In this document: one piece after another, positions 1 to 64,000 of the stretch | Numbering within the stretch: the stretch's first letter is position 1 | Layout: each line of letters begins with the position of its first letter | NCBI GenBank assembly: GCA_028819235.1 | Contig: JAPPMC010000270.1 | Coordinates: forward strand, 1-64,000 | Origin: Bryobacterales bacterium | GTDB lineage: Bacteria; Acidobacteriota; Terriglobia; Bryobacterales; UBA6623 | DNA length: 64,000 nucleotides | Direction: 5' to 3' | Program-made: the position numbers and the translations under genes | Notes under the pieces: generated by a model | What the model was told of the DNA's origin: nothing | What the model saw: only the letters and a program-made list of their open reading frames with translations | The model's database searches: none

Positions 1-2
1 CG

Positions 3-236
3 GGGAGGGGTGAGGCAGTGGTGGGCCAGATCGTGCAGGAACTGATTGACAAGGGGATGGCGCAAGGGATGGCGGGAACGTTGTCGCAGCTGCTGGAGCA
101 TCGCTTCGGTCGGCTGCCACGTCCGGTTCGCAGTCGCATCGCAGGGGCCTCGCCGTCTGAGCTGGACACCCGATTCACGACTGCGCTGGGCGCCAAGTCC
201 CTGGCTGAGGTGTTTCCGGACCTCGACCTAGACTGA
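3..236 (+). CDS. C-terminal end of a DUF4351/Rpn-family-like protein (5' end outside window)
   Basis: The frame is open from the left edge to the TGA at 234-236, so the gene probably begins outside the window; the GTG at 18 is only the first start codon visible. The residues run through a glycine-spaced helix (KGMAQGMAGT), then LLEHRFGRLP, a basic stretch and a final AKSLAEVFPDL segment. That order matches the C-terminal DUF4351 region found on many PD-(D/E)XK transposase-derived (Rpn/PDDEXK_2) proteins. The nuclease domain itself is not visible, so activity cannot be judged. It could be a remnant, because the following kilobase contains no intact gene. Confidence 0.6.
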   Translation, partial: GRGEAVVGQIVQELIDKGMAQGMAGTLSQLLEHRFGRLPRPVRSRIAGASPSELDTRFTTALGAKSLAEVFPDLDLD

Positions 237-1358
237 GGTGCACGTCTGGGCGTCCGAAAAGGGTGCGAGACGTCCACTTGGACTGGCCCGGGGGTGAGTG
301 GTTGTGTGCCTTGGCCTCTTCGTGCAGGTAGTAGGTTCGAGACTAGGGGCACATGCCGATCGAATGGCTAGCTTCGAAGCCGGTCACGCGGGCGGTGCTG
401 GTGACCCTGCACTATTCGCACGAGGGATAGGAGAGCTGACAAGACGCGGGTCCTAACGGATGTGTTGTCGTCGGTGCCGGACTGGTCGGAATTCGAGAAA
501 GTGCTGGATCACAGTTCCTGGAACAGGCTTGCACGTGCTGTCCCGGAACTCGGCCAGCAGCCCAGCATCGCTGACGGTAGGACCAATGGCCAAGCTCGGT
601 CTACCGATGCGCGCTGGCCACCGCAATGCCTTGGACTGCGCGCCCGACACTCCAGCTGCATGAGATGGTTGTCGGCGCGGCTCTCGCGCCAGAGCGAGGC
701 GGGAGGTCGGTCGCCGAGAACGGTGTGTCTCCCTTGACGGCAACCAGCTCATGCTGGCTGTCGGGCGCCTGAGAGGCACGAGATCCAGATGCTGCTGGCA
801 CCCCCGGCCAGAATCCCAGTGCACGGGGGCGTAACGTGCGCCAGGCTGCAGCGACCGCGGGCCGCCGCGAAATGGTCCGTCCACACAGCGCACCAGCGCG
901 ACAGAGCCAATCGGGCTCGTCGGCGACCGTGCCGAGCACGGGCTACCGCAGTAGCTCGACCGCATGCGACTTACTACCGATAAAGAACGGTCAAGCCGCA
1001 AGGTGCTAATCTGCTCTACCTGCGGCTATGTCTCGCTTCAGAACACCATGACACTAAGAGGAACACGCCATCCAAGATGAGTCTTGGCTACAGGGGCGAC
1101 CCCATGCCGACCCTTCGGTGTCAGGAACTGTGGGATTCATGCCGACGGGTCCAGTAAGACCGCTCCGACGTCTTGTCGGCCACCGGCAGTTCGACGGTGA
1201 AGCACGCGTCGCAAGAGCTCAACGTAGGGGGAGTCCGAAATACCTATAGGTCGCATAGTGGGAAGCCATCGGCGAACGGCCCAACCAGGTTCTGAGAACG
1301 TAGTAGCCGCGAGACGACCGGTCGTCGGTTTGCGGGCATCCCCGACCGGTGCCGCAGT
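237..1358. other. Gene-poor stretch without a recognisable gene
   Basis: About 1.1 kb. Several open frames exist on both strands (for example 453-1001 minus and 462-737 plus), but they overlap one another, are rich in Arg/Pro/Ser as expected of GC-rich noise, and show no recognisable motif. No tRNA fold, inverted repeat pair or transposase fragment was noticed. With a truncated DUF4351 gene to the left and an exonuclease III pseudogene to the right, this looks like decaying accessory DNA. Confidence 0.5.
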
Positions 1359-2120
1359 ATGATCGTAACGGTGAGAATTGCAACTTGGTGCATCGGCAGC
1401 ATCAATGTTCACCTAGACCTTCTATGCCATTGGCTAGAGAGCCGGAGGCCGGACATAGTTGCTCTGTAGAAGACGCTTGCGGCAGAGCATCAGCGCAAGA
1501 GCTTACGACGACGGTTTGAGAATGCAGGCTATCATTCGAAGTTCCACATTTGCGAGGGACAGTGGCTAAATGGTTGGGGCGTTGCCGTACTGAGCCGGAA
1601 GAAGCCGAAGGTGATGCAATGCGGCCTGCTGCCCTGTGAGGAGAATCTTGGTGCACGGTTCCTTACGGTCCGCGCGGAGGATCTCGAGTTCTCGTCTGTC
1701 TATGTGCCTTGTAAGAAGCACCCTAAGATGGCGTGGTTGCAGCAGCTGCGTGAGCATATTGAGCGGTGCGATTCAGGGTCGCGGCGCTCCGTCCTAGCAG
1801 GCGAGTTCAACGTCGTGTTGGACAGTCCACATTATACGAAAGCGGAGAAGAAGGCACTGAATCGCCTACTCAACCTGGGGTTTTCTGACCTGTACGATCG
1901 GTACAGATGCTGCCACAAGGAAACCGGGCCGGGCTACAACTTCGGACCCTCCTCAAAGAAACCGCTCACCTCGAAACTGCAGCTAATCCTCGGCACAAAA
2001 GCCATCGTCAAACAGCTGTGCAACGTCAAGGTCGATAAAGAGTATCGGCGACAGGTCCCGGGCCTTGATAATCCTAAGTGGCCTCTGTCAGCTCCAGTGG
2101 TAGTAGATCTGGCTCAGTAG
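1359..2120 (+). pseudogene. Decayed exonuclease III (XthA/AP endonuclease) with internal stop and lost catalytic residues
   Basis: Starting at ATG 1359, one frame carries a full-length (253-codon) exonuclease III-like protein interrupted by a single in-frame TAG at 1467-1469. Landmarks appear in the family order: IATWCIGSI near the N-terminus, RRPDIVAL just before the stop, GWGVAVLSR, SVYVP, GEFNVV, a GFSDLYDRYR helix, and APVVVDL at the end. The expected active-site residues are changed: TWN is TWC, LQET is L-stop-KT, GDxN is GEFN, RIDY is KLQL, and the SDHAPV motif has lost Asp-His. Downstream of the TAG, 169 codons remain open from GTG 1611. A translated product would not be an active nuclease. 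The scaffold is nevertheless well kept, so the loss may be recent or the fold may have been retained. Confidence 0.8.
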
Positions 2121-2483
2121 CGGCGCGCCGCGCTTTCGCTACCGGCGCGTCCAGAGCAACGAGCGGGATTCCTGACGGCTGCTGCGAGGGCTTGGCCGCA
2201 GGCCTCAAAAGACATGAGTTAGCTACGCACTGATGACTGACCGTGAGACATGTGCCGGCCAGTACCCAAGCCAGCCACACCGGTCCCCCCACGTCAATGA
2301 CGAGCGACGGTAACATCGTCGAGTGCAAGTCCGTCGGAAAGGGGCGTTGACGCCGGGGCGTGCCTCTGCTAATCTCTCCCGTGCCACAGTTCGGCGTGTC
2401 GGGGGCGCGGCCCCTGAACCTGGACACGCAGCCGAGACACCAAACTGGGCACACCTGAAGACGACCCAGGAGAACGAAGATCC
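2121..2483. other. Upstream region of the TonB receptor gene, no gene seen
   Basis: About 360 bases between the exonuclease relic and the TonB-dependent receptor. Short open frames here lack motifs. The last part must hold the receptor's promoter, but no convincing -35/-10 pair was found. A purine-rich CAGGAGA at 2468-2474 serves as ribosome binding site for the ATG at 2484. Confidence 0.45.
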
Positions 2484-5400
2484 ATGGCTGCTCCCCATTC
2501 CCTAAGAGGCGCGACACTCTGCTGCCTCGCATTCCTGCTTGCGGCGGCCCCCGCAAACGCGCAGTTGACAACCGGCAGCGTCACTGGACTTGTGACCGAC
2601 CCGGGCGGGGCGGTCATTCCCGGGGCAACAGTCGTGCTGACCAATTCCGACACCGGGGATGAGCGCCAGCAGGAGAGTGGCGTGGAGGGCCGCTACACGC
2701 TCTCACAGATCCAGCCGGGTACATACGAACTGTCGGTGTCCACTCCCGGGTTCAAAAGATTCGTGAGGTCCGGTATCCGGCTCCAAGCCAACCAAGACGC
2801 GGAGGTGAATGCCGCCCTCGAGCTCGGTGAGGTCACGGAAACCGTTGAGGTCGCCGCTGCTGCGATTATCTTGGACACTCAGTCCGCCAACCAGAGCAAC
2901 ACCCTCAACACCGAAGAGATCACGCAGCTTCCGATCAACTTCCGGAACCCTCTCGCCCTCGTCCACGCGAACGCGGGCGTCATCTCGATGTTCGCCCGCA
3001 GCGGTCGCACCCAGCTCCAGGACCGCGTGAGCGACCAGGACTACGGCCTCTTCTCGATGAACGGCGGTCGGGAGGCCAGCAACACGGTAAACGTCGACGG
3101 TGTGACCAACAAGGGCGGGGACTGGGGTGCCACCTTCGGCACGCCCTCTGTCGATGCCGTCCAGGAGATGCAGATCGCGCGCAACACCTATGACGCTGAG
3201 TTCGGCAAGGTCGCCAATGGCGTGGTCAGCCTGGTGACCAAAGGAGGCGGCGATGCCTTCCATGGGTCCCTGTTCTGGTTTCACCGCAACGACAACCTCG
3301 ACGCCAATCAGTGGGAGCGCAATCGCGCCGGCAACAACCGCCCCGAGTTCAAGCGCAATCAGGTCGGACTGAATGTCACGGGGCCGATCTGGCGAACACG
3401 TGGGATCTATGGCCTGTTCGGCTACGAGGCCATGCGGCTTCCGTCCGCCCGGACAACTGTCCAGACCATGCCGCCGTCGCTCGAGCGTGCGGGCGACTTC
3501 AGCCAGAGCTTCAACGGGAATGGCTCGCTGCAACAGATCTATGACCCTTTCACGACGCGCGCAAACCCGGATGGCGGAGGATTCATTCGCGATGCGTTCC
3601 CTGGCAACCTAATTCCTGCATCTCGGTTTGATCCGGTAGCGGTCAATGTCCTCAAACTGTTTCCGAGTCCAACGCGCCAAGGAGTCGGCGTGACCAACGT
3701 GAACAACTTCTTCAAGACGGTCCCATTTCGTCAGGAAGTTGATCGATACGATACCCGTGTTGACTGGACCAAGAGTCAAACCTACAGCACATTCGTTCGT
3801 TGGAGCCGATCAGACTTGCTGAACAACAGTCCGCGGTTTTTTGACAACGGAGCAGATACTGGATTTGAGAACGGACAACCGTTCTACAATGTCAGTTGGA
3901 GCAACACTATTGTTCCTTCAGCAACTTGGGTGATCAATTTCAACGCGGGCACGGGGGGTGGTCATCGATTTGCAAACCCAATTCCGAATGTGGATGGAAC
4001 AAGTCTGACTGACCTAGGTTATCCGCAGTCTTATGCGGATCTATTCCAGAATCAGAATTTGGGCCAATACGCTCTCAGAGAATACAGCACTATCGGACGT
4101 GCGCGACTGTTTCAAAATATACGCAGGACACATACAGCGGGCATCAATGTGACCAATGAGCGCGGAAATCACAGTCTCAAGTTTGGGTTTAATTTTGAGG
4201 CAATTCAGTGGAACTTCCTTGATTCTCGCACACCGGAACTGTCGTTCAGCCGGGGGCCCACTACCGGCCCTATTGCCGTCGGGAACAGTGGTGTCGTGGG
4301 AAACTCGGTGGCGTCACTGCTGCTGGGAGTTGGCGGGGGAAGCGTCAGGTTTTCGGGCGATCCGGCCTTCACTCAGAAGTATGTTGCGTGGTACTTCCAA
4401 GACACTTGGCGTGTCACGACCGACCTGACTCTAACTCTGGGATTGCGATATGAGCAGCAGCATCCGCGGACCGAACGCTTCGAGCGTCAAGCGTACTTTG
4501 ATTTCAACGTCTCCAACCCGATCGGAGACACTGCAGGATTCCCCGTTAGGGGAGGAGTCAACTTCACCAACCCGGACAACCGAGGCATCACGGCGCTGGA
4601 CGCGAGAGATTGGGCACCGCGACTTGGTCTGAGCTACAAGATCACGGACAGGTTGGTGATGAGGGGCGGCTACGGTGTCTCTTACTCTCAGACCTATATT
4701 GAGTCCGGAGTGAGCGGGATGGATGGCTTCGACCTGCGATCCACATGGGAGACAAACCCGGATGGAGTCGTACCGGTCAATCTGTTGAGCAATCCCTTTC
4801 CGAATGGACCGGATATGCCAACAGGAACTTCCCTAGGTCTGGCTACAGCTCTTGGTGCCAACGTCAACGCTTGGCCTCGTGACCACCCGACCCCCTATGT
4901 CCAGAGCTTCAGTCTCGACTTTCAGTACGAAGTGGCCCCAGGGTCCGTGTTTGAGATCGGGTACTCCGGAAATCGTGGCAGAAAGTTCGCTTGGGGATCG
5001 AATCGGAATTTCAATCAAGTCCCGATAGAGAACCTCAGCATGGGTGAGCGACTTAATGACAGGGTCCCGAACCCGTTCTTCGGGCACATAGCGTCGGGGC
5101 CGCTAAGCGGCAGTACTGCACCGATGCATCGCTTCCTGCGGCTCCACCCTCAATTCAACAACGTCAACGTTGCCCGGAGCAGCAAGGGAGCCACGTCAAA
5201 CTTCAACGCACTCTACGTCAAGTTCACGCGCCGGTTCTCTGAAGGTCTCACAATCCTGAGCAGCTACCAGTGGGCGAGGGCCGAAGACAATGCCTCGGAG
5301 GACCAAGGCTGGTTCGTTAGCGATGCCTTCCGCGATGTGTTCGACCCCTCAAGCGACTACTCCGTCAGCGCACACGACCTTCCGCATGATTTCGTGACCA

Positions 5401-5933
5401 ACCTCGTGTGGGAGTTCCCCGTAGGCAGGGGACGCGCAATCGGCGGCAACATGGGCAGGGCCCTCGATGCCGTCGTCGGAGGCTGGCAGGTGGCTGGAAC
5501 TATTCGCTTCAGCGCCGGAGTGCCGATCAACATACGTGCGCCCAATACCTTGGGAGCGTTTGGCTTTGGCGTGAAGCGCTCGAATCTTGTGGGCAGTCCC
5601 AAGCTCAGCAATCCGACGCCTGAGCGGTGGTTCAACACAGACGCGTTCGAGGCTCCGGCACGGTTCGAGCAAGGAACAGCACCACGGTACATCAATGAGC
5701 TGCGACAGGACGGCATCGCCAATGCCGACATTTCCTTGGGCAAGAACTTCCGGATTCACGAGAAACTGACCGCTCAGTTGCGAGCCGAGTTCTTCAATCT
5801 GACGAACTCTCCGGTGTTCGGCGTGCCGATCGCCGGGGGACCTGTCACGGTAACCAACGGAGCATTCGGGCGGGTCGTGAGGACGTTGGGCGCACCACGC
5901 CAGGTTCAGATGGCCCTGAAGCTGGTCTTCTAG
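2484..5933 (+). CDS. TonB-dependent receptor with N-terminal carboxypeptidase-regulatory domain (Oar-like)
   Basis: Outer-membrane receptor of 1149 residues. Residues 1-26 form a signal peptide ending ANA. A carboxypeptidase-regulatory-like (beta-sandwich) domain follows at about 28-115, with GxVtDPgGAvIPGAtVvLtn and the YtLsqiqPGtYeLsVstPGF pattern. A plug domain comes next (NEEIT-like and NGGREASN stretches), and a long beta-barrel ends in LVF with a C-terminal aromatic residue. This architecture is greatly expanded in Acidobacteriota and is usually linked to uptake of large substrates such as glycans or siderophores; the ligand cannot be read here. The start is supported by a ribosome binding site about 9 bases upstream. 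Between about 3600 and 4250 the DNA is clearly richer in A/T at third codon positions than the flanks, suggesting a recombined segment. Confidence 0.93.
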   Translation: MAAPHSLRGATLCCLAFLLAAAPANAQLTTGSVTGLVTDPGGAVIPGATVVLTNSDTGDERQQESGVEGRYTLSQIQPGTYELSVSTPGFKRFVRSGIRLQANQDAEVNAALELGEVTETVEVAAAAIILDTQSANQSNTLNTEEITQLPINFRNPLALVHANAGVISMFARSGRTQLQDRVSDQDYGLFSMNGGREASNTVNVDGVTNKGGDWGATFGTPSVDAVQEMQIARNTYDAEFGKVANGVVSLVTKGGGDAFHGSLFWFHRNDNLDANQWERNRAGNNRPEFKRNQVGLNVTGPIWRTRGIYGLFGYEAMRLPSARTTVQTMPPSLERAGDFSQSFNGNGSLQQIYDPFTTRANPDGGGFIRDAFPGNLIPASRFDPVAVNVLKLFPSPTRQGVGVTNVNNFFKTVPFRQEVDRYDTRVDWTKSQTYSTFVRWSRSDLLNNSPRFFDNGADTGFENGQPFYNVSWSNTIVPSATWVINFNAGTGGGHRFANPIPNVDGTSLTDLGYPQSYADLFQNQNLGQYALREYSTIGRARLFQNIRRTHTAGINVTNERGNHSLKFGFNFEAIQWNFLDSRTPELSFSRGPTTGPIAVGNSGVVGNSVASLLLGVGGGSVRFSGDPAFTQKYVAWYFQDTWRVTTDLTLTLGLRYEQQHPRTERFERQAYFDFNVSNPIGDTAGFPVRGGVNFTNPDNRGITALDARDWAPRLGLSYKITDRLVMRGGYGVSYSQTYIESGVSGMDGFDLRSTWETNPDGVVPVNLLSNPFPNGPDMPTGTSLGLATALGANVNAWPRDHPTPYVQSFSLDFQYEVAPGSVFEIGYSGNRGRKFAWGSNRNFNQVPIENLSMGERLNDRVPNPFFGHIASGPLSGSTAPMHRFLRLHPQFNNVNVARSSKGATSNFNALYVKFTRRFSEGLTILSSYQWARAEDNASEDQGWFVSDAFRDVFDPSSDYSVSAHDLPHDFVTNLVWEFPVGRGRAIGGNMGRALDAVVGGWQVAGTIRFSAGVPINIRAPNTLGAFGFGVKRSNLVGSPKLSNPTPERWFNTDAFEAPARFEQGTAPRYINELRQDGIANADISLGKNFRIHEKLTAQLRAEFFNLTNSPVFGVPIAGGPVTVTNGAFGRVVRTLGAPRQVQMALKLVF

Positions 5934-5973
5934 CACCGCTGGCGATGCTTCCCCAAGCCTGATCGTCCCAGGC

Positions 5974-7206
5974 ATGGGAACGGAAGTGACGCCCGAGACG
6001 GCCAAGCCGAACGGCCATGGCCCCCGTCGCCGTCAGAGTAAGGGCCATGCCGGCGATGTGCCGCGTCGGGCGCAACGGGGCAAGCAGGCCGTCGGGGGAC
6101 CAGTCCGGCCCGGCTTGTACGTCTCAATCCCGTTTTGCGCGCAGAAGTGCACGTATTGCAACTTCAGCTCCCAGGTCTACCGGCGGTCGCTCAGGACGCG
6201 CTACATCTCGTGCCTATCGACAGAACTGCGAGAGACCGATCCCGGAGACCCGGACACGCTCTATCTGGGCGGGGGAAGCCCGAGCATGCTCGAACCACAG
6301 GAGTTCGCGCTGGTCGCGGCCTGCCTGCCTGCCCGCGAGTGGGCCGAGGCCACCATCGAAGTCGCGCCGGGCGAGGCGACGTCGGGGCGCCTGAGAGAGT
6401 GGCTCAAGGCGGGAATGACCCGCGCCAGCCTAGGCGTCCAGTCCTTCGACCCCCGGGTCGCGCGACAGTCCGGCCGGCGCCACACTCCGGAGACCGTGCT
6501 GTCCCAGATCCGGCTCCTGCGGGACGGGGGAATCCGCCAGATTTCAGTCGACCTGATCGCTGGCCTCGCACGCCAGACCCGCGCCACTTGGGAGCGGTCT
6601 CTGGAGTGGGTTGAGCGCGTCGACGTGGAACACGTGTCGGTCTACATGCTGGAGGCCGACGATGAGAGCCGCTTGGGACGGGAACTGCAGTCCGGGGGCC
6701 AACGCTACGGTGCCCTTCACGTGCCATCCGAGGACGAGATCGTCGACATGTACCTGACCGCCGTAGAGGGCCTGCGTGGGTTGGGTTATGAGCGCTACGA
6801 AGTATCCAACTTTGCGCGCACCGGGGCCCGCAGCCTCCACAACCTGAAGTACTGGCGCATGGAGCCCTATGTGGGATACGGCAGCGACGCGCACTCCTTC
6901 AATGGCAGAGTGCGCCGGCAAAACGTACCCTCGGCGCCAGAATACGTCTCGCGTATTGACGCCGCGCGCTCACCCCTTGACAGGAAGGAGGAGCTAGACG
7001 CTGCCCGCCTGCTGGAGGACCGCGTCCTGACCGGCCTGCGTGCCTCGGACGGGATCCGCCTCCGAACGGACGAGTGGAGGCAACTGCTGCCACCCGCCCG
7101 CCGACTGGCCGCGCGCGGCTGGCTGAGAGTGCAGCAGCCGACGCTGCGGCTCACCGACGAGGGAATGCTCTTCGCCGACCAAGCGGTCCTTGAACTGCTT
7201 GGCTGA
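5974..7206 (+). CDS. hemW: HemW-like radical SAM protein (coproporphyrinogen III oxidase family)
   Basis: The radical SAM cluster motif CxxxCxxC is at Cys55, Cys59 and Cys62 within FCAQKCTYCNF. It is followed by the GGGSPS element, SLGVQSFD and DLIAGL, and later YEVSNFA and GYGSDAHSF, all in the order seen in HemW/YggW proteins. HemW is a heme chaperone rather than a true oxygen-independent coproporphyrinogen oxidase (HemN); the short C-terminus and the absence of HemN's extra N-terminal cysteine favour HemW. The N-terminal 45 residues are basic and poorly conserved, so the true start may lie nearer GLYVSIPFC. Its 3' end overlaps the end of the opposite-strand helicase by 56 bases. Confidence 0.85.
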   Translation: MGTEVTPETAKPNGHGPRRRQSKGHAGDVPRRAQRGKQAVGGPVRPGLYVSIPFCAQKCTYCNFSSQVYRRSLRTRYISCLSTELRETDPGDPDTLYLGGGSPSMLEPQEFALVAACLPAREWAEATIEVAPGEATSGRLREWLKAGMTRASLGVQSFDPRVARQSGRRHTPETVLSQIRLLRDGGIRQISVDLIAGLARQTRATWERSLEWVERVDVEHVSVYMLEADDESRLGRELQSGGQRYGALHVPSEDEIVDMYLTAVEGLRGLGYERYEVSNFARTGARSLHNLKYWRMEPYVGYGSDAHSFNGRVRRQNVPSAPEYVSRIDAARSPLDRKEELDAARLLEDRVLTGLRASDGIRLRTDEWRQLLPPARRLAARGWLRVQQPTLRLTDEGMLFADQAVLELLG

Positions 7207-9208
7207 CCGCATCCCCAGCGCCGAAGAATGCCCGCACCGCCCCGAGATCGTCGGTGACCTCGAAGTCGGGGAGGCTGTTGAGGAACACGCGCCCATAGGG
7301 CTTGGTCCGCACACGCGTGTCCAGCAGAGCCAAGACACCACGGTCCGATGTGGACCGGATCAGCCGGCCGAAGCCCTGCTTGAGGGAGAGAGCCGCGACC
7401 GGAAGCTGGAATTCGGCGAACGGATTGCCGCCTTGAGCGTGGATTCGGCGCAGCCTCGCCTGGACGACAGGATCGGTAGGCACGGCGAACGGCAGCTTGT
7501 CGATGATCACGCAGCTGAGCCGATGTCCGGGGACATCGACCCCCTGCCAGAAACTCGCGGTAGCGAACAGCACACAGTGCTCCGTCTCTAGAAACCTTGC
7601 GAGCAGCCGGGCGTTGGGCTCCGTTCCCTGCATGAGGCATGGGTACATCAGCGAGCGTGACACCAGCGGGTGGACTGCCTTCATCTGCTTGTAGCTGGTG
7701 AACAGGACGAAGGCTCGACCGTGGGTGATGTCGAGCAGTCCCTCGATCTCTGTAGCAGCACGCGCCGTGAAGGCCGGATGCGAGGGTTCCGGCATGCGGC
7801 GGGGCACGTACAGCACTGCTTGCCGCCGAAAGTCAAAGTGGCCAGGTATCACCGATTCGGAACAGGAGCGCAGGCCTAGCCGCGACCGAATGTACTCGAA
7901 GCCCCCCTCAATGCTGAGGGTGGCCGAGGCCAGCACTGTGGTCACTTCCGCCCGGAACAAGCGCTCATCCAAGATCGGCCCTACCTCGACCGGCGTGGCG
8001 TTCAGGACGATGCCCCTAGGTCGCTTTTCCATCCAGTAGACGAAGCGCCCAGAGGTGTCCTCGATCAGCGAGACAACTGCAGGGAAGTCCTCAGCATCGT
8101 CCAGCAGGGCGTCATCCACGTCGGCCAAGAATGTGCGCAGGAGCAATCGCAGCTCCCGTCCTTGAGACAGCAAGGGCTGTGCCTGGTCCGCATGCCCCTT
8201 CACCAGGCTGAGCTCTGCCGTGACACCGTCAATCGCTCCGACGAGGCCCCTGAACTCCGCCTCGTGCTTCCGTCGGAACTCGCTGCGCCCCGTGAACGCG
8301 GTGCGGAGCGAGACACCATCGAAGAGCGCGAAGAATGCCTTTGTGCGAGCGCGCAGGGCCCGCACGGCGCCGGACATGCGCCGGGAGCCGAAGTCTTTTT
8401 GCCGAGCCGCCACCTGCACCTTCGAGGCCAGATCGTCGAATCGCCACGCACTCAGCGATGCGCCAAAGAGTTGGCCGGCAACCGCCTCGATCGCATGCGC
8501 CTCGTCGAACACGACGGCGGCGTGCCTCGGCACGATCGGGCCGAAGTCGTCCTCCTTGAGGGAGAGGTCGGCGAAGTACAGGTGATGGTTGACGACAACA
8601 ATGTCGGCGCTGCGTGCGCGCTGGTGCATGCGAGTCACGAAGCAATCCTCGAAGAGTGGACAATCCCGGCCGGAGCAGGCCTCGCGTCTGGCGTCGATCT
8701 GCGGCCAGAGTTTGCTGCCCCGCGCCAGCCCCGGCACATCGGCCCGGTCGCCCGTCTGCGTCTTCTTGGCCCACTCCAGAATCCGCTCGAACTCCTTTGT
8801 TACTTCCAATCCCGTCAGCGTCGGCCGCCGCTCGAAATCCTGGAGCTTGTCCAAGCACAAGAAGTTGTTGCGCCCCTTCATGACCGCCACCCTCAGGCGC
8901 GGCTTCAGAATCCGTCGCAGGAACGGCAGGTCCTTGCGAACGAGCTGGTCCTGAAGGTTCTTCGTCGCGGTCGAGATCACCGCGCGCTTGTCAGATAGCA
9001 CCAACGGCACCAGATAGGCCAGCGTCTTGCCGGTTCCAGTCCCGGCTTCAACGATCAGGTGACGCTGCTCTTCAATGGCCTCTTGGACGGCGTGGGCCAT
9101 GTCCAGCTGCCCTTCGCGCAACTCCCACTCGGGCATGGCTCGGGCGAGGAGCCCGCCGGGACCGAAGAATCCTTCAACTGTCAGTCCCTCGGCTGCCGTC
9201 ACGATCAC
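7151..9208 (-). CDS. DinG/YoaA-type Fe-S ATP-dependent DNA helicase
   Basis: Superfamily 2, XPD-like helicase of 685 residues. The Walker A motif AGTGTGKT is at about residues 55-62. Between motifs I and II, a cysteine set (one Cys in NNFLCLDK, then three in REACSGRDCPLFEDC) matches the 4Fe-4S domain of DinG/XPD enzymes. The DEAH box follows at DEAHAIEA, and motif VI is in LKQGFGRLIRS. Such helicases unwind 5'-overhang DNA, R-loops or G-quadruplexes in repair. The GTG start at 9208 lies inside the end of the upstream glycosyltransferase gene (35-base overlap), so it is probably the last gene of that operon. No exonuclease domain is fused. Confidence 0.9.
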   Translation of the reverse strand: MIVTAAEGLTVEGFFGPGGLLARAMPEWELREGQLDMAHAVQEAIEEQRHLIVEAGTGTGKTLAYLVPLVLSDKRAVISTATKNLQDQLVRKDLPFLRRILKPRLRVAVMKGRNNFLCLDKLQDFERRPTLTGLEVTKEFERILEWAKKTQTGDRADVPGLARGSKLWPQIDARREACSGRDCPLFEDCFVTRMHQRARSADIVVVNHHLYFADLSLKEDDFGPIVPRHAAVVFDEAHAIEAVAGQLFGASLSAWRFDDLASKVQVAARQKDFGSRRMSGAVRALRARTKAFFALFDGVSLRTAFTGRSEFRRKHEAEFRGLVGAIDGVTAELSLVKGHADQAQPLLSQGRELRLLLRTFLADVDDALLDDAEDFPAVVSLIEDTSGRFVYWMEKRPRGIVLNATPVEVGPILDERLFRAEVTTVLASATLSIEGGFEYIRSRLGLRSCSESVIPGHFDFRRQAVLYVPRRMPEPSHPAFTARAATEIEGLLDITHGRAFVLFTSYKQMKAVHPLVSRSLMYPCLMQGTEPNARLLARFLETEHCVLFATASFWQGVDVPGHRLSCVIIDKLPFAVPTDPVVQARLRRIHAQGGNPFAEFQLPVAALSLKQGFGRLIRSTSDRGVLALLDTRVRTKPYGRVFLNSLPDFEVTDDLGAVRAFFGAGDAVSQAVQGPLGRRRAFPRR

Positions 9209-10328
9209 CCGCCCCTACTGTACCCACGGCACGGCGGCCGGCTGCGACCGCCAGAAGGATCCGTTCGTATCGGTCCGTGACCTCGCTCCAGTCGTAGCGC
9301 GACGCCGCCTCGCGCGCGGCCGCCTCTCGCAGTCGTTCCATTCTGGCCAAGCCGGCGGAGTCGAACTCGTCGATCCGGGAGGCCAGATCCCCGGGCCGCG
9401 CGGAGTAGACGACGCCCGCACGCGCAGCGACCTCGGCATTCTCGGGCGTGTCGAGGTACAGAATCGCGCAGCCCCTGCCCATGGCCTCAACCAGTGCCGG
9501 GTGCGTGCCGCCGACCTCCGTGGCGTGAACGTAGGCATGGCAGCGCGCCTGCAAGTCCCCGTAGGCTGCTCCATAGACCGCGCCGGCGAAGACGATGCGA
9601 GGATCCCGTGTGGCTCTCACCTTCCGGATGTACGAGGCGGCGTACGGCGCGTCCCCGACGACTACAAGCTTCCGCCGCGTGCCGCTGCGCTCGAACTCTT
9701 GGACGACCATCAGGGCATTGTTCTCCGGCTCTAGCCGGCTCACGTAGAGAAAGTAGCCCCCTGGCTCGACCCCGAGCTCCGCCAGCTTGCCTGTGCGAGG
9801 GTGGTTTCGAGGGGGCGCACCATAGCCGATGTAGGTGCTTGCAAGGCCGTGGCGCTCCCGGTAGTAGGCCTGGATGACCAGCGAGTCCGTTACGACAACA
9901 TCAGGGCACAGTGAGGCCAAGCGCTCGGAGAGCGCATACCACGCCTTGGCGGCCTTGTTCCACTTCTTGCGCTTTCGCTCCAAGCCGTCCACGTTGAGCA
10001 CTGTGGGAATCCCCGCGACCCTTGGCCAAAAGGAGAAGACAGCATTGGCGCCGTTGCAGAAGATGGCCGCGTCAGCCGGCCGCAGCAGCAGGTGCAGAGT
10101 GGACAGGAACGTGTGAACGGCGGTGTCGGTGTGCTTGCCCCGAAGAGTGGGAAGTACGACTAGCCGCGCGCCGCGGCACTCCCGGGCGCCGGTTGCGTAG
10201 TGTGAGCGGCAGTAGACGGTGACCTGGTGGCCGCGCTCGACGAGGCGGGCGGCAATCTCCTCGGCGAACGTCTCGAAGCCGCCATAGTTGGCGGGAATGC
10301 CGCGGATGCCCAGAAGGGCAATCCTCAT
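9174..10328 (-). CDS. Glycosyltransferase family 4 with N-terminal DUF1972 (rhamnosyltransferase-like)
   Basis: The frame is open farther upstream, but the ATG at 10328 gives a protein of 384 residues beginning MRIALLGIRGIPANYGGFE, the hallmark of DUF1972 enzymes that precede a GT1/GT4 Rossmann fold. The C-terminal half contains a YVSRLEPENN donor-domain segment, VVVGDAPY, and EVGGTHPALVEAMGRG, which carries the conserved sugar-nucleotide-binding acid. Related proteins transfer rhamnose or similar sugars in O-antigen or exopolysaccharide assembly. It overlaps the preceding GT2 gene by four bases and runs into the helicase gene, so it is co-transcribed with both. Confidence 0.88.
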   Translation of the reverse strand: MRIALLGIRGIPANYGGFETFAEEIAARLVERGHQVTVYCRSHYATGARECRGARLVVLPTLRGKHTDTAVHTFLSTLHLLLRPADAAIFCNGANAVFSFWPRVAGIPTVLNVDGLERKRKKWNKAAKAWYALSERLASLCPDVVVTDSLVIQAYYRERHGLASTYIGYGAPPRNHPRTGKLAELGVEPGGYFLYVSRLEPENNALMVVQEFERSGTRRKLVVVGDAPYAASYIRKVRATRDPRIVFAGAVYGAAYGDLQARCHAYVHATEVGGTHPALVEAMGRGCAILYLDTPENAEVAARAGVVYSARPGDLASRIDEFDSAGLARMERLREAAAREAASRYDWSEVTDRYERILLAVAAGRRAVGTVGAGDRDGSRGTDS

Positions 10329-11395
10329 GGCAAGGTCCGCCCGACGCTGCTTCGGCGCAGGCCGACGGCCGGCGATGCGACCGAGGCGGGAAGATGGAGA
10401 GGCCTGCTGGCGGGCCGGTAGCGGAACCAGCTCACCATATAGGAGTCGTCTACGCGCCGGCGCGCCTGGATCAGGCGCCGCTTGCGGAGTGTCGCCCGAA
10501 AGTCGCGCAGGACCATGCCGAATGCGCGCAGGGAGTGCCGCTCCACCACTAGGCAGTAGGCGATGATCCCCAAGTCGCGAAAGGTGATCCCCAGTAGGTT
10601 TCGCGCGTACACGCCAGGAGTGATGTTCTTTATCCGCATCAGAAAGCGGTTCTTGACCGAGTGCATGTTGATCTCGGGGGGCAGTTCGCTTCGCATGCCG
10701 GGCCGCAGGCTGCGGACGTGGTAGGCAACCGCGCGGGGATCGAAGATGCACCGCCAACCCAGCAGTTGGGCCCGCCAGGCCACATCTGCATCCTCGCGGT
10801 ATGTGAAGAACTCCGAATCGAAGAACTCACCCTGAACAGAGACATCCTCGATCATTGACCGGCGGTAGAACGCGGCAGCCGCCGTGGCTCCGAACACGTA
10901 CTCGACACGGCTGTAGTGCCCGTTGCACACCTCCATGCAGCCGCGGTCCTTGTGGCGCAGCATCGGCGTGAAGTACATCCCCGTCGAGTCCAGCCGCTGC
11001 TTGCCCTCAAGGTTGAAGCTCGCCTCCGCGAGCAACAGCTTCCCGCACACTGTGCCCGCAAGGGGATCCAACCGGGCAGCCGCCAACAGACGGGTGACGA
11101 AGTTCGAGAGAAGCAGGACATCGGGGTTAAGAGTCAGCACCCAGTCCCCCCTCGACAGCCCGATCGCCTGGTTCTGGGCAGCCGCGAAACCGATGTTGCG
11201 CTCGTTGTATACAACGAGGCAACGGTCCTCGAGACGCTCCAAGATGTCACAGGTGCCGTCGGTCGAGGCATTGTCGATCACGATCACTTCGAGAGCTGGG
11301 TGGTCTTGATCAAGAACGGACTCTAAGCAGCGGCGGATGAACCGCCCGCTGTTGTAGGTGACCACTGTGACGGACACTAGCGGCTGCGTTCCCAT
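10325..11395 (-). CDS. Glycosyltransferase family 2
   Basis: GT-A fold enzyme. The start at ATG 11395 places VSVTVVTYNS seven residues in, as usual for GT2; a longer start at 11440 is possible but would overlap the upstream gene. Motifs seen: VIVIDNASTDGT, ERNIGFAAAQNQA, LTLNPDVLL (the DxD-type metal site as NPD), and FFTYREDADVAWR, which resembles the ED catalytic-base motif. The C-terminal third contains aromatic and basic stretches but no clear membrane span. It is the third of four consecutive glycosyltransferases and shares a four-base stop/start overlap with the next gene. Confidence 0.88.
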   Translation of the reverse strand: MGTQPLVSVTVVTYNSGRFIRRCLESVLDQDHPALEVIVIDNASTDGTCDILERLEDRCLVVYNERNIGFAAAQNQAIGLSRGDWVLTLNPDVLLLSNFVTRLLAAARLDPLAGTVCGKLLLAEASFNLEGKQRLDSTGMYFTPMLRHKDRGCMEVCNGHYSRVEYVFGATAAAAFYRRSMIEDVSVQGEFFDSEFFTYREDADVAWRAQLLGWRCIFDPRAVAYHVRSLRPGMRSELPPEINMHSVKNRFLMRIKNITPGVYARNLLGITFRDLGIIAYCLVVERHSLRAFGMVLRDFRATLRKRRLIQARRRVDDSYMVSWFRYRPASRPLHLPASVASPAVGLRRSSVGRTLP

Positions 11396-11411
11396 CGTTG
11401 TCAGTACGTCC

Positions 11412-12368
11412 CTATGGGCGGGTTGCCCGCGGCTCGGCACGAGCCCTTGCGTCGGGCTGTCGCGGATAGCCCCGCAGCACCCTAAACAACATCGCTAGGT
11501 GCGCGGAAGCGCGCTCATTCGATCCGGAGGGACGCCACCAGCTCACAGCCCGCAGCCCCAGACCGGCAACCACCGCCGCGCGCACCCAGATGCCGGCACC
11601 GCGCGGAAAGTGCTTTCTGGCGTATCGCAACAATCCACCATACCAACCAGCGAGCTTCTGGCCTTCGCCGAGCGTGGCGACCGAGTGCCCCCCGTCGTGA
11701 CGTGCCACGGCGGCCGGAACGTACCGAAACCGGTACCCCTCGTCCGAGAGGCGCGTGCACAGGTCCACGTCCTCAAACCAAACCGGCCGGAAGGCCTCGT
11801 CGAAGCCCCCGACGGAGGAAAGGCAGGCCCGCCGAAGTAACAGGAATGCACCCGCAGGCTGCCCGACATCGCAGTCCTCCCCCAGCCGCATGTTCAGCAT
11901 GCGGTAGCGTCGATTGACCGGATTCTGGGGCCACAAGCGGTTCGCACCGACGGCCTCCAGTGCGAGCGCGGCGGGAGTCGGTAGCGAGCGCGCGAAGAAC
12001 CCGGTCTGCGGTCGGCCATCGGGATCGATCAGCACGCCGCCCGCCCCCGCCACGCCCGCTTCCTGGCACGCGCGAACCAAATGTTCGAGGCCCTCCAGCA
12101 GCTCGCAGTCTGGGTTGATCAGCAGCACGAAGGGAGCTCGTGTCGCGGCAACGCCCTGATTGCAGGCCGCCGCGAAGCCGAGATTGCGGTCGTTCTGGAT
12201 CCATGCCGCCGACGGATAGCGCCCTCGGAGCCCGCGCCCGGACCGTTCCTCCGGGCAGTTGTCGACTACCGCCACCTCGGCTACCCGCCCAGCCAAGGAA
12301 TCCAGGCAGCGCTCGAGGCAGGCCCCTGACCGGTACGCCACCACAACCGCGGCGACGGGACTCACCAT
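11412..12368 (-). CDS. Glycosyltransferase family 2 (rhamnosyltransferase-type)
   Basis: The ATG at 12368 shares its A with the TGA of the upstream gene (TGATG), which indicates translational coupling and decides the start over longer in-frame options. The 318-residue product shows AAVVVAYRSG, VAVVDNC, NDRNLGFAAACNQG, LLINPDCEL and WFEDVDLCTRL, the normal GT2 series for transferring sugars onto a surface polysaccharide. A hydrophobic stretch (AAVVAGLGLRAV) near the C-terminus could be membrane associated. The gap to the next gene is 16 bases. Confidence 0.88.
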   Translation of the reverse strand: MVSPVAAVVVAYRSGACLERCLDSLAGRVAEVAVVDNCPEERSGRGLRGRYPSAAWIQNDRNLGFAAACNQGVAATRAPFVLLINPDCELLEGLEHLVRACQEAGVAGAGGVLIDPDGRPQTGFFARSLPTPAALALEAVGANRLWPQNPVNRRYRMLNMRLGEDCDVGQPAGAFLLLRRACLSSVGGFDEAFRPVWFEDVDLCTRLSDEGYRFRYVPAAVARHDGGHSVATLGEGQKLAGWYGGLLRYARKHFPRGAGIWVRAAVVAGLGLRAVSWWRPSGSNERASAHLAMLFRVLRGYPRQPDARARAEPRATRP

Positions 12369-13381
12369 CAGAGGGCCTGCAGGCGCGGTCGGGCAAGCCG
12401 GAAATACCACTTCCACCAATTGTCCCAACCGCAGGTGCCCTGCACCTCCGCTATCTCCGATTCACTCGCCAGCAGAGCCGCCACCAAAGCCGCCTCACCA
12501 GAGCGCACCTCGGCCCGCCAGAGCTGGGACGAGTCGGCCAGGCCGGAGCGCAGTCCGGACAGCCAAGCTCCGGCACGCCCGCGCGAAATTGCCATCAGCG
12601 CCCATAGGACCTGGGCCACCAGCACGGGTTGGCCAAAGCGCAGCAGCATCGCCTGGGAATAGTGCTTGGCCAGGATCAGGATTTGGTGGCGTGTCATCCA
12701 GCCCACGACGGCATCGCTCCAGCGACCGGCCGTGGCACTGCCCTCATGCCAGGCCAGCGCCTGCGGCTCGTAGACGCCGGCCAGCCCTAGCGAGGCGGCA
12801 CGCAGACCGACCTCGACATCCTCCAGATATGCGAAGAAATCCTCGTCGAACATTCCCGCGCGCTCGAAGAACTCGCGCCGGAACAGCGAGGCAGTGGCGG
12901 ACGGGAAGAACGTCGGCCTGACCCGATCCGAGCCAGAGCTGTCAGGCTTTCCGTGGCCCAAGCGCCAAGCTACGCCGCCCCGGCAGACAGCATCCCCGGC
13001 ACCGTCCAGCAAGTGTGGGCGGGAAGCGTCGTAGACCCTCCCGGTTGCGAACCAGGAGCGATGATCCGCTGCCGCTCGAAGCAGCCGCGCCAGCCAGTCG
13101 GGCGCCAGCCGGACATCGTTGTTCAGCAGCGCGACCCACTCTCCGCGGGATGCTGCGATCCCGACGTTCAGGGCTCGGCTAACGCCTAGATTCCGGCCCA
13201 GCTCTACGGCGCGGGCCCCGTGGCTGGCCGCAACCTCGAGCGACTCGTCCGAGGAGCCGTTGTCGACCACGACAACATCCAGATCCACGCCCGGGGAAAG
13301 CTGCTGCCGGTCCAGGGAGACCAAGGCCTGCTCAAGCAGGGCGGCCCTGTTGCGATGGGGAATCACCACTGAGACCGTCAT
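12368..13381 (-). CDS. Glycosyltransferase family 2, first gene of the operon
   Basis: The ATG at 13381 yields MTVSVVIPHRN, the canonical GT2 start. Further motifs are VVVVDNGSSDES, LGRNLGVSRALN, LLNNDVRL (in place of NPD) and FFAYLEDVEVGLRA. The length is 337 residues. It is divergently placed from the PLP-enzyme gene, whose start lies 81 bases away, so the operon promoter should lie between 13382 and 13461. Four adjacent transferases without a flippase or polymerase in the window suggest a specialised side-chain or glycolipid rather than a complete O-antigen locus. Confidence 0.88.
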   Translation of the reverse strand: MTVSVVIPHRNRAALLEQALVSLDRQQLSPGVDLDVVVVDNGSSDESLEVAASHGARAVELGRNLGVSRALNVGIAASRGEWVALLNNDVRLAPDWLARLLRAAADHRSWFATGRVYDASRPHLLDGAGDAVCRGGVAWRLGHGKPDSSGSDRVRPTFFPSATASLFRREFFERAGMFDEDFFAYLEDVEVGLRAASLGLAGVYEPQALAWHEGSATAGRWSDAVVGWMTRHQILILAKHYSQAMLLRFGQPVLVAQVLWALMAISRGRAGAWLSGLRSGLADSSQLWRAEVRSGEAALVAALLASESEIAEVQGTCGWDNWWKWYFRLARPRLQAL

Positions 13382-13461
13382 GCGGCGAGCGGGGGACAGG
13401 CCCAACGCAAGGTATACACTAGCCCATGCCCGCGCTATCCTTTGTGCGAGCTTCTGGGGGT

Positions 13462-14727
13462 ATGGCTAAGACTTTTGATGCGGCATGGGTCCGCTCGCAA
13501 TTCCCGGCGATGGACCCTAGGCGCCGTGTTCCCCCTGAGATTTACTTCGACGGCCCCGGCGGAACGCAAGTGCCGCGGCAAGTCATCGACGCGGTCTCGG
13601 GATACCTGGCCTGCTCCAACGCGAACCTTCACGGCGCGTTCCGCACCAGCCGGGAGAGCGACTACGTGGTCGCCGGTGCGCACCGCGCCGCGGCCGACCT
13701 GCTGGGGTGCACGCCCGCCGAGGTGATCTTCGGCCAGAACATGACGACTCTCACGTTCTGGCTCAGCCGTGCCGTGGGCGAGCAGCTGTCGCCTGGGGAC
13801 GAGATTGTCGTGACGCGGCTGGACCACGACGCCAACTACACGCCGTGGAAGAGCCTCGAGCGTGTCGGCGTGCGCGTCAGGGAAGTTCGCATCCAGCGCA
13901 AGGACTGCACCATCGAGATGAGCAGCGTCCGGGCCAAGATGAACCGCCGCACCAAATTGCTTGCTGTGGGGTTCGCGTCAAACGCCGTGGGCTCCCTTAA
14001 CGACGTGGCAAAGCTCACGCGCCTGGCTCGGCGATACAGCGCCCGGGTGTTTGTCGACGCTGTGCACTATGCCCCTCACGGCCCTATCGACGTGCGTAAG
14101 ATCGGCTGTGACTTCATGGTGTGCTCGGCATACAAGTTCTTCGGCCCGCACCTCGGCCTTCTGTATGGCAAGCGCTACCAGCTGCAGCGCTTGCCCGCTT
14201 ATCAGGTGCGCCCCGCGGGGAACCGTATCCCCTGGTGCCATGAGACGGGAACGCAGAACCACGAGGGGATGGCTGGACTGACTGCCGCGGTCGAGTATCT
14301 CGCGATGGTCGGAAGAAGGTTCGGGACAGTCGGCCCGAACTGCACGCGGCGCGAGGCCATTGTTGCGGGCATGAACGCCATCCGGTACTACGAGCGCGGC
14401 CTGTGCCAGCGGCTGATTAGGGGCCTGCTGGAGAATCCCGACGTCGACCTGTACGGCATCAAGGACGATACGGCCTTCGACCGGCGGGTACCGACCGTGG
14501 CAATCCGGGTCCGCGGTGTCTCGCCGCGCCGCACTGCCGAAGTGCTCGCCGCGCACAGGATCTTCGTCTGGGACGGGAACTTCTACGCCCAGAACCTCAC
14601 CGAAGATCTGGGCCTAGAGGAATCGGGCGGGCTGGTGCGCATTGGCCTTGCGCACTACAACACCATGGCCGAGGTGGACCGCCTGCTTGAGGTCCTGCAG
14701 ACCCTGCGGACGATTGCAGAGCGCTGA
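13462..14727 (+). CDS. Cysteine desulfurase-like aminotransferase class V protein
   Basis: PLP-dependent fold-type I protein of 421 residues from the ATG at 13462 (a GTATGG context after a run of G; an upstream ATG at 13426 is also in frame). It shows YFDGPGGTQVP, FGQNMTTLTF, the DHDANYTPW turn, the Asp and His of VDAVHYAPHGP, and the Schiff-base Lys in SAYKFFGPH. The end carries VRIGLAHYNT, typical of the cysteine desulfurase-like subfamily. I see no active-site Cys in an RxGxHC motif, so true desulfurase activity is doubtful and the substrate is open. It converges on the next operon with only 15 bases between stops. Confidence 0.85.
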   Translation: MAKTFDAAWVRSQFPAMDPRRRVPPEIYFDGPGGTQVPRQVIDAVSGYLACSNANLHGAFRTSRESDYVVAGAHRAAADLLGCTPAEVIFGQNMTTLTFWLSRAVGEQLSPGDEIVVTRLDHDANYTPWKSLERVGVRVREVRIQRKDCTIEMSSVRAKMNRRTKLLAVGFASNAVGSLNDVAKLTRLARRYSARVFVDAVHYAPHGPIDVRKIGCDFMVCSAYKFFGPHLGLLYGKRYQLQRLPAYQVRPAGNRIPWCHETGTQNHEGMAGLTAAVEYLAMVGRRFGTVGPNCTRREAIVAGMNAIRYYERGLCQRLIRGLLENPDVDLYGIKDDTAFDRRVPTVAIRVRGVSPRRTAEVLAAHRIFVWDGNFYAQNLTEDLGLEESGGLVRIGLAHYNTMAEVDRLLEVLQTLRTIAER

Positions 14728-14742
14728 GCCAGAACGGCTGGC

Positions 14743-15531
14743 CTAGAAGTCCGGAAGATTGCGCATGAGGGGCCCGGTGTCCCCGCCTCGATCCAGCTGT
14801 GCCGAGTCCAAGACTTGGCGGCTCGGTCCGTGCAGCGTACCTAAGTAGCGCATCGTGGCGCGCGTCCCGCCCATCAGAATGACGATGTAGCTGCGCTCGG
14901 GATAGTGCAGCGCCTGAAACTGAATCTCGTCCTCCTCGGCGCTGATCCACTGCTCTGCTGCCGGCGGGTCCAGTTTCGACACCACCTGGAAGTAGCTGTC
15001 GGAGGCACCGAGGCCGATGTACCGCTGGTCGGCGGTCGAGGTGTCCTCTCGCAGCCAGCGCTCGATCGGGTTGTGCAATCGGCCGGCGAGACCGAGGAAT
15101 ATGGCTGCGGAGGCGACCAGGGCGATGGCGACGGCCAAAGCGAGCAGCTGGACGATCCGGGCATCCGCCACGGAGAGCGCCCGTTGCGGTTCCGGACCAG
15201 GCTCGCCAGGCTCGGGAGCGTCGCTGCGAGTGGCCGGTGTTGCGGGCATCTGGGTGACGACCCTCCGGTGCGGATAGATCCCCCCCGCCTTGAAGGCCAA
15301 CTCACGGCGCAGGCCCAAGATCAAAACGGGAGAGTCGGAGCTGCTGACGTCGCCCAGCTCCCGACGCGGGAGCCAGAAATCGCCGCCGGTGGCGGCGTTT
15401 CGGACCTGAACTTCGGACCAGGTCGCCTCGCCCAGCGTCCACTCGTTGTGTTCTATCCCTCGAATCGCGGGATAGAAGGAGAATCGGCGGCCCTCCAACT
15501 GCTGCAGCGTTGACTGGGGCTCCGACGGCAA
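14743..15531 (-). CDS. Single-pass membrane protein of unknown function
   Basis: Not recognised. The preceding gene ends at 15560, and the first plausible start after it is TTG at 15531, giving 262 residues; the start is uncertain because no ATG or GTG is in frame nearby. The N-terminal ~115 residues look like a soluble domain with FYPAIRGIEHNEW and LPRRELGD. A Pro/Glu-rich linker follows, one strong membrane span sits at about 126-150 (alternating Leu/Ala/Val), and a C-terminal domain holds YIVILMGGTRATMRYLGTLHG. It is the third gene of the MidA operon, so a membrane or envelope role linked to that operon is possible but unproven. Confidence 0.6.
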   Translation of the reverse strand: MPSEPQSTLQQLEGRRFSFYPAIRGIEHNEWTLGEATWSEVQVRNAATGGDFWLPRRELGDVSSSDSPVLILGLRRELAFKAGGIYPHRRVVTQMPATPATRSDAPEPGEPGPEPQRALSVADARIVQLLALAVAIALVASAAIFLGLAGRLHNPIERWLREDTSTADQRYIGLGASDSYFQVVSKLDPPAAEQWISAEEDEIQFQALHYPERSYIVILMGGTRATMRYLGTLHGPSRQVLDSAQLDRGGDTGPLMRNLPDF

Positions 15532-15559
15532 CCTGTTCCGCCCACTGCCAAGTATATGC

Positions 15560-16531
15560 CTACGGCATGTCCAACAGCAGCACCCGAAACGTCTCGCCCA
15601 ACCCGAACAAGAGCGTCTTGAGCTGCATCCTGAGCTCGAACTGGCGACTCTCGGACGGCGCCACGAGCGCGGATTCGAAGGAGTCGTGCCGGCCCGCGTC
15701 GAGAAGGAACGCCTGCTGTGAACAGAAGGCTCGGACGCGGGCGCCCTGTGCGCGCGCCACATCTTCGAGAGCGCTGAAATTGACGTGCGCTGTGATGTCA
15801 CGGAGCCCCGGTTCGCGAAGCACGTCCGGATCGGCACTGTGCCTCCGGTAGGCCATCAGCGAACCATCGGCGAACCGCCCGCCAAGCTCGATCTCGGACC
15901 GGGTGTAGCCGTAGTCGACGACTGCCACCACGCCCTGGCGCAGCGTCCGGAGGATCTTGCGCATGGCGGCCATCTGGCTCTCGCAGGTCTCGATTCGCCG
16001 ACCGGGGCCGATGTTGGGCAGTCCAGGTCGCGGATGGCTCGGTCCGAGGCGCACCCACGTCAAACGGCCATCCCGCACGCCGACGCCCCACTCGGTCCAC
16101 CCTTGGCCGTCCTCGGACCGCTCGACCACGTCGACGGGAAGAGCGTCGAAGAACTCGTTGCAGAACACGACGCCCGTCATGGGACGGCGGGGCCAAGGAT
16201 CCCCGACCTCAAGGCATTCCCATGCCAAGCCCGGATGTGCGCGGCAGACCTCGTCCCGCGTCTCCGCCCTGCCAGCGCCGGGCTCTAGGACGCGGAAGCA
16301 GTCCGGATCGCCCATCTCGGCACGCCAGTGAGCCACGTGCGCAGCAATGAGGCGACCGAACACGGGCTGGATCTGGCCGTTGGTGTAATAGTCGCCCCGC
16401 TTCCCGAATGGATCCCGCCCCCTCGCGTAGTAGCCCACTTCCGGGTGGTACAGGGCGATCTCCATGAACCGCCTGAAAGGGATCGGCCCGGAGGAACGGA
16501 TCTCCGCCTCGATCAGTGGGCTCGCGCGCAC
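15560..16531 (-). CDS. SAM-dependent methyltransferase, MidA/NDUFAF7 (DUF185) family
   Basis: 323 residues. The N-terminal signature is complete: GPIPFRRFMEIALYHPEVGYYA, then a DPFGKRGDYYTN segment. The SAM site appears as FRVLEPGAGRAE, and VFCNEFFDALPVDVV matches the SNELxDAxPV motif. Later come VVDYGYTRSE and DITAHVNFSAL. The mitochondrial homologue NDUFAF7 methylates an arginine of a complex I subunit; the role of bacterial members is largely unknown. It starts 9 bases after the stop of the small upstream gene and is followed by a membrane-protein gene. Confidence 0.85.
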   Translation of the reverse strand: MRASPLIEAEIRSSGPIPFRRFMEIALYHPEVGYYARGRDPFGKRGDYYTNGQIQPVFGRLIAAHVAHWRAEMGDPDCFRVLEPGAGRAETRDEVCRAHPGLAWECLEVGDPWPRRPMTGVVFCNEFFDALPVDVVERSEDGQGWTEWGVGVRDGRLTWVRLGPSHPRPGLPNIGPGRRIETCESQMAAMRKILRTLRQGVVAVVDYGYTRSEIELGGRFADGSLMAYRRHSADPDVLREPGLRDITAHVNFSALEDVARAQGARVRAFCSQQAFLLDAGRHDSFESALVAPSESRQFELRMQLKTLLFGLGETFRVLLLDMP

Positions 16532-16540
16532 GCAGAACCT

Positions 16541-16852
16541 TCAGCGCTCTAGCTCGTACGGTCCCGCTGGGTTGTCAATGCTCTGCGGCGTGTACTCGAA
16601 CATCTCTACGAAGTAGTCGTGCAGCCCCTCGAAGATCATTCGCTGCAGTGTCCACCGAAACTGGACGTGCTCCAGATCCCGCGGGTGAACCTCCAAGTAG
16701 TATGTATGGATATTGGCGGGCTTGTTCTTGAGGTCAATGACGAGTTCCACCCGGCCGGCCGGCGTCTCGCGTACGCCGAAGTCCAGGAGGGGGTGGGCAT
16801 ACTTGCGCAGCTCCTCGCGCACTGCGGCAAGGTCCGGCGACTGCCGGGGCAT
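16541..16852 (-). CDS. Small conserved-looking protein upstream of MidA
   Basis: The ATG at 16852 gives 103 residues; the frame extends farther, but upstream residues overlap the divergent gene and look random. The sequence is mixed alpha/beta with ELVIDLKNKP, HTYYLEVHPRDLEH and FRWTLQRMIFEGLHDYFVEMFEYTP. No family was recognised. Its tight 9-base spacing to the MidA gene and divergent placement 33 bases from the HEAT-repeat gene argue that it is real and heads a three-gene operon. Confidence 0.65.
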   Translation of the reverse strand: MPRQSPDLAAVREELRKYAHPLLDFGVRETPAGRVELVIDLKNKPANIHTYYLEVHPRDLEHVQFRWTLQRMIFEGLHDYFVEMFEYTPQSIDNPAGPYELER

Positions 16853-16885
16853 ACGCGGCCAGCATAGCAGCGCAGCCTGCGGCCG

Positions 16886-18247
16886 ATGAGCAGCTGGCTT
16901 GACTCCGACCTGGGAACCGGCCGGACTGAGGGATGGCCGCGAGCCGCGTGGCGGACCCTGGTAGCGTGCATGGCCCTGCTGGCGGCTGCGACCGGGTGGC
17001 TGGTCCTGACTCGGCCGGTTCACCGCATCGAGGGCGACTTCTTGCTGCGGGAGGATCGAGCCGTGCTGGACGCGTGGCTCGTTGAGCAACTCCAGAGTCC
17101 GATAGCGGAAACGCGGGCGCGGGCATTCCTTGCGCTTGCCCGCGTCGCGGGGCGCGGAGCGGCGGACCGGTTGGCGAGCGCCATGACCGACCCAGCCCCT
17201 TCCGTCCGCGCGCACGCCGCGTTCGCCGCAGGAAACCTCTACGACAGCCGCGGACCCGAGGGTGCGCCCCCGCAGGCCGTCCGGTCGGGGCTTCTGGCAC
17301 TACTGGCCGACGACGACCGCGTGGTCGTGACCCGGGCGGCGGCGGCCCTCGGAAAGGCCGGCATTGAGGAGGCGATCCCGCAGATCACATCGAGCGCCGC
17401 GCCCATCGCCACCTCCATGACGGCGGTGATGCGCGTGGGCGCGACGGGCGAGAGTGACTTTGTGGCAGAGTACCTTGACTCCGACGATCAGGACAGCCGC
17501 TGGGCGGCGGCCCTAGCCGCGGCCGAACTCGAGTTCGCGGGCGAGGGGCTTGTCCGTCGCCGCCTGCTGCCGCTCCTGACGGACGAGAACGAGTTCGTGC
17601 GCGCTGCCGCGCTGCGGGCCGCCGCGGTCGCCCCGCAGGCGGAGGAGATGCACGAAGCCGTGCAGGAGAACTTGAGCCACACGGATCCAAAGGTGCGCTT
17701 CGAGGCGCGGCTCGCCACGGCGGCGATCGAAGGCGGAACCGTACGCCAAATGCTGCCTGCGGGCGAGCCCGACCTAGGCCTGGCGCTGATGGGAATGACG
17801 CTCAACCCGCTCTTGGCTCCAGCAGACTACCAGCGCGTGGCCAAGACGCTCGGCGTCCGGCTGCGCATGAGCACGTCGCTGGGAGACTTCGACATCGAGC
17901 TGGACTACGACCAGGCGCCGCTGACTTCGGAGCACTTCCGCAGGCTGGCGGGCGACGGCGCGTTTGACGGGTCGAGGTTTTTCGCGGTCAGGCCCAACGG
18001 CTATGCGGCGGCAGGGGCCGGCATGGCCCTGATCCGGTCCGAACTGAACCCGAAGCCATTCTTGCGGGGGAGCCTCGGCCTGCTGCGCCAGGGCAATGAT
18101 TCGGGAGGCGGCTTCTTCCTGTGCCACACGGCCCTGCCCCTTGCGGACGGCCGCTACGTGAACTTCGGCCGGCTGGTGTCGGGAGACCAGCGTCTCGACA
18201 GCATCGCGACAGGGGCAGAGGTGCTCCAGATTCGCGAGATTCCTTGA
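16886..18247 (+). CDS. Membrane-anchored HEAT-repeat protein fused to a degenerate cyclophilin domain
   Basis: 453 residues. A hydrophobic segment at about 21-42 anchors or exports the protein. From about 60 to 295 it shows HEAT-type helical repeats (for example VRAHAAFAAGNLYD, DRVVVTRAAAALGKAG, NEFVRAAALRAAAVA). The last ~140 residues resemble cyclophilin-type peptidyl-prolyl isomerase: TSLGDFDIELDYDQAPLTS, HFRRLAGDGAFDGSRFF, and VNFGRLVSGDQRLDSI. The catalytic segment normally reading FHRVxPxFxxQGGD is FFAVRPNGYAAAGAG here, so the key Arg and Gln are missing. It is more likely a peptide-binding scaffold than an isomerase. Confidence 0.8.
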   Translation: MSSWLDSDLGTGRTEGWPRAAWRTLVACMALLAAATGWLVLTRPVHRIEGDFLLREDRAVLDAWLVEQLQSPIAETRARAFLALARVAGRGAADRLASAMTDPAPSVRAHAAFAAGNLYDSRGPEGAPPQAVRSGLLALLADDDRVVVTRAAAALGKAGIEEAIPQITSSAAPIATSMTAVMRVGATGESDFVAEYLDSDDQDSRWAAALAAAELEFAGEGLVRRRLLPLLTDENEFVRAAALRAAAVAPQAEEMHEAVQENLSHTDPKVRFEARLATAAIEGGTVRQMLPAGEPDLGLALMGMTLNPLLAPADYQRVAKTLGVRLRMSTSLGDFDIELDYDQAPLTSEHFRRLAGDGAFDGSRFFAVRPNGYAAAGAGMALIRSELNPKPFLRGSLGLLRQGNDSGGGFFLCHTALPLADGRYVNFGRLVSGDQRLDSIATGAEVLQIREIP

Positions 18248-18288
18248 AAAGCAAGGCCTGATCGCAGCCATTTGAGCGGTGGGACCTC

Positions 18289-18297
18289 TGCTATAGT
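18289..18297 (+). promoter_or_regulatory. Extended -10 promoter element of the xanthine dehydrogenase-family operon
   Basis: TGCTATAGT (18289-18297) fits an extended -10 (TGn + TATAAT-like hexamer) 86 bases before the start codon. No good -35 lies at 17 bases; TTGAGC at 18272 is only 14 bases away. A ribosome binding site AAAGGAG lies at 18368-18374. Confidence 0.4.
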
Positions 18298-18383
18298 CTG
18301 GAGGGGCCGAACGGCAGCCATGCCGCGGCCAGCCGCGCGATCCGCGCGATGCAAACGGACAATCCTGAAAGGAGAAACGCCAG

Positions 18384-19016
18384 GTGAGTTCAAAAAACCC
18401 TGCTGATAGCCCGGCGTGCGCGCGCGAGGGCGCGCCACGAAAGGGCTTTTCCCGCCGCACCTTCCTTGAGGGCGTCGGGATCGGAGCCGGTGCCGTCGGG
18501 GCGATCGGCACAGCAAAACCCGCCCGCGCCGACTCGAACGACCCCGTCGGCCCGGGGCCAGTCGCGATTACGCTGAACATCAACGGCGAGCGCCAGGACC
18601 TTGAGGTGGAGCCGCGCGTGACCCTGATCGACGCGCTGCGGAACCAGCTCGACATGACTGGCGCGAAGAAGGTCTGCGACCGTGCCACCTGCGGCGCCTG
18701 CACGGTGATCGCAGACGGCGCGCCCGTGTATTCCTGCACGATGCTGGCGATCGAGGCGCAGGGCCGGCGAATCGAGACGATCGAGGGCATCTCGACCGAG
18801 GACTCGATGCACCCGGTACAGACGCAGTTCGTGGAGAACGACGCCCAGCAGTGCGGCTTCTGCACGCCAGGGCTGGTGATGGCCGGCAAGGCGGTCTCGG
18901 ACCGCTCCTCGCAGCCGTCGATGGCAGACGTCGAGGCCGGATTGTGCGGGAACATCTGCCGCTGCGGGACGTACGTGGGCGTTCGCAAGGCAGTCTACGA
19001 GGCCGCCAGGGCCTAG
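18384..19016 (+). CDS. 2Fe-2S subunit of a Tat-exported xanthine dehydrogenase-family oxidoreductase
   Basis: The GTG start at 18384 is preceded nine bases earlier by AAAGGAG. The 210-residue product begins with a twin-arginine signal (SRRTFLEGVGIGAG, about 23-36), so the enzyme works in the periplasm. It then has a plant-type ferredoxin domain with Cys98, Cys103, Cys106 and Cys118 (CDRATCGAC) and a second 2Fe-2S domain with Cys157 and Cys160 (CGFC) plus Cys192 and Cys194 (CRC). It is the electron-transfer subunit of a three-subunit molybdenum hydroxylase resembling E. coli PaoABC (YagTSR) aldehyde oxidase. The Mo subunit gene starts 15 bases downstream. Confidence 0.92.
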   Translation: MSSKNPADSPACAREGAPRKGFSRRTFLEGVGIGAGAVGAIGTAKPARADSNDPVGPGPVAITLNINGERQDLEVEPRVTLIDALRNQLDMTGAKKVCDRATCGACTVIADGAPVYSCTMLAIEAQGRRIETIEGISTEDSMHPVQTQFVENDAQQCGFCTPGLVMAGKAVSDRSSQPSMADVEAGLCGNICRCGTYVGVRKAVYEAARA

Positions 19017-19031
19017 AAGGGAGAGCGCGAC

Positions 19032-21194
19032 ATGGCCACAAAATACGACTGGCCGGCGGCTGAAGATCGCAGCCTGATCGGCAAACGCCACAACCGCGTG
19101 GACGGGCCGGAGAAGGCCCGCGGGACGGCGAAGTACTCCTACGACCGCAATCTGGACGGGATGCTTTACGCGCGCCTGGTGACCTCCACGGTCCCGCACG
19201 GGCGCATCCTCGGCATCGACACGTCTAATGCGGAGAAGGTCCCCGGCTACAAGGGGCACGTGAACATCCTCAACGTGGGCGACGAGGTGCAGTGGGTCGG
19301 GGCCGAGGTCTTGGCCGTTTGCGCAGACACGGAAGAGCACGCGCGCGACGTGGCGGCGGCCACCGCCGTGCACTTCGAGCGCCTGCCGCACTGGGTCAAG
19401 GACGAGGACGTCGAGCAGGCCGGGACGGCCAATCGCGTCACGCCGGCCAAGGACGACACCAAGGGACCGGACATCGAGGAAGCCTGGAAGAGCGCCGACG
19501 CCACCGTCGAGGGCTACTACGGGCTGGGCATCATCACGCACTGCTGCCTTGAGCCGCACGGCCAAGTGGTCGACTGGTCCGGCGACGAGATCACCGTCTA
19601 CGCGTCAACGCAGGCGGTGGCACGCATCCCGGCCGACTTGGCCAGGGGCCTCTCGCGGGACGAGTCGATCGGCACGGTCAACGCGGAGCAGGTGCACGTG
19701 ATCACCCCTTACATGGGCGGAGGCTTCGGGTCGAAGTTCAACATCGACACTTGGGGCATCGCTTGCGCCAAGCTGTCGAAGCAAACGGGCAAGCCGGTCA
19801 AGCTGATGCTCGACCGCGACGAGGAGCTGATGGTCGCCGGCGGTCGGCCGTCCGATTACGGAAAGGTCAAGATCGGCGCCAAGAAGGACGGCACTTTGGT
19901 CGCCTACGAGGCTGAGACCTGGTCGACCGGAGGCGTAGCCGGGCGCGGCAGCCCGCCAGTTCCGTACGTGTACAACAACGAGGAGCGGCTATCTCAGAAG
20001 GCCCGCCACCTGAACGTCTCGACCAACATCGGCCCTGCCCGCGCTTGGCGCGCGCCGAACCACCCGCAGGCGGCGGTGCTGACGATGTGCCCCATGGAGG
20101 ACCTGGCGGCCGAGCTGGACATGGACCCGGTCGAGTTCTTCAAGAAGAACGCCGACCTGACCGCCAGGCCGGAGGTTTACCGCTACGAGATCGACAAGTG
20201 CGCCGAGATGATCGGCTGGAAGGACAACTGGCACAAGCGCGGTGATTCGGGATCGGGCCCTGTCAAGCGAGGCTTGGGGCTTTCGCTGCACACTTGGGGC
20301 GGACGGCCCCACGACTCGACATGCGAAGTGCGCATCCAGCCGGACGGCGGCGTCTCGGTGAACCTAGCCAGCCAGGATCTCGGGGTGGGAACGTACACTA
20401 CGCTCTCGGTGGTCGCTGCGGAGACCTTGGGCCTACAGATTCCGGACATCACCGTGAACATCGGCAGCTCGCGGCTTCCCATCTCGGGGGCTTCGGGCGG
20501 ATCGACGACGGTCGGAGGAACGTCCGCGTCGACGCGTCGGGCAACTGTCAACGCCCTCGAAGAGCTCAAGGGTGTGGTCGCCGATGCGCTGGAGGTGGAT
20601 GCTTCGGATCTAGTGGCCAAGGACGGCAAGGTGTTCGCCGAGTCGGACCCGTCGAAGTCCTTGAGCTGGACGGAAGCCTGCCGCAAGCTGGGCAACCGCA
20701 CGATCACGGGGCAGGGCAAGCAGCCCGACCGTGAGGGCGGCAAGCTCAACGATTCCGGTGTGGGCGGCGTTCAGATGGCGGACGTCTCGGTCGACGTCGA
20801 GACGGGCATCGTGACGATCAACAAGATTGCTGCGGTCCAGGACGTGGGCTTGGTGCTGTGCTTGGAACAGTGCGAGAGCCAAGTGTACGGGGCCGTCATC
20901 CAAGGCATTGCATGGGCGCTGTACGAGGAGGCGATCTACGATCAGGCCACCGGCAAGATGCTGAACCCGGACATGGAGTTCTACAAGCTCCCGGGCGCTG
21001 CCGACATCGGTGAGCTCGAGGTCCACATGGTGCAGAACAAGTATGACGATCGGGGCGTGATCGGCATCGGCGAGCCGCCGGCCATCTCGCCGGGGGCAGC
21101 GATTTCGAACGCCGTGGCGAACGCGATCGGCGTGCGGGTTCCGACACTGCCTCTGACTCCGGACCGGGTGCTGGAAGCGCTCGCGAACGCCTAG
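19032..21194 (+). CDS. Molybdopterin-binding subunit of the xanthine dehydrogenase family
   Basis: 720 residues. The N-terminal a/b-hammerhead region starts with GKRHNRVDGPEKARGTAKY. Molybdenum-cofactor loops are visible as PYMGGGFGSKF, ARAWRAPNHPQAAV, SQDLGVGTYT and SGASGGSTTVGG. The catalytic glutamate of the family is Glu681 in GIGEPP. There is no signal peptide; it would be co-exported with the Tat-bearing small subunit. Substrates in this family include aldehydes, purines and N-heterocycles; the sequence does not decide between them. The gene order small-Mo-FAD differs from small-FAD-Mo in E. coli pao. No dedicated XdhC/PaoD-type chaperone gene lies nearby. Confidence 0.92.
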   Translation: MATKYDWPAAEDRSLIGKRHNRVDGPEKARGTAKYSYDRNLDGMLYARLVTSTVPHGRILGIDTSNAEKVPGYKGHVNILNVGDEVQWVGAEVLAVCADTEEHARDVAAATAVHFERLPHWVKDEDVEQAGTANRVTPAKDDTKGPDIEEAWKSADATVEGYYGLGIITHCCLEPHGQVVDWSGDEITVYASTQAVARIPADLARGLSRDESIGTVNAEQVHVITPYMGGGFGSKFNIDTWGIACAKLSKQTGKPVKLMLDRDEELMVAGGRPSDYGKVKIGAKKDGTLVAYEAETWSTGGVAGRGSPPVPYVYNNEERLSQKARHLNVSTNIGPARAWRAPNHPQAAVLTMCPMEDLAAELDMDPVEFFKKNADLTARPEVYRYEIDKCAEMIGWKDNWHKRGDSGSGPVKRGLGLSLHTWGGRPHDSTCEVRIQPDGGVSVNLASQDLGVGTYTTLSVVAAETLGLQIPDITVNIGSSRLPISGASGGSTTVGGTSASTRRATVNALEELKGVVADALEVDASDLVAKDGKVFAESDPSKSLSWTEACRKLGNRTITGQGKQPDREGGKLNDSGVGGVQMADVSVDVETGIVTINKIAAVQDVGLVLCLEQCESQVYGAVIQGIAWALYEEAIYDQATGKMLNPDMEFYKLPGAADIGELEVHMVQNKYDDRGVIGIGEPPAISPGAAISNAVANAIGVRVPTLPLTPDRVLEALANA

Positions 21195-21209
21195 GGGGGG
21201 CCATCAATC

Positions 21210-22181
21210 ATGCAGAACTTCGAATACATCGCACCGACTGAAACGCTCTCAGCTGTCCAGGCCCTGAGCCCGGACGCGGGGGTTACGGCCGTGCTGGCGG
21301 GCGGGACGGACCTGCTCAGCCTCATGAAGGAGCGGATTGAGACGCCCTCGCGCGTCGTGAGCCTACGCAATGTGCGCGCGCTGCGCGGCATCTCGAAGAA
21401 GGGCGGCGGCCTGCGGATCGGCGCCATGGCGACCGTGCAGGAGCTGCTCGACTCCAATGCTGCGGCCGGCTACAAGTCGCTGGTGCAGGCTGCGAGCGGC
21501 ATCACGGCCCCGCAGGTACGCGCAATGGGCACGGTGGCCGGGGATCTTTTGCAGCGCCCGCGGTGCTGGTACTACCGGAACGGGTACGGGCTGCTCGCCA
21601 CGCACGAGGGCGAGTCGCTGGTCCCAACCGGCGAGAACCGCTACCACGCGATCTTGGGCAACAAGGGACCCGCCTACTTCGTGAACGCCTCCAGTCTGGC
21701 GCCAGCACTGATCTCACTCGGTGCACAGGCGACCGTGGCAGGGCCGGACGGAGAGCGCACTGTCGACCTGGCCGACCTGTTCCAGATTCCATCGTCGGAG
21801 TCGGAGCGCGAGAACACGCTGAGCCCGAACGAGATCGTGACGGAGGTCACGGTTCCGGGCGGCACCTCCGGCTGGAAGACGGCCACATATGAGGTTCGGC
21901 AGCGACAGTTGCTGGATTGGCCATTTGCGACGGCTTCGGTAGCACTTCGCGTGCGCGGTGGGAAGATCGCGGACGCCCGCGTCGTTCTGGGGCACGTTGC
22001 GCCGATTCCGTGGCGCTCTTCGGAGGCCGAGGCGGCCCTGAATGGCCAAGCCCCGGGCGAGGCCGCCGGCGAGGCTGCCGGCAAGGCGGCAGTCGCAGCC
22101 GCGACACCGCTGAGCGGCAACAAGGCAAAGGTACAGCTAGCCTCCGTGGCGGTGAAGCGCGCGGTGGCAATGGCCGGCTAA
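21210..22181 (+). CDS. FAD-binding subunit of the xanthine dehydrogenase family
   Basis: 323 residues of the CO-dehydrogenase medium-chain type. The FAD pyrophosphate loop is AGGTDLLSLMKE, followed by LRIGAMATVQELL and the GTVAGDLLQRPRCWYYRNG stretch characteristic of the YagS/PaoB-like branch. The C-terminal domain contains ARVVLGHVAPIPWRSSEAE and an Ala/Gly-rich repeat (GEAAGEAAGKAAVAAA) that looks like a short slipped-strand expansion. It completes the operon with the 2Fe-2S and Mo subunits, with a 15-base gap from the Mo gene. Confidence 0.9.
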   Translation: MQNFEYIAPTETLSAVQALSPDAGVTAVLAGGTDLLSLMKERIETPSRVVSLRNVRALRGISKKGGGLRIGAMATVQELLDSNAAAGYKSLVQAASGITAPQVRAMGTVAGDLLQRPRCWYYRNGYGLLATHEGESLVPTGENRYHAILGNKGPAYFVNASSLAPALISLGAQATVAGPDGERTVDLADLFQIPSSESERENTLSPNEIVTEVTVPGGTSGWKTATYEVRQRQLLDWPFATASVALRVRGGKIADARVVLGHVAPIPWRSSEAEAALNGQAPGEAAGEAAGKAAVAAATPLSGNKAKVQLASVAVKRAVAMAG

Positions 22182-22305
22182 CAATGCGCTGGCGCTGCGA
22201 ACGTCGGCGCCAGCCCCACGGGCCGCTGGGATGGCCTTGACCGTCCCGGCGGCCCTTGTTCAAAGGTAGGCCCGACTTGGGCACGAGTTCTTAGCGAGGC
22301 AGGCA

Positions 22306-22527
22306 ATGTCTAGGAATCGAGGCGCCGGGCTGCGAGCCCTTCGGCACCGTTGCGCGGAACTTCGATGGAAGGGCATGTACATCGACGCGGACGACGATCC
22401 CAGCGTCCAGCTCTCCAACACGCGCATCTACTGGTGCGACGTGACCCAGAAGCCGATCGGCCCTGACGGGGACATCGTCGACGAGGACACCTGCACAGCG
22501 TCGCGCAGGTGCTACGACCCGCTGTAG
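22306..22527 (+). CDS. Small hypothetical protein (73 residues)
   Basis: The ATG at 22306 follows GAGGCAGGCA. The product has a basic N-terminus (LRALRHRCAELRWKGMYID), an acidic middle, and an ordered cysteine series in the second half (WCDVTQKPIG, DEDTCTASRRCYDPL). No family was recognised. The length, the cysteine spacing and the absence of an overlapping gene make it plausible, but support is limited to its open frame and the weak ribosome binding site. Confidence 0.4.
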   Translation: MSRNRGAGLRALRHRCAELRWKGMYIDADDDPSVQLSNTRIYWCDVTQKPIGPDGDIVDEDTCTASRRCYDPL

Positions 22528-22586
22528 CGGGACGGCGGACGCCGCAACTCGAGAGCCGCGAGGATCCGCTCCGGAATGGCGAGAAC

Positions 22587-24086
22587 TTGGGAGCAGGCCT
22601 GAAGCGCGTCGGGCCTGCAGTTCTGGCGCTCGCGCTGGCGGGATGCGGGTCGGGCACATCTCGACCTCCCGTCGACGGTTCCGAGAAGGCTTCGGGGCCC
22701 TCCGTGATTCTCACGGGAGACTTCCCCGACCCCACGATCGTTCGCGACGGCTCGACCTACTACATGACGCACTCGTCGTTCGACAGGGTGCCGGGACTCC
22801 TGATCTGGCAATCGAACGATCTATACAACTGGCAGCCGCTGACTTACGCCCTGCGCCAGCACGTCGGCAACGTCTGGGCACCAGATCTCGCCAAGCACGA
22901 GGACCGATTCTACTTGTACTTTCCGGCGGGGGGCACGAACTGGGTGACAACCGCAGCCTCTCCCGCAGGGCCGTGGTCTGAACCAGTCGATCTTAAGGTG
23001 GGCGGGATTGATCCCGGCCATATCGCCACGCCGGATGGCAGGCGGTATCTCCACCTGAACGCCGGTAGGGCCGTCAAACTTGCCACAGACGGCCTTTCGG
23101 TTATCGGAGAGCCGACCAAGGTGTACGACGGCTGGGAGTATCCGAGCGAATGGGTGACCGAGTGCTTCTGCCTGGAGTCGCCGAAGCTGCTGTTGCATGA
23201 AGGCGTGTACTATCTGACCTCCGCTCAGGGTGGCACTGCCGGGCCCTCCACGTCCCACATGGTGGTTTCGGCACGTTCCGAGTCCCCTCTCGGCCCTTGG
23301 GCGGACAGTCCGCTCAACCCGATCGTCCGTACGTGGAGCCGCAGCGAGCCGTGGTGGTCAAAAGGCCACGGAACAATTGTCGAGGGTCCCGGGAGCCAGT
23401 GGCACATCGTCTACCACGGCTACGAGAACGGTTACCGAACCATGGGCCGCCAGACGCTGATTGAGCCGGTCTCATGGACGGATGATGGCTGGTTTGACAT
23501 CGTCTGGGCCGACGGGGAGGAGTTCGAGGTGCACAAGGTCGGCAACTACCGCCTTCAGCCGGAGGCCTTCGACGGACCGGAGCTCTCGCCCCAATGGCAC
23601 TTTGACGGCATTGACTCGACGGATCAGTACTCGCTCTCCGATGGAGCCGTCGAGTTCGAAGCCGGCGGAGACCGGCTGAGGGTGCTCCACGCGCTCGCGT
23701 CAGACCACAGCTATGAAGCGGAGGTGGCGATCGACATCGACGGCTCGCCGGAGGTGGGGTTCGTTCTCTACTACGGGCGGGACGCCTATGCGGGCATCGG
23801 GCTAGTGGACGGGCAAGTGGCGCTGGTGAAGGGCGGTCGTCCCTTCCTGCGGGACACCCTTCCCTGCACGGACTGCCGCTATTTCAAGATCCTGATGGTC
23901 GAGCACGATGTCGCCGTCTTCTTCTCGACCGACGGCTCGAGGTGGACGCAACACCCGCGCGGTCTTGAGGTGTCTGGCTTCCAAACCAACAACCTTGGCG
24001 GATTCTCCAGCCTGAAGCTGGGCGTCTATGCCAAGGGGTCCGGGACAATACGAGTTGACGAATTCCGCTATCGCGCGATCGAGTGA
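22587..24086 (+). CDS. Glycoside hydrolase family 43 lipoprotein
   Basis: The best start is TTG at 22587, which puts a lipoprotein signal (VLALALAGC, acylated Cys at about residue 20) at the N-terminus; an in-frame GTG at 22509 would add an unlikely leader. The five-blade propeller follows with GDFPDPTIVRDG (catalytic base Asp), VWAPDL (pKa-modulating Asp), CLESPKLL (general acid Glu) and KGHGTIVEG (His of the metal site). A C-terminal concanavalin-like domain resembles the beta-xylosidase accessory domain (FDGPELSPQW, LRVLHALASDHSYEAEVAIDI, VGFVLYYG). It probably cleaves arabinoxylan or related side chains at the cell surface. It stands alone, with no transporter beside it. Confidence 0.85.
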   Translation: MGAGLKRVGPAVLALALAGCGSGTSRPPVDGSEKASGPSVILTGDFPDPTIVRDGSTYYMTHSSFDRVPGLLIWQSNDLYNWQPLTYALRQHVGNVWAPDLAKHEDRFYLYFPAGGTNWVTTAASPAGPWSEPVDLKVGGIDPGHIATPDGRRYLHLNAGRAVKLATDGLSVIGEPTKVYDGWEYPSEWVTECFCLESPKLLLHEGVYYLTSAQGGTAGPSTSHMVVSARSESPLGPWADSPLNPIVRTWSRSEPWWSKGHGTIVEGPGSQWHIVYHGYENGYRTMGRQTLIEPVSWTDDGWFDIVWADGEEFEVHKVGNYRLQPEAFDGPELSPQWHFDGIDSTDQYSLSDGAVEFEAGGDRLRVLHALASDHSYEAEVAIDIDGSPEVGFVLYYGRDAYAGIGLVDGQVALVKGGRPFLRDTLPCTDCRYFKILMVEHDVAVFFSTDGSRWTQHPRGLEVSGFQTNNLGGFSSLKLGVYAKGSGTIRVDEFRYRAIE

Positions 24087-24504
24087 CTCATGGTCCCGGT
24101 GTTACCGGCCCCCGGTCGCAGTGGTAGCGCGGGCATTGCACGTTCGCCTGTAGGACGGCCTAGGACCTCGGGCAGGCAGCCGCCTTAAACCGTCGGAAGG
24201 GCAGCGCGGGTGCAGCTCATTGCGAAGCGGTGTTGGCTACAAGCCGCGCGAGAGCCGACAGAAAACGAATTGGCGCGCGAGCTCCAGTAGGAGAAAGATC
24301 CTCGGCGGCGGGCTGGCCAGCTCAGCCGTTGGGAGGCACTGGAGTAACAGTGTGACGGGCGACCAGAATCGGCCAGAGTCCCGGCATCACGATTGGCGCT
24401 GGGCGCATACCGTAGTTCCCTCTCAAGACGGCAGGTGGGGACTCTCGGAACAGGCCGGTGCGTGGGGAGAGTTCCCTTTCGGACCGTTGGTATAGTGGCT
24501 GCCC
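24087..24504. other. Intergenic region before the PhoD-like gene
   Basis: No convincing gene; open frames on both strands lack motifs. A TATAGT hexamer at 24491-24496 lies just before the ribosome binding site of the phosphatase and might be its -10, which would give a leader of about 20 bases; no -35 stands out. Confidence 0.4.
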
Positions 24505-24510
24505 GGAGGA
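24505..24510 (+). promoter_or_regulatory. Strong ribosome binding site deciding a TTG start
   Basis: GGAGGA, seven bases before TTG 24518. This is the only good Shine-Dalgarno in the region and places the start directly before a Tat signal, in preference to the GTG at 24458. Confidence 0.6.
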
Positions 24511-24517
24511 TTCGGAA

Positions 24518-26821
24518 TTGCGAGAGACCAGACGAAGTCCGGGATGCTCGGACCAAGGCTTGCGCCGACGAGACTTTGTAAAGGTGGCGGGCGGGGCCGC
24601 TCTGGGCCTTGCGCCGCGAGGCGGAAGGACCTCTGACGCGGAGGCAGGCTTCCGCTCGGCGTGGAAGGGCAGCCGGACGTGGATCGGTCCGGAGTACTGG
24701 GCCAACCCTCTCCAGGACTGGCACCTCGATGATGGCGAGGTCGTCGCCCGAGCGGCACCGGGCAGGACGCTCCATCTGTTGACGCATCAAGTGGGGTCCA
24801 CCGGGGATGGGTTTCAGACGGAGGTGAGCGTTCGACCGCCGGGATCCGAGGCGAGCAGCCGGAGATCTGATGCGACTTGGGCCGGGTTCGCGTTCGGAGT
24901 ACGAGGTGAACTGGCTGGCTATCAACATGCGCTCGTCCGTCCGTCCACGCAGGTCAATGCCGGCCTGCGGGGCGACGGCCGAGTGTTCTGCGGCGACACG
25001 GTCGGTGGAGCGGTACCGCTGGAGGGCCCGGTCCGACTGATGCTCAGCATTCGGCCCTCGGGGGCGGGGTATGAAGCAAGGCTGTCCGCACGCGCCGGGC
25101 CAGAGGGGCACTCGGCAGAGGTTGCGGCGTCTCTGGAGGCATCCCGGTTGCCGGGCAACATCGCGCTGGCGGCACAGGGGCCCGGCCGACCCCGCCCGGA
25201 GACCAGCGGCGTCGAATGGGGCTTCCGGGATTGGAGTTTCTCAGGCCCGCAGGTCGAGAACGATCCCGAACATCTCTTCGGTCCGATCCTGTGGACGCAG
25301 TACACCCTCAGTCGCGGAACTCTCAAGCTCGCAGCTCACTTCCCTCCCCTCGACGACAACGACGACACGGAGGCTCGGCTTGAGACACGCGACGGACGTG
25401 GCTGGCAGGCCGTCACATCAGCCCCAATCGAGCCTCTCTCGCGGACGGCCGTGTTCCGCGTCGACACGTGGGACGATACGCGGGACACCGACTACCGGGT
25501 GGTGTATTCCTGGCAAGGCGAGGACCACCACTGGCGGGGCACAATCCGTAGGGATCCGCGGGAGAAGGATCAGCTCAGTGTAGGCATCTTCTCGTGTGAC
25601 CACGGGGAGGTCTTTCCCCAGCACCGCATGGTGCGGAATGTCGCCGTCCAGAATCCGGACATCGTCTTCTTTGCAGGCGATCAGATCTACGAGAGTTACG
25701 GCGGCTTCGGCGTGGCCCGCCGAAAGCCGAGCGGCGAAGCCATGCTGGACTATCTGCGGAAGTACTGGCAATTCGGATGGACGTGGCGGTCGATCCTCAA
25801 GGACCGCCCCAGCATCGTCATCCCCGACGACCACGACGTCTTTCAAGGGAACATCTGGGGCCAAGCCGGGCGTGCCCTGCCCCAGTCGTCCGAGGGCTGG
25901 GGCTTCGAGAACGGCGGGTATCTCATGGGAGTTGACTGGGTGAACGCCGTACAACGCACACAAGCCGGGCATCTTCCTGATCCCCATGACCCGGCCCCAT
26001 GCGACAGCGGAATCGACGTGTACTTCACCGAGATGCGCTACGGCGGGGCAAGCTTTGCGGTCATCGAGGACCGGAAGTTCAAGAGCGGGCCTGGAGACAT
26101 CCTCAGCCCATCCCAGCGTGCGGAGGGGCGCCGCGACCCGCGCGTCGTTGATGTGGATGGAGCCGAATTACTCGGCCCGCGCCAAGAGGCCTTCCTGCGC
26201 TGGTGGGCAAAAGCCAGCGCTGACGCCGATTTTCGGCTGGTGTGCTCGCAGACGATCTTCTGCAAGGCAACCACCCATTCCGGCGGCAGGCTTGAACGCC
26301 GACTGATCGACCTTGACTGCGGTGGCTGGCCACAGGCTGGGCGCAGCCGGGCGCTTGCCGCGCTGCGGCCAGCTCAAGATGTGGTCATGCTGCACGGTGA
26401 CCAGCATGTAGGGTCGCTCGTGCGTCACGGGATCAACGAGTGGGAAGACGGCCCGATCGGGTTCATGGTGCCCGGTACTTCGAACGGGTTCCCAAGGGCG
26501 TGGTGGCCCGAGCAGCCAGGCGAGGACCGCATGCCGGGCGATCCAGAATGGACGGGGCGGTACCGCGACGGACTCGGGAACCGGATTACGGTCTTGGCGG
26601 CGGCGAACCCGGAGCGAGGAAGCAACACCGACGAAGGGCAGCGCGGTCTGAACGCTGAAGAGATCGCCCATATCAAGGGATCGGGCCACGGCACACTGGT
26701 GTTGGACAGGCAGGCGCGGACGGCCACATTTGAGATTTGGAGGCACGCCCATGACGCTGCGAAACCCAAGCCGGAGGACCGCTTCGCAGGATTCCCGATT
26801 GTGGTGAACCTGTTCAGGTAG
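24518..26821 (+). CDS. Tat-exported PhoD-like phosphatase/phosphodiesterase
   Basis: The TTG start follows an ideal ribosome binding site. The 767-residue product opens with a twin-arginine signal (LRRRDFVKVAGGAALGLA). Residues ~50-250 form an extra N-terminal beta-rich domain of the LamG/concanavalin type. The PhoD-like metallophosphatase comes next: VGIFSCDHG, FFAGDQIYES (metal-binding Asp), IPDDHDVFQGN (DDHD), and VVMLHGDQHVGSL near the end. PhoD enzymes are Ca/Fe-dependent secreted phosphodiesterases for phosphate scavenging. The added N-terminal domain and the position next to GH43 and sulfatase genes suggest action on a polymer-attached phosphate, which is inference. Confidence 0.82.
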   Translation: MRETRRSPGCSDQGLRRRDFVKVAGGAALGLAPRGGRTSDAEAGFRSAWKGSRTWIGPEYWANPLQDWHLDDGEVVARAAPGRTLHLLTHQVGSTGDGFQTEVSVRPPGSEASSRRSDATWAGFAFGVRGELAGYQHALVRPSTQVNAGLRGDGRVFCGDTVGGAVPLEGPVRLMLSIRPSGAGYEARLSARAGPEGHSAEVAASLEASRLPGNIALAAQGPGRPRPETSGVEWGFRDWSFSGPQVENDPEHLFGPILWTQYTLSRGTLKLAAHFPPLDDNDDTEARLETRDGRGWQAVTSAPIEPLSRTAVFRVDTWDDTRDTDYRVVYSWQGEDHHWRGTIRRDPREKDQLSVGIFSCDHGEVFPQHRMVRNVAVQNPDIVFFAGDQIYESYGGFGVARRKPSGEAMLDYLRKYWQFGWTWRSILKDRPSIVIPDDHDVFQGNIWGQAGRALPQSSEGWGFENGGYLMGVDWVNAVQRTQAGHLPDPHDPAPCDSGIDVYFTEMRYGGASFAVIEDRKFKSGPGDILSPSQRAEGRRDPRVVDVDGAELLGPRQEAFLRWWAKASADADFRLVCSQTIFCKATTHSGGRLERRLIDLDCGGWPQAGRSRALAALRPAQDVVMLHGDQHVGSLVRHGINEWEDGPIGFMVPGTSNGFPRAWWPEQPGEDRMPGDPEWTGRYRDGLGNRITVLAAANPERGSNTDEGQRGLNAEEIAHIKGSGHGTLVLDRQARTATFEIWRHAHDAAKPKPEDRFAGFPIVVNLFR

Positions 26822-26870
26822 CAGGTAGGCTGCAAGCGTTGCTGACCGCTGCTGGACTGCGGCCGAGTGC

Positions 26871-27155
26871 GTGGCAAGGAACGGGATCATCAGGCGGCAC
26901 ACCGCCTCGGTCGAGCCTCAGCCACCGGCCCCAGCGCCTCGGCCGTTCCTTCCGCCGGACGCTCCGGTGCCCTTCCCGGCGGCGGAGGGGCACTACCCCG
27001 ACGGAGACGGTCGCTACTTGTCGCAGAGCAAGGTTCACCTGACCACCGTAAGCCAGCTGGCCAAAGCCGCCAAGCAGCACCGGATTCCGCGCGAGCATGG
27101 TGTCGCAGCGCTATCCAAAGATGCCGATCAACGACTTGGGTGCATCTGCCTCTGA
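26871..27155 (+). pseudogene. Possible N-terminal remnant of a Uma2-type (PD-(D/E)XK) protein
   Basis: The 94-codon frame starts with GTG at 26871. It carries a Pro-rich stretch and then HYPDGDGRYLSQSKVHLTTV, which resembles the YPxsDGkpmaEtxxHxxxi opening of Uma2-family endonuclease-like proteins. Similarity stops after about residue 70 and the frame ends at 27155 without any nuclease core, so this would be a truncated copy. The call rests on one short motif. Confidence 0.3.
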
Positions 27156-27583
27156 TGACCCGGTTGAGGCCACCAAGGGACGTTTGCATCCGGGGCAGCC
27201 TGTTTACGACCCGCTCGCGTCGCTCGACAGGCTCGTCTAGGTGATCGATCGACCTGCCGTTGGAGCGAGTCGGCTCGAGGTTCCAGGAATGTCGTCAAGG
27301 GCGGGCGTCCGTGGGGGCATCGAGTGTCAGCATTTCGCCGTCCGACGAAGAGCCATCCCTCAAACTTGTCTCGCTGAGCGTCTAGGCTGGCCACAGAATC
27401 GCCGTTATGAGTTCGGACGGCGACGGGGAGGCCGCCCTCGCAACAGGGATTGCCGACCTGACTTTGATTGCGCCAGGCATCCACGGCCGGGGCAAGCGCT
27501 CGGCAGTTGGTCGGGCACGACGTGTCTAGATCGCTGCACTGCCTCCTGCTACAATCCGACGGAGGCAACTCATACCCAATCTA
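27156..27583. other. Intergenic, no gene recognised
   Basis: About 430 bases between the possible Uma2 remnant and the EEP gene. Overlapping short frames on both strands show no motif. A promoter for the EEP gene should lie in the last ~60 bases, but no consensus element is clear. Confidence 0.4.
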
Positions 27584-28327
27584 ATGGCGATAGACGGCAA
27601 TGGCGCCACAGTCCGGATCGGTACTTGGAATACCTACTGGAGGGGCCCAAGTGGAAAGATAGGCAAGATCATTCAGCGCAAGCTCAAGGCGGCGAAGTGC
27701 GATGTTCTGTGCGTGACAGAAGGGTCTGCAGGGATTCTCCCGGACAAAGGATATGTGATCGACGCTGGTCCCGATTGGGGCTGTCCAAAGAGGAAGGGGC
27801 GTAGGAAAGTACTGCTGTGGAGCAAGCAGCCATGGCTTCGCCAGACACTTGCCCGCAGTCTGCATGAGTCACTCAAGGGTAGGTTGGTCGTGGGTACTAC
27901 TGAGGCCAAAGGGGTGTGCCTGACCGTCATTGGCGTCTGCATTCCTTGGGATGGCTCGCATGTGCATTTCTGCAAGCAAGATCATTTGCCATGGGAGGAC
28001 CACAAACGTTGGCTACAAGCGTTCCAGAAGCTGCAGGGCTCTTTCCCCAAGTCGCGAACGGTAGTCTTGGGAGATTTCAACCAGAAGATTCCGAAGGTCG
28101 GAAGAAAGGTGCCCCCAGTAGTGTACAATGCGCTCTTACAGACGTTTGATGGCTTTGAATTCGCGACGACCGGAATACTGCCCAACGGCCTGATGGCGAT
28201 TGATCACATCGCGCACACTCAGGACCTAGACTTACCCCGAGAGAGCATAAGGATCTGGTGTAAGTATGACAACGGGAAAAAGCTATCGGACCACTTCGGA
28301 GTACGAGGTGTTCTTTGTGTCTCCTAG
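27584..28327 (+). CDS. Endonuclease/exonuclease/phosphatase (EEP) family protein
   Basis: 247 residues with the whole EEP active site in place: IGTWNT (Asn16), CVTEGS (metal-binding Glu46), VLGDFNQK (Asp and Asn), MAIDHIAH (Asp-His) and LSDHFGVRG (final Asp-His). EEP enzymes cleave phosphodiester bonds in nucleic acids or phospholipids, or remove phosphate from small molecules. The short length and lack of a signal peptide point to a cytoplasmic nuclease-like enzyme. Base use is noticeably more A/T-rich than in the neighbouring housekeeping genes, consistent with acquired DNA. There is no obvious operon partner. Confidence 0.8.
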   Translation: MAIDGNGATVRIGTWNTYWRGPSGKIGKIIQRKLKAAKCDVLCVTEGSAGILPDKGYVIDAGPDWGCPKRKGRRKVLLWSKQPWLRQTLARSLHESLKGRLVVGTTEAKGVCLTVIGVCIPWDGSHVHFCKQDHLPWEDHKRWLQAFQKLQGSFPKSRTVVLGDFNQKIPKVGRKVPPVVYNALLQTFDGFEFATTGILPNGLMAIDHIAHTQDLDLPRESIRIWCKYDNGKKLSDHFGVRGVLCVS

Positions 28328-28938
28328 CAGGCCGACAGTAAGACTCGCACCAGATCCGATCTGGTTTCGTATGGAAAGCATAGGCTTGGCTTGACGACTC
28401 GGCGAGAAGTCGGTCGCGATTCGCTGGAACGACCGCATTGAAGTGGAAGCAATGGACGCTGTATCACGGTGCCAATCGTAATGCTCCTCCTCGTAACGCG
28501 CTTAGGAAGGGCCGTGACTGTGGCAAACGAATTCTGGAGGATCGGGCTTGAGCGTTGCTCCGTACCCTACTTTGAGACAAGCGAAATCTATGCAGAAGCA
28601 CTCAAAACAAGAGGCAATTGACTCTCGAACTCGTATAGGTTATCGGGCAGGCCAAGGCCCATTGAACTCGAAGTGCCTTCTAAGTCAGAGAGTGCCGCAC
28701 TTGCCACCTCTGTTAGGCCATTGGCCTTGCCTATGGACAAGTGAAAGCGCTCAATACAGGGCGATCCAAGCTCAAGGGTGCTCCACGTTTAAGCGTTCAA
28801 GCGAGCTGAGCGGGAGTGCCAACATTTGAACCTCACCCGCCAGTTGTGGCACAAGGCTTTGAAAAAGATGTGCTTCAGGGGCTTGCCGTACTCGTTGTGG
28901 GTATCCATCGAACAAGTGATCGGGTATTCAAGACCAAG
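28328..28938. other. Lower-GC intergenic stretch, possibly holding a gene relic
   Basis: About 610 bases, AT-richer than the window average. The plus-strand frame from ATG 28481 reads plausible protein (VPYFETSEIYAEALKTRGN, then after a TGA, RLSGRPRPIELEVPS and PLALPMDK) broken by stops. That would fit a decayed gene, but I cannot assign a family. Confidence 0.35.
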
Positions 28939-29985
28939 CTAATTCAGGAAGCTGCCGAAGGACGCAAAATCCACCTTCAGGTCTTGGGCCGTCTTCTTGA
29001 TGCCAGCCAAACTGCGTGATGAGTGTCGGAGTTCCTCTACGAGAGGCGAAAGAACTTCAACCGAAGGGGATCGGTGGATAAGTTCCACGACACGATCGAC
29101 ACCGATCTTCCTAGTAACCTCTCGCAGAAAATAGGCAACGCTCATGAGAGTCCGAGGCTCGGGAATCTCCGGCAGGAGACTTAAGAGCTGCAAGACGTGA
29201 TCTTCGGCAGAAGCTTCCTCGTTTTCGATGAAGTATGCCGTTGCCAGAGCCAGATGCAGGTGATATCGTTCGCCCACGAACTCCTCTTTGCACTTTTGCA
29301 AACCTACGAGCCCGGTATCAATAGCTACAGAAGTCTTGCGCATTCCTATCTCTAACCCCATCTTGGAAACGATAGCGTTTACAATTATCACAGAGTCCTC
29401 TGGAGCATTCAAGACTGATTCGTGTTTTTCAATCAGTTCGTTGAGTTTGTCCAATGCCTCGTTCGGACGACTCGAAAACTTAAGTGCGATAGCCCAATTG
29501 TAATAAGCCACGGCGACCTGCGTTCGGATCTTGGTGTTACGGCTTTTCTGATAGCGGTCTACGAGTGCGGCATACATTTGGATGGAAGTTTCCGTTCTTT
29601 CTAGTTGTCCCGTGGCTACTGCGGCGTTGAATCGAGCTTGGAAGACGAGAGGTATGACATCGGGTGACACGAGCGAATCAAATCGCTTAACGAGTTCATT
29701 GTACACTTCTAACTCGTCCTCGAACCTTTCCAGACCGCCCAAGCATCGTCCGGAGCATAGCATCACCTCCGCGATCAGTTTAGCCACTTGATCTTCGTTC
29801 TCCCAAGACTCCAACTCCTTCAGCAGCTCGTCGCAGAATGCGAGTGCTGCTTCGTACTCTCCGTTCTCACAGAGAGCCTCAGCCTCAATGATGTCGAAGA
29901 TGATTGAATCGTCATACTCCGCATCCCTCTCGGGAGTGCGATGCTCGTCCATATACGCTCCGTCCGACCGATCTTGGCCATTCAT
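28939..29985 (-). CDS. TPR-like helical repeat protein
   Basis: The ATG at 29985 gives 348 residues. A short acidic N-terminus is followed by tandem helix pairs with TPR spacing: AEALCENGEYEAALAFCDELL, AEVMLCSGRCLGGLERFEDELEVYNELV, AYYNWAIALKFSSRPNEALDKLNELI. No catalytic domain, signal peptide or membrane span is visible, so it is probably a cytoplasmic adaptor. Third codon positions are much AT-richer than in most of the window, like the adjacent EEP gene. Such TPR genes occur singly or beside toxin or defence modules; here no partner was found. Confidence 0.75.
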   Translation of the reverse strand: MNGQDRSDGAYMDEHRTPERDAEYDDSIIFDIIEAEALCENGEYEAALAFCDELLKELESWENEDQVAKLIAEVMLCSGRCLGGLERFEDELEVYNELVKRFDSLVSPDVIPLVFQARFNAAVATGQLERTETSIQMYAALVDRYQKSRNTKIRTQVAVAYYNWAIALKFSSRPNEALDKLNELIEKHESVLNAPEDSVIIVNAIVSKMGLEIGMRKTSVAIDTGLVGLQKCKEEFVGERYHLHLALATAYFIENEEASAEDHVLQLLSLLPEIPEPRTLMSVAYFLREVTRKIGVDRVVELIHRSPSVEVLSPLVEELRHSSRSLAGIKKTAQDLKVDFASFGSFLN

Positions 29986-30449
29986 CCCCAACCCTAGCTT
30001 TTGGTTGAAATCTTAGCAGTTGAGCTGGAACAACGTAGCGGTTCTCGATTTACGACAGCTGGAACGGATCGGGAGACTCTTCACAGTCCAACTCTGCCCG
30101 ACGGCAACTGGGGATTGGGCGTCCCCCCTTCGGTGCCGAGAGGGAACCGACGGACCTGACGGCTGGTCGCGCGCGGCCGGTCGCGAAGACCGAGGCCACA
30201 ACCGAACTTTCGTCAACGAAGCCGGTCGCACCGACGAGGGGGACTTCGGGCCGTCGCAGGCCGCCCCGCTGCCCCCAAACGACCGTCAACGGTGCGGTTG
30301 AGCGCGACCCGGCGCCTAGCCGGGGGCCCGCGTCGTCCGTCTTGCCCAGTACGGTTTCGAAGTCTGCTCCAACGAATTCCAACCTTTCCCCCCATACACG
30401 GCGTTGCAAGGGCCATGGGCAGCCCGCAAGGCCCGGTAGCGCTCTGAGA
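29986..30449. other. Intergenic region downstream of the sulfatase, no gene seen
   Basis: About 460 bases between the start of the TPR gene and the stop of the sulfatase gene. GC content rises again from about 30110. Open frames here lack motifs and lie antisense to one another. Confidence 0.4.
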
Positions 30450-31916
30450 TCAGCGGGCAATCCTACTACCGAGCGGCGAACGGAAGTACTTCTCGACGAT
30501 CCAGTCCGGCTGCCAACGGTCTTCGGTCCGCTGCCTGCCGGACAGGTCAATGCCGCGCGGCTCTGGATCCGGCACACTGAGCGGATCGTCGTCTCCCATG
30601 TGCGCCTGCCATTCGCGCATGAGGTTGGTAAGGGCAGCAACCCGTTCGGCGTGCCTGGATTCCGCTGCGAGATTCCGGGTCTCGTGGGGGTCGCGCTCCA
30701 GATCGAAGAGCTGCAAGTGGTTGATCGGCGGGTACCGGATCAGCTTCCATCGTTCGTCCCGAACGGCCTTCATCAAGTGCCGGAACGATGTGAACACTGC
30801 ACGACGGACCGAATCAGCCTCGCCCATCCAGATCGGTGAGAGGTCCAGCCCGTCCACATCGCCCGGCAAGTCGATACCCACCTGGGTGCAGAGCGTGGGG
30901 AAGACATCAAGGAGGTAGCACAGCGCATTGGACTCAGCGCCCTTGGGAATTCCCGGACCGGCAAAGACCAATGGCGCACCCATGGAATGCTCGTAGAGAT
31001 TCTGCTTGCCAAGCAGCCCATGGCTGCCCACGGCAAGGCCATGGTCGGCCGTGTACACCACGATCGTGTTCTCGGCGTGCGGGCCCTTCCTCAACTCCCT
31101 GAGAATTCGCCCCACTTGACCGTCAAGGTGGCTGATGAGTCCGTAGTACTCCGATAGTTGGTCTTGGACAACCTCTCGCGTGCGAGGCCACGGGCCAAGG
31201 CTCTCGTCCCTGCCGGTCATGTGGCCGTTGTTGAATGGGTGTTGAGGAGCGAAGTTTGGCGGAAGGGGAGGCGGATTCCGATAGTACAGGCGTCGATACC
31301 GAGGCGGCGGATTGCGCGGATCGTGCGGAGCTGTGAAGGCGACGTAGGCGAAGAACGGAGCTGGGTCACGGTAGTTGCGCAGGAAATCGATAGCGGCGTC
31401 GGCGAACAGCGTGCTAGAGAAGCGGGCTCCCTCCCTCGCGGGGGTTAGTTGCCCGTCCGGCCCCAAGTCCCTGATCGGCACTTTCACGTGGCTCGACATG
31501 CCTCCGAACATTAGGTTCCGGCCTCTTTGGAAGCTCTTGAGCCACGAGCTCTCTCCGTTGTGCCACTTCCCGGTGGCAAAGGTGGTGAATCCGCTGCGGC
31601 CGAGCAGCTGCCCGAGCGTAGTCTCGCCGCGCATGTCGCTGGAGAGCTTGAAGAAGCTCTTCCCGGTGTTCAGCATGGCGCGGCTCGGGACGCATACGGC
31701 TCCGCCTTGCGAACCCAAGCAGTAGGCCCTGCGGAAGCTGAATCCGTCTGCCACCAGCCGATCGAGGTTGGGAGTGCGGATGTATGGATTGCCGTGCGCG
31801 CCGATTGTGTCGGGCCGCTGGTCATCCGCGAACAGAATTAGGACGTTCGGCGGCTGCGCATTCATGAATCCGCCGACCACGAGGCACGCAAGCAGCGCGG
31901 CAATCCTGAATGTCAT
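30450..31916 (-). CDS. Secreted sulfatase (formylglycine-dependent, type I)
   Basis: The frame extends upstream, but ATG 31916 gives a proper signal peptide (FRIAALLACLVVGGFMNA) and a 488-residue product. It then reads QPPNVLILFADDQRPDTIG, holding the first metal-binding aspartates. The cysteine to be converted to formylglycine is in VCVPSRAML (CxPSR). TFATGKWHNG, FAYVAFTAPHDPRN and VYTADHGLAVGSHGLLGK supply the other active-site positions. Such enzymes desulfate polysaccharides or sulfate esters in the periplasm. An anaerobic or FGE-type maturase is needed and is not in the window. A second sulfatase lies at 38667. Confidence 0.9.
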   Translation of the reverse strand: MTFRIAALLACLVVGGFMNAQPPNVLILFADDQRPDTIGAHGNPYIRTPNLDRLVADGFSFRRAYCLGSQGGAVCVPSRAMLNTGKSFFKLSSDMRGETTLGQLLGRSGFTTFATGKWHNGESSWLKSFQRGRNLMFGGMSSHVKVPIRDLGPDGQLTPAREGARFSSTLFADAAIDFLRNYRDPAPFFAYVAFTAPHDPRNPPPRYRRLYYRNPPPLPPNFAPQHPFNNGHMTGRDESLGPWPRTREVVQDQLSEYYGLISHLDGQVGRILRELRKGPHAENTIVVYTADHGLAVGSHGLLGKQNLYEHSMGAPLVFAGPGIPKGAESNALCYLLDVFPTLCTQVGIDLPGDVDGLDLSPIWMGEADSVRRAVFTSFRHLMKAVRDERWKLIRYPPINHLQLFDLERDPHETRNLAAESRHAERVAALTNLMREWQAHMGDDDPLSVPDPEPRGIDLSGRQRTEDRWQPDWIVEKYFRSPLGSRIAR

Positions 31917-32064
31917 CCCTGGACTGAGGCGGGATGACGAGACTATGAGTCCAGCCTGTCGAAAGATGACTTCGGGGCCGTGTCTGAGCCGCTGGACCTG
32001 ACACCCGTAGCTTGGTTCGAGTTCCTCTATCGACCACAAGGCCGAAGAAGGAGCGGAGCTTCCC

Positions 32065-32481
32065 TCAGGCCGAACCATTTGCAGCCACTCCCACTTGGAC
32101 GATCCGCGGCTTGTCGATGCCGGCCACTGCACCATACTTGTACGGTGCGCCATCAACTTCGCGTTCACGGAAGCCTTGGACGACAACATCTTGGCTTCCG
32201 TGGAGGAGGGCGGCGAACGGGGCCGCCTGCGTACCGACCGTGACATCCGTAGGAAACTGGAAGTCCAGCCCCGTCACGCTACCGAACTCGACCTGGCCGT
32301 TCTCGTCCGTGACCCAGATATCCGTGATCGCAGAACGGTCTGCCACCGAGGCAAGAACTCCGCTGATCGCGGCTTGGCCCAGTCCTGCGCCGACAGCTGC
32401 GGCTATGTAGTGCGCCGTGAGCAGAGCTTCGGCCACCATGTGGTCCGACAGCGCGTCCCCTTCAACATTCCCGGTGTCCAT
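32065..32481 (-). CDS. Stand-alone sensor-like domain protein (MCP/histidine-kinase N-terminal type)
   Basis: From ATG 32481 the product is 138 residues. It reads ALLTAHYIAAAVGAGL, then SAITDIWVTDENGQVEFGS, then VVVQGFREREVDG and YKYGAVAGIDKPRIVQVG. This order (helix, I-x-I-TDExG strand, RE-x-DGxxyKYvxVxGxDxPRIVQVG) resembles an extracytoplasmic-style sensor segment seen in some chemoreceptors and sensor kinases. Here nothing is fused: no membrane span, HAMP, kinase or MCP domain. It may be a free ligand-binding regulator or a fragment of a lost receptor. It is divergent from the tautomerase-like gene. Confidence 0.55.
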   Translation of the reverse strand: MDTGNVEGDALSDHMVAEALLTAHYIAAAVGAGLGQAAISGVLASVADRSAITDIWVTDENGQVEFGSVTGLDFQFPTDVTVGTQAAPFAALLHGSQDVVVQGFREREVDGAPYKYGAVAGIDKPRIVQVGVAANGSA

Positions 32482-32742
32482 TACGCCTCCGCTAACTCCC
32501 GATATGGTTTTCGGCCGACGGCTTCGCCGACCGTGCATCATATCGCGTCGCCGCGGGAGTCTCGTCAGGCGTCCTCCACCTGACGGCCATCTGGCGACCG
32601 GAGCTTCCGATTCGGAGTTTCTCACGCGCCAGACGAGTCTGCTGGACTGCCGATTGGCGCAGCAACACCGTTGCCGTTCCGTTAGGATGGTCGCTTCCGG
32701 GCTCCCGAATACGCGTGTATCAGGAGACTCCCAGATCCAACC

Positions 32743-33075
32743 ATGGCCGCCTTTGAGATCTACGTTCAGCAGGGCTGCGTGCCGGACTCGCTACGCCCTT
32801 CCCTAGAGTCCGCCATCCGGTCGGCGTGCCGGACTGTCCTCGGCCCGGTATCGCTGCCCGTGAACGTGGCATGGACGGTCATTGCAAGGGGCTGCGGGTT
32901 CCGCGGAGGTGTGCCTTCGACCACATCTCTGGTCCGGGGCAGAATCCCGGACGGGTGTGATCGGGAGACCCGCGCCCGGTTCCTAAGGACCATCGGCCGC
33001 GACTGGTGCGACCAAGTGGGCTGTGCACCGGACGAGGTGTTGGTTTCCGCTCGAGACTGGAGCTGGACCGGCTGA
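32743..33075 (+). CDS. Tautomerase-superfamily-like protein lacking Pro-1
   Basis: 110 residues from ATG 32743, preceded by CAGGAGA. The pattern MAAFEIYVQQGCVPDSLRP followed by a helix, then VNVAWTVIARGCGFRGG, STTSLVRGRIPDG and DEVLVSARDW, fits a 4-oxalocrotonate-tautomerase-fold protein with the usual beta-alpha-beta order. Residue 1 after Met removal should be Pro for catalysis but is Ala here, so it would lack the catalytic base. The assignment is by overall pattern only. A second tautomerase-like gene with an intact Pro-1 lies at 38088. Confidence 0.45.
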   Translation: MAAFEIYVQQGCVPDSLRPSLESAIRSACRTVLGPVSLPVNVAWTVIARGCGFRGGVPSTTSLVRGRIPDGCDRETRARFLRTIGRDWCDQVGCAPDEVLVSARDWSWTG

Positions 33076-33172
33076 CTCCCCCTCCCTGCTCCCCGCCATC
33101 CTGACTCGGAGCGGGAACCGGGATCAGGAACTTCTCGGTGGAACGCGCCCGCAACCCGCACGGCACGCACAC

Positions 33173-34606
33173 CTACGCACAGAGATCCTCCACTACCCGC
33201 CCGAAGACATCGGAGAGGCGCACGTCCCGCCCTCCGAAGCGATAGGTCAGACGCTCGTGGTCAACGCCAAGTAGCCGTAAGACCGTGGCCCACAAGTCGT
33301 AGACACTCATCGGGTTCTCGGCGACATGGTATCCGTACTCGTCCGTGGCTCCGTACACACTCCCGGCGCGGGAACCTCCGCCGGCGAGCCAGACACTGAA
33401 TCCGAAAGGATTGTGATCTCGCCCGTCCTTGCCCTGGGCGAACGGCGTCCGGCCGAACTCGCCGGCCCATATGACGAGGGTCTCGTCAAGCAGACCGCGC
33501 GCCTTGAGATCCTTCAGCAGGCCGGCTATAGGCTGGTCGACCTGCAGGGCCATGTCGGTGTGCCCGTCGACAAGTTCGCTGTGCTGGTCCCATGGATTGC
33601 CAACCTGCCCAGGCACGCTCGGCCGCATCAGGCACGTCAATTCGACAAAGCGCACGCCGCGCTCGACCAGCCTCCGGGCCAGTAGGCATTCCCGGCCGTA
33701 CGCGGCCGTCTCGGGGTGTTCCGAATCCATGCCGTACAGCCTTCGAGTAGCTTCGCTCTCTCCGCTGAGGTCGAGCAGGTCAGGCACGGCCGCTTGCATG
33801 CGGTAAGCCGTCTCGTAATTGCGGATGGCGGCCTCGATCGCCGGCGCGGCGTCGCCCTCCGGAGCGTATTGCCGATCCAGAGCGTGGATCAGGGACAGCT
33901 TCTTCCGCTGCAGCGAATCCGGGTCCGCCGGCCGAATGTTGTTGAGGGCCTCAGCCTCCTCCGGGTACAGGAATGAGGCCTGGTGTACGGCGGGGAGGAA
34001 TCCGTTCCCATAGATGCCGACGCCGCCCAACGGAATGCCTCCGCTGGCAAGTACGACGAAACCCGGAAGGTCTTCGCTCTCGGAGCCAAGGCCGTAAGTG
34101 GTCCAGGCACCAGCGCTCGGATGACCGAGGAACGGATGTCCGGTGTGAATGAAGTAGTTCGCCTGAGCGTGCTCGTTTCCCTTGCTGGTCATGCTGCGGA
34201 TGATGCAGAGATCATCAGCGCAGGTGGCGATGTGCGGAAACAGCTCGCTGACGTGGATCCCGCTCTCTCCGTAGCGGCCGAAGGTCCAAGGACTGGGCAT
34301 GATGCCCCCCACGTCGTTGAACATCGTGGGCTGCACCTTGCCGGGCATTGGCTTGCCCGCATCCTTCTCAAGCCGGGGCTTTGGGTCGAACGAGTCCACC
34401 TGGGATACGCCGCCGGACATGAATAGGAAGATCACGCTCTTTGCCCGCTGGGGAAAGTCCGGCTTGCGCGTGCCGTCGGGTGCGCCGGCCCGCAAGCGCG
34501 GGAACAGGGCCGAGAGGGCCAAGCCGCCGAAGCCCGTGGAGCAGCGCGCGAGCATCTGTCGCCGCGACACAGCGGGAGGGAACGTGGATGACGGCCGGTT
34601 AGGCAT
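33173..34606 (-). CDS. DUF1501 family secreted protein (sulfatase-like fold)
   Basis: 477 residues with a twin-arginine leader ([19 protein letters not shown]). DUF1501 landmarks are [83 protein letters not shown] and GRDHNPFG. The fold is related to alkaline phosphatase/sulfatase but its activity is unknown. The ATG overlaps the TGA of the upstream PSD1 gene (TGATG), so the two are translationally coupled, the classic DUF1501-PSD1 pairing known from Planctomycetes, Verrucomicrobia and Acidobacteriota. Confidence 0.9.
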
Positions 34607-37600
34607 CAGCGGAGATAGATGAATTCCTTGAGATTGAACAGCGACTGGGCGTAGTCAGCCCAGAGGTCCCGGCTTCCAAGCCAGCCGCGGCGCGCCAGAC
34701 CGCGCTCGCGGGCAAAGGCCGCCAGCGATGTCATCAGCATGTCAGTCTCCTCCGCATCCGGCACCCTCCCGAGCGCCCGCCGGAACATGCGGATGACCCG
34801 GTCACGAGGCGCGATAGCGCCATCGGCCAACGCTCGGTCGGCCCAGCGGGTAGCCTGGCTTACAACAAACGGATCATTGAGAAGCGCTAGCGATTGAGCT
34901 GGGATGTTGGTAACGTCCCGGCGACCTCGGGTGGTCGAAGGCTTGGGGGCATCAAAGACCTCCAGCAGGGGATTCTGGGCGTTGCGGCGGATAGCCTGAT
35001 AGACACTGCGGCGTCGCCCGCCGTCGAGCGGCCCCTTGTCTCGGACGCCTTCGGTCTTGCCCACGAAATAGACACCGATACTGGGGCCGTACATGGCGCG
35101 GTCCAAGTCACCCGAGGTCTCCAAAATGCCGTCACGGATCGATTCGGCCGGCAAGCGGCGGACGTTCTGGTGCTGCAAAAGCCGGTTCTCGGGATCTGTG
35201 GACTGAGACGCCGGCGATGCCTGGGTGGTCATGCGGTATGCCCGGGAAAGGACCATCAGCCGCACCGTCTCCTTGATGGACCAGCCGTTGTCGACGAAGC
35301 GCGCTGCGAGGTAGTCCAGCAGCAGCGGGTGGGAAGGCTTCTCGCCTGTAGTTCCAAAGTTGTCCACGGTGGAGACGATGCCGCTCCCGAACAGGTAGTG
35401 CCACAGGCGGTTGACCAACACGCGTGCCGTGAGGGGATTGTCGGCGCTGGCGATCTCCCCGGCGAGTTCCAGGCGCCCGCTGTCGCTGGGGCGGAACGGC
35501 CTGCTACCGAGCAGCTCAAGGTACCGACGCGGGATCGGGTGGGTGGGCTCCGTGTGGTCCCCGCGCGAAAAGAGGGGCTGGTCAAAGCCGGTTCCCGGCA
35601 ATACTCCCGGTGCCCTGCGGGGAATCGGAACGTCTTGCTCAGCCTCGCGGTACGCGTCGACCGTGCCTTGCAGGTCAGGCAGTTCCGTGAGTCGGGATGG
35701 CAGCAACCCACGGCGCACTGCCCAGTCCAAGAACGCGGTCTGCCGGAGAGTGAGCGTACCCGCAGCCCAAGCTTCGGCCGCTTGGCGTGCGAGTTCGGCA
35801 AGCATCTCTTCAAAGTCCTGCACTGTTTCGGGAGGACTCTCACCCGAAAGCGCGTGGAGCATCGCCATGGGTTGTTCGGGCGGCGTGCTTTCCGTGTCGT
35901 GGAAGACGACTTCGGTGATCCCAAACGCAGAGCGACCGTCCTCGCTGGCCTTGCGCTCCGGTCTGCGGGCATTGAACCAGAAGGGCCTTGACCGGTCGTC
36001 CAAGGTTTGGAGCTGGAGATATGCCATCTGTCCCCGGCGGTAGGAACTGTCGAGGCGAATCCACTGCTGCCCATCCGCTGTCAGCTCCTTCATGGGATGG
36101 GTGCCACCGTCGCCGATCGGGTAGTTCTCGACGATCAGCTTCACGGACGCAAAGTTGCGGCCGAAGACTCGCAAGCTGACGGAGTCGCTGGAGACGCGGA
36201 AGCGGGGTGAGCCTAAGATCCCCCCGAACTTCTGGCTGTCCAGGCCACTGTGCAGTCCTGCCGGGAGGAGTCCTGACAGGATGCGGTCGCCCTCCGCGTG
36301 CACGCGGAATTCGCCATGGCCGGACGGCTCGGTGTGCAGACCGGGCCCGCTGCCGAACCACTGGCTGGCGTCCTCAATCAGGCGCAGGTCCCAAGCGGTC
36401 CGGAAGTCCCGCTTGCGGACCTCGCGGCGCTCTCGCGAGCGGTCAAACCATGTCGCGACCAGTTCACGCCATCGCTCACCCACGCTCCTGTCGCCTGGAG
36501 AGCGTAGCTCGAGCCAAGCGCGCAACGGGTCGTCTTCAGGTAGGTCCTCGCCCTGCAGCAGCTGCACCAGTGCTTCGACACGAGGGCTGTCCGATTCGGA
36601 TTCCGTGCCCTCTTCTTCGCCATTAGTGTCCGAGTCCAGCTGAACTCCCACCTCCTTCAGCAGGGACGCGATTGACCAAGAGCTGCCGGTCCAGGCCACG
36701 GACAATTCCGCCCGCAACTTCTCACGCAGACTCTCGAGACTGGTGCGTCCCCGTTGCAGCCGCTCAGGAGAGTCGACAGTCACGATTCCCGGTCTGCTGC
36801 TGGCAAGTATGCCGTACAACGCGAAGAAGTCAGCCTGCGTGATCGGGTCGAACTTGTGGTCGTGGCATCGGGCGCACGAGACGGTGAGACCTTGGAACGC
36901 CTTGGTCAGGACATCGATCTGATTGTCGACAACCTTGACCTGGTCGTCGAGGGCGTCTACCGGGACATACCCATACTCGACCATGCGCAGGTTGGCCGTG
37001 CCGTGCATGGATTCGTTGAGTCCCTCATCGGAGTTGGTGCGGGGCTCCTCAAGGAGGTCGCCTGCCAAGTATTCCCGCAGCATCTGGTCGTACGGAACGT
37101 CTGCGTTAAAGGCCCGAATGAGGTAGTCACGGTACCGCCAAGCGTACGGCAGCGTGAAGTCTCCCTGACTGCCGTGGGACTCGCAGTAGCGCACCCAGTC
37201 CATCCAGTGTCGAGCCCAGTGTTCGCCAAAGGTCTCCGACCCTAGAAGCCGCTCCACCAGAGCTTCGTAGGCATTGGGAGCCGAGCTGCGGGCGAATGCC
37301 TCTACGTCCTCCGGCCGCGGTGGCAAACCGGTCAGGTCGAACGAGATGCGGCGTATCAGTGTGCGGCGGTCGGCCTCATTCGCCGGGATCAGTCCGTTCG
37401 TTTCCAGGCCGGCGAGAATGAAACGGTCCACATCGTTCAGTAGCCAGCCTTCGTATTCGTCACTGAACCTAGGCGGCACTGCGGCTGTCACCGGGCGGAA
37501 GGCCCAGTGGGTGGCTGGACCATCGGGCGAGCTAGCGCCAGAGATAGCGCGGGTCGCACTCGAGGGCCAAACCGCGCCGTCTAAGATCCACGCCTGGACA

Positions 37601-37914
37601 TCGGCGATCTCCTCCGCGGACAGCTTCCCGCCAAGCGGCATCTGCAACCCCTCGTGGCGCAACGCCTGCACGACCAGGCTCGCCGCCGGTTTCCCGGGAA
37701 TGAGGGCTGGCCCGCGGCTGCCACCGCGCAGAACTCCCTCCCGAGAGTCCAGACGGAGTCCTCCTTGCTGCGATTGCGAAGAGTGGCAAGTCCAGCACTT
37801 CGTCGCCAGCAGAGGGCGCACACGGTTCTCGAAGAACTCGACCCTGTCGTCTCCCGAAAGGCCTGCTGCGGCGATGAAGGCGCAGACCGCCACTTTTGGA
37901 ATGCGAGCGGCCAT
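34606..37914 (-). CDS. PSCyt1-DUF1549-DUF1553 (PSD1) cytochrome c-like protein
   Basis: 1102 residues with an N-terminal signal. The first domain (about 28-100) is a PSCyt1 heme c domain: CWTCH at 40-44, then [19 protein letters not shown] and [12 protein letters not shown], which includes a candidate Met ligand. DUF1549 follows with [34 protein letters not shown] and [20 protein letters not shown], which contains a second CxxCH. After a variable middle with a jelly-roll-like stretch comes DUF1553 with [22 protein letters not shown] and YRMTTQAS. The molecular function of these proteins is undescribed; a periplasmic electron-transfer or sugar-oxidation role is often guessed. Confidence 0.9.
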
Positions 37915-38048
37915 CGCGACGTTCGGCTGCTGGCATCATACACCTCGCCCACAGGGCAGGTGGAGGCCCTGCTCGCGGCGATCGGCGCGAGAGCGGTCCG
38001 AACCACCAGTGCCGATTGTTCGGGGTCGGCCTCTAGTGTTAGCTGCTG

Positions 38049-38054
38049 TATAAT
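38049..38054 (+). promoter_or_regulatory. Consensus -10 upstream of the tautomerase gene
   Basis: A perfect TATAAT lies 33 bases before ATG 38088, which would give a leader of roughly 27 bases. No -35 at the proper spacing was recognised. It lies in the divergent gap to the PSD1 gene. Confidence 0.4.
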
Positions 38055-38087
38055 CTCGTTCACTCCGATCGCGGAGCAGCGCTCGCA

Positions 38088-38507
38088 ATGCCCTTCTACA
38101 GATGCCTAGTACCAAAGGATTCGCTGACGTACGAGCAGCGCGAACGAATAGCGGTGGCCATTACGGACGTGCACTGCGGAAACTCGACCGCACCTAGGAA
38201 CTTCGTGCAGGTCGCCTTAATGGACTCGTCGCCTGGGGAGAGCGTCCCGGACTCGCACGGCAGTGGGCAGGTGCGCTATGACACTCCCTACTTCGTGGCA
38301 GGAGGCAACCGGGCAGGGCGATCCGAGGAGACGAAGGCGAACATCCTTGAGGGGATTCTCACCCGGGTGTCGCAAATCGCGGCCGTGCCCCGGGAGATGG
38401 TCAGCGGATTCATCAGCGAGGCCCCCGGTTCGTGGACGATGGAGGCTGGCCGAATCCTTCCCGACCCAGGGGAGGAAGCCGAGTGGTGCCGCCAGAGGAC
38501 ACGCTGA
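38088..38507 (+). CDS. Tautomerase family protein (cis-CaaD-like, Pro-1 present)
   Basis: 139 residues beginning MPFYRCLVPKDSLTYEQRE; removal of Met exposes Pro-1, the general base of the superfamily. The helix RIAVAITDVH, the strand FVQVALMD, a middle loop (YFVAGGNRAGR) and the second repeat (KANILEGILTRVSQIAAVPREMVSGFI) give the double beta-alpha-beta layout and length of cis-3-chloroacrylic acid dehalogenase-like proteins. The two arginines and the acidic partner of that enzyme cannot be placed with certainty by eye. It lies between the divergent PSD1 gene and a sulfatase gene; the substrate is unknown. Confidence 0.7.
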   Translation: MPFYRCLVPKDSLTYEQRERIAVAITDVHCGNSTAPRNFVQVALMDSSPGESVPDSHGSGQVRYDTPYFVAGGNRAGRSEETKANILEGILTRVSQIAAVPREMVSGFISEAPGSWTMEAGRILPDPGEEAEWCRQRTR

Positions 38508-38666
38508 CCCATCCGATTCGCGATTTAGAAGCCGCACCCGGTCACAAAGTCGCTTCCCCGCTCATCCCACATGTTTCCATGTTTCTCACGGCTGGAAGTG
38601 GGAGAACGGGCGGAACGGGCTCGTCACTTCGGGGGTTGCAGAACCCAACGGGCTAACCTGACTGCG

Positions 38667-40196
38667 ATGAGAACCGGACCTAGACTGACAATCCGCTTTC
38701 TGCTTGCCTTGGGCCTCGCGGGAGCCTCCATTGAGGCCAGCCAGCCGAACATCCTCTTCCTGATGTCGGACGACCATGCGGCGCACGCACTGGGCGCCTA
38801 CGGCGGGAGGCTGGCGCCGCTCGACCCCACGCCCGCGCTCGACAAGCTGGCGTCCGAGGGAATGCTGTTCGAGAACGCATTCTGCACGAACTCGATCTGC
38901 ACGCCGAGTCGGGCGACCCTGCTAACAGGGCAATACAGCCACGCGAACCGCGTCACCACCCTCAGCGGGCATTTGGAGGCGGATCGCCAGCATGTGGCCA
39001 ACCTGATCCGCGCGGCCGGCTACCAGACGGCCATGGTCGGTAAGTGGCACCTCAAGCGCGAGCCGGCCTTCGACTACTACTGCGTCTTGCCAGGCCAAGG
39101 ATCGTACTTCAATCCCGTCATGCGCGAGTCCCGGACGGGCCGGCCTTGGCCGGACAATTCGAGGCGATTTTCGGGCTACGACTCCGCGCATTCCACCGAC
39201 GTGATCGTGCAGGTTTCCATCGACTGGCTGAAGCGCCGGGACAGGGAGCGGCCGTTCTTCCTGATGCACCACTTCAAGGCGCCCCACGACAACTTCGAGA
39301 ATGCGGAGCGCTACGACTTCCTGTACGAAGATACCGAGATTCCAGAGCCTCCAAGCCTGTGGAGAGTGCCCAACCACGGCTCGGATGCAACGAGAGGAGC
39401 CGGCACGTCCATTGGCAAGCGCAACACGCGCCGCAACATGGGGCACCACATGTTCGTGGATCCGTCCTTGACCGCCGAAGACTACATGCGGACCGCCTAC
39501 CAGCGCTACCTGAAGAAGTACCTGCGCACCGTCCGGGGAGTCGACGACGGCGTCGCCCGCCTGCTGGAGTTCCTGGAGAGCGAGGGCGAGCTGGACAACA
39601 CAGTCGTGCTCTACACCTCGGACCAGGGATTCATGCTGGGCGAGCACGACTACATCGACAAGCGCTGGATGTACGAAGAGTCGCTGCGCATCCCCCTGAT
39701 CGTCCGCCATCCGGCCACCGTCGAAGCCGGCTCGCGCGACGATCACTTGGTCAACAACACCGACCTGGGCCCGACGATACTGAGCCTGGCGGGAGTCGAG
39801 CCTCCGGGATTCATGCAAGGGCGCAGCATCAGACCCCTCCTTATGCGAGGGGACCCTTCCGACTGGAGGCAGTCCACGTATTACCGCTACTGGATGAACT
39901 ACGCGCACCACGACGTGCCGGCCCACTACGGTGTCCGAACGAAGGAGTTCAAGCTGGTCTTCTTCTACGGCCTGCCGCTAGACGCCCCAGGCGCCAAGAG
40001 CGCCGATACGCGGCCCGGATGGGAGCTGTACGACCTGCGAAGCGATCCGCGGGAGGTGAAGAACGTGTACGGCGACCCCGCATACACAGAGGTGGCCGCC
40101 AACCTGAAGGCCGAACTGCTGCGCCTGAAGTCCGAAATCGGCGACAACGATGAGATGTACCCAGAGCTGATGGCGGTCCGGGACAAGCACTGGTGA
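38667..40196 (+). CDS. Secreted sulfatase (second copy)
   Basis: The ATG at 38667 gives 509 residues with a signal peptide (IRFLLALGLAGASIEA). It contains PNILFLMSDDHAAHALGAYGG (metal aspartates), SICTPSRATLLTG with the formylglycine cysteine, AMVGKWHLK, FLMHHFKAPHDNF, VVLYTSDQGFMLGEHDYIDKRWMYEES and a C-terminal ELYDLRSDPREVKNVY. It is a longer, different subfamily from the sulfatase at 30450, with the closing features of N-sulfoglucosamine/iduronate-type sulfatases. The stop overlaps the region before the quinoprotein gene, whose start lies 36 bases on. Confidence 0.92.
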   Translation: MRTGPRLTIRFLLALGLAGASIEASQPNILFLMSDDHAAHALGAYGGRLAPLDPTPALDKLASEGMLFENAFCTNSICTPSRATLLTGQYSHANRVTTLSGHLEADRQHVANLIRAAGYQTAMVGKWHLKREPAFDYYCVLPGQGSYFNPVMRESRTGRPWPDNSRRFSGYDSAHSTDVIVQVSIDWLKRRDRERPFFLMHHFKAPHDNFENAERYDFLYEDTEIPEPPSLWRVPNHGSDATRGAGTSIGKRNTRRNMGHHMFVDPSLTAEDYMRTAYQRYLKKYLRTVRGVDDGVARLLEFLESEGELDNTVVLYTSDQGFMLGEHDYIDKRWMYEESLRIPLIVRHPATVEAGSRDDHLVNNTDLGPTILSLAGVEPPGFMQGRSIRPLLMRGDPSDWRQSTYYRYWMNYAHHDVPAHYGVRTKEFKLVFFYGLPLDAPGAKSADTRPGWELYDLRSDPREVKNVYGDPAYTEVAANLKAELLRLKSEIGDNDEMYPELMAVRDKHW

Positions 40197-40207
40197 TGGC
40201 AGGCGGC

Positions 40208-40216
40208 TGCTATGCT
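40208..40216 (+). promoter_or_regulatory. Extended -10 element before the quinoprotein gene
   Basis: TGCTATGCT (TGn + TATGCT) lies 15 bases before the ATG at 40232, which would give a transcript leader under 10 bases. The position straight after the sulfatase stop suggests a separate promoter for the dehydrogenase. Confidence 0.4.
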
Positions 40217-40231
40217 GCCCGCGAAAATCAA

Positions 40232-42508
40232 ATGACCGACCTGCGCGCGCTGCTAGCAGGGCTGGCCCTCGCTGCGCCTGGGCTTGCGAACCCAGAGTTC
40301 CTTCCGGAGGCGAGTGAATTCGGCGCCCAGGACTGCCTGTTCTGCCACTCGGAAGCGGGTGGCGGTCGTAATTGGAACGAGCGCGGCCACTGGCTCATGG
40401 AGCGCAAGGCGACGCGGGGCGCCGACCGGGTCGACGTGGCCTGGCTGCACGAGTACTCTCCGGAATCCCCCGACGCGAGAACAGCCGCCGGCGACCAGCC
40501 GGGCCGGGATCCGGATCCGGGCCGCGTCGCGATGCCCACCACCTTCCACCGCGGTCCGTTTTTCGATCCCGTGCCCGACCGGGCAGCGTTGCGCCGTTGG
40601 ATCGAAACCCGGGGGAAATACAGCACGGCGGAGGGCGAGTGGCCCCAGTACTCCGGAGATCTGGCCGCCTCGAAGTATTCCCCGCTGGCCCACATCACCG
40701 CTTCGAACGTGTCCGACCTTCAGACCGCCTGGATCTGGGATGCGTTCGACAACGACCGCTACGTTCGTGAAGGCGAAGGGGATGGGCGGAGTGTGCCGCG
40801 CGCGATGCATCCGGACGGATTCAAGGCCACGCCCCTGATGGTTGCTGGCCGACTGTATGTGCGCACGAACTTCAGCGGCGTCGCCGCTATCGATGCCGCA
40901 ACCGGAGATACGGTGTGGACCTACGACCCAGGTACGGCCGACTGGGGGCGGCCCGGAATCTTTGGATTCGCGACGCGCGGGCTGGGCTATTGGCGAGACG
41001 ATACCGATGAGCGGATTCTGCTCTGCACAGGGGACAGCTATCTGGTGGCGCTCGATCCCGCCAACGGCAAGCCTGTGCAGAGTTTCGGCGACAACGGCCG
41101 CGTCGATCTCACCCAGGGGCTTCGGCGCCCTCTCGTCCGATCTCTGGTGAACTGCAGTGCACCCCCGACGATCGTCGGCGACGTGGCCGTTGTCGGCAAT
41201 CAGATCGCCGACGGCCCTCCCGGCCGCAACGTCCGCAGCGGGGGGCGGGACTGGAAGGAGAACTGGCCGGTCGGGGACGTGCGCGGCTACGACATCCGCA
41301 CGGGCAAACGGCTGTGGACCTTCCACACAATCCCACAGGAGGGCGAATTCGGGAACGACACGTGGGAGGGGGACTCGTGGCGCTGGACAGGCAACACCAA
41401 CGTCTGGTCGACGATGAGTTCGGACGAGGAGCTGGGCCATGTATACCTGCCCGTCACCGGTCCGACATTCAACTTCGTCGGCGGATTCCGTGAGGGTGAC
41501 AACCTGTTCTCGAACTGCGTGGTGGCCTTGGACGCCAAGACGGGCGACCGGGTCTGGCACTACCAGACCATCCGCCATGACATCTGGGACTGGGACCTGC
41601 CGGCAGCTCCGACGCTGATCGACATCACAGTGTCGGGCCGCCCGATCAAGGCGCTTGCACAGGTCACGAAGACCGGATTCCTGTTCGTGCTCGACCGCCG
41701 AACCGGCGAGCCGGTCTGGCCGGTCGAAGACCGGCAGGTGCCGCCCAGCGAGTTCGAGCAGGCGGCGGAAACACAGCCGTTCCCGACAAAGCCACCTCCC
41801 TTCGAGATGCAAGGTGTGGGCGAGGATGACCTGATCGACTTCACGCCCGAGCTCAGGGCCCGCGCGCTGGCTGCGGTCCGACCGCATCGGCTGGGACCGC
41901 TGTATGAGCCGCCGTCATCTGAGGGGACGGTCCAAGTCCCGGGTTGGGGCGGCGGCGCAAACTGGGGAGGAGCGGCATTCGACCCGGAGACTTCCTACGT
42001 GTATGTCTCGTCACGTCGGCAGTACATAGTCGTAGGCCTGCGCCCAGTGCCGGATCCGCAGCGGCGGGGATACGAGTTCGAGCACAAGTTCTTCCAAGCG
42101 AACGTTGACGGGCTGCAGGTCGTGAAGCCGCCGTACGGCACGCTGACCGCTTATGACCTGCAGCGGGGCGAGATCGCCTGGCAAGCACCTCACGGGAACG
42201 GCCCGCGTAGCCACCCCCTGCTGAAGGGCCTTGACCTGCCCCCGCTCGGCAATCCCAACGCGGCGGGAATCCTCGTGACGCGCACGCTGCTCTTCGCGGG
42301 CGACCGCGGCTACAGGTCCGAGAGCTCGTACCTGCGGGCTTACGACAAATCTTCCGGCGAGACGCTTTGGGAGCACCCGCTCCCGGGGCGCCACCACAAC
42401 GCCACGCCAATCACCTTCCTCGCCGGCAGCCAGCAGTACCTGGTGGTCGCCACGGGGGGCGCAGCCGAGCCCGCCAAGCTCATCGCCTTCCGCATCGCGG
42501 CGAAGTGA
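40232..42508 (+). CDS. PQQ-dependent quinoprotein dehydrogenase with N-terminal heme c motif
   Basis: ATG 40232 starts a 758-residue secreted protein (signal about 1-19). Right after the signal lies CLFCH (35-39), a single heme c site. From about residue 125 the quinoprotein propeller begins: WPQYSGDLAASKYSPLAHIT, SNVSDLQTAWIWD. W-repeats and active-site stretches follow (GDTVWTYDPGT, GDRVWHYQTIRHDIWDWDLPAAP, NWGGAAFDPETSYVYVSS, LWEHPLPGRHHNATPITFL). It resembles membrane-type glucose or alcohol dehydrogenases that pass electrons to a cytochrome; the built-in heme would act as first acceptor. PQQ synthesis genes are not in the window. Confidence 0.88.
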   Translation: MTDLRALLAGLALAAPGLANPEFLPEASEFGAQDCLFCHSEAGGGRNWNERGHWLMERKATRGADRVDVAWLHEYSPESPDARTAAGDQPGRDPDPGRVAMPTTFHRGPFFDPVPDRAALRRWIETRGKYSTAEGEWPQYSGDLAASKYSPLAHITASNVSDLQTAWIWDAFDNDRYVREGEGDGRSVPRAMHPDGFKATPLMVAGRLYVRTNFSGVAAIDAATGDTVWTYDPGTADWGRPGIFGFATRGLGYWRDDTDERILLCTGDSYLVALDPANGKPVQSFGDNGRVDLTQGLRRPLVRSLVNCSAPPTIVGDVAVVGNQIADGPPGRNVRSGGRDWKENWPVGDVRGYDIRTGKRLWTFHTIPQEGEFGNDTWEGDSWRWTGNTNVWSTMSSDEELGHVYLPVTGPTFNFVGGFREGDNLFSNCVVALDAKTGDRVWHYQTIRHDIWDWDLPAAPTLIDITVSGRPIKALAQVTKTGFLFVLDRRTGEPVWPVEDRQVPPSEFEQAAETQPFPTKPPPFEMQGVGEDDLIDFTPELRARALAAVRPHRLGPLYEPPSSEGTVQVPGWGGGANWGGAAFDPETSYVYVSSRRQYIVVGLRPVPDPQRRGYEFEHKFFQANVDGLQVVKPPYGTLTAYDLQRGEIAWQAPHGNGPRSHPLLKGLDLPPLGNPNAAGILVTRTLLFAGDRGYRSESSYLRAYDKSSGETLWEHPLPGRHHNATPITFLAGSQQYLVVATGGAAEPAKLIAFRIAAK

Positions 42509-42547
42509 CCCGATTGGCGGCTATACTGGAACTCCTAGAGAATTCTC

Positions 42548-42554
42548 AGGAGGA
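42548..42554 (+). promoter_or_regulatory. Near-perfect ribosome binding site of the Fe-S carrier gene
   Basis: AGGAGGA lies eight bases before ATG 42563, one of the strongest Shine-Dalgarno sequences in the window. A TATACT hexamer at 42522-42527 may be the -10 of the same gene. Confidence 0.55.
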
Positions 42555-42562
42555 CACCTGCC

Positions 42563-42886
42563 ATGATCCAAATGACCGACACCGCCGTTTCGAAGGTTAA
42601 CGAGATCCTTTCTCAGCAGCAACCCAAGCCGAAGGGCCTGCGGCTGTCCGTGGTGGGTGGCGGATGCTCGGGCTTTCAATACTCGATGGCCTTCGAGAAC
42701 AACCAGCTGCCCCTCGACAAGGTCTACAACTATGACGGCCTGCGGGTTTTCGTGGATCAGGCCAGCCTGCTCTACCTCGACAACTGCAGGGTTGACTACG
42801 TAGAGACCATGGAGGGGGCGGGGTTCAAGTTCGACAACCCCAACGTGACCTCGACCTGCGGCTGCGGCAGCTCTTTCAACGCTTAG
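42563..42886 (+). CDS. erpA: A-type iron-sulfur carrier (ErpA/IscA/HesB family)
   Basis: 107 residues with the three conserved cysteines: GGGCSGFQY and the C-terminal TCGCGSSF. The spacing and the FxNPN-like segment (FDNPNVTSTCGCG) match ErpA/IscA, which deliver 4Fe-4S clusters to apoproteins. It stands alone, without iscS/iscU or suf genes in the immediate neighbourhood, which favours ErpA over IscA but does not prove it. Its strong ribosome binding site suggests high expression. It could feed the radical SAM proteins RlmN and HemW in this window. Confidence 0.85.
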   Translation: MIQMTDTAVSKVNEILSQQQPKPKGLRLSVVGGGCSGFQYSMAFENNQLPLDKVYNYDGLRVFVDQASLLYLDNCRVDYVETMEGAGFKFDNPNVTSTCGCGSSFNA

Positions 42887-42920
42887 CCGACCCCTCCGCC
42901 CGTCCGACGCAGACGGTCGG

Positions 42921-43493
42921 ATGCCATCACGATCCGTTTGGGACGCCCGCTACCGCTTAGCGGCAGGCAGGCCGCCCGCGATCGACCCTTTCTTGGGTGA
43001 AGCCCGGGCTTTCTTGCCGAAGTTCTCGTCCGGGTCCGGCACGGCAGTTGACGTCGCTTGCGGCAGCGGCCGGCACTCGCTGGAGCTGGCCAGATGGGGC
43101 CTGCGCACTCTGGCGCTGGACTTCTCGTCACAGAGCCTGCGGATCTGCAGCGAGCGGGCCGAAGATGCCGGGCTGCCGGTCGAAGTGCGCTGCGTGGACC
43201 TTGAAGCTCCGGGGTTTGACCTGGGTAGCGAGTGCTTCGACGTGGTGGCAGTCTTCCACTACCTTCACCGCCCGCTGATTCCGGCTCTCCGGCGCGCCAC
43301 CCGCCGGGGCGGTATCGTCATCTACAAGACCTTCACGCTAAGGCAGCGGGAATTCGGCACGGGCCCGCGGAATCCCGACCACCTTCTTGTCGAGAACGAG
43401 CTCGCTGAACTGTTCGGCGGATACCGTCAACTCCTCTACCGCGAGACATGCGAGAACGAAGCCACAGCCGCGCTGATCGCCCAACGACCCTGA
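42921..43493 (+). CDS. Class I SAM-dependent methyltransferase (TehB-like)
   Basis: 190 residues: SVWDARYRLAAGRPPAIDPFL at the start, motif I VDVACGSGRHSLELA, LRTLALDFSSQSL (acidic loop binding the ribose), and FDVVAVFHYLHRPLIPALRRATRRGG. The C-terminus reads NPDHLLVENELAELFGGY, a layout like TehB and related small-molecule methyltransferases. The substrate is unknown. Its 3' end overlaps the next gene by 46 bases, so the two are probably co-transcribed. Confidence 0.8.
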   Translation: MPSRSVWDARYRLAAGRPPAIDPFLGEARAFLPKFSSGSGTAVDVACGSGRHSLELARWGLRTLALDFSSQSLRICSERAEDAGLPVEVRCVDLEAPGFDLGSECFDVVAVFHYLHRPLIPALRRATRRGGIVIYKTFTLRQREFGTGPRNPDHLLVENELAELFGGYRQLLYRETCENEATAALIAQRP

Positions 43494-45358
43494 CCGCAGC
43501 CGGGCTGCTAGCGTGCGGGCTGCTCGCGGGCGCCGGGGAGCCGCGTCTTGGCCGACAGCCTGACGGATCCATCCTGCTGCCGACGGGGCAGCGCCTGACT
43601 CCCGCCGGAGAGCAGCTCGCCACTGCGAGCCTGCCTATCGCCGTAGAGCCGTCCAATGACGGCCGCTACCTGCTGGTGCTGCAGGCGGGCTACGAGACAC
43701 CTGTGCTGAGCGCCATTGACGTCGAAACCAACGCGCTTACCGGGCAAGCGGAACTAGCGGACGCATGGCTGGGCCTAGCGATCCATCCATCCGGAGAGAG
43801 GATCTACGTGGGCGGAGGAATCCGGGGGAGTGTCTGGGAGCTCTCCTTCGGCGATGGGGCGCTCCGCCACGCCCGCGAGTTCTCGCTGGGCAGCCCGTGC
43901 CGCGGGAGGTGCGACTCGCTGATAGGGGACGTGCTGCTGGACGGCGATGGGCGTCTGCTCTACGCCTTGGACGTACTCCGGGACCGGATCGTTGTCATCA
44001 ACACGCAGTCGGGACTGGTCCTCGGCGAGATCGCGACCGGCGCGGCTCCTTACCGAATTCGCCTGACGCCGGACCGGGAGCATCTGGTGGTCAGTCACTG
44101 GGGAGAGGCCTCTCTCGGCCTCTACCGCTTGTCCGACCGGAGGATGGTGGAACGCGTCCCGGTTGGCGAACACCCCACCGACATCCGGATCGTCCCAGGC
44201 CTGGTGCGCGACCCCCGGGCTCCGGACGATGCCGAGGGACGCGAATTCGTCGCGCGCCTGTTTGTAGCCTGCGCCCACGCGGACAATCTGTGGACGCTTG
44301 GGATCGCCGAGGGGCCGCGCTTCGAATTCCTCGACGCTCGCAGCGTCGCCCCGCTCCCAGGTTCCCCGCTCGGATCGCTGCCCACTGCCCTAGCGCTGGA
44401 CCGCGACAACCGGACGCTGTACGTCGCCAACTCGGGCAACAACATCCTGTTGGTCGTCAATATCGAAGAGGCGCTGCCCGAACCGGCGGGGGCGATACCG
44501 ACGGGTTGGTTCCCTAGCGCCGTGGCCCCCCTCCCGGGAGGAGGACTGGCCTACCTCAGCGGCAAAGGGGACGGAGAACGTGGCGGCCTTCTCGGGGTGC
44601 TGCCGCCCCTCACAGCCGAGCAGCTCGACATGCTGACCGCTGCGGCGGTGGCCAACATCCCGGCACAGGCTCCGGCAGCGGCAGCGGCGCCGACCGGCGT
44701 TCGCCACGTCACGCTGGTCCTCAGCGACGCGCGCGGGCCGTCTTGGCGCAATCTACGCTCCCGCGGGGCATCGTTGGAAGGATTCGTGCCGACGGCTAAG
44801 AGCCGGCTGGAGCAGACGGCGGTCCTGACCGGCGGGATGGAGTCAGACTTCTTCACGAAGCTTGGCCCCGCCGTCCATGCCAATCGAGCGGCCGCCCGTG
44901 CCCTTGCCGCAGCGGGCAGGGCGGCACTTCCCGCCGCCGGTACGGTGTGGTCGAACGCGCAGCAGGCAGGCTTGGCCGCAGTGCCCTACGGCATCGGTGG
45001 AGGGCCGCCTCCCAGCGCGTTCATTTCCAGCGTCAGAGCGGGCTCGGAACTGCCGCATCTCGCAGTCGTCCGCCTCGCCGGATCACCAGACTCGCAGGAC
45101 AGGGAGTTGGGCCAATTGGCCGACGCGCTGCGGGAGCACCCGCTGTATTCCGGAAGCGTCCTGTTCGTCATCCCCACCGAATACCAGCTGGGGGCGGTCG
45201 CAGCGGGCGGGATAGTGCGCCGCGGTTCGTCCCCCGCCGGGCTGGTGTCGGTTCCGTCTGTGCTGCGCACGGTCGTCTGGCTGCTCGGGCTGCGCCCAAT
45301 GACCCAGCTGGTGACAGCGGCAGAGCCGCTGGCAGGCCTGTTCGTCGGTACACCCTGA
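43448..45358 (+). CDS. YncE-like beta-propeller protein with eroded phosphoesterase domain
   Basis: 636 residues with a signal peptide (TAAGLLACGLLAGAG). Residues ~30-400 form a YVTN/lactonase-type propeller: LPTGQRLTPAGEQLAT, VEPSNDGRYLLVLQAG, LGLAIHPSGERIYVGGG, DRNTRTLYVANSGNNILLV-like and IPTGWFPSAVAPL repeats. The last ~200 residues occupy the place of the alkaline-phosphatase-like phosphoesterase domain in bifunctional YncE proteins. The usual nucleophile and metal motifs (IKENRTYD, GDG and HD) are not visible; only the general spacing and the final LRTVVWLLGLRPMTQ segment remain. The C-terminal domain is probably inactive. The protein is likely periplasmic. Confidence 0.72.
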   Translation: MRERSHSRADRPTTLTAAGLLACGLLAGAGEPRLGRQPDGSILLPTGQRLTPAGEQLATASLPIAVEPSNDGRYLLVLQAGYETPVLSAIDVETNALTGQAELADAWLGLAIHPSGERIYVGGGIRGSVWELSFGDGALRHAREFSLGSPCRGRCDSLIGDVLLDGDGRLLYALDVLRDRIVVINTQSGLVLGEIATGAAPYRIRLTPDREHLVVSHWGEASLGLYRLSDRRMVERVPVGEHPTDIRIVPGLVRDPRAPDDAEGREFVARLFVACAHADNLWTLGIAEGPRFEFLDARSVAPLPGSPLGSLPTALALDRDNRTLYVANSGNNILLVVNIEEALPEPAGAIPTGWFPSAVAPLPGGGLAYLSGKGDGERGGLLGVLPPLTAEQLDMLTAAAVANIPAQAPAAAAAPTGVRHVTLVLSDARGPSWRNLRSRGASLEGFVPTAKSRLEQTAVLTGGMESDFFTKLGPAVHANRAAARALAAAGRAALPAAGTVWSNAQQAGLAAVPYGIGGGPPPSAFISSVRAGSELPHLAVVRLAGSPDSQDRELGQLADALREHPLYSGSVLFVIPTEYQLGAVAAGGIVRRGSSPAGLVSVPSVLRTVVWLLGLRPMTQLVTAAEPLAGLFVGTP

Positions 45359-45398
45359 CGGCCCCGGATCCTGCCGTTGCAGCTAGGTGAGAGACACT

Positions 45399-48300
45399 AT
45401 GAAGGTCGGTGACATGCAAGCTGCCATGAGCACGCGCAGGTTCAAGAGGGCCAAGCCCATCGTCGATTTCCCGGCAGTAGAGCGGGAGGTGAGCGAGTTC
45501 TGGGATGAGAACAAGGTCTTCGAGAAGAGCCTGGAGATTCGGCGGGGGAAAGAGCGCTTCATCTTCAACGAGGGCCCTCCCACGGCCAATGGCCTGCCCC
45601 ACAACGGGCATGTGCTGACAAGGGTCTTCAAGGACGTCTTCCTGCGCTACCGCACCATGGCCGGCCGCTACGTGCCGCGCAAGGCCGGTTGGGACACCCA
45701 TGGCCTGCCGGTGGAGGTTGAGGTCGAGAAGGAGCTTGGGATCCACGGCAAGAGAGCCATCGAGGAATACGGGGTCGAGCGCTTCATCCGCAAGTGCATG
45801 GATTCGGTCTTCCGGTACACCGAACAGTGGGAGCAGATGACGCGTCGGGTCGGTTTCTGGGTCGACCTTCCCGACGCCTACGTCACATACCACAAGTCGT
45901 ACGTCGAGAGCGTCTGGTGGGCCTTGTCGCGCATGTATCGCCAAGGGCTCCTGTATCGCGGCCACAAGGTCGTGTGGTGGTGGCCGCAAGGGGGCACGGC
46001 CCTCTCGGCTGGAGAGGTGGGCCTTGGCTACAAGACCGTCGCGGACCCATCGGTCTACGTGGCGGCACCGCTTGCCGATGAGCCGGCGACTTCGCTGCTG
46101 GTCTGGACGACAACTCCATGGACGTTGCCGGCCAACCAGTACGTGGCTGTCAGACCAGGCGTCGACTACGCGCGGGTTCGGCTCGGTGACAGGAGCCTCA
46201 TCCTCGCCGCGGCCCTTAAGGCAGAGATCGAACAGAAGCTCGGCCAGACGCTGCACGTCGAAGAGATACTGACCGGCACGGAGCTGCTCGGGAAACGCTA
46301 TCGGCCCCCCTTCGCCCACTTCGAGCAGCGCCACTGGAACTCCGAGGGGAGGCTGCGGGACGGCGGCCGGGAGCCGTACCTGTGGAAGGTTGTCGCGGCG
46401 GACTTCGTCACGCTGGACAGCGGGACAGGGCTTGTGCACCAAGCCCCGGCATTCGGCGAGGTCGACTACGACCTGCACCGCGAGCTGGCCGGACGGTACG
46501 ATTCTCCGGAGGCCGTGCCCCTGCTGTGCCCCGTGCGGCCGGACGGTCGCTTCGACTCCAGCGTCGCTGAGGTGGCCGGGCAATGGGTGAAGCAGGCTGA
46601 CCGGCAGCTGGTCCGGATGCTCGCGGATAGCGGTGCCCTGATCCACCGCGAATCCTACCGCCACGAGTACCCGTTCTGCTGGCGCGCGGACGACGACCCG
46701 CTGATCCAGTACGCACGGCCAGCCTGGTTCGTGCGGACGACCGCGCGAAACAGGGAGGTGCTGGCCAACAACGACAAGATCCACTGGCTGCCCCCCCACA
46801 TCGGCACAGGCCGCTTCGGCGACTTCCTGCGCAACAACATCGACTGGGCGCTGTCCCGCGAGCGCTACTGGGGAACACCGCTGAACGTGTGGGTCAACGA
46901 CACCACCGGAGCGGTACAAGTGCCGGCGTCGTGCGCGGAGATCCTCGCCAAAAACCCGTCCGCATTCGACCACTTCCACCGCGAGCAGCGCTCAGATCCT
47001 TCGCTCCCCGACGACCTGATGGTCCACAAGCCGTGGGTCGACGAGGTGACGTGGACGGAGCCAGGCGAGCCGGGCGTCTACCGGCGTGTGCCGGAGGTCA
47101 TCGACTGCTGGTTCGACTCCGGGTGCATGCCCTTCGCCCAGTTCGGCTACCCGCACCAAGGGCGGGAAGAGTTCGAGTCCCGCTTTCCGGCCGACTACAT
47201 CACCGAAGCGATCGACCAGACCCGCGGCTGGTTCTACTCGCAGCTGATGGTCTCGACGTTAGTGTTTGACGAGGAGTGGGGGCGCGAACTGGGGATCCCG
47301 GCGCCCGAGTATCCCCACCCGTTCCGGAATTGCATCGTCTTGGGGCACGTTGCGGATCCCTCCGGCAAGAAGGAGTCCAAGTCCTTGGGCAACTACACGC
47401 CGCCGGAGGTGATCTTCGACCGCGTCGCCCAAGACTTCGCGGTGCTAGACGGCAAGGCAGGCCAGAATGGCCCCCGCGCAGGACAGATGCGGATCTCGCC
47501 GCACGACCTGCGGGCTCTGGACCTCAATGCCGGCGACGCAGTGACCGTCTCGGGCTTCTCCGGAACGTCCGCACGAGTGAGGGTGCAGCCATCCAAGTCC
47601 GTGCCGCGCCGGTCGGCGCTGCTGTCCGCGGGCGATCGGCGGGAGCTTGGAGCCTTGGCGGCCCCTGGCCGCACGGCCCCGATCGACGTGCCGCGGCTGC
47701 CGGCCGAGAGCAAGGTCACGCTCGACGTGCCCTCTCCGGCACCAGGCGCCGACGCGTTTCGGTGGTTCTTCCTCGCCGGCAACCCGCCGTGGTCGCCGAC
47801 ACGCCATTCGCTGGCCAACGTGCGAGCGATCCAGAAGGAGTTCCCCCTCAAGCTGCGCAACGTCTACTCGTTCTTCACGATCTATGCGGACATCGACGGC
47901 TTCGATCCGGTCGCGATGCCCGGACGCCCCGCCTCGCAGCGTGCTCTGCTGGACCGCTGGATCCTGTCCGAATTGGACATTCTGGCCGGGCGCTTCCGCA
48001 AGCACATGGACTCGTTCCTCGCGTTCGAGGCGGCTGGTGAGCTGACCCGTTTTGTAGACGGTCTGTCGAACTGGTACGTGCGGCGCAGCCGGGGGCGGTT
48101 CTGGAAGGGCGCAATCGACGAGGACAAGGTGGACGCCCACGCGACCCTCTACGAGTGCCTAGTTGCGGTGGTCAAACTGAGCGCCTCCTTTACGCCATTC
48201 ATGGCCGAGGAAATCTACCAGAACATCGTCCGCGACGCGGGGGTGGACGGGCCGATGAGCGTCCATCTGTGCGACCTGCCCCGTAGCCGTGGACGAGAGG

Positions 48301-49058
48301 ATGAGGGGCTCTCCGAAGAGATGACCGCCGTTCGACGGATCGTCTCGCTGGGACTGCGGGTCCGGACTGACCACCAACTGAAGGTCCGCCAGCCGCTGCG
48401 TCGGGCGGAAGTGGTCATCGCGGACCCCGACCTGCAAGATCGGGTCCGGCCCTACTCGGGACTGATCGAGGACGAGCTGAACGTCAAAGAAACCTGCTTC
48501 TTGCAAGCCTCGGAGGCCCACGTACGCTACTCGGTCAAGCCAAACTTCCGCCGGCTCGGACCGCGCCTAGGAAGGAAGATGAAGCGCGCCAAGCAGGTGT
48601 TTGCGGGCCTCGACGCAGCGGGGTTGCGGTCCCGCCTACTGGAGACCGGCAGCGCGACGATCGACTTTGACGGTGAGGATGTCACGCTGGACCGTGAGGA
48701 CGTGCAGGTCACCGTCGAGGCGCAGCGGAAGTTCGCCGCGGCGGGAGACTCTGCGATGGTCGTCGTGCTGGGAACGGCTCTGGACCCGGAGCTGCGTGAC
48801 GAGGGGCTCTACAGGGAACTGCTGCACCGCGTCCAGAACCTGCGCAAGTCTGCGGACATCGAGTACACGCGGCGGATTGCGCTGTACGTAGACGGAACCG
48901 AGCGCATCCGACGGATCGTGGCCGACAATCGAGGGCACCTGATGGAAGAGACCCTGTGCACCAGCCTGATGGACGATGCACCGGCTGGTCCGGGCACGTA
49001 CGAGCAGGCCTTTGCGATCGACGGGGAACAGGTCCGGCTGGTAATGCTGCCGACCTGA
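45399..49058 (+). CDS. ileS: Isoleucyl-tRNA synthetase with an inserted domain
   Basis: ATG 45399 follows AGGTGAGAG and gives 1219 residues, well over the usual ~930-1070. The HIGH motif appears as PTANGLPHNGHV, followed by KAGWDTHGLPVEVEVEKELG. The CP1 editing domain contains TTTPWTLPANQYVAV and GTGLVHQAPAFGEVDYD. The KMSKS loop reads KESKS (residues 658-662, in GKKESKSLGNY). After PPEVIFDR, an extra ~107 residues interrupt the protein before GADAFRWFFLAGNPPW resumes the normal sequence. The anticodon-binding part (LSNWYVRRSRGRFW, TPFMAEEIYQNI) is intact. It charges tRNA-Ile and is expected to be essential. An ATG at 45426 is an alternative start. Confidence 0.95.
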   Translation: MKVGDMQAAMSTRRFKRAKPIVDFPAVEREVSEFWDENKVFEKSLEIRRGKERFIFNEGPPTANGLPHNGHVLTRVFKDVFLRYRTMAGRYVPRKAGWDTHGLPVEVEVEKELGIHGKRAIEEYGVERFIRKCMDSVFRYTEQWEQMTRRVGFWVDLPDAYVTYHKSYVESVWWALSRMYRQGLLYRGHKVVWWWPQGGTALSAGEVGLGYKTVADPSVYVAAPLADEPATSLLVWTTTPWTLPANQYVAVRPGVDYARVRLGDRSLILAAALKAEIEQKLGQTLHVEEILTGTELLGKRYRPPFAHFEQRHWNSEGRLRDGGREPYLWKVVAADFVTLDSGTGLVHQAPAFGEVDYDLHRELAGRYDSPEAVPLLCPVRPDGRFDSSVAEVAGQWVKQADRQLVRMLADSGALIHRESYRHEYPFCWRADDDPLIQYARPAWFVRTTARNREVLANNDKIHWLPPHIGTGRFGDFLRNNIDWALSRERYWGTPLNVWVNDTTGAVQVPASCAEILAKNPSAFDHFHREQRSDPSLPDDLMVHKPWVDEVTWTEPGEPGVYRRVPEVIDCWFDSGCMPFAQFGYPHQGREEFESRFPADYITEAIDQTRGWFYSQLMVSTLVFDEEWGRELGIPAPEYPHPFRNCIVLGHVADPSGKKESKSLGNYTPPEVIFDRVAQDFAVLDGKAGQNGPRAGQMRISPHDLRALDLNAGDAVTVSGFSGTSARVRVQPSKSVPRRSALLSAGDRRELGALAAPGRTAPIDVPRLPAESKVTLDVPSPAPGADAFRWFFLAGNPPWSPTRHSLANVRAIQKEFPLKLRNVYSFFTIYADIDGFDPVAMPGRPASQRALLDRWILSELDILAGRFRKHMDSFLAFEAAGELTRFVDGLSNWYVRRSRGRFWKGAIDEDKVDAHATLYECLVAVVKLSASFTPFMAEEIYQNIVRDAGVDGPMSVHLCDLPRSRGREDEGLSEEMTAVRRIVSLGLRVRTDHQLKVRQPLRRAEVVIADPDLQDRVRPYSGLIEDELNVKETCFLQASEAHVRYSVKPNFRRLGPRLGRKMKRAKQVFAGLDAAGLRSRLLETGSATIDFDGEDVTLDREDVQVTVEAQRKFAAAGDSAMVVVLGTALDPELRDEGLYRELLHRVQNLRKSADIEYTRRIALYVDGTERIRRIVADNRGHLMEETLCTSLMDDAPAGPGTYEQAFAIDGEQVRLVMLPT
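47424..47744 (+). other. Inserted domain within IleRS, CDC48-N/double-psi-barrel-like
   Basis: Residues ~676-782 of the synthetase. The core reads QMRISPHDLRALDLNAGDAV, then TVSGFSGTSARVRVQPS and later SKVTLDVP. The RxSPxDxxxLxLxxGDxVxVxG pattern, followed by a second strand pair, is like the double-psi beta-barrel of CDC48 N-terminal or AbrB/aspartate-decarboxylase-like domains. It sits directly after the KMSKS-equivalent loop and before the stem-contact fold. The fold call is by motif only. Confidence 0.5.
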
Positions 49059-49082
49059 GGCCAGGCCCCGGCCACAGTCGCG

Positions 49083-50186
49083 ATGGAGACACCAACAGCC
49101 CAAGTCGACGGTGCCCCCCGGCCGCTGGTCGGTCTGGACTTGGGCGAGCTGATGGCATTGGTCCGGGACGCGGGCGAGCCCCCCTACCGGGCCCGCCAGC
49201 TATATCGCGGGCTGTACCGGGATCACGCTGGCAGGGTCTCGGAAATCTCGACGCTTCCGCTGGCGCTGCGGAACGGGCTGCTGCGCGATTGTGGCTCGGG
49301 CCTTCCCGACGTGCGCCAGAGGCACACGTCGACGGACGGTACGGTTCGCTACCTAGTTGGGCTCGAGGACGGCCGGACGGTGGAGTGCGTGTTCATCCCG
49401 GAACGGGCCAGGGACACGCTCTGCATTTCCAGTCAGGCCGGATGTGCCGTCGACTGCCGATTCTGCCTGACGGCCCTGATGGGCCTAGAGCGCAACCTCA
49501 CGGCCGGGGAAATCGTAGGCCAAGTCCTCGCCATCGCGGGGGACAGGGGTCTCGAGCCGCGCCGGCGTCCGGTCAACGTGGTGATGATGGGCATGGGCGA
49601 GCCGCTGCTGAACCTTGGCCCGGTCATGAAGGCCACGCGCCTGCTCGCGGATCCCGCGGCCGTCGGCATACCGCAGCGGCGGATCACGGTCTCGACATCC
49701 GGAATCGTCCCCAAGATCGCCGAATTCGGAGCCAGTGCTGTCCGGGGAAAGCTAGCCATCTCGCTCAACGCGTCCAGCCAGAGGCAGCGGGCGGAGATAA
49801 TGCCGATCTCCTCGAAGTACCCGTTGGACGCACTGCTTGACGCGTGCCGCAGCTATCCTCTGCGCCGCTGGGAGCGATTGACCTTCGAGTACGTGTTGCT
49901 TAGGGACGTGAACGACTCGGACACAGACGCGCGCAGGGTGGTTGGCCTGCTGGCGGGGCTGAAATGCAAGGTGAACCTGATCGCCCTCAACCCCGGCCCC
50001 GGTATCGAGTTCGCCACGCCGTACGATAGCCGGGTAGCGGCGTTCCGGTCGATCGTGCACCGGCGCGTACCGTGCTTTGTGCGCACGCCAAAGGGCCGCG
50101 ACATCTTCGCGGCGTGTGGGCAGCTACGGCGCACCGCTTCTCCCCGGCCAGGGCAAACGGATCCGTCCGAAGACCGAAACCTATAA
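49083..50186 (+). CDS. rlmN: 23S rRNA (adenine-2503-C2)-methyltransferase RlmN
   Basis: 367 residues. The N-terminal accessory domain has [14 protein letters not shown]. The radical SAM cluster is in [17 protein letters not shown]: the three cluster cysteines preceded at the right spacing by the resolving Cys of RlmN. Further markers are [37 protein letters not shown] and [12 protein letters not shown], and the methyl-carrying Cys in [10 protein letters not shown] near the C-terminus. RlmN methylates A2503 of 23S rRNA and A37 of some tRNAs. It follows ileS by 24 bases, so both may be co-transcribed translation genes. Confidence 0.93.
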
Positions 50187-50187
50187 T
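50182..50187 (+). promoter_or_regulatory. Consensus -10 giving a near-leaderless transcript
   Basis: TATAAT overlaps the rlmN stop codon and lies only seven bases before ATG 50195. Transcription from it would start at or next to the ATG, giving a leaderless mRNA; no ribosome binding site is visible before that ATG. No clear -35 was found. Confidence 0.5.
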
Positions 50188-50194
50188 CTCCCCT

Positions 50195-51229
50195 ATGACT
50201 CCCGAGACCACTGTTGTGGGCAGCTATCCGATTCCCCAGTGGCTCTACGGGGACACCTCCCGACAGACCCTCCGCGACGCAGTGGCAGTCGTGCTGCACA
50301 CGCAGGAACGCCTCGGCATTGATGTGGTGGCCGACGGGGAGCTGAACCGGTTTGACCCCTCGCACCCAGAGACCAACGGGATGATCGACTACTTCGTAGG
50401 TCAGTTCTCGGGTGTCCGGACCCAGTACTCGATAACGGACATCGACATGTTTCGGTCTGACGAGGGGATGTCGTTCCGGACGGCTCCTGCCGGCGTAGTC
50501 ACAGGGGCCGTCGGCGACGGAACGCTGAACTTGCGGGCGGACTTCGAGTTGGTCCAGGATCTCGCAACGAAGCCGCTCAAGTTCACCTGCACCGGGCCGC
50601 ACATGCTGACTAAGACGCTCACCGACCGCTTCTACGGCGACCGTGAGGAACTGGCCATGGCCGTGGCAAACGTCCTGCGGAGGCAACTGGAGCGAGTGTC
50701 GGCCGACGTGATCCAACTTGACGAGGCCAACATCACGGGCCATCCGCACGAGGCCCGCTGGGCGGTCGAGGCGATGAATCATGTCCTCGACGGAATCTCT
50801 ACTAGGAAGGGCGTCCACCTGTGCTTCGGGAACTACGGGGGCCAGACCATCCAGTCGGGCGTGTGGCGGAATCTGGTTTCGTACCTCAACGCGCTCCGCT
50901 GTGACTTCGTCCTGCTCGAGATGGCGCGCCGGGGGCAAGGCGAGCTGGAATTGCTACGCGGCGAGCTGGACCCGCACATCAGCATTGGCCTGGGAGTCAT
51001 CGACATCAAGGACAACGAAGTCGAGAGCGCGGAGTCGGTTGCATCCCGGATCGAGCGCGCGGCGAGCGTGATGGGAGCCGACCGCATACGATTCGTCAAT
51101 CCCGACTGCGGCTTCTGGATGCTGTCCCGCTCCGTGGCGGACCGCAAGATGGCCGCGCTGGTGGCCGGCCGGAACCTGTACGCAGGAGCAGCGCCGGGCG
51201 ACGCCGGACCGGCATCGGCCGTTCGATAG
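50195..51229 (+). CDS. Core-MetE-type cobalamin-independent methionine synthase homologue
   Basis: 344 residues equal to the C-terminal catalytic barrel of MetE, without the N-terminal barrel. It starts TPETTVVGSYPIPQWL, as in other core-type proteins. The zinc ligands are visible: His and Cys in GVHLCFGNYGG, Glu in FVLLEMAR, and Cys in FVNPDCGFWM. Core-MetE proteins can use methylcobalamin or other simple methyl donors instead of methyl-tetrahydrofolate-glutamate; which donor is used here is unknown. An upstream in-frame start at 50072 lies inside rlmN and is rejected because conserved sequence begins at 50195. Confidence 0.85.
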   Translation: MTPETTVVGSYPIPQWLYGDTSRQTLRDAVAVVLHTQERLGIDVVADGELNRFDPSHPETNGMIDYFVGQFSGVRTQYSITDIDMFRSDEGMSFRTAPAGVVTGAVGDGTLNLRADFELVQDLATKPLKFTCTGPHMLTKTLTDRFYGDREELAMAVANVLRRQLERVSADVIQLDEANITGHPHEARWAVEAMNHVLDGISTRKGVHLCFGNYGGQTIQSGVWRNLVSYLNALRCDFVLLEMARRGQGELELLRGELDPHISIGLGVIDIKDNEVESAESVASRIERAASVMGADRIRFVNPDCGFWMLSRSVADRKMAALVAGRNLYAGAAPGDAGPASAVR

Positions 51230-51276
51230 GATTGAAGTCTCGGCGGGCGCCCGGGCGTTGAGCCGCCGCGGATCCC

Positions 51277-51990
51277 ATGAAGGCGGTCGTGTTGGCGGCG
51301 GGCCGTGGCACCCGCATGAAGGGTCTAACCCAAGACTGCCCGAAGCCCATGCTTCCGCTGGCCGGGCGTCCAATGCTGGACCACCAGCTGGAGCGGCTGG
51401 CGGCAGCCGGCGTGCGCGAGGCCTGTCTAGTGGTCGGCTATCGCCGAGAAGTAATCCGCGACTACTTCGCTGCGCATCCACCGCAGAGCTTGGACCTGCA
51501 CTATGTCGTCCAAGCAACTCCCGACGGGACGGGAAGCGCCCTGCTGCTGGCGCGGGAGTTCGCCAGAGGCGGCCCGTTCTTGATGACGTTCGGCGACATC
51601 ATTGTTGACCCTCAGGTCTACCGGGAGCTGATCCGGCTTGGGATGGGCGCGGACATGGTCCTAGCCCTAACGCGCGTCGAGGATCCGTACCGTGGGGGGG
51701 CCGTGTACGTCCGGGGCCGGCGCGTCGTCCGGATCGTGGAGAAGCCCCCGAAGGGCACCTCGACCACGAACTTCCTGTGCGCCGGGGTGTACCTGTTCAC
51801 CGAACGGGTCTTTGCCGATCTGGCCAAGCTCCGGCGTTCTGCAAGGGGAGAGTACGACCTGACCGACGCCATTTCGGCAGCCCTCCGGTCGGGCCAAACC
51901 GTGCGTCACTTCGCGGTGCCGGGCTTTTGGCGCGACGTCGGCCGACCAGAGGACCTAGAGCCCGCGACCGAGTACGTTTCCGAATCATGA
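51277..51990 (+). CDS. Sugar-phosphate nucleotidyltransferase
   Basis: 237 residues of the NTP-transferase fold. The signature AAGRGTRMKGLTQDCPKPMLPLAG carries the nucleotide-binding loop and the sugar-phosphate Lys. It is followed by ATPDGTGSALLLA, FLMTFGDIIVD (metal-binding Asp), VRIVEKPPKGTSTTNFLCAGVYLF and FWRDVGRPEDLEPA. This is the pattern of mannose-1-phosphate guanylyltransferase and glucose-1-phosphate thymidylyl/uridylyltransferase enzymes; the base specificity cannot be read with confidence. Its stop overlaps the start of the phosphohexomutase gene (ATGA), so the two likely make one NDP-sugar from a hexose-6-phosphate. Confidence 0.85.
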   Translation: MKAVVLAAGRGTRMKGLTQDCPKPMLPLAGRPMLDHQLERLAAAGVREACLVVGYRREVIRDYFAAHPPQSLDLHYVVQATPDGTGSALLLAREFARGGPFLMTFGDIIVDPQVYRELIRLGMGADMVLALTRVEDPYRGGAVYVRGRRVVRIVEKPPKGTSTTNFLCAGVYLFTERVFADLAKLRRSARGEYDLTDAISAALRSGQTVRHFAVPGFWRDVGRPEDLEPATEYVSES

Positions 51991-54239
51991 ACCCAGGACA
52001 AGAAGCCCTGCTCAGTGCCGCGCAGCGCAAGCTCGCACCGGCGAACCTCCCCGCCAAGATCAAGGCCGCCGCTCTGGAGCGCCTCGCCGACTGGCTTACG
52101 ATCGACAAGTTCGCCGGCCTGTCCGACCCGTGGGACTACGCGCCATTGCTGCGGTGGATGGTCGAGACCGGCGACGCGGACCTCCTCGCGGACAGCTTCT
52201 ACCAGACGATCCCATTTGGCACTGGCGGCCGCAGAGGGCCGGTGGGCATCGGCCCGAACCGCATCAACCCGTACACAGTCGCTTCGTCCGTCCAAGGCCA
52301 CGTCCAGTACTTGCGGGAACGCTACCCGGGAGAGGGACAGCTGCGAGTCGTGGTGGCATGCGATGTCCGGGCATTCCATGACCTGCGCGGGACCTACCCA
52401 AGGGACGTCCCGAACCCGGTGCTGGGCATGAGTTCGCGCGACTTTGCGCACATCGCAACGGACGTCTACACCGATGCCGGAGTGGAAGTCTGGGCATTGC
52501 CCGACTCCAGCGGGGAGTACGTTTCGACCCCTGAACTGTCGTTCCTCATCCGCCGCCTTGAGGCCCACGGCGGGATCAACGTCAGCGCCTCTCACAACCA
52601 CCCCGATGACAACGGGAGCAAGTTCTACAACGCGGAGGGAGGCCAAGAGATCCCGCCCGACGACGAGGCACTGGCATGCATCGTGGAAGAGATTCGAGAG
52701 GTGCGCGCCCCCTCGAACGACCGGGAGACTGCGGGGCGCGTGCGGGAGATCCCGGGCTCAGAGCGCCAAGCCTACATCGACATGAACGTTGCCTTGGGAA
52801 GCGGCAAGCGCCCTAGCGGGGCGAAGGTCGTGTTCACCGGCCTCCATGGGACTGGGATCCACACGGCCGGACGCTGCTTGGAGGGAATGGGCTTCCGAGA
52901 GAACCGCGACCTGTTCTACGTCAAGCCGCAATGCGAGTTCCGAAGCGACTTTCGGAATGTCACCTTCCGGAGCCCGAATCCCGAGGTTCCTGAGGCACTG
53001 CAGATGGGCATCGATCTGGCCGGTCAAGAGCGGGCTGACCTGGTTCTAGCTACGGACCCGGACGCGGACCGCCTCGGCGGCGCTTCCCGCGACGGGACTA
53101 AGTACGCATTCCTGAGCGGAAACGAGATCGCCTCGATCCTCACGCGCTTCCGGCTAGATGCCCTCGAAGCCTCGGGCCGCCTTCCTGCGCGACCGCTGGC
53201 GATCAAGACCGTCGTGACAACCGACCTGATCCGGCGCCTAGTCGAGTCGCGAGGCGGCGTGGTGATCGGAGACCTCTTGGTGGGATTCAAGTACATCGCG
53301 GCGGTGCTGGGCAGCCTGGAGCGGACAGGAAGGTACAAGGAGGTGCGAGCGAGCATCGACGACTTCGTGGTGGCGGCGGAGGAGAGCCACGGCTTCATGC
53401 TCACACCGACTCTGCGCGACAAGGACGCGGCGGGCGCTGCAGTCGCGCTCGCGGATCTGGCATGCGATCTGGGCCAGCGGGGCGAAACCGTGCACGACTA
53501 CCTCATCGATACCTACAAGCGCTACGGCTACCACGCGAACACCGTTAGGTCGACGGTCATGCAGGGGGCGGCCGGCGCGGCGAACATCCGGGAGGTGCAG
53601 CGCCTCCTGCGCAGCGATCCGCCGACGCGGGTCGCGGGCCGCAGGGTGGAGCGGGTAAATGACTACTGGGACGAGGGACTGCACGGGCCATTCCTGTCGG
53701 AGACCGACCGGAGTTCGCGGAACCTCATCAGCTTCCGGTTCGAAGGAGGCATCAACGCCACGATCCGTCCGTCGGGGACCGAGCCCAAGAACAAGGTCTA
53801 TCTGGAACTTGGGGCGGATCCTCTGGGCCCAGACACTTCGGACGGGGAATTCCGGGAGCACCGGGCCGCCGTGGATCGGGAGGTCAAGGCCTTCTCCAAC
53901 CGCTTCCTGTCGTGGATGCTGGAACTGATCGACGTCAGCGTGCCCGACTACGCGTTCGAGATCTCGGATCTGGTGCCACTGCACCACAAGGTCGACTTCT
54001 GCTCCCGGTTCTTGCCTGAGTTCGAGCGCCGGGCCACAGCACTGGCGGCGGGCTCCGGCAGTCCTTCGGGGCTGGCCGAGTGGGTCGAGCAGCGACTGGC
54101 ACCGTACGGGCCCGATGCGCGCATGCTGGTGCGCAGAGCTTTCGACGCGTACCTGTCAGAACGCTCGGGGCCGCAAACCGCGGGAATCCTTGAGAGCGCA
54201 TTCTACGGCGCAGCCGGAGAACGCCCGCTCGCCCGCTGA
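51987..54239 (+). CDS. Phosphoglucomutase/phosphomannomutase, long form
   Basis: The ATGA overlap with the nucleotidyltransferase fixes the start at 51987; the product is 750 residues. Alpha-D-phosphohexomutase motifs are complete: the phosphoserine loop GGINVSASHNHPDDNG (His where Pro is usual), the metal loop ATDPDADRLG, the sugar-binding AAEESHGFML and the phosphate-binding RPSGTEPKNK. A C-terminal extension of about 150 residues beyond domain 4 (helical, DVSVPDYAFEISDLVPLHHK onward) exceeds the normal ~460-600 length. It interconverts hexose-1- and hexose-6-phosphate for glycan or glycogen precursors. Confidence 0.88.
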   Translation: MNPGQEALLSAAQRKLAPANLPAKIKAAALERLADWLTIDKFAGLSDPWDYAPLLRWMVETGDADLLADSFYQTIPFGTGGRRGPVGIGPNRINPYTVASSVQGHVQYLRERYPGEGQLRVVVACDVRAFHDLRGTYPRDVPNPVLGMSSRDFAHIATDVYTDAGVEVWALPDSSGEYVSTPELSFLIRRLEAHGGINVSASHNHPDDNGSKFYNAEGGQEIPPDDEALACIVEEIREVRAPSNDRETAGRVREIPGSERQAYIDMNVALGSGKRPSGAKVVFTGLHGTGIHTAGRCLEGMGFRENRDLFYVKPQCEFRSDFRNVTFRSPNPEVPEALQMGIDLAGQERADLVLATDPDADRLGGASRDGTKYAFLSGNEIASILTRFRLDALEASGRLPARPLAIKTVVTTDLIRRLVESRGGVVIGDLLVGFKYIAAVLGSLERTGRYKEVRASIDDFVVAAEESHGFMLTPTLRDKDAAGAAVALADLACDLGQRGETVHDYLIDTYKRYGYHANTVRSTVMQGAAGAANIREVQRLLRSDPPTRVAGRRVERVNDYWDEGLHGPFLSETDRSSRNLISFRFEGGINATIRPSGTEPKNKVYLELGADPLGPDTSDGEFREHRAAVDREVKAFSNRFLSWMLELIDVSVPDYAFEISDLVPLHHKVDFCSRFLPEFERRATALAAGSGSPSGLAEWVEQRLAPYGPDARMLVRRAFDAYLSERSGPQTAGILESAFYGAAGERPLAR

Positions 54240-54346
54240 TTCGCTAGGCGGAGCCAGCGCGCTGCCGTCGTAGGCTGACCGGCGAATCGACCGTGCGGAA
54301 CGTACAATGAGACTGCAACTGGTTGCCCGGGCGGGTTCGCCAATGC

Positions 54347-54436
54347 GGAGAGGTGGCCGAGCGGCTTAAGGCGCACGCTTGGAAAGCGTGTTTAGGGGCA
54401 ACCCTAACGAGGGTTCGAATCCCTCCCTCTCCGCCA
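54347..54436 (+). tRNA. tRNA-Ser(GGA)
   Basis: The cloverleaf can be drawn fully: acceptor stem GGAGAGG/CCTCTCC with G73 and an encoded CCA, D-arm from GGCCGAGCGG, anticodon stem CACGC/GCGTG around loop TTGGAAA (anticodon GGA, codons UCC/UCU), a long variable arm (GTTTAGGGGCAACCCTAAC region) typical of class II serine tRNAs, and a T-arm GAGGG TTCGAAT CCCTC. A short T-run follows at 54440. Confidence 0.96.
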
Positions 54437-54825
54437 CGCTTTTTCTGTAGATCGCTCCAAGATAGCGAGCCATTGAACACCAGCCGCTGCGAGACGACCC
54501 GCGGGAGATTTGCAGGGCCTCGCAGGACGCGCAGGTGAAGAGCGACTATGTGCCGGATCGGACGCGGCAGAGGGGACGACCCTTAGCTGCAGTTCCGTTG
54601 CTTCCGTCACCCGCATCACCGGGGCCCCATCCTCACCCGGCACTCGTTCCGCGTACGCCGGCCCAGCGGGTCCTCAAGAGCCCCGTAGGGCACAGTAGTC
54701 CAAGCCGGTGGAATGTACCCCCAATGCCGTCGCGACCCCAGCAACGGCCGCAGCGGATGACCGCGAAGATCAAGATCCTGACTCGGGAGCAGACCGAACC
54801 TCCGCAACAAAGCCCAGCGAAGTTG
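54437..54825. other. Region between tRNA-Ser and the accessory operon
   Basis: About 390 bases; no gene recognised. A CTTTTTCTG T-tract just after the tRNA could end its transcript. tRNA 3' ends are common integration sites and accessory genes follow, but I found no direct repeat of the tRNA end and no integrase. Confidence 0.45.
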
Positions 54826-56181
54826 TCAAGCGTACGCGGGTACAAACGGGGCGTCAGTCGTCTCTCCCGCCGCGACCATCTGCTCGAACTGCTCCTGATC
54901 AATAACGCCCTTGTTCGCCAATGTCGTCTGAATCACGCGCTCTGAAACGCGAAACCAGTGAGCAGCAGCAGTCACGTCGTCCGGTGTCGGCGAATCGGTC
55001 CCTACGTAGTCAAGCAGATCCCTGAACGGGCACAAGAAACTCTGTGCGAACGCTCGTTGGAATTTCTGACGAGCCGAATTCGCTGAGGAAATCAGCCCGA
55101 GTCGGTCATTCCCCGACCAGATCGCGTCACCCAGCACGCGGCAAAGCTCGAACCGCTTTGCCGCAGGCCGACTCGCTCGGAGGGCCACCGTGCTCGTGCT
55201 TTGGGCGGAGTCGCGACGGCGGACCCCATAGGGAATGGAGCGGAAGCTGCGGATGCGATAGAAGTGGTGGGCGCTCACACCGACAAGATTCTGGAGGCGC
55301 CAATTTGGAACCGGACCCGCGGGAACTGCGAGGCTTTCGCGCAATCGGCCGGCTACATCTTCGGCTAGCTTCCAAGGAGGCGTTCTGGCACTGCGTACGA
55401 GACACGAGCTGGAGTCCTCAGCAGGATGAGATTCAGCCGCAGCAACCGCGGTCGACAGATCAAGCTTGGTCCTAGAGTCTCCAACCGCCCTCAGTCCCTT
55501 CTCAAGAGCCTGTGCGACGCCAATTCCCTGTCGCGAAATGCAAGCTTCGCTGACGGCCTCTTGGCCAAGTTCATCGATAAGCTCGGCCAGACGGCCCATG
55601 AGTTCGGCTGGGGCTTCGTCCACATCGAAGCCAAGCTTGGCTTCGACGGTTCTCCAGAGCGCGATACCCGGATCCCCCCTCTCTCTCCTGACCTGCCGAT
55701 GAAGATCGAGCAACGTTGCACTGTCATCCGTGGCGTGTTCGCGCACGCGGTCCAGGAAAGCGTCGAAGCCCGCTTCCACATGGACTGCCGGAATCACACC
55801 GATGTGGCTCGCCTCGAACCTCACCGGTGCCGGCGAGTCACAGTACTCCGGCCGCATTCGGATTCCGACTTGGTCTCCCTCGCCCCACAATCTGATCGGA
55901 GGCCATGCGTAGCCTCCTCCGATGGAGGACATCTCGTGCGCCAGGAGCCACTCGGCAGTGACGGCGCCGGGGGGTTCAGGCTCGTGAAAGATCCTCCACC
56001 AATTGTCGAGAACCCAGAAGGCCAGATGGGATGGTGGAGCGTGCAGGAACTGGTCCTCGCGATTGCTTGAGAACCTGTACAGCTTGGACAGCCACCTCCC
56101 ATCGGCCTGAATGCCAATCTGGCGAATCTCGGCTGTAGACGGCTCGTCCAGATCCTTTACGGTAATTCTCAGCCCCGTCAT
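54826..56181 (-). CDS. Large protein with ImmA/IrrE-like C-terminal region
   Basis: The ATG at 56181 follows the upstream gene's stop by four bases and gives 451 residues. The N-terminal third is an uncharacterised domain with LAFWVLDNWWRIFHEP, WLLAHEMSSIGGGYAWPPI and a beta-rich stretch. The middle has RERGDPGIALWRTVEAKLGFD followed by helices. The C-terminal ~130 residues read KRFELCRVLGDAIW, SARQKFQRAFAQSFLCPFRDLLDYV and AAAHWFRVSERVIQTTLANKGVI. This resembles the end of ImmA/IrrE peptidase proteins, but the HExxH zinc motif is not evident (FELCR in its place). It may act as a regulator or as half of a toxin-antitoxin or defence pair. Confidence 0.6.
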   Translation of the reverse strand: MTGLRITVKDLDEPSTAEIRQIGIQADGRWLSKLYRFSSNREDQFLHAPPSHLAFWVLDNWWRIFHEPEPPGAVTAEWLLAHEMSSIGGGYAWPPIRLWGEGDQVGIRMRPEYCDSPAPVRFEASHIGVIPAVHVEAGFDAFLDRVREHATDDSATLLDLHRQVRRERGDPGIALWRTVEAKLGFDVDEAPAELMGRLAELIDELGQEAVSEACISRQGIGVAQALEKGLRAVGDSRTKLDLSTAVAAAESHPAEDSSSCLVRSARTPPWKLAEDVAGRLRESLAVPAGPVPNWRLQNLVGVSAHHFYRIRSFRSIPYGVRRRDSAQSTSTVALRASRPAAKRFELCRVLGDAIWSGNDRLGLISSANSARQKFQRAFAQSFLCPFRDLLDYVGTDSPTPDDVTAAAHWFRVSERVIQTTLANKGVIDQEQFEQMVAAGETTDAPFVPAYA

Positions 56182-56185
56182 AGCT

Positions 56186-56605
56186 TCAGAACCTGTACCT
56201 GATCCTGCACTGTACAGAGGCAAGACGATCCTGACGGCTTCCCGAAGTGCGAGCCCACTGACTATACCGCTTGTAGACCAAACGGGCGATCGATTCCCAT
56301 TCGAGCACGGGGTACCCGTGATACTCGGAGGTCACAACGTTCGTCGGCCTTCCCTCGAAGATCCATCCGTCGTCCCCAACCGTCCAGATCAGATTCCCAT
56401 GGCCCACCAAGCCCGCGCGCAGTCCTCTCCGAACCAGCCTTGGAATGGTCGGGATCTTGTTCGCGGTGAAGCCTGCATGTTCGTCGCATAGCGTTGCGTC
56501 GCCCCTCCTCGCACCGGGCGAGATTCCCAAGCCGAAGGCAAGCGCGTCCCTCTTATGCTTCTCCCAGCCCCTGCAATTGACCAACGCCGTCAGCTGTTCA
56601 ATCAT
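56186..56605 (-). CDS. Uncharacterised small protein, first gene of a two-gene operon
   Basis: 139 residues from ATG 56605 (a start at 56629 is also in frame). The sequence has VNCRGWEKHKRDALAFGLG, then DEHAGFTANKIPTIPRLVRRGLRAG, then WTVGDDGWIFEGRPTN, SEYHGYPVLEWESIARLVYKRY and a basic tail. I do not recognise a family with certainty; the DGWIFEGRxTN...YHGYP pattern recalls short bacterial proteins of unknown role. The four-base gap to the ImmA/IrrE-like gene shows they are one unit. A toxin or effector paired with the larger protein is possible, but nothing catalytic is evident. Confidence 0.6.
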   Translation of the reverse strand: MIEQLTALVNCRGWEKHKRDALAFGLGISPGARRGDATLCDEHAGFTANKIPTIPRLVRRGLRAGLVGHGNLIWTVGDDGWIFEGRPTNVVTSEYHGYPVLEWESIARLVYKRYSQWARTSGSRQDRLASVQCRIRYRF

Positions 56606-56804
56606 CCCATCCCCTAGTGCAGCCGGCATTCATCTCTTGACGTTGTCAGGGCGCCCTGCATCCCGTCGCGCGTGGGGCCGTGTCATGTGCCTTGGCAACG
56701 CCCGTCCTCCAATTGAAGCGTTTACTTGGACTCACGATTTGGATGTTGCCGCTGCCCGGGAACCGGCGATCAGCAAAGTCTGTGGAATCGCAACGGTGCG
56801 GAAA

Positions 56805-57281
56805 TCAATCGGTTCCGGAAGCCCGCAATCGACATACAACTTTCCAGCGCGTCATGTGAAGGACCAGAAGTGAGGCCGGAACTGTGACGGCCGCCACGAC
56901 GAGCAGGAAGACGTTGCGTTCGCCACGGGCCCAAGGGGAGGCAGTGCCCGGAGTCAAGTACGGGAACGGACCGAGCATGAAGCCCGCGATGCCCGCCGAA
57001 ACGATCCAGCCTGCCTCGCGCTCCGTGATCGGAATCCGGACGCGAACCCGCTCGACCGAGGACCGTTGGACGGACCGTATTGCGGAACGCGTGCTGCGTA
57101 GGGCGATCGAGCCATATGTCAGCGAATCGAAACGCCCTTTGACGGTCCCTTCTCCCGGCGGGGAGATCTCCATCCGGGTGCCGGGAGGGATGGAGCGGAC
57201 ACGTGCCCATGGATCGCTGACGGCCTCTTGACCGAGCACGGGGATGGCCAGCAGAAAGGCGAGTGTCCGCGAGCAACGCAT
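56805..57281 (-). CDS. Small secreted or membrane protein of unknown function
   Basis: 158 residues from ATG 57281. A signal peptide (SRTLAFLLAIPVLG) is followed by a small beta domain (VRSIPPGTRMEI, TVKGRFDSLTYGSIALRS, RSVQRSSVERVRVRI) with an Sm-like GxxxGxfdsltxdsIxL pattern. Two hydrophobic segments come after it (IVSAGIAGFMLGPFPYL and VFLLVVAAVTVPASLLVLH). Similar small proteins occur in Acidobacteriota and related phyla without assigned function. It stands alone between the two-gene operon and the decayed toxin-antitoxin pair. Confidence 0.65.
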   Translation of the reverse strand: MRCSRTLAFLLAIPVLGQEAVSDPWARVRSIPPGTRMEISPPGEGTVKGRFDSLTYGSIALRSTRSAIRSVQRSSVERVRVRIPITEREAGWIVSAGIAGFMLGPFPYLTPGTASPWARGERNVFLLVVAAVTVPASLLVLHMTRWKVVCRLRASGTD

Positions 57282-57352
57282 CGATCCCAACTCTCGCGGC
57301 GATTGCCCTTGTACCGGCATTTGACAGTCCTGCACAGTGCCCCGCTGGTCCG

Positions 57353-57637
57353 TCAACCGTCAGTGGGTCCGAATCCGAACGTCAGTCGTGTTCCTCTTGC
57401 TTCGGCATTACGTTGCAGTGTGCTGACCGATGGCGACAGCCTGCATCCCGCCAGCCGTGCTATCTCCGATTGTGTTGTGCCCATTCGGGCCTCCAGGTCC
57501 GATCTTGTCTTCTTTGCCGCTGTACGGGCACGCACCATCTCCTCAAACAAGGCGAGCTATTCGTCAGCCCTCGCAGGCTCCTCGCGGAACGCTGGGTCCT
57601 TCGTGAAGCGCTCCTTGATACTCTTCAACTTCGGCAT
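57353..57637 (-). pseudogene. Decayed HigA-type antitoxin (XRE helix-turn-helix) with one nonsense codon
   Basis: From ATG 57637 a single frame of 94 codons reads MPKLKSIKERFTKDPAFREE, then an in-frame TAG at 57557-57559, then LALFEEMVRARTAAKK, the helix-turn-helix TTQSEIARLAGCRLSPSVST and the end AEARGTRLTFGFGP. This is the normal layout of HigA antitoxins (short N-terminal helix, xTxSxxxRxE-type recognition helix, PSxxTLxxxAxAxG). The recognition region keeps its shape, but TQAEL has become TRSDL. The toxin remnant lies directly upstream, as in higBA operons. Confidence 0.75.
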
Positions 57638-57654
57638 GTTCTAACCGTCTTCAT

Positions 57655-57860
57655 TCACTCTGTGGCCGTTGCCGTCGCCTTCCGAGACGTCCTCCATCAA
57701 ATCTTGGCGAACAAGTGGAGCACCACAACACACCGCCCTGTCGCGATTAGGTGAGTGCCGCGGTGCGCTGCCGTCTCGGGACTTGGCCCGCAACTCCCAG
57801 AGCTTCCCCTCTAGGTGCCGGACAGGTGGCTCGCAAACCTGCTACAGGCCGATGTTCTGA
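57655..57860 (-). pseudogene. Decayed HigB/RelE-type toxin, frameshifted
   Basis: Two fragments in different frames align with the RelE/HigB core. The first, around 57835-57765, reads PPVRHLEGKLWELRAKSRDG. The second, from 57750, reads TGRCVVVLHLFAK, then a TGA at 57697-57699, then WRTSRKATATATE. The family order is vkhLegklwELR...grrvvlLhxFxKKtxktPxxxixxA. A frameshift between the fragments and the stop codon make the toxin inactive. Conserved promoter or operator sites were not searched for. It lies just beyond the accA stop codon. Confidence 0.7.
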
Positions 57861-57879
57861 GTCCTTTCCAGCAGACGTA

Positions 57880-58809
57880 TCAGCCGTCCGCCGACACCGC
57901 CTCCTCAAAGAATGCGCCCATTTTCCGGAACTTGGAGTAGCGCTGCTCTACCAGCTGCTCGGCTGAGAGCGCTGTCAACGCCTCCAGTTCGCCCTCCACG
58001 GCGTCAGCGAGGAGTTGGGCAGCCGCATCGAGGTTCTCGTGCGCCCCTCCGGGCGGCTCCGGGACGATTCGGTCGACCAACCCGAGTTGGCTGAGGTCGC
58101 TTGCGGTCAGCTTGAGCGCATTCGCCGCCAGCTCGGCCTTGCCGGAGTCTCGCCAAACGATCGCTGCGCAGCTCTCGGGCGAGATCACGCTGTAGATGGC
58201 ATTCTCCAGCATCAGGACCCGGTTACCGACGCCCAAGGCCAAAGCGCCTCCGCTGCCCCCCTCGCCAATGCAAACGGCTACCAGCGGAACCTGCAGGCTG
58301 GCCATCTCGTGCAGGTTGCGCGCTATGGCTTCGGCTTGCCCTCGCTCCTCAGCGTCCTTTCCCGGGTAAGCCCCGGGCGTGTCCAGCAGGGTAATGATCG
58401 GTCGCGCGAACTTCTCCGCCAGCTTCATGCACCGCAGGGCCTTACGGTAGCCTTCCGGCCGTGGCATGCCGAAGTTCCTGTGGACCCTCTCCTCGGTGTT
58501 GCGGCCCTTCTGCTGGCCGATCGCCATCACTTGGCGGCCCCGGAAAGACCCGAATCCACACACGATCGCCGGATCGTCCCCGAACGCTCGGTCGCCGTGG
58601 ATCTCCGAAAAGCCACCCAAGATGCGCTGGAAGTAGTCCAGCGAGTGCGGTCGCTGCGGGTGCCTGGCCAACTGGACATGCCCCCAGGCAGACAGGTCTC
58701 CGGATGTCGGCTGCGTCGCCGGCAATGGGCCATTCGCTCGGGCGGGCATTGCGCGCGGCTCCGCTTTCAGCCATCGCCGCGGCCGGGGCCACGGCAGACA
58801 TTGAACCAT
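57880..58809 (-). CDS. accA: Acetyl-CoA carboxylase carboxyltransferase subunit alpha
   Basis: 309 residues. The carboxyltransferase core has VQLARHPQRPHSLDYFQRI, FSEIHGDRAFGDDPAIVCGFG, IGQQKGRNTEERVHRNFGMPRPEGYRKALR, LLDTPGAYPGKDAEERGQAEAIARN, GEGGSGGALALGVGNRVLMLENAIYSVISPE and the closing GLVDRIVPEP. It transfers the carboxyl group from carboxybiotin to acetyl-CoA in fatty acid synthesis, together with AccD, which is not in the window. The part before VQLARHP is shorter and more basic than usual (about 45 residues), so the N-terminus may be miscalled or truncated. It is transcribed divergently from the TPR gene. Confidence 0.93.
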   Translation of the reverse strand: MVQCLPWPRPRRWLKAEPRAMPARANGPLPATQPTSGDLSAWGHVQLARHPQRPHSLDYFQRILGGFSEIHGDRAFGDDPAIVCGFGSFRGRQVMAIGQQKGRNTEERVHRNFGMPRPEGYRKALRCMKLAEKFARPIITLLDTPGAYPGKDAEERGQAEAIARNLHEMASLQVPLVAVCIGEGGSGGALALGVGNRVLMLENAIYSVISPESCAAIVWRDSGKAELAANALKLTASDLSQLGLVDRIVPEPPGGAHENLDAAAQLLADAVEGELEALTALSAEQLVEQRYSKFRKMGAFFEEAVSADG

Positions 58810-58891
58810 TGTATTGGTCAGGCCCGTGGGATCTGGCTTGCCGGAACGGGTCCTACCTTACCCGCCGGGAGCGTTCCCTACACTGAGAATC

Positions 58892-60400
58892 GTGACTGTC
58901 AGGACATTCTGGGCATTCTTTGCGGCGGCGGCCACGCTGGCCCTAGTCGCGCGGTCCGCCGCCCAGCCGGGAGACCAGCTCGTTGCAGACGAGCGCCTGT
59001 TCACTGTCATGGCGGCGCTCAACGTGGCAGGGTACGACGAAGGTCTCTCGGCAGAGGCCGACAGCCCGGTGCGCAAGGCTGTCCGCCGCGACCTGGAATC
59101 CATGGATCCGGGTATGCGCTCGCGGCTGAGAACGTTCTACAAGCAACACGAGCAGGCGAATCCAGACCACAACTTGTCGCAGTACATTTCCTTCGCGCTG
59201 ATGTGTGGGGAGGCTCCCTTCTTCGACCTCAAGGCGGAGGTGCCCACCGATCTGCCGACCGATGTGCGGCCCATCCGCGGGCTCTCATCGCTGCTGCGGG
59301 AGTTCTACGAGGTGGCGGATGTCGAAGGGCTGTGGCAGCGCTACGCGGGCGCCTACGAGGACGCCATGCTGCGGTACCAAGAGCCCCTCATCGAGACGGT
59401 CTTCGAGACGAACGGCTACCTGCGTATCCCCGCTTCAAGCCCAGAGGTGCGCTCTTTCCGGGTGTACTTCGACCTTCTCGCAGCCCCGGGGAGCATCAAC
59501 ATGCGCTCCTATGGCGGAGACGTGAAGATTGTCGTGCACTCTTCTTCGCAGGTCCGGGACGAGGAGATTCGCGCGGCCTACCTCCTGCACCTCCTCGACC
59601 GGATGTCCATCCGCCATGCGGAGCTGGTGGCAAGAAAGGAGCAGCTCTCCCGCATGGCCATCTATGCGCCTGCCTTGGACGACTCCTACAAGTCCAACTT
59701 CCAGCTGCTGCTGACCAAGTCCCTAGCACACGCCGTTCAGACGCGCATGCGGTACGAAGCGGAGGATCGCAAGCTTGGGCGTATCGCCGAACATGCCAGA
59801 CACGGCTTCATCCTCGCGCCGTATTTCTTCGAGAAGCTAGCCGAGTACGAATCGCAGCCCGAGACCTTCCGAAAGTACTACGAGACCCTCGTTGGCGACA
59901 TCAACGTCCGCCAGGAGATGGCAAGGATCCAGCAGGTAAAGTTCGCCGAGCGCCAAGCCCCTGCCCGCCCCCGGCCAAGGCAGGCTGCCCGGCCACAGGT
60001 TTCCGAGACCGAGCGTCTGCTATCGCGGGCCGAGGGGCTGCTGCAGCTGAATGAGCTCGCGCAGGCGCGCGATATCTATCAACGGGTAGTCCTAGAGGGC
60101 GGCTCCGGTCGGTTCCAGGCCAGCTACGGGCTAGGCCGGATCGCGCTCGACGAAGCGGATCCGGACTTGGCACTCGAACACTTTGCGGCGGCCAGCGAGG
60201 ACGGCGGGGACACGCGGATCCAAGCCATGTCGCACATATACATGGGCCGCATACAAGACGTGCTGGGAAACCGCGAGCTTGCCGTCGGCCACTACCAAAG
60301 CGCCCTAGACACGGGGGACACCTCCCCGGTAATCCGGGCGTTCGGAGAGCAGGGCCTCGCTGAGCCGTTCACTGGCGTCGAAGAAGACGAGGAGGAGTGA
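58892..60400 (+). CDS. Secreted protein with C-terminal TPR repeats
   Basis: GTG 58892 starts a 502-residue product with a signal peptide (FWAFFAAAATLALVARSAA). Residues ~30-380 are an uncharacterised, mostly helical domain (RLFTVMAALNVAGYDEGL, FYKQHEQANPDHNLSQYISFAL, GFILAPYFFEKLAEYES). From about residue 390 come TPR units: RAEGLLQLNELAQARDIYQRV, SYGLGRIALDEADPDLALEHF, AMSHIYMGRIQDVLGNRELAVGHYQSAL. It ends in an acidic EEDEEE tail. Probably periplasmic, where such TPR proteins scaffold protein complexes; the substrate is unknown. An ATG in the 78 bases upstream is not used because the signal would be buried. Confidence 0.75.
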   Translation: MTVRTFWAFFAAAATLALVARSAAQPGDQLVADERLFTVMAALNVAGYDEGLSAEADSPVRKAVRRDLESMDPGMRSRLRTFYKQHEQANPDHNLSQYISFALMCGEAPFFDLKAEVPTDLPTDVRPIRGLSSLLREFYEVADVEGLWQRYAGAYEDAMLRYQEPLIETVFETNGYLRIPASSPEVRSFRVYFDLLAAPGSINMRSYGGDVKIVVHSSSQVRDEEIRAAYLLHLLDRMSIRHAELVARKEQLSRMAIYAPALDDSYKSNFQLLLTKSLAHAVQTRMRYEAEDRKLGRIAEHARHGFILAPYFFEKLAEYESQPETFRKYYETLVGDINVRQEMARIQQVKFAERQAPARPRPRQAARPQVSETERLLSRAEGLLQLNELAQARDIYQRVVLEGGSGRFQASYGLGRIALDEADPDLALEHFAAASEDGGDTRIQAMSHIYMGRIQDVLGNRELAVGHYQSALDTGDTSPVIRAFGEQGLAEPFTGVEEDEEE

Positions 60401-60447
60401 CCGACAGTCCCGGAACGAGGCCCGCAGGAGTGTTCATCCGGGTCGAA

Positions 60448-60474
60448 TTGGCATGGAAGGCCCTTTGCTAGGAT
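60448..60474 (+). promoter_or_regulatory. Possible sigma-70 promoter of grpE-dnaJ
   Basis: TTGGCA at 60448-60453 and the extended -10 TGCTAGGAT ending at 60474, with a 15-base spacer. It lies 30 bases before the grpE start. No CIRCE inverted repeat was seen here. Confidence 0.35.
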
Positions 60475-60504
60475 TGGATCTAGGCTGAGGTTTGTACGAC
60501 GGCG

Positions 60505-61083
60505 ATGCCAGAAAGCAGGGAGATCGGGGAGAACGAGCCGGAAGCGGGCGCGGGCGACGCGCGGCCGGAAGAACCCGAGGCCGGGCCCGATACCGCTGAC
60601 ACAGCGGACGAGAACGGGCCTGATCCCGCCGAGCTGGAGGCCCAGCGCGACGCAGCGCTTGAAGAGTGCGAGCAGCTGCGTGACAGGCTGTTGCGGGCGC
60701 AGGCGGACTTCGAGAACATTCGTAAGCGGCTGGAGCGGGAGAAGCGGGAAGTCGTGCGCTTTGCGGCCGCGGAGACCATCGAGGCACTACTCCCGATCGC
60801 GGACGATTTCGAGCGGGCGATCGGCGCAGATGGTGTTTCCAAGGAGGTCCGAGAAGGCCTTGAGTTAATTCACAGGAGAATGTTCGAAGTCTTCCGGCGG
60901 GCAGGCCTGGAGGAGGTCGGACAGCACGACACGTTCGACCCAAGCGTGCATTGCGCGGTGGACCGCGCGCCGGCTGGTGAGGGACAGGCAGACCTGCAGA
61001 TCCTTGAGGTCTATATGAAGGGCTACCTGTTCAAGGGCCGCCTGCTGCGAGCATCGATGGTGAAGGTGGCCGTCCAAGGGTAG
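60505..61083 (+). CDS. grpE: Nucleotide exchange factor GrpE
   Basis: 192 residues with an acidic, disordered N-terminus ([17 protein letters not shown]), a long coiled-coil helix ([23 protein letters not shown]), and the beta domain ending in [23 protein letters not shown], the typical GrpE signature. GrpE releases ADP from DnaK in the Hsp70 cycle. It is followed 29 bases later by dnaJ, but no dnaK is in the window. Confidence 0.94.
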
Positions 61084-61112
61084 GCCTGAAGGATTCGCTG
61101 GGGCGGGCTACG

Positions 61113-62204
61113 GTGTTGGAGAAGCGCGACTACTACGAGGTGCTCGGCGTGCCGCGCGGAGCCAGCGAGGCCGAGTGCAAGCGGGCGTACCGCAAGCTCG
61201 CCATGAAACACCACCCGGACCGCAATCCGGGTTCCAAGGAGGCCGAGGAGAAGTTCAAGGAAGCCTCGGAGGCCTACAGCGTCCTCAGCGACCCTGAGAA
61301 GCGCCAGCGCTACGACCGCTTCGGCCACGCTGGCCTCAATTCCGCGGAGGGCTTCGGGCAGGGGAACTTCACGGATATCTTCGGCGACATTTTCGGCGAC
61401 CTGTTTGGGACGGCCCGCAGACGTTCCGCCGGCCGGCGGGGCGAGGACCTGCAGTTCGAGCTCGAGGTCAGCTTCGAAGACGCGGTGTTCGGGGCCTCCC
61501 GCGAGATCCGGATTCCCCGGCTTGAGCGCTGCGAACGCTGCGGCGGAGGCGGTGCGGCACCGGGGACGGGACCCACGCGCTGCGAGCGATGCGGTGGCAG
61601 GGGACAGATCGAGACGCACCAAGGGTTCTTCTCGCTCAGCCGCACGTGCCCAAGTTGCCGGGGACGCGGCCAAGTCATCCGCAACCCCTGCCCCGAATGC
61701 GCCGGGAGGGGCATGCAATCCGTGCAACGACGGCGCACCGTCCAGATTCCCCCGGGAGTGGAAGAGGGCACTCAGCTACGGCTCGTCGGAGAGGGTAACG
61801 CCGGAACGAACGGCGGCCCCAGAGGTGACTTGTACGTGTCGCTCAACGTGCGCCCTCACGAGGTCTTTGAGCGGGACGGCGTGGACCTGCACTGCGTCGT
61901 GCCGATCAACATCGCACAAGCGGCGCTCGGGGCTGACGTGACCGTCCAGACGCTGGAGGGCGACGAGACCGTTACGGTCCGGCCGGGCACACAGCACGGA
62001 CACCGCCTTCGCCTTCGCGGGCGGGGCGTTACGCGCTTGCGCCACAGTGGGCGGGGCGACCTGTACGCGCATATCGCCGTGACGGTCCCCAAGCGACTGA
62101 CGTCGAAGCAGCGCGAGCTCTTCGAGCGGCTCTCCGAGGAACTCGACGCAGAGCGTCCGAGCGACCGGGGATTCTTCAGGAAACTGGGCACAGCCTTCCG
62201 ATAG
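61113..62204 (+). CDS. dnaJ: Chaperone protein DnaJ
   Basis: 363 residues from GTG 61113. The J domain occupies about 1-70 with the HPD triad in [10 protein letters not shown], then a Gly/Phe-rich linker ([19 protein letters not shown]). The zinc domain has four Cys pairs: [24 protein letters not shown] and CPECAGRG, and the C-terminal substrate-binding barrels follow. It delivers substrates to DnaK and stimulates its ATPase. Operon with grpE. Confidence 0.95.
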
Positions 62205-62209
62205 GGGAC

Positions 62210-62226
62210 GGATTCCGCCGGAATCC
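62210..62226 (+). terminator. Perfect hairpin after dnaJ
   Basis: GGATTCC-GCC-GGAATCC is a seven-base-pair perfect stem with a three-base loop, starting five bases after the dnaJ stop. No T-tract follows, so it is either a weak terminator or a processing or regulatory hairpin between dnaJ and the next gene. Confidence 0.5.
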
Positions 62227-62240
62227 GCTACCATCAATTC

Positions 62241-64000
62241 GTGCTCAGACCGGCCGCAGCGGCTCTCGCCGCCGCCGCGTCGCTGGCGGTAATGGCGGGG
62301 ATGCCATCTGCCGCACTGGATCGGGAGCAGCGCCTGGTGGAGCAGGTGCGCCAGCTGATCGCGGGACAGCGGCAGATCCGGATCTACGACTGGGTGACGT
62401 TTCGGCTGGACGGGAGCGCCGTGATCCTGACCGGGGCAGTGACCCGGCCCAGCCTGCGGGCCTCGATCGAACGCTCGGTCGGAGCGCTGGAAGCGGTCGA
62501 CTCCGTCGTAAACGAACTGCGCATTCTGTCGCGTTCGGGCGATGACATCGGCATCCGCATGAACGCCTACTGGCGGATTTACGGTCACCCGGAGATGCGC
62601 CGCTACCAAAGGCGCGAGGGCGGCTTCGCCCAGCGCCTGCGCCGGGCGGCCGGCGACACCCAGATGGTCCTGCTGGAACCCGTGCACATCGTGGTCGAAG
62701 ACAGCCACCTGACGCTCGAAGGGGAGGTGGAGCAGCAGCGGGAGCGGCGCGTCGTGGAGGAGCAGGCCCGAACAGTGGCCGGCGTACGCTCCATTACGAA
62801 CAACATCGTGGTCACTGGCACCGACACCGAAGAGCTGGAGCCAATCGACTTTGAGCGGGATCCGTGGTGGGCCGACTCCGAGTCCGTCGTGGAGCCGGTC
62901 CTAAGGGTGGAGAACCGCACCGGCGGCGTGACGGTCCGGGTCGCTAACACCGAGAGAGTCCGCCTCAGGCGCAGCTCGCCTGCCAGGCCCGTGCGCGACG
63001 GCGATACGGAAACCACCCGGCTCGGTCTGAAGACGCGCATCCGAGCAGTCCCGGACGACGGGTCCCCGATCGACCTGGAGGTCGACCTGCCGTACGGGCA
63101 CCGGCTGGAAGTCGAGACGATCGACGGGCCGATCGCCCTAGAGGGGCTTCTCCGCCGTGCCGATGTGAGGACGATGGTGGGCCGGATAGAGTTGGCGATG
63201 CCGTGGCGGGCCGTCCGGCTGGATGCCCGGCTGGGATACCGTCCCAGACGACTCTCGATACCGCTGCACTTGCGGGCATCGCTCGCCGCACCGAAGGATA
63301 GCCCCTCGCAGGGGGCCAGTTGGACGCTCGAGGACGTTCGGCCGGCCCATGTGCAGCTTTACGGATCGGTGCAGGTACGGGGCCGCCACCCCGATTCCAT
63401 GGAACTCACAGAGGGGCCGCTTCCGGAGGATTCCCCGGTTCGGATGCACTGGCAGGCACCCGAGGCGCTGGAGAACATGCTGCGTCGCCGGACTGCCATG
63501 CGCCTCACTGAGCGTAGTGATGCACAAGGGACGCCGGCGTCGGCCAGCGAGCCCGAACCCCGAGGCACTGCGAGCTTCCGGTCGGACGTGCGCCTCGTGC
63601 AGCTCACCGCCTCAGTTGTCGACGGACAGGGACACCCTGTACTGGGCCTGCGCACGGAGGACTTCCAGATTTTCGAGGAAGGCGAGCGCCAGGAAATCGG
63701 GATTATCCAGGACAACGAGTCGGCCTTCAATCTGGTGCTCTTGCTCGACTGCAGCACCAGCACGCTCGTGGACCGGAGTGCAGTGCTGGAGGCCGCCCGT
63801 CAGTTCGTCGGGACTGCCCGGCCTGGGGATCAGGTCGCGATCTACGTGCTCTCCGACGCCTTCCTGCAGGTGGTCAGCCCCCTCACCGCGGACCGCGACG
63901 CGCTCCTGCGGGCCATCAGCCGCATCCCGAGGCTCTCGGGCGGAACCCCCCTCTACGACGCCATCGTGCTCTCGTATGCCCAAGAACTGGCCAAACGGCG
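62241..64000 (+). CDS. BON-BON-VWA secreted protein (acidobacterial VWFA-related), 3' end outside window
   Basis: The frame is open from GTG 62241 to the right edge (586 codons), so the gene is cut by the window. A signal peptide (AAAALAAAASLAVMAG-like, ending SAA) precedes two BON domains: EQVRQLIAGQRQIRIYDWVTFRLDG...VNELRIL (about 28-97) and EPVHIVVEDSHLTLEGEVEQQ...GVRSITNNIVV (about 150-205). A beta-rich adhesin-like stretch follows. The C-terminal part is a VWA domain of the acidobacterial VWFA-related type (VRLVQLTASVVDGQGHPV, LRTEDFQIFEEGERQ) with the MIDAS motif DCSTS at residues 503-507. Probably surface or periplasmic. Confidence 0.85.
   Translation, partial: MLRPAAAALAAAASLAVMAGMPSAALDREQRLVEQVRQLIAGQRQIRIYDWVTFRLDGSAVILTGAVTRPSLRASIERSVGALEAVDSVVNELRILSRSGDDIGIRMNAYWRIYGHPEMRRYQRREGGFAQRLRRAAGDTQMVLLEPVHIVVEDSHLTLEGEVEQQRERRVVEEQARTVAGVRSITNNIVVTGTDTEELEPIDFERDPWWADSESVVEPVLRVENRTGGVTVRVANTERVRLRRSSPARPVRDGDTETTRLGLKTRIRAVPDDGSPIDLEVDLPYGHRLEVETIDGPIALEGLLRRADVRTMVGRIELAMPWRAVRLDARLGYRPRRLSIPLHLRASLAAPKDSPSQGASWTLEDVRPAHVQLYGSVQVRGRHPDSMELTEGPLPEDSPVRMHWQAPEALENMLRRRTAMRLTERSDAQGTPASASEPEPRGTASFRSDVRLVQLTASVVDGQGHPVLGLRTEDFQIFEEGERQEIGIIQDNESAFNLVLLLDCSTSTLVDRSAVLEAARQFVGTARPGDQVAIYVLSDAFLQVVSPLTADRDALLRAISRIPRLSGGTPLYDAIVLSYAQELAKR

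Follow-up and report, generated by a model that had tools for sequence, protein, structure and literature searches.

The closest described relative of the gene analysed here is exonuclease III (XthA), for which NExo and AfExo are the nearest solved structures. We use the numbering of the E. coli enzyme (ExoIII) throughout and take Asn7, Glu34, Asp151, Asn153, Asp229 and His259 to be its catalytic residues, with Glu34 a metal ligand. A relative of ExoIII and the AP endonucleases, Crc of Pseudomonas, has the same fold and lost catalysis while the protein itself was kept. In the accessible portion of one study, Crc is reported to have no nuclease activity in assays and a reduced positive charge, and to have lost the equivalents of APE1 Asp210 and Asn212 while keeping those of Asp283 and His309 (PMC3662782). 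The available extract of a second study describes Crc as acting in an Hfq-Crc complex (PMC9890229). What we describe here is best read as a conserved family of XthA-derived pseudonucleases, probably nucleic-acid binders that do not cut, carried as an accessory gene and represented in the window by a decaying copy. We give this reading a probability of about 0.75. Our literature search found no description of such a family, a statement that covers the search and not all published work.

The window is the whole 64-kb stretch of DNA that we analysed, the initial 64 kb of a 139-kb contig (C155) in a genome of 7.19 Mb. Translation of positions 1359-2120 on the forward strand gave a frame of 253 codons with a terminal TAG at 2118-2120, no frameshift and one internal stop, confirming the first-pass annotation's description of a full-length XthA-like frame with a single nonsense codon (Table 1). 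The 169 open codons that it also counted are those of the ORF beginning at a GTG at 1611; after the stop, 216 codons are open. With X placed at the stop, the frame matched Exo_endo_phos (PF03372; 6.1e-7, above the Pfam cut-off) and, at best 9.8e-9, solved ExoIII structures; TIGR00633 xth matched at 2.7e-18 with 66 bits, short of its 99-bit cut-off. The likeness of the frame to XthA is thus well beyond chance. Its ATG start is common to two orthologues (L009/L057 and L010/L058, with MIAD or MIAE ahead of MR[IV]ATWC), and its codon-position G+C is gene-like, resembling that of L057. The claim that each active-site position is altered stood for TWC, the Lys after the stop, GEFN, KLQ and the absence of Asp-His in PLSAPV, and fell for Tyr109 and Asn153, which are kept.

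Table 1. Features of the pseudo-XthA locus in the window, with ExoIII numbering of residues.
Feature	Position	Strand	Basis or comparison
Decayed pseudo-XthA gene	1359-2120	+	Full-length XthA-like frame, single internal stop
Cys at the Asn7 position (TWC)	1389-1391	+	Asn lost in 29/29 relatives; Asn in 22/22 ordinary XthA
Internal stop TAG	1467-1469	+	Gln33 position, invariant in 25 intact aligned relatives
Lys at the Glu34 position, directly after the stop	1470-1472	+	Lys in 29/29 relatives, Glu in 22/22 XthA
Tyr109 equivalent, kept	1701-1703	+	Site comparison with 29 relatives and 22 XthA
E-F-N (GEFN): Asp151 to Glu in the window alone, Asn153 kept	1803-1811 (Glu 1803-1805, Asn153 1809-1811)	+	Asp in 29/29 relatives
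Gln at the Asp229 position (KLQ)	1980-1982	+	Relatives: His 21, Gln 8 of 29
Leu-Ser replacing Asp258-His259 (PLSAPV)	2085-2090	+	Site comparison
Stretch without match in eight genus relatives, ahead of the hemW-dinG block conserved in them (from about 6100)	1-6100		Flank comparison
Outer-membrane beta-barrel gene	2484-5933		Within the 1-6100 stretch, with pseudo-XthA

Within the genus (11 genomes), seven of the 10 relatives of the window genome carry an open orthologue that shares 50-53% identity with the window frame. Every one of these orthologues has TWC, QK, GDFN and RLH, together with QSAPV, ASAPV or QGAPV. A separate XthA with canonical catalytic sites, 36-41% identical to the window frame, is present in all 10 relatives and in the window genome itself (L002). 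Because the open orthologues carry the catalytic losses and canonical XthA is a separate gene, these losses predate the decay of the window copy. The proposal of the first-pass annotation that the fold was already non-catalytic, and was kept, before this copy decayed is therefore supported: orthologues with the same substitutions and without the TAG, for which it had suggested a search, exist in these seven relatives (TWC, QK, RLH and no SDH) and are under purifying selection. No near homologue with intact catalytic residues, which would have pointed to ordinary decay, came to light; the canonical XthA genes of these genomes lie on the opposite side of the tree. A further pseudo-XthA copy in the window genome (L028, about 5758-6530, minus strand; contig C303) reads QK, RLH and AAPV and is frameshifted by a 20-bp tandem duplication.

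We scanned genome_contigs, which holds one genome per species for 84,980 species, using the genus alignment as query, and obtained 28 loci, 26 of them open. The scan seeds required ATWC or VALQK and bias the result at those two sites; the seven genus orthologues and the divergent L119 and L121 (subfamily D), all recovered without these seeds, likewise have Lys34. Catalytic sites were then compared between 29 relatives from Acidobacteriota, Gammaproteobacteria and Alphaproteobacteria, among which near-identical rows are not independent, and 22 ordinary XthA. The 29 do not include the window copy, the C303 fragment, L079 with its eight stops, or L078, which is the L117 gene again, and weaker hits (for example in G267, G272 and G273) were left unread. 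Tyr109, Asp151 and Asn153 are kept in every relative and every XthA. Position 34 is Lys in 29/29 relatives against Glu in 22/22 XthA, and position 7, Asn in all 22 XthA, is Cys in 15 relatives, Ser in 11, Ala in two and Val in one. The Asp found at position 229 in 22/22 XthA is replaced by His (21) or Gln (eight), that at position 258 survives in three of the 29 against 22 of 22, and His259, present in all 22 XthA, has given way to Ser (16), Ala (nine), Gly (three) or a gap (one). The catalytic set is thus split, with Asp151 and Asn153 kept in 29/29 and the other four residues lost in 29/29. In broken L079, Asn7 is retained, as TWN alongside QK.

The family differs from XthA beyond the catalytic residues. 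Where XthA has the substrate-pocket Trp-Trp, the first residue in the family is Asn, Ser or Thr and the second is mostly Tyr or Phe. Net charge is at least +1 in 24 of the 29 relatives (range -6 to +14) and -1 or lower in 20 of the 22 XthA. The charge shift is diffuse: of eight columns that are basic in at least 85% of the family, only Lys34 is not basic in XthA as well.

An AlphaFold2 model of L057, built on a 25-row alignment (pLDDT 87.1, pTM 0.89), matched AfExo (Z 31.3, rmsd 2.2, 241 aligned), NExo (Z 30.3, rmsd 2.5, 243 aligned) and E. coli ExoIII (Z 28.5, rmsd 2.7, 244 aligned). The family therefore resembles XthA in fold, length, whole-length homology and the retention of Tyr109, Asp151 and Asn153; unlike XthA, it is without Asn7, Glu34, Asp229, His259 (and, in 26 of 29, Asp258) and the pocket Trp-Trp, is mostly basic where XthA is acidic, and occurs beside a real XthA. 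Of 18 family-bearing genomes outside the genus, 16 hold an XthA of their own with canonical residues wherever the sites were covered, the remaining two not having been read. All 25 intact aligned rows match TIGR00633, the NCBI exodeoxyribonuclease III model, at E<=0.001 (L057 with 103 bits, above the cut-off), and annotation pipelines may consequently call them exodeoxyribonuclease III and be counting implausible DNA-repair enzymes.

In a careful tree of 42 rows (18 family, 24 XthA) rooted on E. coli ExoIII, the family formed one branch (100/100, length 1.1). It grouped with Acidobacteriota-type XthA at 100/99, with one gammaproteobacterial XthA, L122, inside the group. A quick tree (31 versus 22 rows) also recovered the family as one branch. 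A quick rplB tree, in which the names of host groups rest on record titles, placed the hosts in Acidobacteriota lineages, Gammaproteobacteria (G262, G263, G271-273), Alphaproteobacteria (G261, G274) and a Gemmatimonadota-like pair (G265, G269). The family branches do not track these hosts: a gammaproteobacterial copy on an 80-kb contig (L065) sits among Holophagales-type copies, and subfamily D spans an alphaproteobacterium, a gammaproteobacterium and an acidobacterium. We rejected direct cross-phylum transfer for L063, L067 and L071, which lie on contigs of 14-18 kb and are near-identical to copies of other lineages; these are probably contigs misplaced in bins.

An even draw across the phylum found the family in four of 396 genomes at E<=1e-54, and 11 further genomes passed, each with a canonical XthA. 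At E<=1e-66, a cut-off that would miss subfamily D (3.6e-61), it was present in 5/72 genomes of one order and 1/194 in the order of G271. At E<=1e-48, too strict for divergent members like the C303 copy (1.6e-36), an order-wide profile search found eight of 257 genomes, all in the window's genus. Searching the order for the pattern RLH...APV hit 61/257 genomes; it picked up the C303 copy but none of the seven genus orthologues, its other hits looked like chance, and it was discarded as too loose. The window fragment alone as query retrieved no relative, and no family member was found in viral_contigs. Plasmids at E<=1e-25 returned only two genes annotated xth (exodeoxyribonuclease III), at 33-35% identity and with their sites unread. 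Most likely the gene is an accessory one that moves horizontally and sits in genomes that also have an ordinary XthA of their own. Broken copies (the window, C303, L064, L079 and a split copy in G272) imply that the gene is dispensable in places. In genome G272 itself L076 is open, the split copy (C107:14868-15676) lies in two pieces about 2.6 kb beyond it, and L079 is heavily broken.

The hosts are probably sponge-dwelling bacteria, to judge from isolate names (RHO, CO, SB, jk and p16); a literature search found no paper tying these names to sponges. In the accessible part of a survey of sponge bacterial genomes, symbionts are reported to exchange genes laterally and to be enriched for restriction and CRISPR genes (PMC8163846). 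In the available extract of a further study, genes annotated as ExoIII in sponge Alphaproteobacteria have higher daytime levels (PMC12879404); these genes need not be members of the pseudo-XthA family.

Selection on the family was assessed by NG86. dN/dS was 0.13-0.41 in 39/39 pairs from five groups, with a bootstrap upper limit below 1 in 38, so that intact members are kept by purifying selection. Ten close pairs of genus orthologues gave 0.22-0.37 against 0.07-0.16 for XthA in the same pairs (ratio 1.7-5.4), so that constraint is moderate. Between the window copy and its orthologues dS was saturated (1.4-1.9) and was not used. Of 41 family-invariant residues, 31 remain in the window copy, compared to 95-100% in each of the 25 intact rows, and its ten losses include the stop, the aligned start Met and Asp151. 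Measured from the node at which it joins its sisters, its branch exceeds theirs moderately (0.66 versus 0.39-0.52 in the careful tree; 0.74 versus 0.33-0.53 in the quick tree). The stop and the lost family-invariant residues show that this copy is decaying. Neutral decay of L057, simulated with substitutions and no indels, gave a mean of 4.1 stops at 72% amino-acid identity, with at most one stop in 10% of 300 runs, and 1.5 stops at 90% identity, with at most one in 55% of runs. This hints that the window copy was under constraint until recently. That a distinct pseudo-XthA family exists and that the window copy is a decaying member of it is, in our judgement, very probable.

Across lineages the pseudo-XthA gene stands alone, and once sulfatases and the synteny that five genus relatives share are set aside, no neighbour recurred in at least four loci. 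Some copies, however, have integrase, restriction-modification or toxin-antitoxin genes close by. The open copy in L076 is preceded on the same strand, at 65-77 bases, by type III methylase and restriction genes (L076:3453-8816); L059 has a C5 methylase and a helix-turn-helix protein as neighbours; in L068 and its near-copy L071, and also in L073, phage-type integrases lie at a distance of about 2 kb; the L063/L065 lineage has Fic, helix-turn-helix and BrnA neighbours; and AbiEii and ParE lie near L072 and L077, respectively. Around 20 copies, 118 ORFs no more than 3 kb away (107 kb) matched 160 PADLOC models at E<=1e-8; around 15 XthA loci, 89 ORFs no more than 3.5 kb away (103 kb) matched 12. 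The models overlap heavily, single proteins matching 35-37 of them each, and 25 of the 160 were listed by name; the contrast is a hint rather than a rate. The flank comparison left out L053-L056, L062, L063, L064, L067, L071, L079 and the window, as well as the controls L184, L186, L192, L193 and L199. For the comparison of window positions 1-6100, upstream sequence extended at least 9 kb in six of the eight genus relatives and only 1-2 kb in the other two.

How the window copy came to its present state can be explained in other ways. Ordinary recent decay of a catalytic XthA, with the catalytic losses as random hits, would account for the stop and for ten losses among 41 family-invariant positions. 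Some sister copies are indeed broken, as the first-pass annotation had expected of ordinary decay, and the change of Asp151 to Glu, the stop and other changes at family-invariant positions are the window's own. The losses of Asn7, Glu34, Asp229 and His259, however, are common to the open orthologues and the 29 relatives. With the genome's XthA being a separate canonical gene, we regard this explanation as next to impossible. An assembly error at the TAG, leaving an intact window copy, would suit a frame that is otherwise open with codon-position G+C like that of L057; it is improbable, as nine of the 41 family-invariant positions differ besides the stop, Asp151 included, so that decay is evident independently of it. 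Somewhat more weight, though still doubtful, attaches to the idea that the gene is cargo of mobile or defence islands and acts as a defence or counter-defence factor. The restriction-modification, integrase and toxin-antitoxin-type neighbours and the PADLOC contrast speak for it. Against it stand the lack of a recurrent neighbour, the redundancy of the PADLOC models, 25 of which were listed out of 160, the outcome of the viral and plasmid searches and, according to the accessible part of the sponge survey, the general richness of sponge symbionts in such genes (PMC8163846).

Other explanations concern what intact members do. Among known proteins Crc is the closest analogue of the family: its structure 4f1r ranked 42nd in a Foldseek search with the L057 model (21% identity), its structure 4jg3 matches the family profile (4.1e-13), and in the portion of the source available it showed no nuclease activity in assays (PMC3662782); for the family, loss of catalysis would follow from the residues. 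A Crc-like regulator repressing translation with Hfq is nevertheless very unlikely. Hfq was found in seven of 23 family-bearing draft genomes, all seven alpha- or gammaproteobacterial by rplB, and not in the other 16; the same search was positive in five of 14 control genomes, including E. coli. The missing Hfq makes the Crc mechanism unlikely to be general in the family. Moreover, as far as the available text describes Crc, the opposite half of the active site was lost, and the positive charge of Crc is reduced while the pseudo-XthA family is mostly basic (PMC3662782). An enzyme that is still an active phosphoesterase, with chemistry re-engineered through Lys34 and Tyr109, Asp151 and Asn153 and acting on another substrate, is also unlikely, if less so. 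All four residues are invariant in 29/29, and Lys34 is a specific replacement rather than drift; however, His259 (Ser, Ala, Gly or a gap) and Asp229 (His or Gln) have no conserved substitute, and position 7 varies among Cys, Ser, Ala and Val.

We favour a conserved XthA derivative that would bind without cutting. The catalytic residues would have been lost apparently once, before the family spread, and intact members keep the predicted ExoIII fold with part of the active-site floor (Tyr109, Asp151 and Asn153). Lys34 would sit at the metal ion's place and pair with the retained Asp151, and nucleic acid, or a partner bound to nucleic acid, would be gripped without being cut. Without the metal ligand, Asn7, Asp229 and His259, hydrolysis is unlikely, and the kept residues and mostly positive net charge fit binding. 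Judging by its residues the family would lack nuclease activity, although lost residues do not prove lost activity, and that intact members bind nucleic acid is a tentative proposal to which we give slightly less than even odds. A role as an abasic-site shield is less likely, the pocket Trp-Trp having been lost.

More speculatively still, the family may be a second, independent non-catalytic branch of the ExoIII/AP-endonuclease fold, in which Lys in place of the metal grips the backbone uncut, and which moved among distant bacteria of one animal-associated community, is Hfq-free and possibly serves as a regulator or as a DNA or RNA shield against nucleases. The interest lies in the family behind the window copy, which is itself a relic. 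If binding without cutting is true, the family would be a further case besides Crc of a repair fold repurposed, with the other half of the active site lost and mostly free of Hfq. The question of how a nuclease fold becomes a regulator or shield would then be open to comparison of two separate losses.

Two minor observations concern neighbouring sequence and the ordinary genes. Between a DUF4351-like end (18-236; weak, below the cut-off) and the pseudo-XthA gene, about 1.1 kb of the window (240-1358) holds no convincing gene and is possibly further decayed sequence. In all 11 ordinary XthA of the genus (L002 and L011-L020) the aligned frame opens at TTG, and in 10 of them a TAATA precedes it by no more than about 10 bases; from this arrangement the TTG start may possibly be coupled to an upstream stop.

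Follow-up and report, generated by a model that had tools for sequence, protein, structure and literature searches.

The isoleucyl-tRNA synthetase (IleRS) encoded in the window, that is, the whole stretch of 64,000 nucleotides of Bryobacterales DNA analyzed here, carries an additional domain directly behind its KMSKS loop, which is predicted to be a double-psi beta-barrel. Judged from the alignments, the insertion is a trait of a whole clade and not an oddity of one genome, and it is linked to altered second residues in both class I catalytic motifs, which read HNGH and KESKS. The initial annotation of this DNA had pointed out the domain and overlooked the two substitutions.

The gene, ileS (positions 45387–49058, forward strand), encodes a protein of 1223 amino acids, whose actual start could be Met5 or Met14. 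Its product scored 760.3 bits with the IleRS equivalog model TIGR00392 (curated cut-off, 621.4) and can thus be assigned to IleRS, while the score with the MupA-like model was 742 bits, under the MupA cut-off. The protein belongs to type 2, as it was placed outside the IleRS1 rows in the tree and has an IleRS2-type C-terminus, a region that matches DUF5915. By both sequence and structure, the closest relatives in the PDB are those of Priestia megaterium IleRS2 (8c8u/8c8v), and 1003 residues of the predicted structure align to 8c8u with a Z score of 44. The class I signatures HxGH and KMSKS are present as HNGH (residues 72–75; 45600–45611, forward strand) and KESKS (residues 662–666; 47370–47384, forward strand), with the catalytic His and Lys retained and the second positions altered. 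This gene is the sole ileS above the cut-off in a 98%-complete genome, so the enzyme is presumably essential. Compensation by a second, ordinary IleRS in the genome was ruled out on the same ground.

The gene rlmN (49083–50186, forward strand; TIGR00048, 340.6 bits) lies directly downstream of ileS, with 24 bases between the ileS stop and the rlmN ATG. Just upstream (43448–45358), a gene encodes a 636-aa protein that weakly matches a lactonase beta-propeller and has no NCBIfam hit at 1e-10. Neither a T-box nor any other Rfam element was found near ileS. Elsewhere in the window, 34606–37914 (reverse strand) and 38571–42508 (forward strand) hold a planctomycete-type cytochrome c/DUF1549/DUF1553 protein, with a sulfatase and a PQQ dehydrogenase as neighbours.

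When the protein was compared with 8c8v by phmmer, residues 32–673 and 787–1194 aligned, and only seven chain residues of 8c8v (601 to 609) lay between the two blocks; about 107 residues (680–786; 47424–47744, forward strand) are therefore extra in the query. They lie directly behind KESKSxGNYTPP, between PPEVIFD and GADAFRW, and the GADAFRWFFL helix that follows (residues 787–796; 47745–47774, forward strand) resumes the IleRS fold. Phe791, in this helix, is nearly specific to the clade with the insertion. We place the insertion point behind the KMSKS loop and ahead of the helix leading into the stem-contact and anticodon-binding part. The initial annotation had described an in-frame block just after the KMSKS-equivalent loop, containing MRISPHDLRAL and GDAVTVSG. 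Both peptides are present and its nucleotide coordinates proved exact; the position was supported by the alignment, and the reading frame was confirmed by the open reading frame, phmmer, and in-frame conservation across the family. Its residue numbers (676–782) were off by four, as would fit a count from the internal Met5. Chance or a frame artefact was ruled out, as the insertion is in frame across the family, at 181 loci, and under purifying selection.

The structure of the inserted domain was predicted twice with AlphaFold2. In the full-length enzyme the mean pLDDT was 93, with mostly 91–97 in the barrel blocks, and in the isolated insert it was about 95–98 in the barrel; across both predictions the barrel was mostly at 90–98. 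A disordered insertion, which the initial annotation had named as grounds for dropping its proposal, was thereby ruled out, and a well-ordered barrel was obtained instead. The predicted model has six strands in the order E-E-H-E-E-E-H-(H)-E, as is typical of a double-psi beta-barrel. In Foldseek and VIA-align comparisons, p97/Cdc48 N domains ranked first (E 1.8e-6), with a Z score of 15.0 and 1.7 A over 87 residues of the p97 Nn subdomain (residues 21–107), and the Foldseek matches included the designed barrel 7dvf. A profile built from compact forms of the insert also retrieved designed symmetric double-psi barrels first from the PDB, weakly (E 0.016–0.2). The guess of a CDC48-N-like double-psi barrel was thus borne out, and, as far as prediction goes, the fold can be regarded as established. 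The likeness is one of predicted fold: the insert is 14% identical to p97/Cdc48, lacks the Nc subdomain and the AAA+ ATPase, and is embedded in a synthetase. In agreement with this, it scored 18.0 bits with CDC48_N (PF02359; gathering threshold, 35.1) and is not counted as a member, although the models indicate that it shares the fold. It also scored below the threshold of Molydop_binding (PF01568; 22.7 against 26.8 bits).

In total, 181 loci carry the insertion, some of them being copies of one another between collections, and the insert occurs in a long form of ~110 aa and a compact form of ~89 aa. The carriers are Bryobacterales, another acidobacterial family, Myxococcus, Sorangium, and Polyangium, and a few Planctomycetota. 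In the source family, the insertion was present and in frame in 18 of 18 genomes, and in the sister family it was found in one genome; in the other members searched, the IleRS is of type 1 or another kind and lacks it. A scan across GTDB genomes, which was seeded with the peptides KESKS[LK]GN and PGADAFRW and is hence biased to such sequences, gave 80 loci, all of which matched the insertion region over its full length; these were from Bryobacterales, Myxococcota (Myxococcus, Polyangium, Sorangium, and Labilithrix), and single MAGs that bear the labels Planctomycetota, Geobacter, and Gammaproteobacteria. Surveys of phyla with the protein or a flanked profile, which are less biased than the peptide-seeded scan, revealed more carriers, among them compact forms from another acidobacterial family and from the phylum to which locus L093 belongs. 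Myxococcaceae genomes often have a second IleRS, of type 1, and in Sorangium So0157-2 the insert-bearing IleRS was the single match at E<=1e-20. The insertion is therefore general to one IleRS2 clade rather than peculiar to this genome, which is half of what the initial annotation had named as grounds for refuting its proposal (a general feature of one clade that is also described); no published description of it was found in the literature searched, the reach of which left out most subscription papers. A double-psi barrel in synthetases was likewise not found in that literature, and neither Myxo- nor Acidobacteri- occurs in the main text of the two IleRS2 phylogeny papers searched.

The HIGH and KMSKS motifs are near-universal in class I synthetases, and changes of their second residues are unusual. 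In an alignment of 103 rows, which included 79 insert carriers and 23 rows without KESK, Asn73 (second position of HIGH) and Glu663 (second position of KMSKS) were each present in 79/79 carriers and 0/23 of the non-KESK enzymes. These 23 have Pro, Ile, Tyr, Trp, Val, or Ala at the first of the two positions and Met, Leu, or Gln at the second. The KMSKS motif of the carriers reads K-E-S-K-(S/R/Q), and KESKQ is found in L066 and L089. Within the barrel, the loop between strands 4 and 5 (R741–R742; 47607–47612, forward strand) is conserved as KxLPRR in the long inserts. Position 741 is always basic (Arg in 68/68 long and Lys in 11/11 compact inserts), and the second Arg is replaced by Asp or Glu in the compact ones. 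On the anticodon-binding side, Trp824 gives way to Arg or Lys in most carriers, with Arg also in 5 of the 23 others. A generic basic RNA-binding patch was not supported, the mean net charge of the insert being slightly negative (–1.3 for long and –1.8 for compact forms). APC-corrected mutual information between insert and core (Neff 78) gave no usable signal, only lineage structure being visible. Because all these links arose a few times at most, the co-occurrence of insertion and motif changes may come from shared ancestry.

Other unusual IleRSs were also recovered. L145, L147, L210, and L211 have KQSKS or KQSKR without the insertion, so that Gln takes the place of the KMSKS Met, as it does in AgnB2 LeuRS. 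The extra IleRS-like proteins L027, L194, and L196 (genomes G047, G492, and G474) score above the ileS cut-off, have a degenerate KMSKS (TRFSKTG, KEMHKS), and branch outside the remaining IleRS2 rows in the tree. In six IleRS2 enzymes (L232, L253, L254, L213, L256, and L257), HxGH is replaced by a non-canonical G/AxHH, a motif tied to mupirocin hyper-resistance (PMC10485003).

Six related KESK enzymes have no barrel: L200, from the phylum of Myxococcus, and five from 379 genomes of another phylum. They form one clade with support of 100/100, and HNGH is present in all four with a readable N-terminus. These enzymes rule out that KESK goes strictly together with the barrel, and they show that the polar motif pair does not depend on it. 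In wide, quick trees the HNGH/KESK rows form one clade (SH-aLRT 97–99). In a small, careful tree, the HNGH/KESK group also takes in KMSKS rows from the Planctomycetota-type survey that have no barrel, but a single KESK clade was not rejected by the AU test (p-AU 0.20). Constraining the insert carriers to one clade without loss gave p-AU values of 0.155 and 0.068. The barrel-less clade either lost the barrel or split off before the barrel arose. As for selection, the dN/dS of the insert was 0.18–0.34 in most close pairs, and that of the core was 0.05–0.15 in Bryobacterales, where the insert evolves two to five times faster than the core; in Myxococcus, the values for insert and core were similar. 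The insert is thus constrained, yet less so than the core in Bryobacterales, and the purifying selection makes it unlikely to be junk.

The explanation we consider best, with a probability approaching but not reaching even, is that the barrel, as a domain specific to this clade, regulates an otherwise complete IleRS2 in cis, buttressing or tuning the KMSKS loop. The Cdc48-Nn-type barrel would sit in the inter-helix loop that runs from the KMSKS loop to the helix toward the anticodon-binding half, a position in the sequence from which we infer that it docks by the active site. There it could buttress or gate the mobile KMSKS loop, and such gating would tune closure on ATP and entry of the tRNA 3' end. 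According to a published proposal (Tang et al.), HxGH and KMSKS are each anchored to the anticodon-binding domain by their hydrophobic second residue, with acquired domains coordinating the two motifs (PMC10450160). In this clade, the hydrophobic coupling would be swapped for a polar Asn/Glu pair, perhaps aided by R824, and in the carriers the barrel would assist the pair through the invariant basic residue 741. That the enzyme works with the barrel is indicated by its serving as the sole IleRS here and by the lone match in Sorangium So0157-2, and the barrel-less KESK clade shows that the polar pair is able to work alone.

The whole architecture resembles that of P. megaterium IleRS2 and MupA, including the CP1 editing domain and the C-terminal region; those enzymes, however, have no insertion after KMSKS, and they have KMSKS and HVGH where KESKS and HNGH are found here. 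The LeuRS-specific (LS) domain is likewise an extra domain adjoining the KMSKS loop, and it is reported to move from one state to another, to buttress that loop, and to guide the tRNA (PMC5059758). The barrel would act in a similar way without belonging to the LS family: the LS-domain is smaller and precedes KMSKS in LeuRS, whereas the barrel follows KMSKS in an IleRS, and the two are likened by their working only. A polar residue at the KMSKS Met is also found in the self-immunity LeuRS AgnB2 (KQSKS), in which the loop is shifted; in that case, it is a Gln in one plasmid-borne enzyme without the LS-domain (PMC5059758), while here a whole clade has Glu, accompanied by the Asn of its HIGH motif.

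A bolder version, in which the polar Asn/Glu pair and the barrel together make this a rewired class I synthetase with an allosteric KMSKS gate answering to a ligand or partner protein, seems to us unlikely. Ranked next, and also improbable, is an anti-inhibitor role, with the polar pair and the barrel closing or reshaping the HIGH–KMSKS cleft and shielding IleRS from mupirocin-like natural products. The mupirocin tail is indeed forced into this cleft in IleRS2 (PMC10485003), the self-immunity of AgnB2 involves KQSKS and a missing LS-domain (PMC5059758), and soil myxobacteria are among the carriers; nevertheless, IleRS2 enzymes in general resist mupirocin without the insertion, and the adjacent domain in the AgnB2 case raises sensitivity, not resistance.

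The nearest structural matches, the p97/Cdc48 N domains, are protein-binding, and the fast evolution of the insert in Bryobacterales is what exposed binding surfaces may show. Recruitment of a partner to IleRS or the translation complex, as the p97 N domain does, is still doubtful and placed behind inhibitor shielding, as the Nc half is absent, the long and compact forms share no surface motif except residue 741, and no partner gene was found. Contact of the barrel with the acceptor stem or inner corner of tRNA-Ile is less probable again: although general knowledge of class I synthetases puts the insertion site where the stem-contact region begins, the KxLPRR loop is conserved in long forms, and the LS-domain assists tRNA binding in LeuRS (PMC5059758), the insert is slightly acidic in both forms and the compact one has Asp or Glu for the second Arg. 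The lowest standing goes to a tolerated decoration with little function, which we regard as quite improbable. It would account for the rapid evolution in Bryobacterales and for the one fully supported clade that retains the motif changes without the barrel, but the domain was kept across several phyla under purifying selection, with an invariant basic residue at 741.

Although the function of the barrel as a support of the KMSKS loop is what we infer, the linked motif changes make the trait more interesting as enzymology and less as a genome peculiarity. The second residues of HIGH and KMSKS belong to a network thought to couple the class I catalytic motifs, and here is a natural clade with both positions polar, including the cultivable Myxococcus, Sorangium, and Polyangium, most members of which add a barrel. 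Together with the related group that has the motif change and no barrel, it amounts to a natural experiment in which the effect of an acquired domain on a class I catalytic switch can be studied, and the architecture may bear on resistance to IleRS inhibitors.
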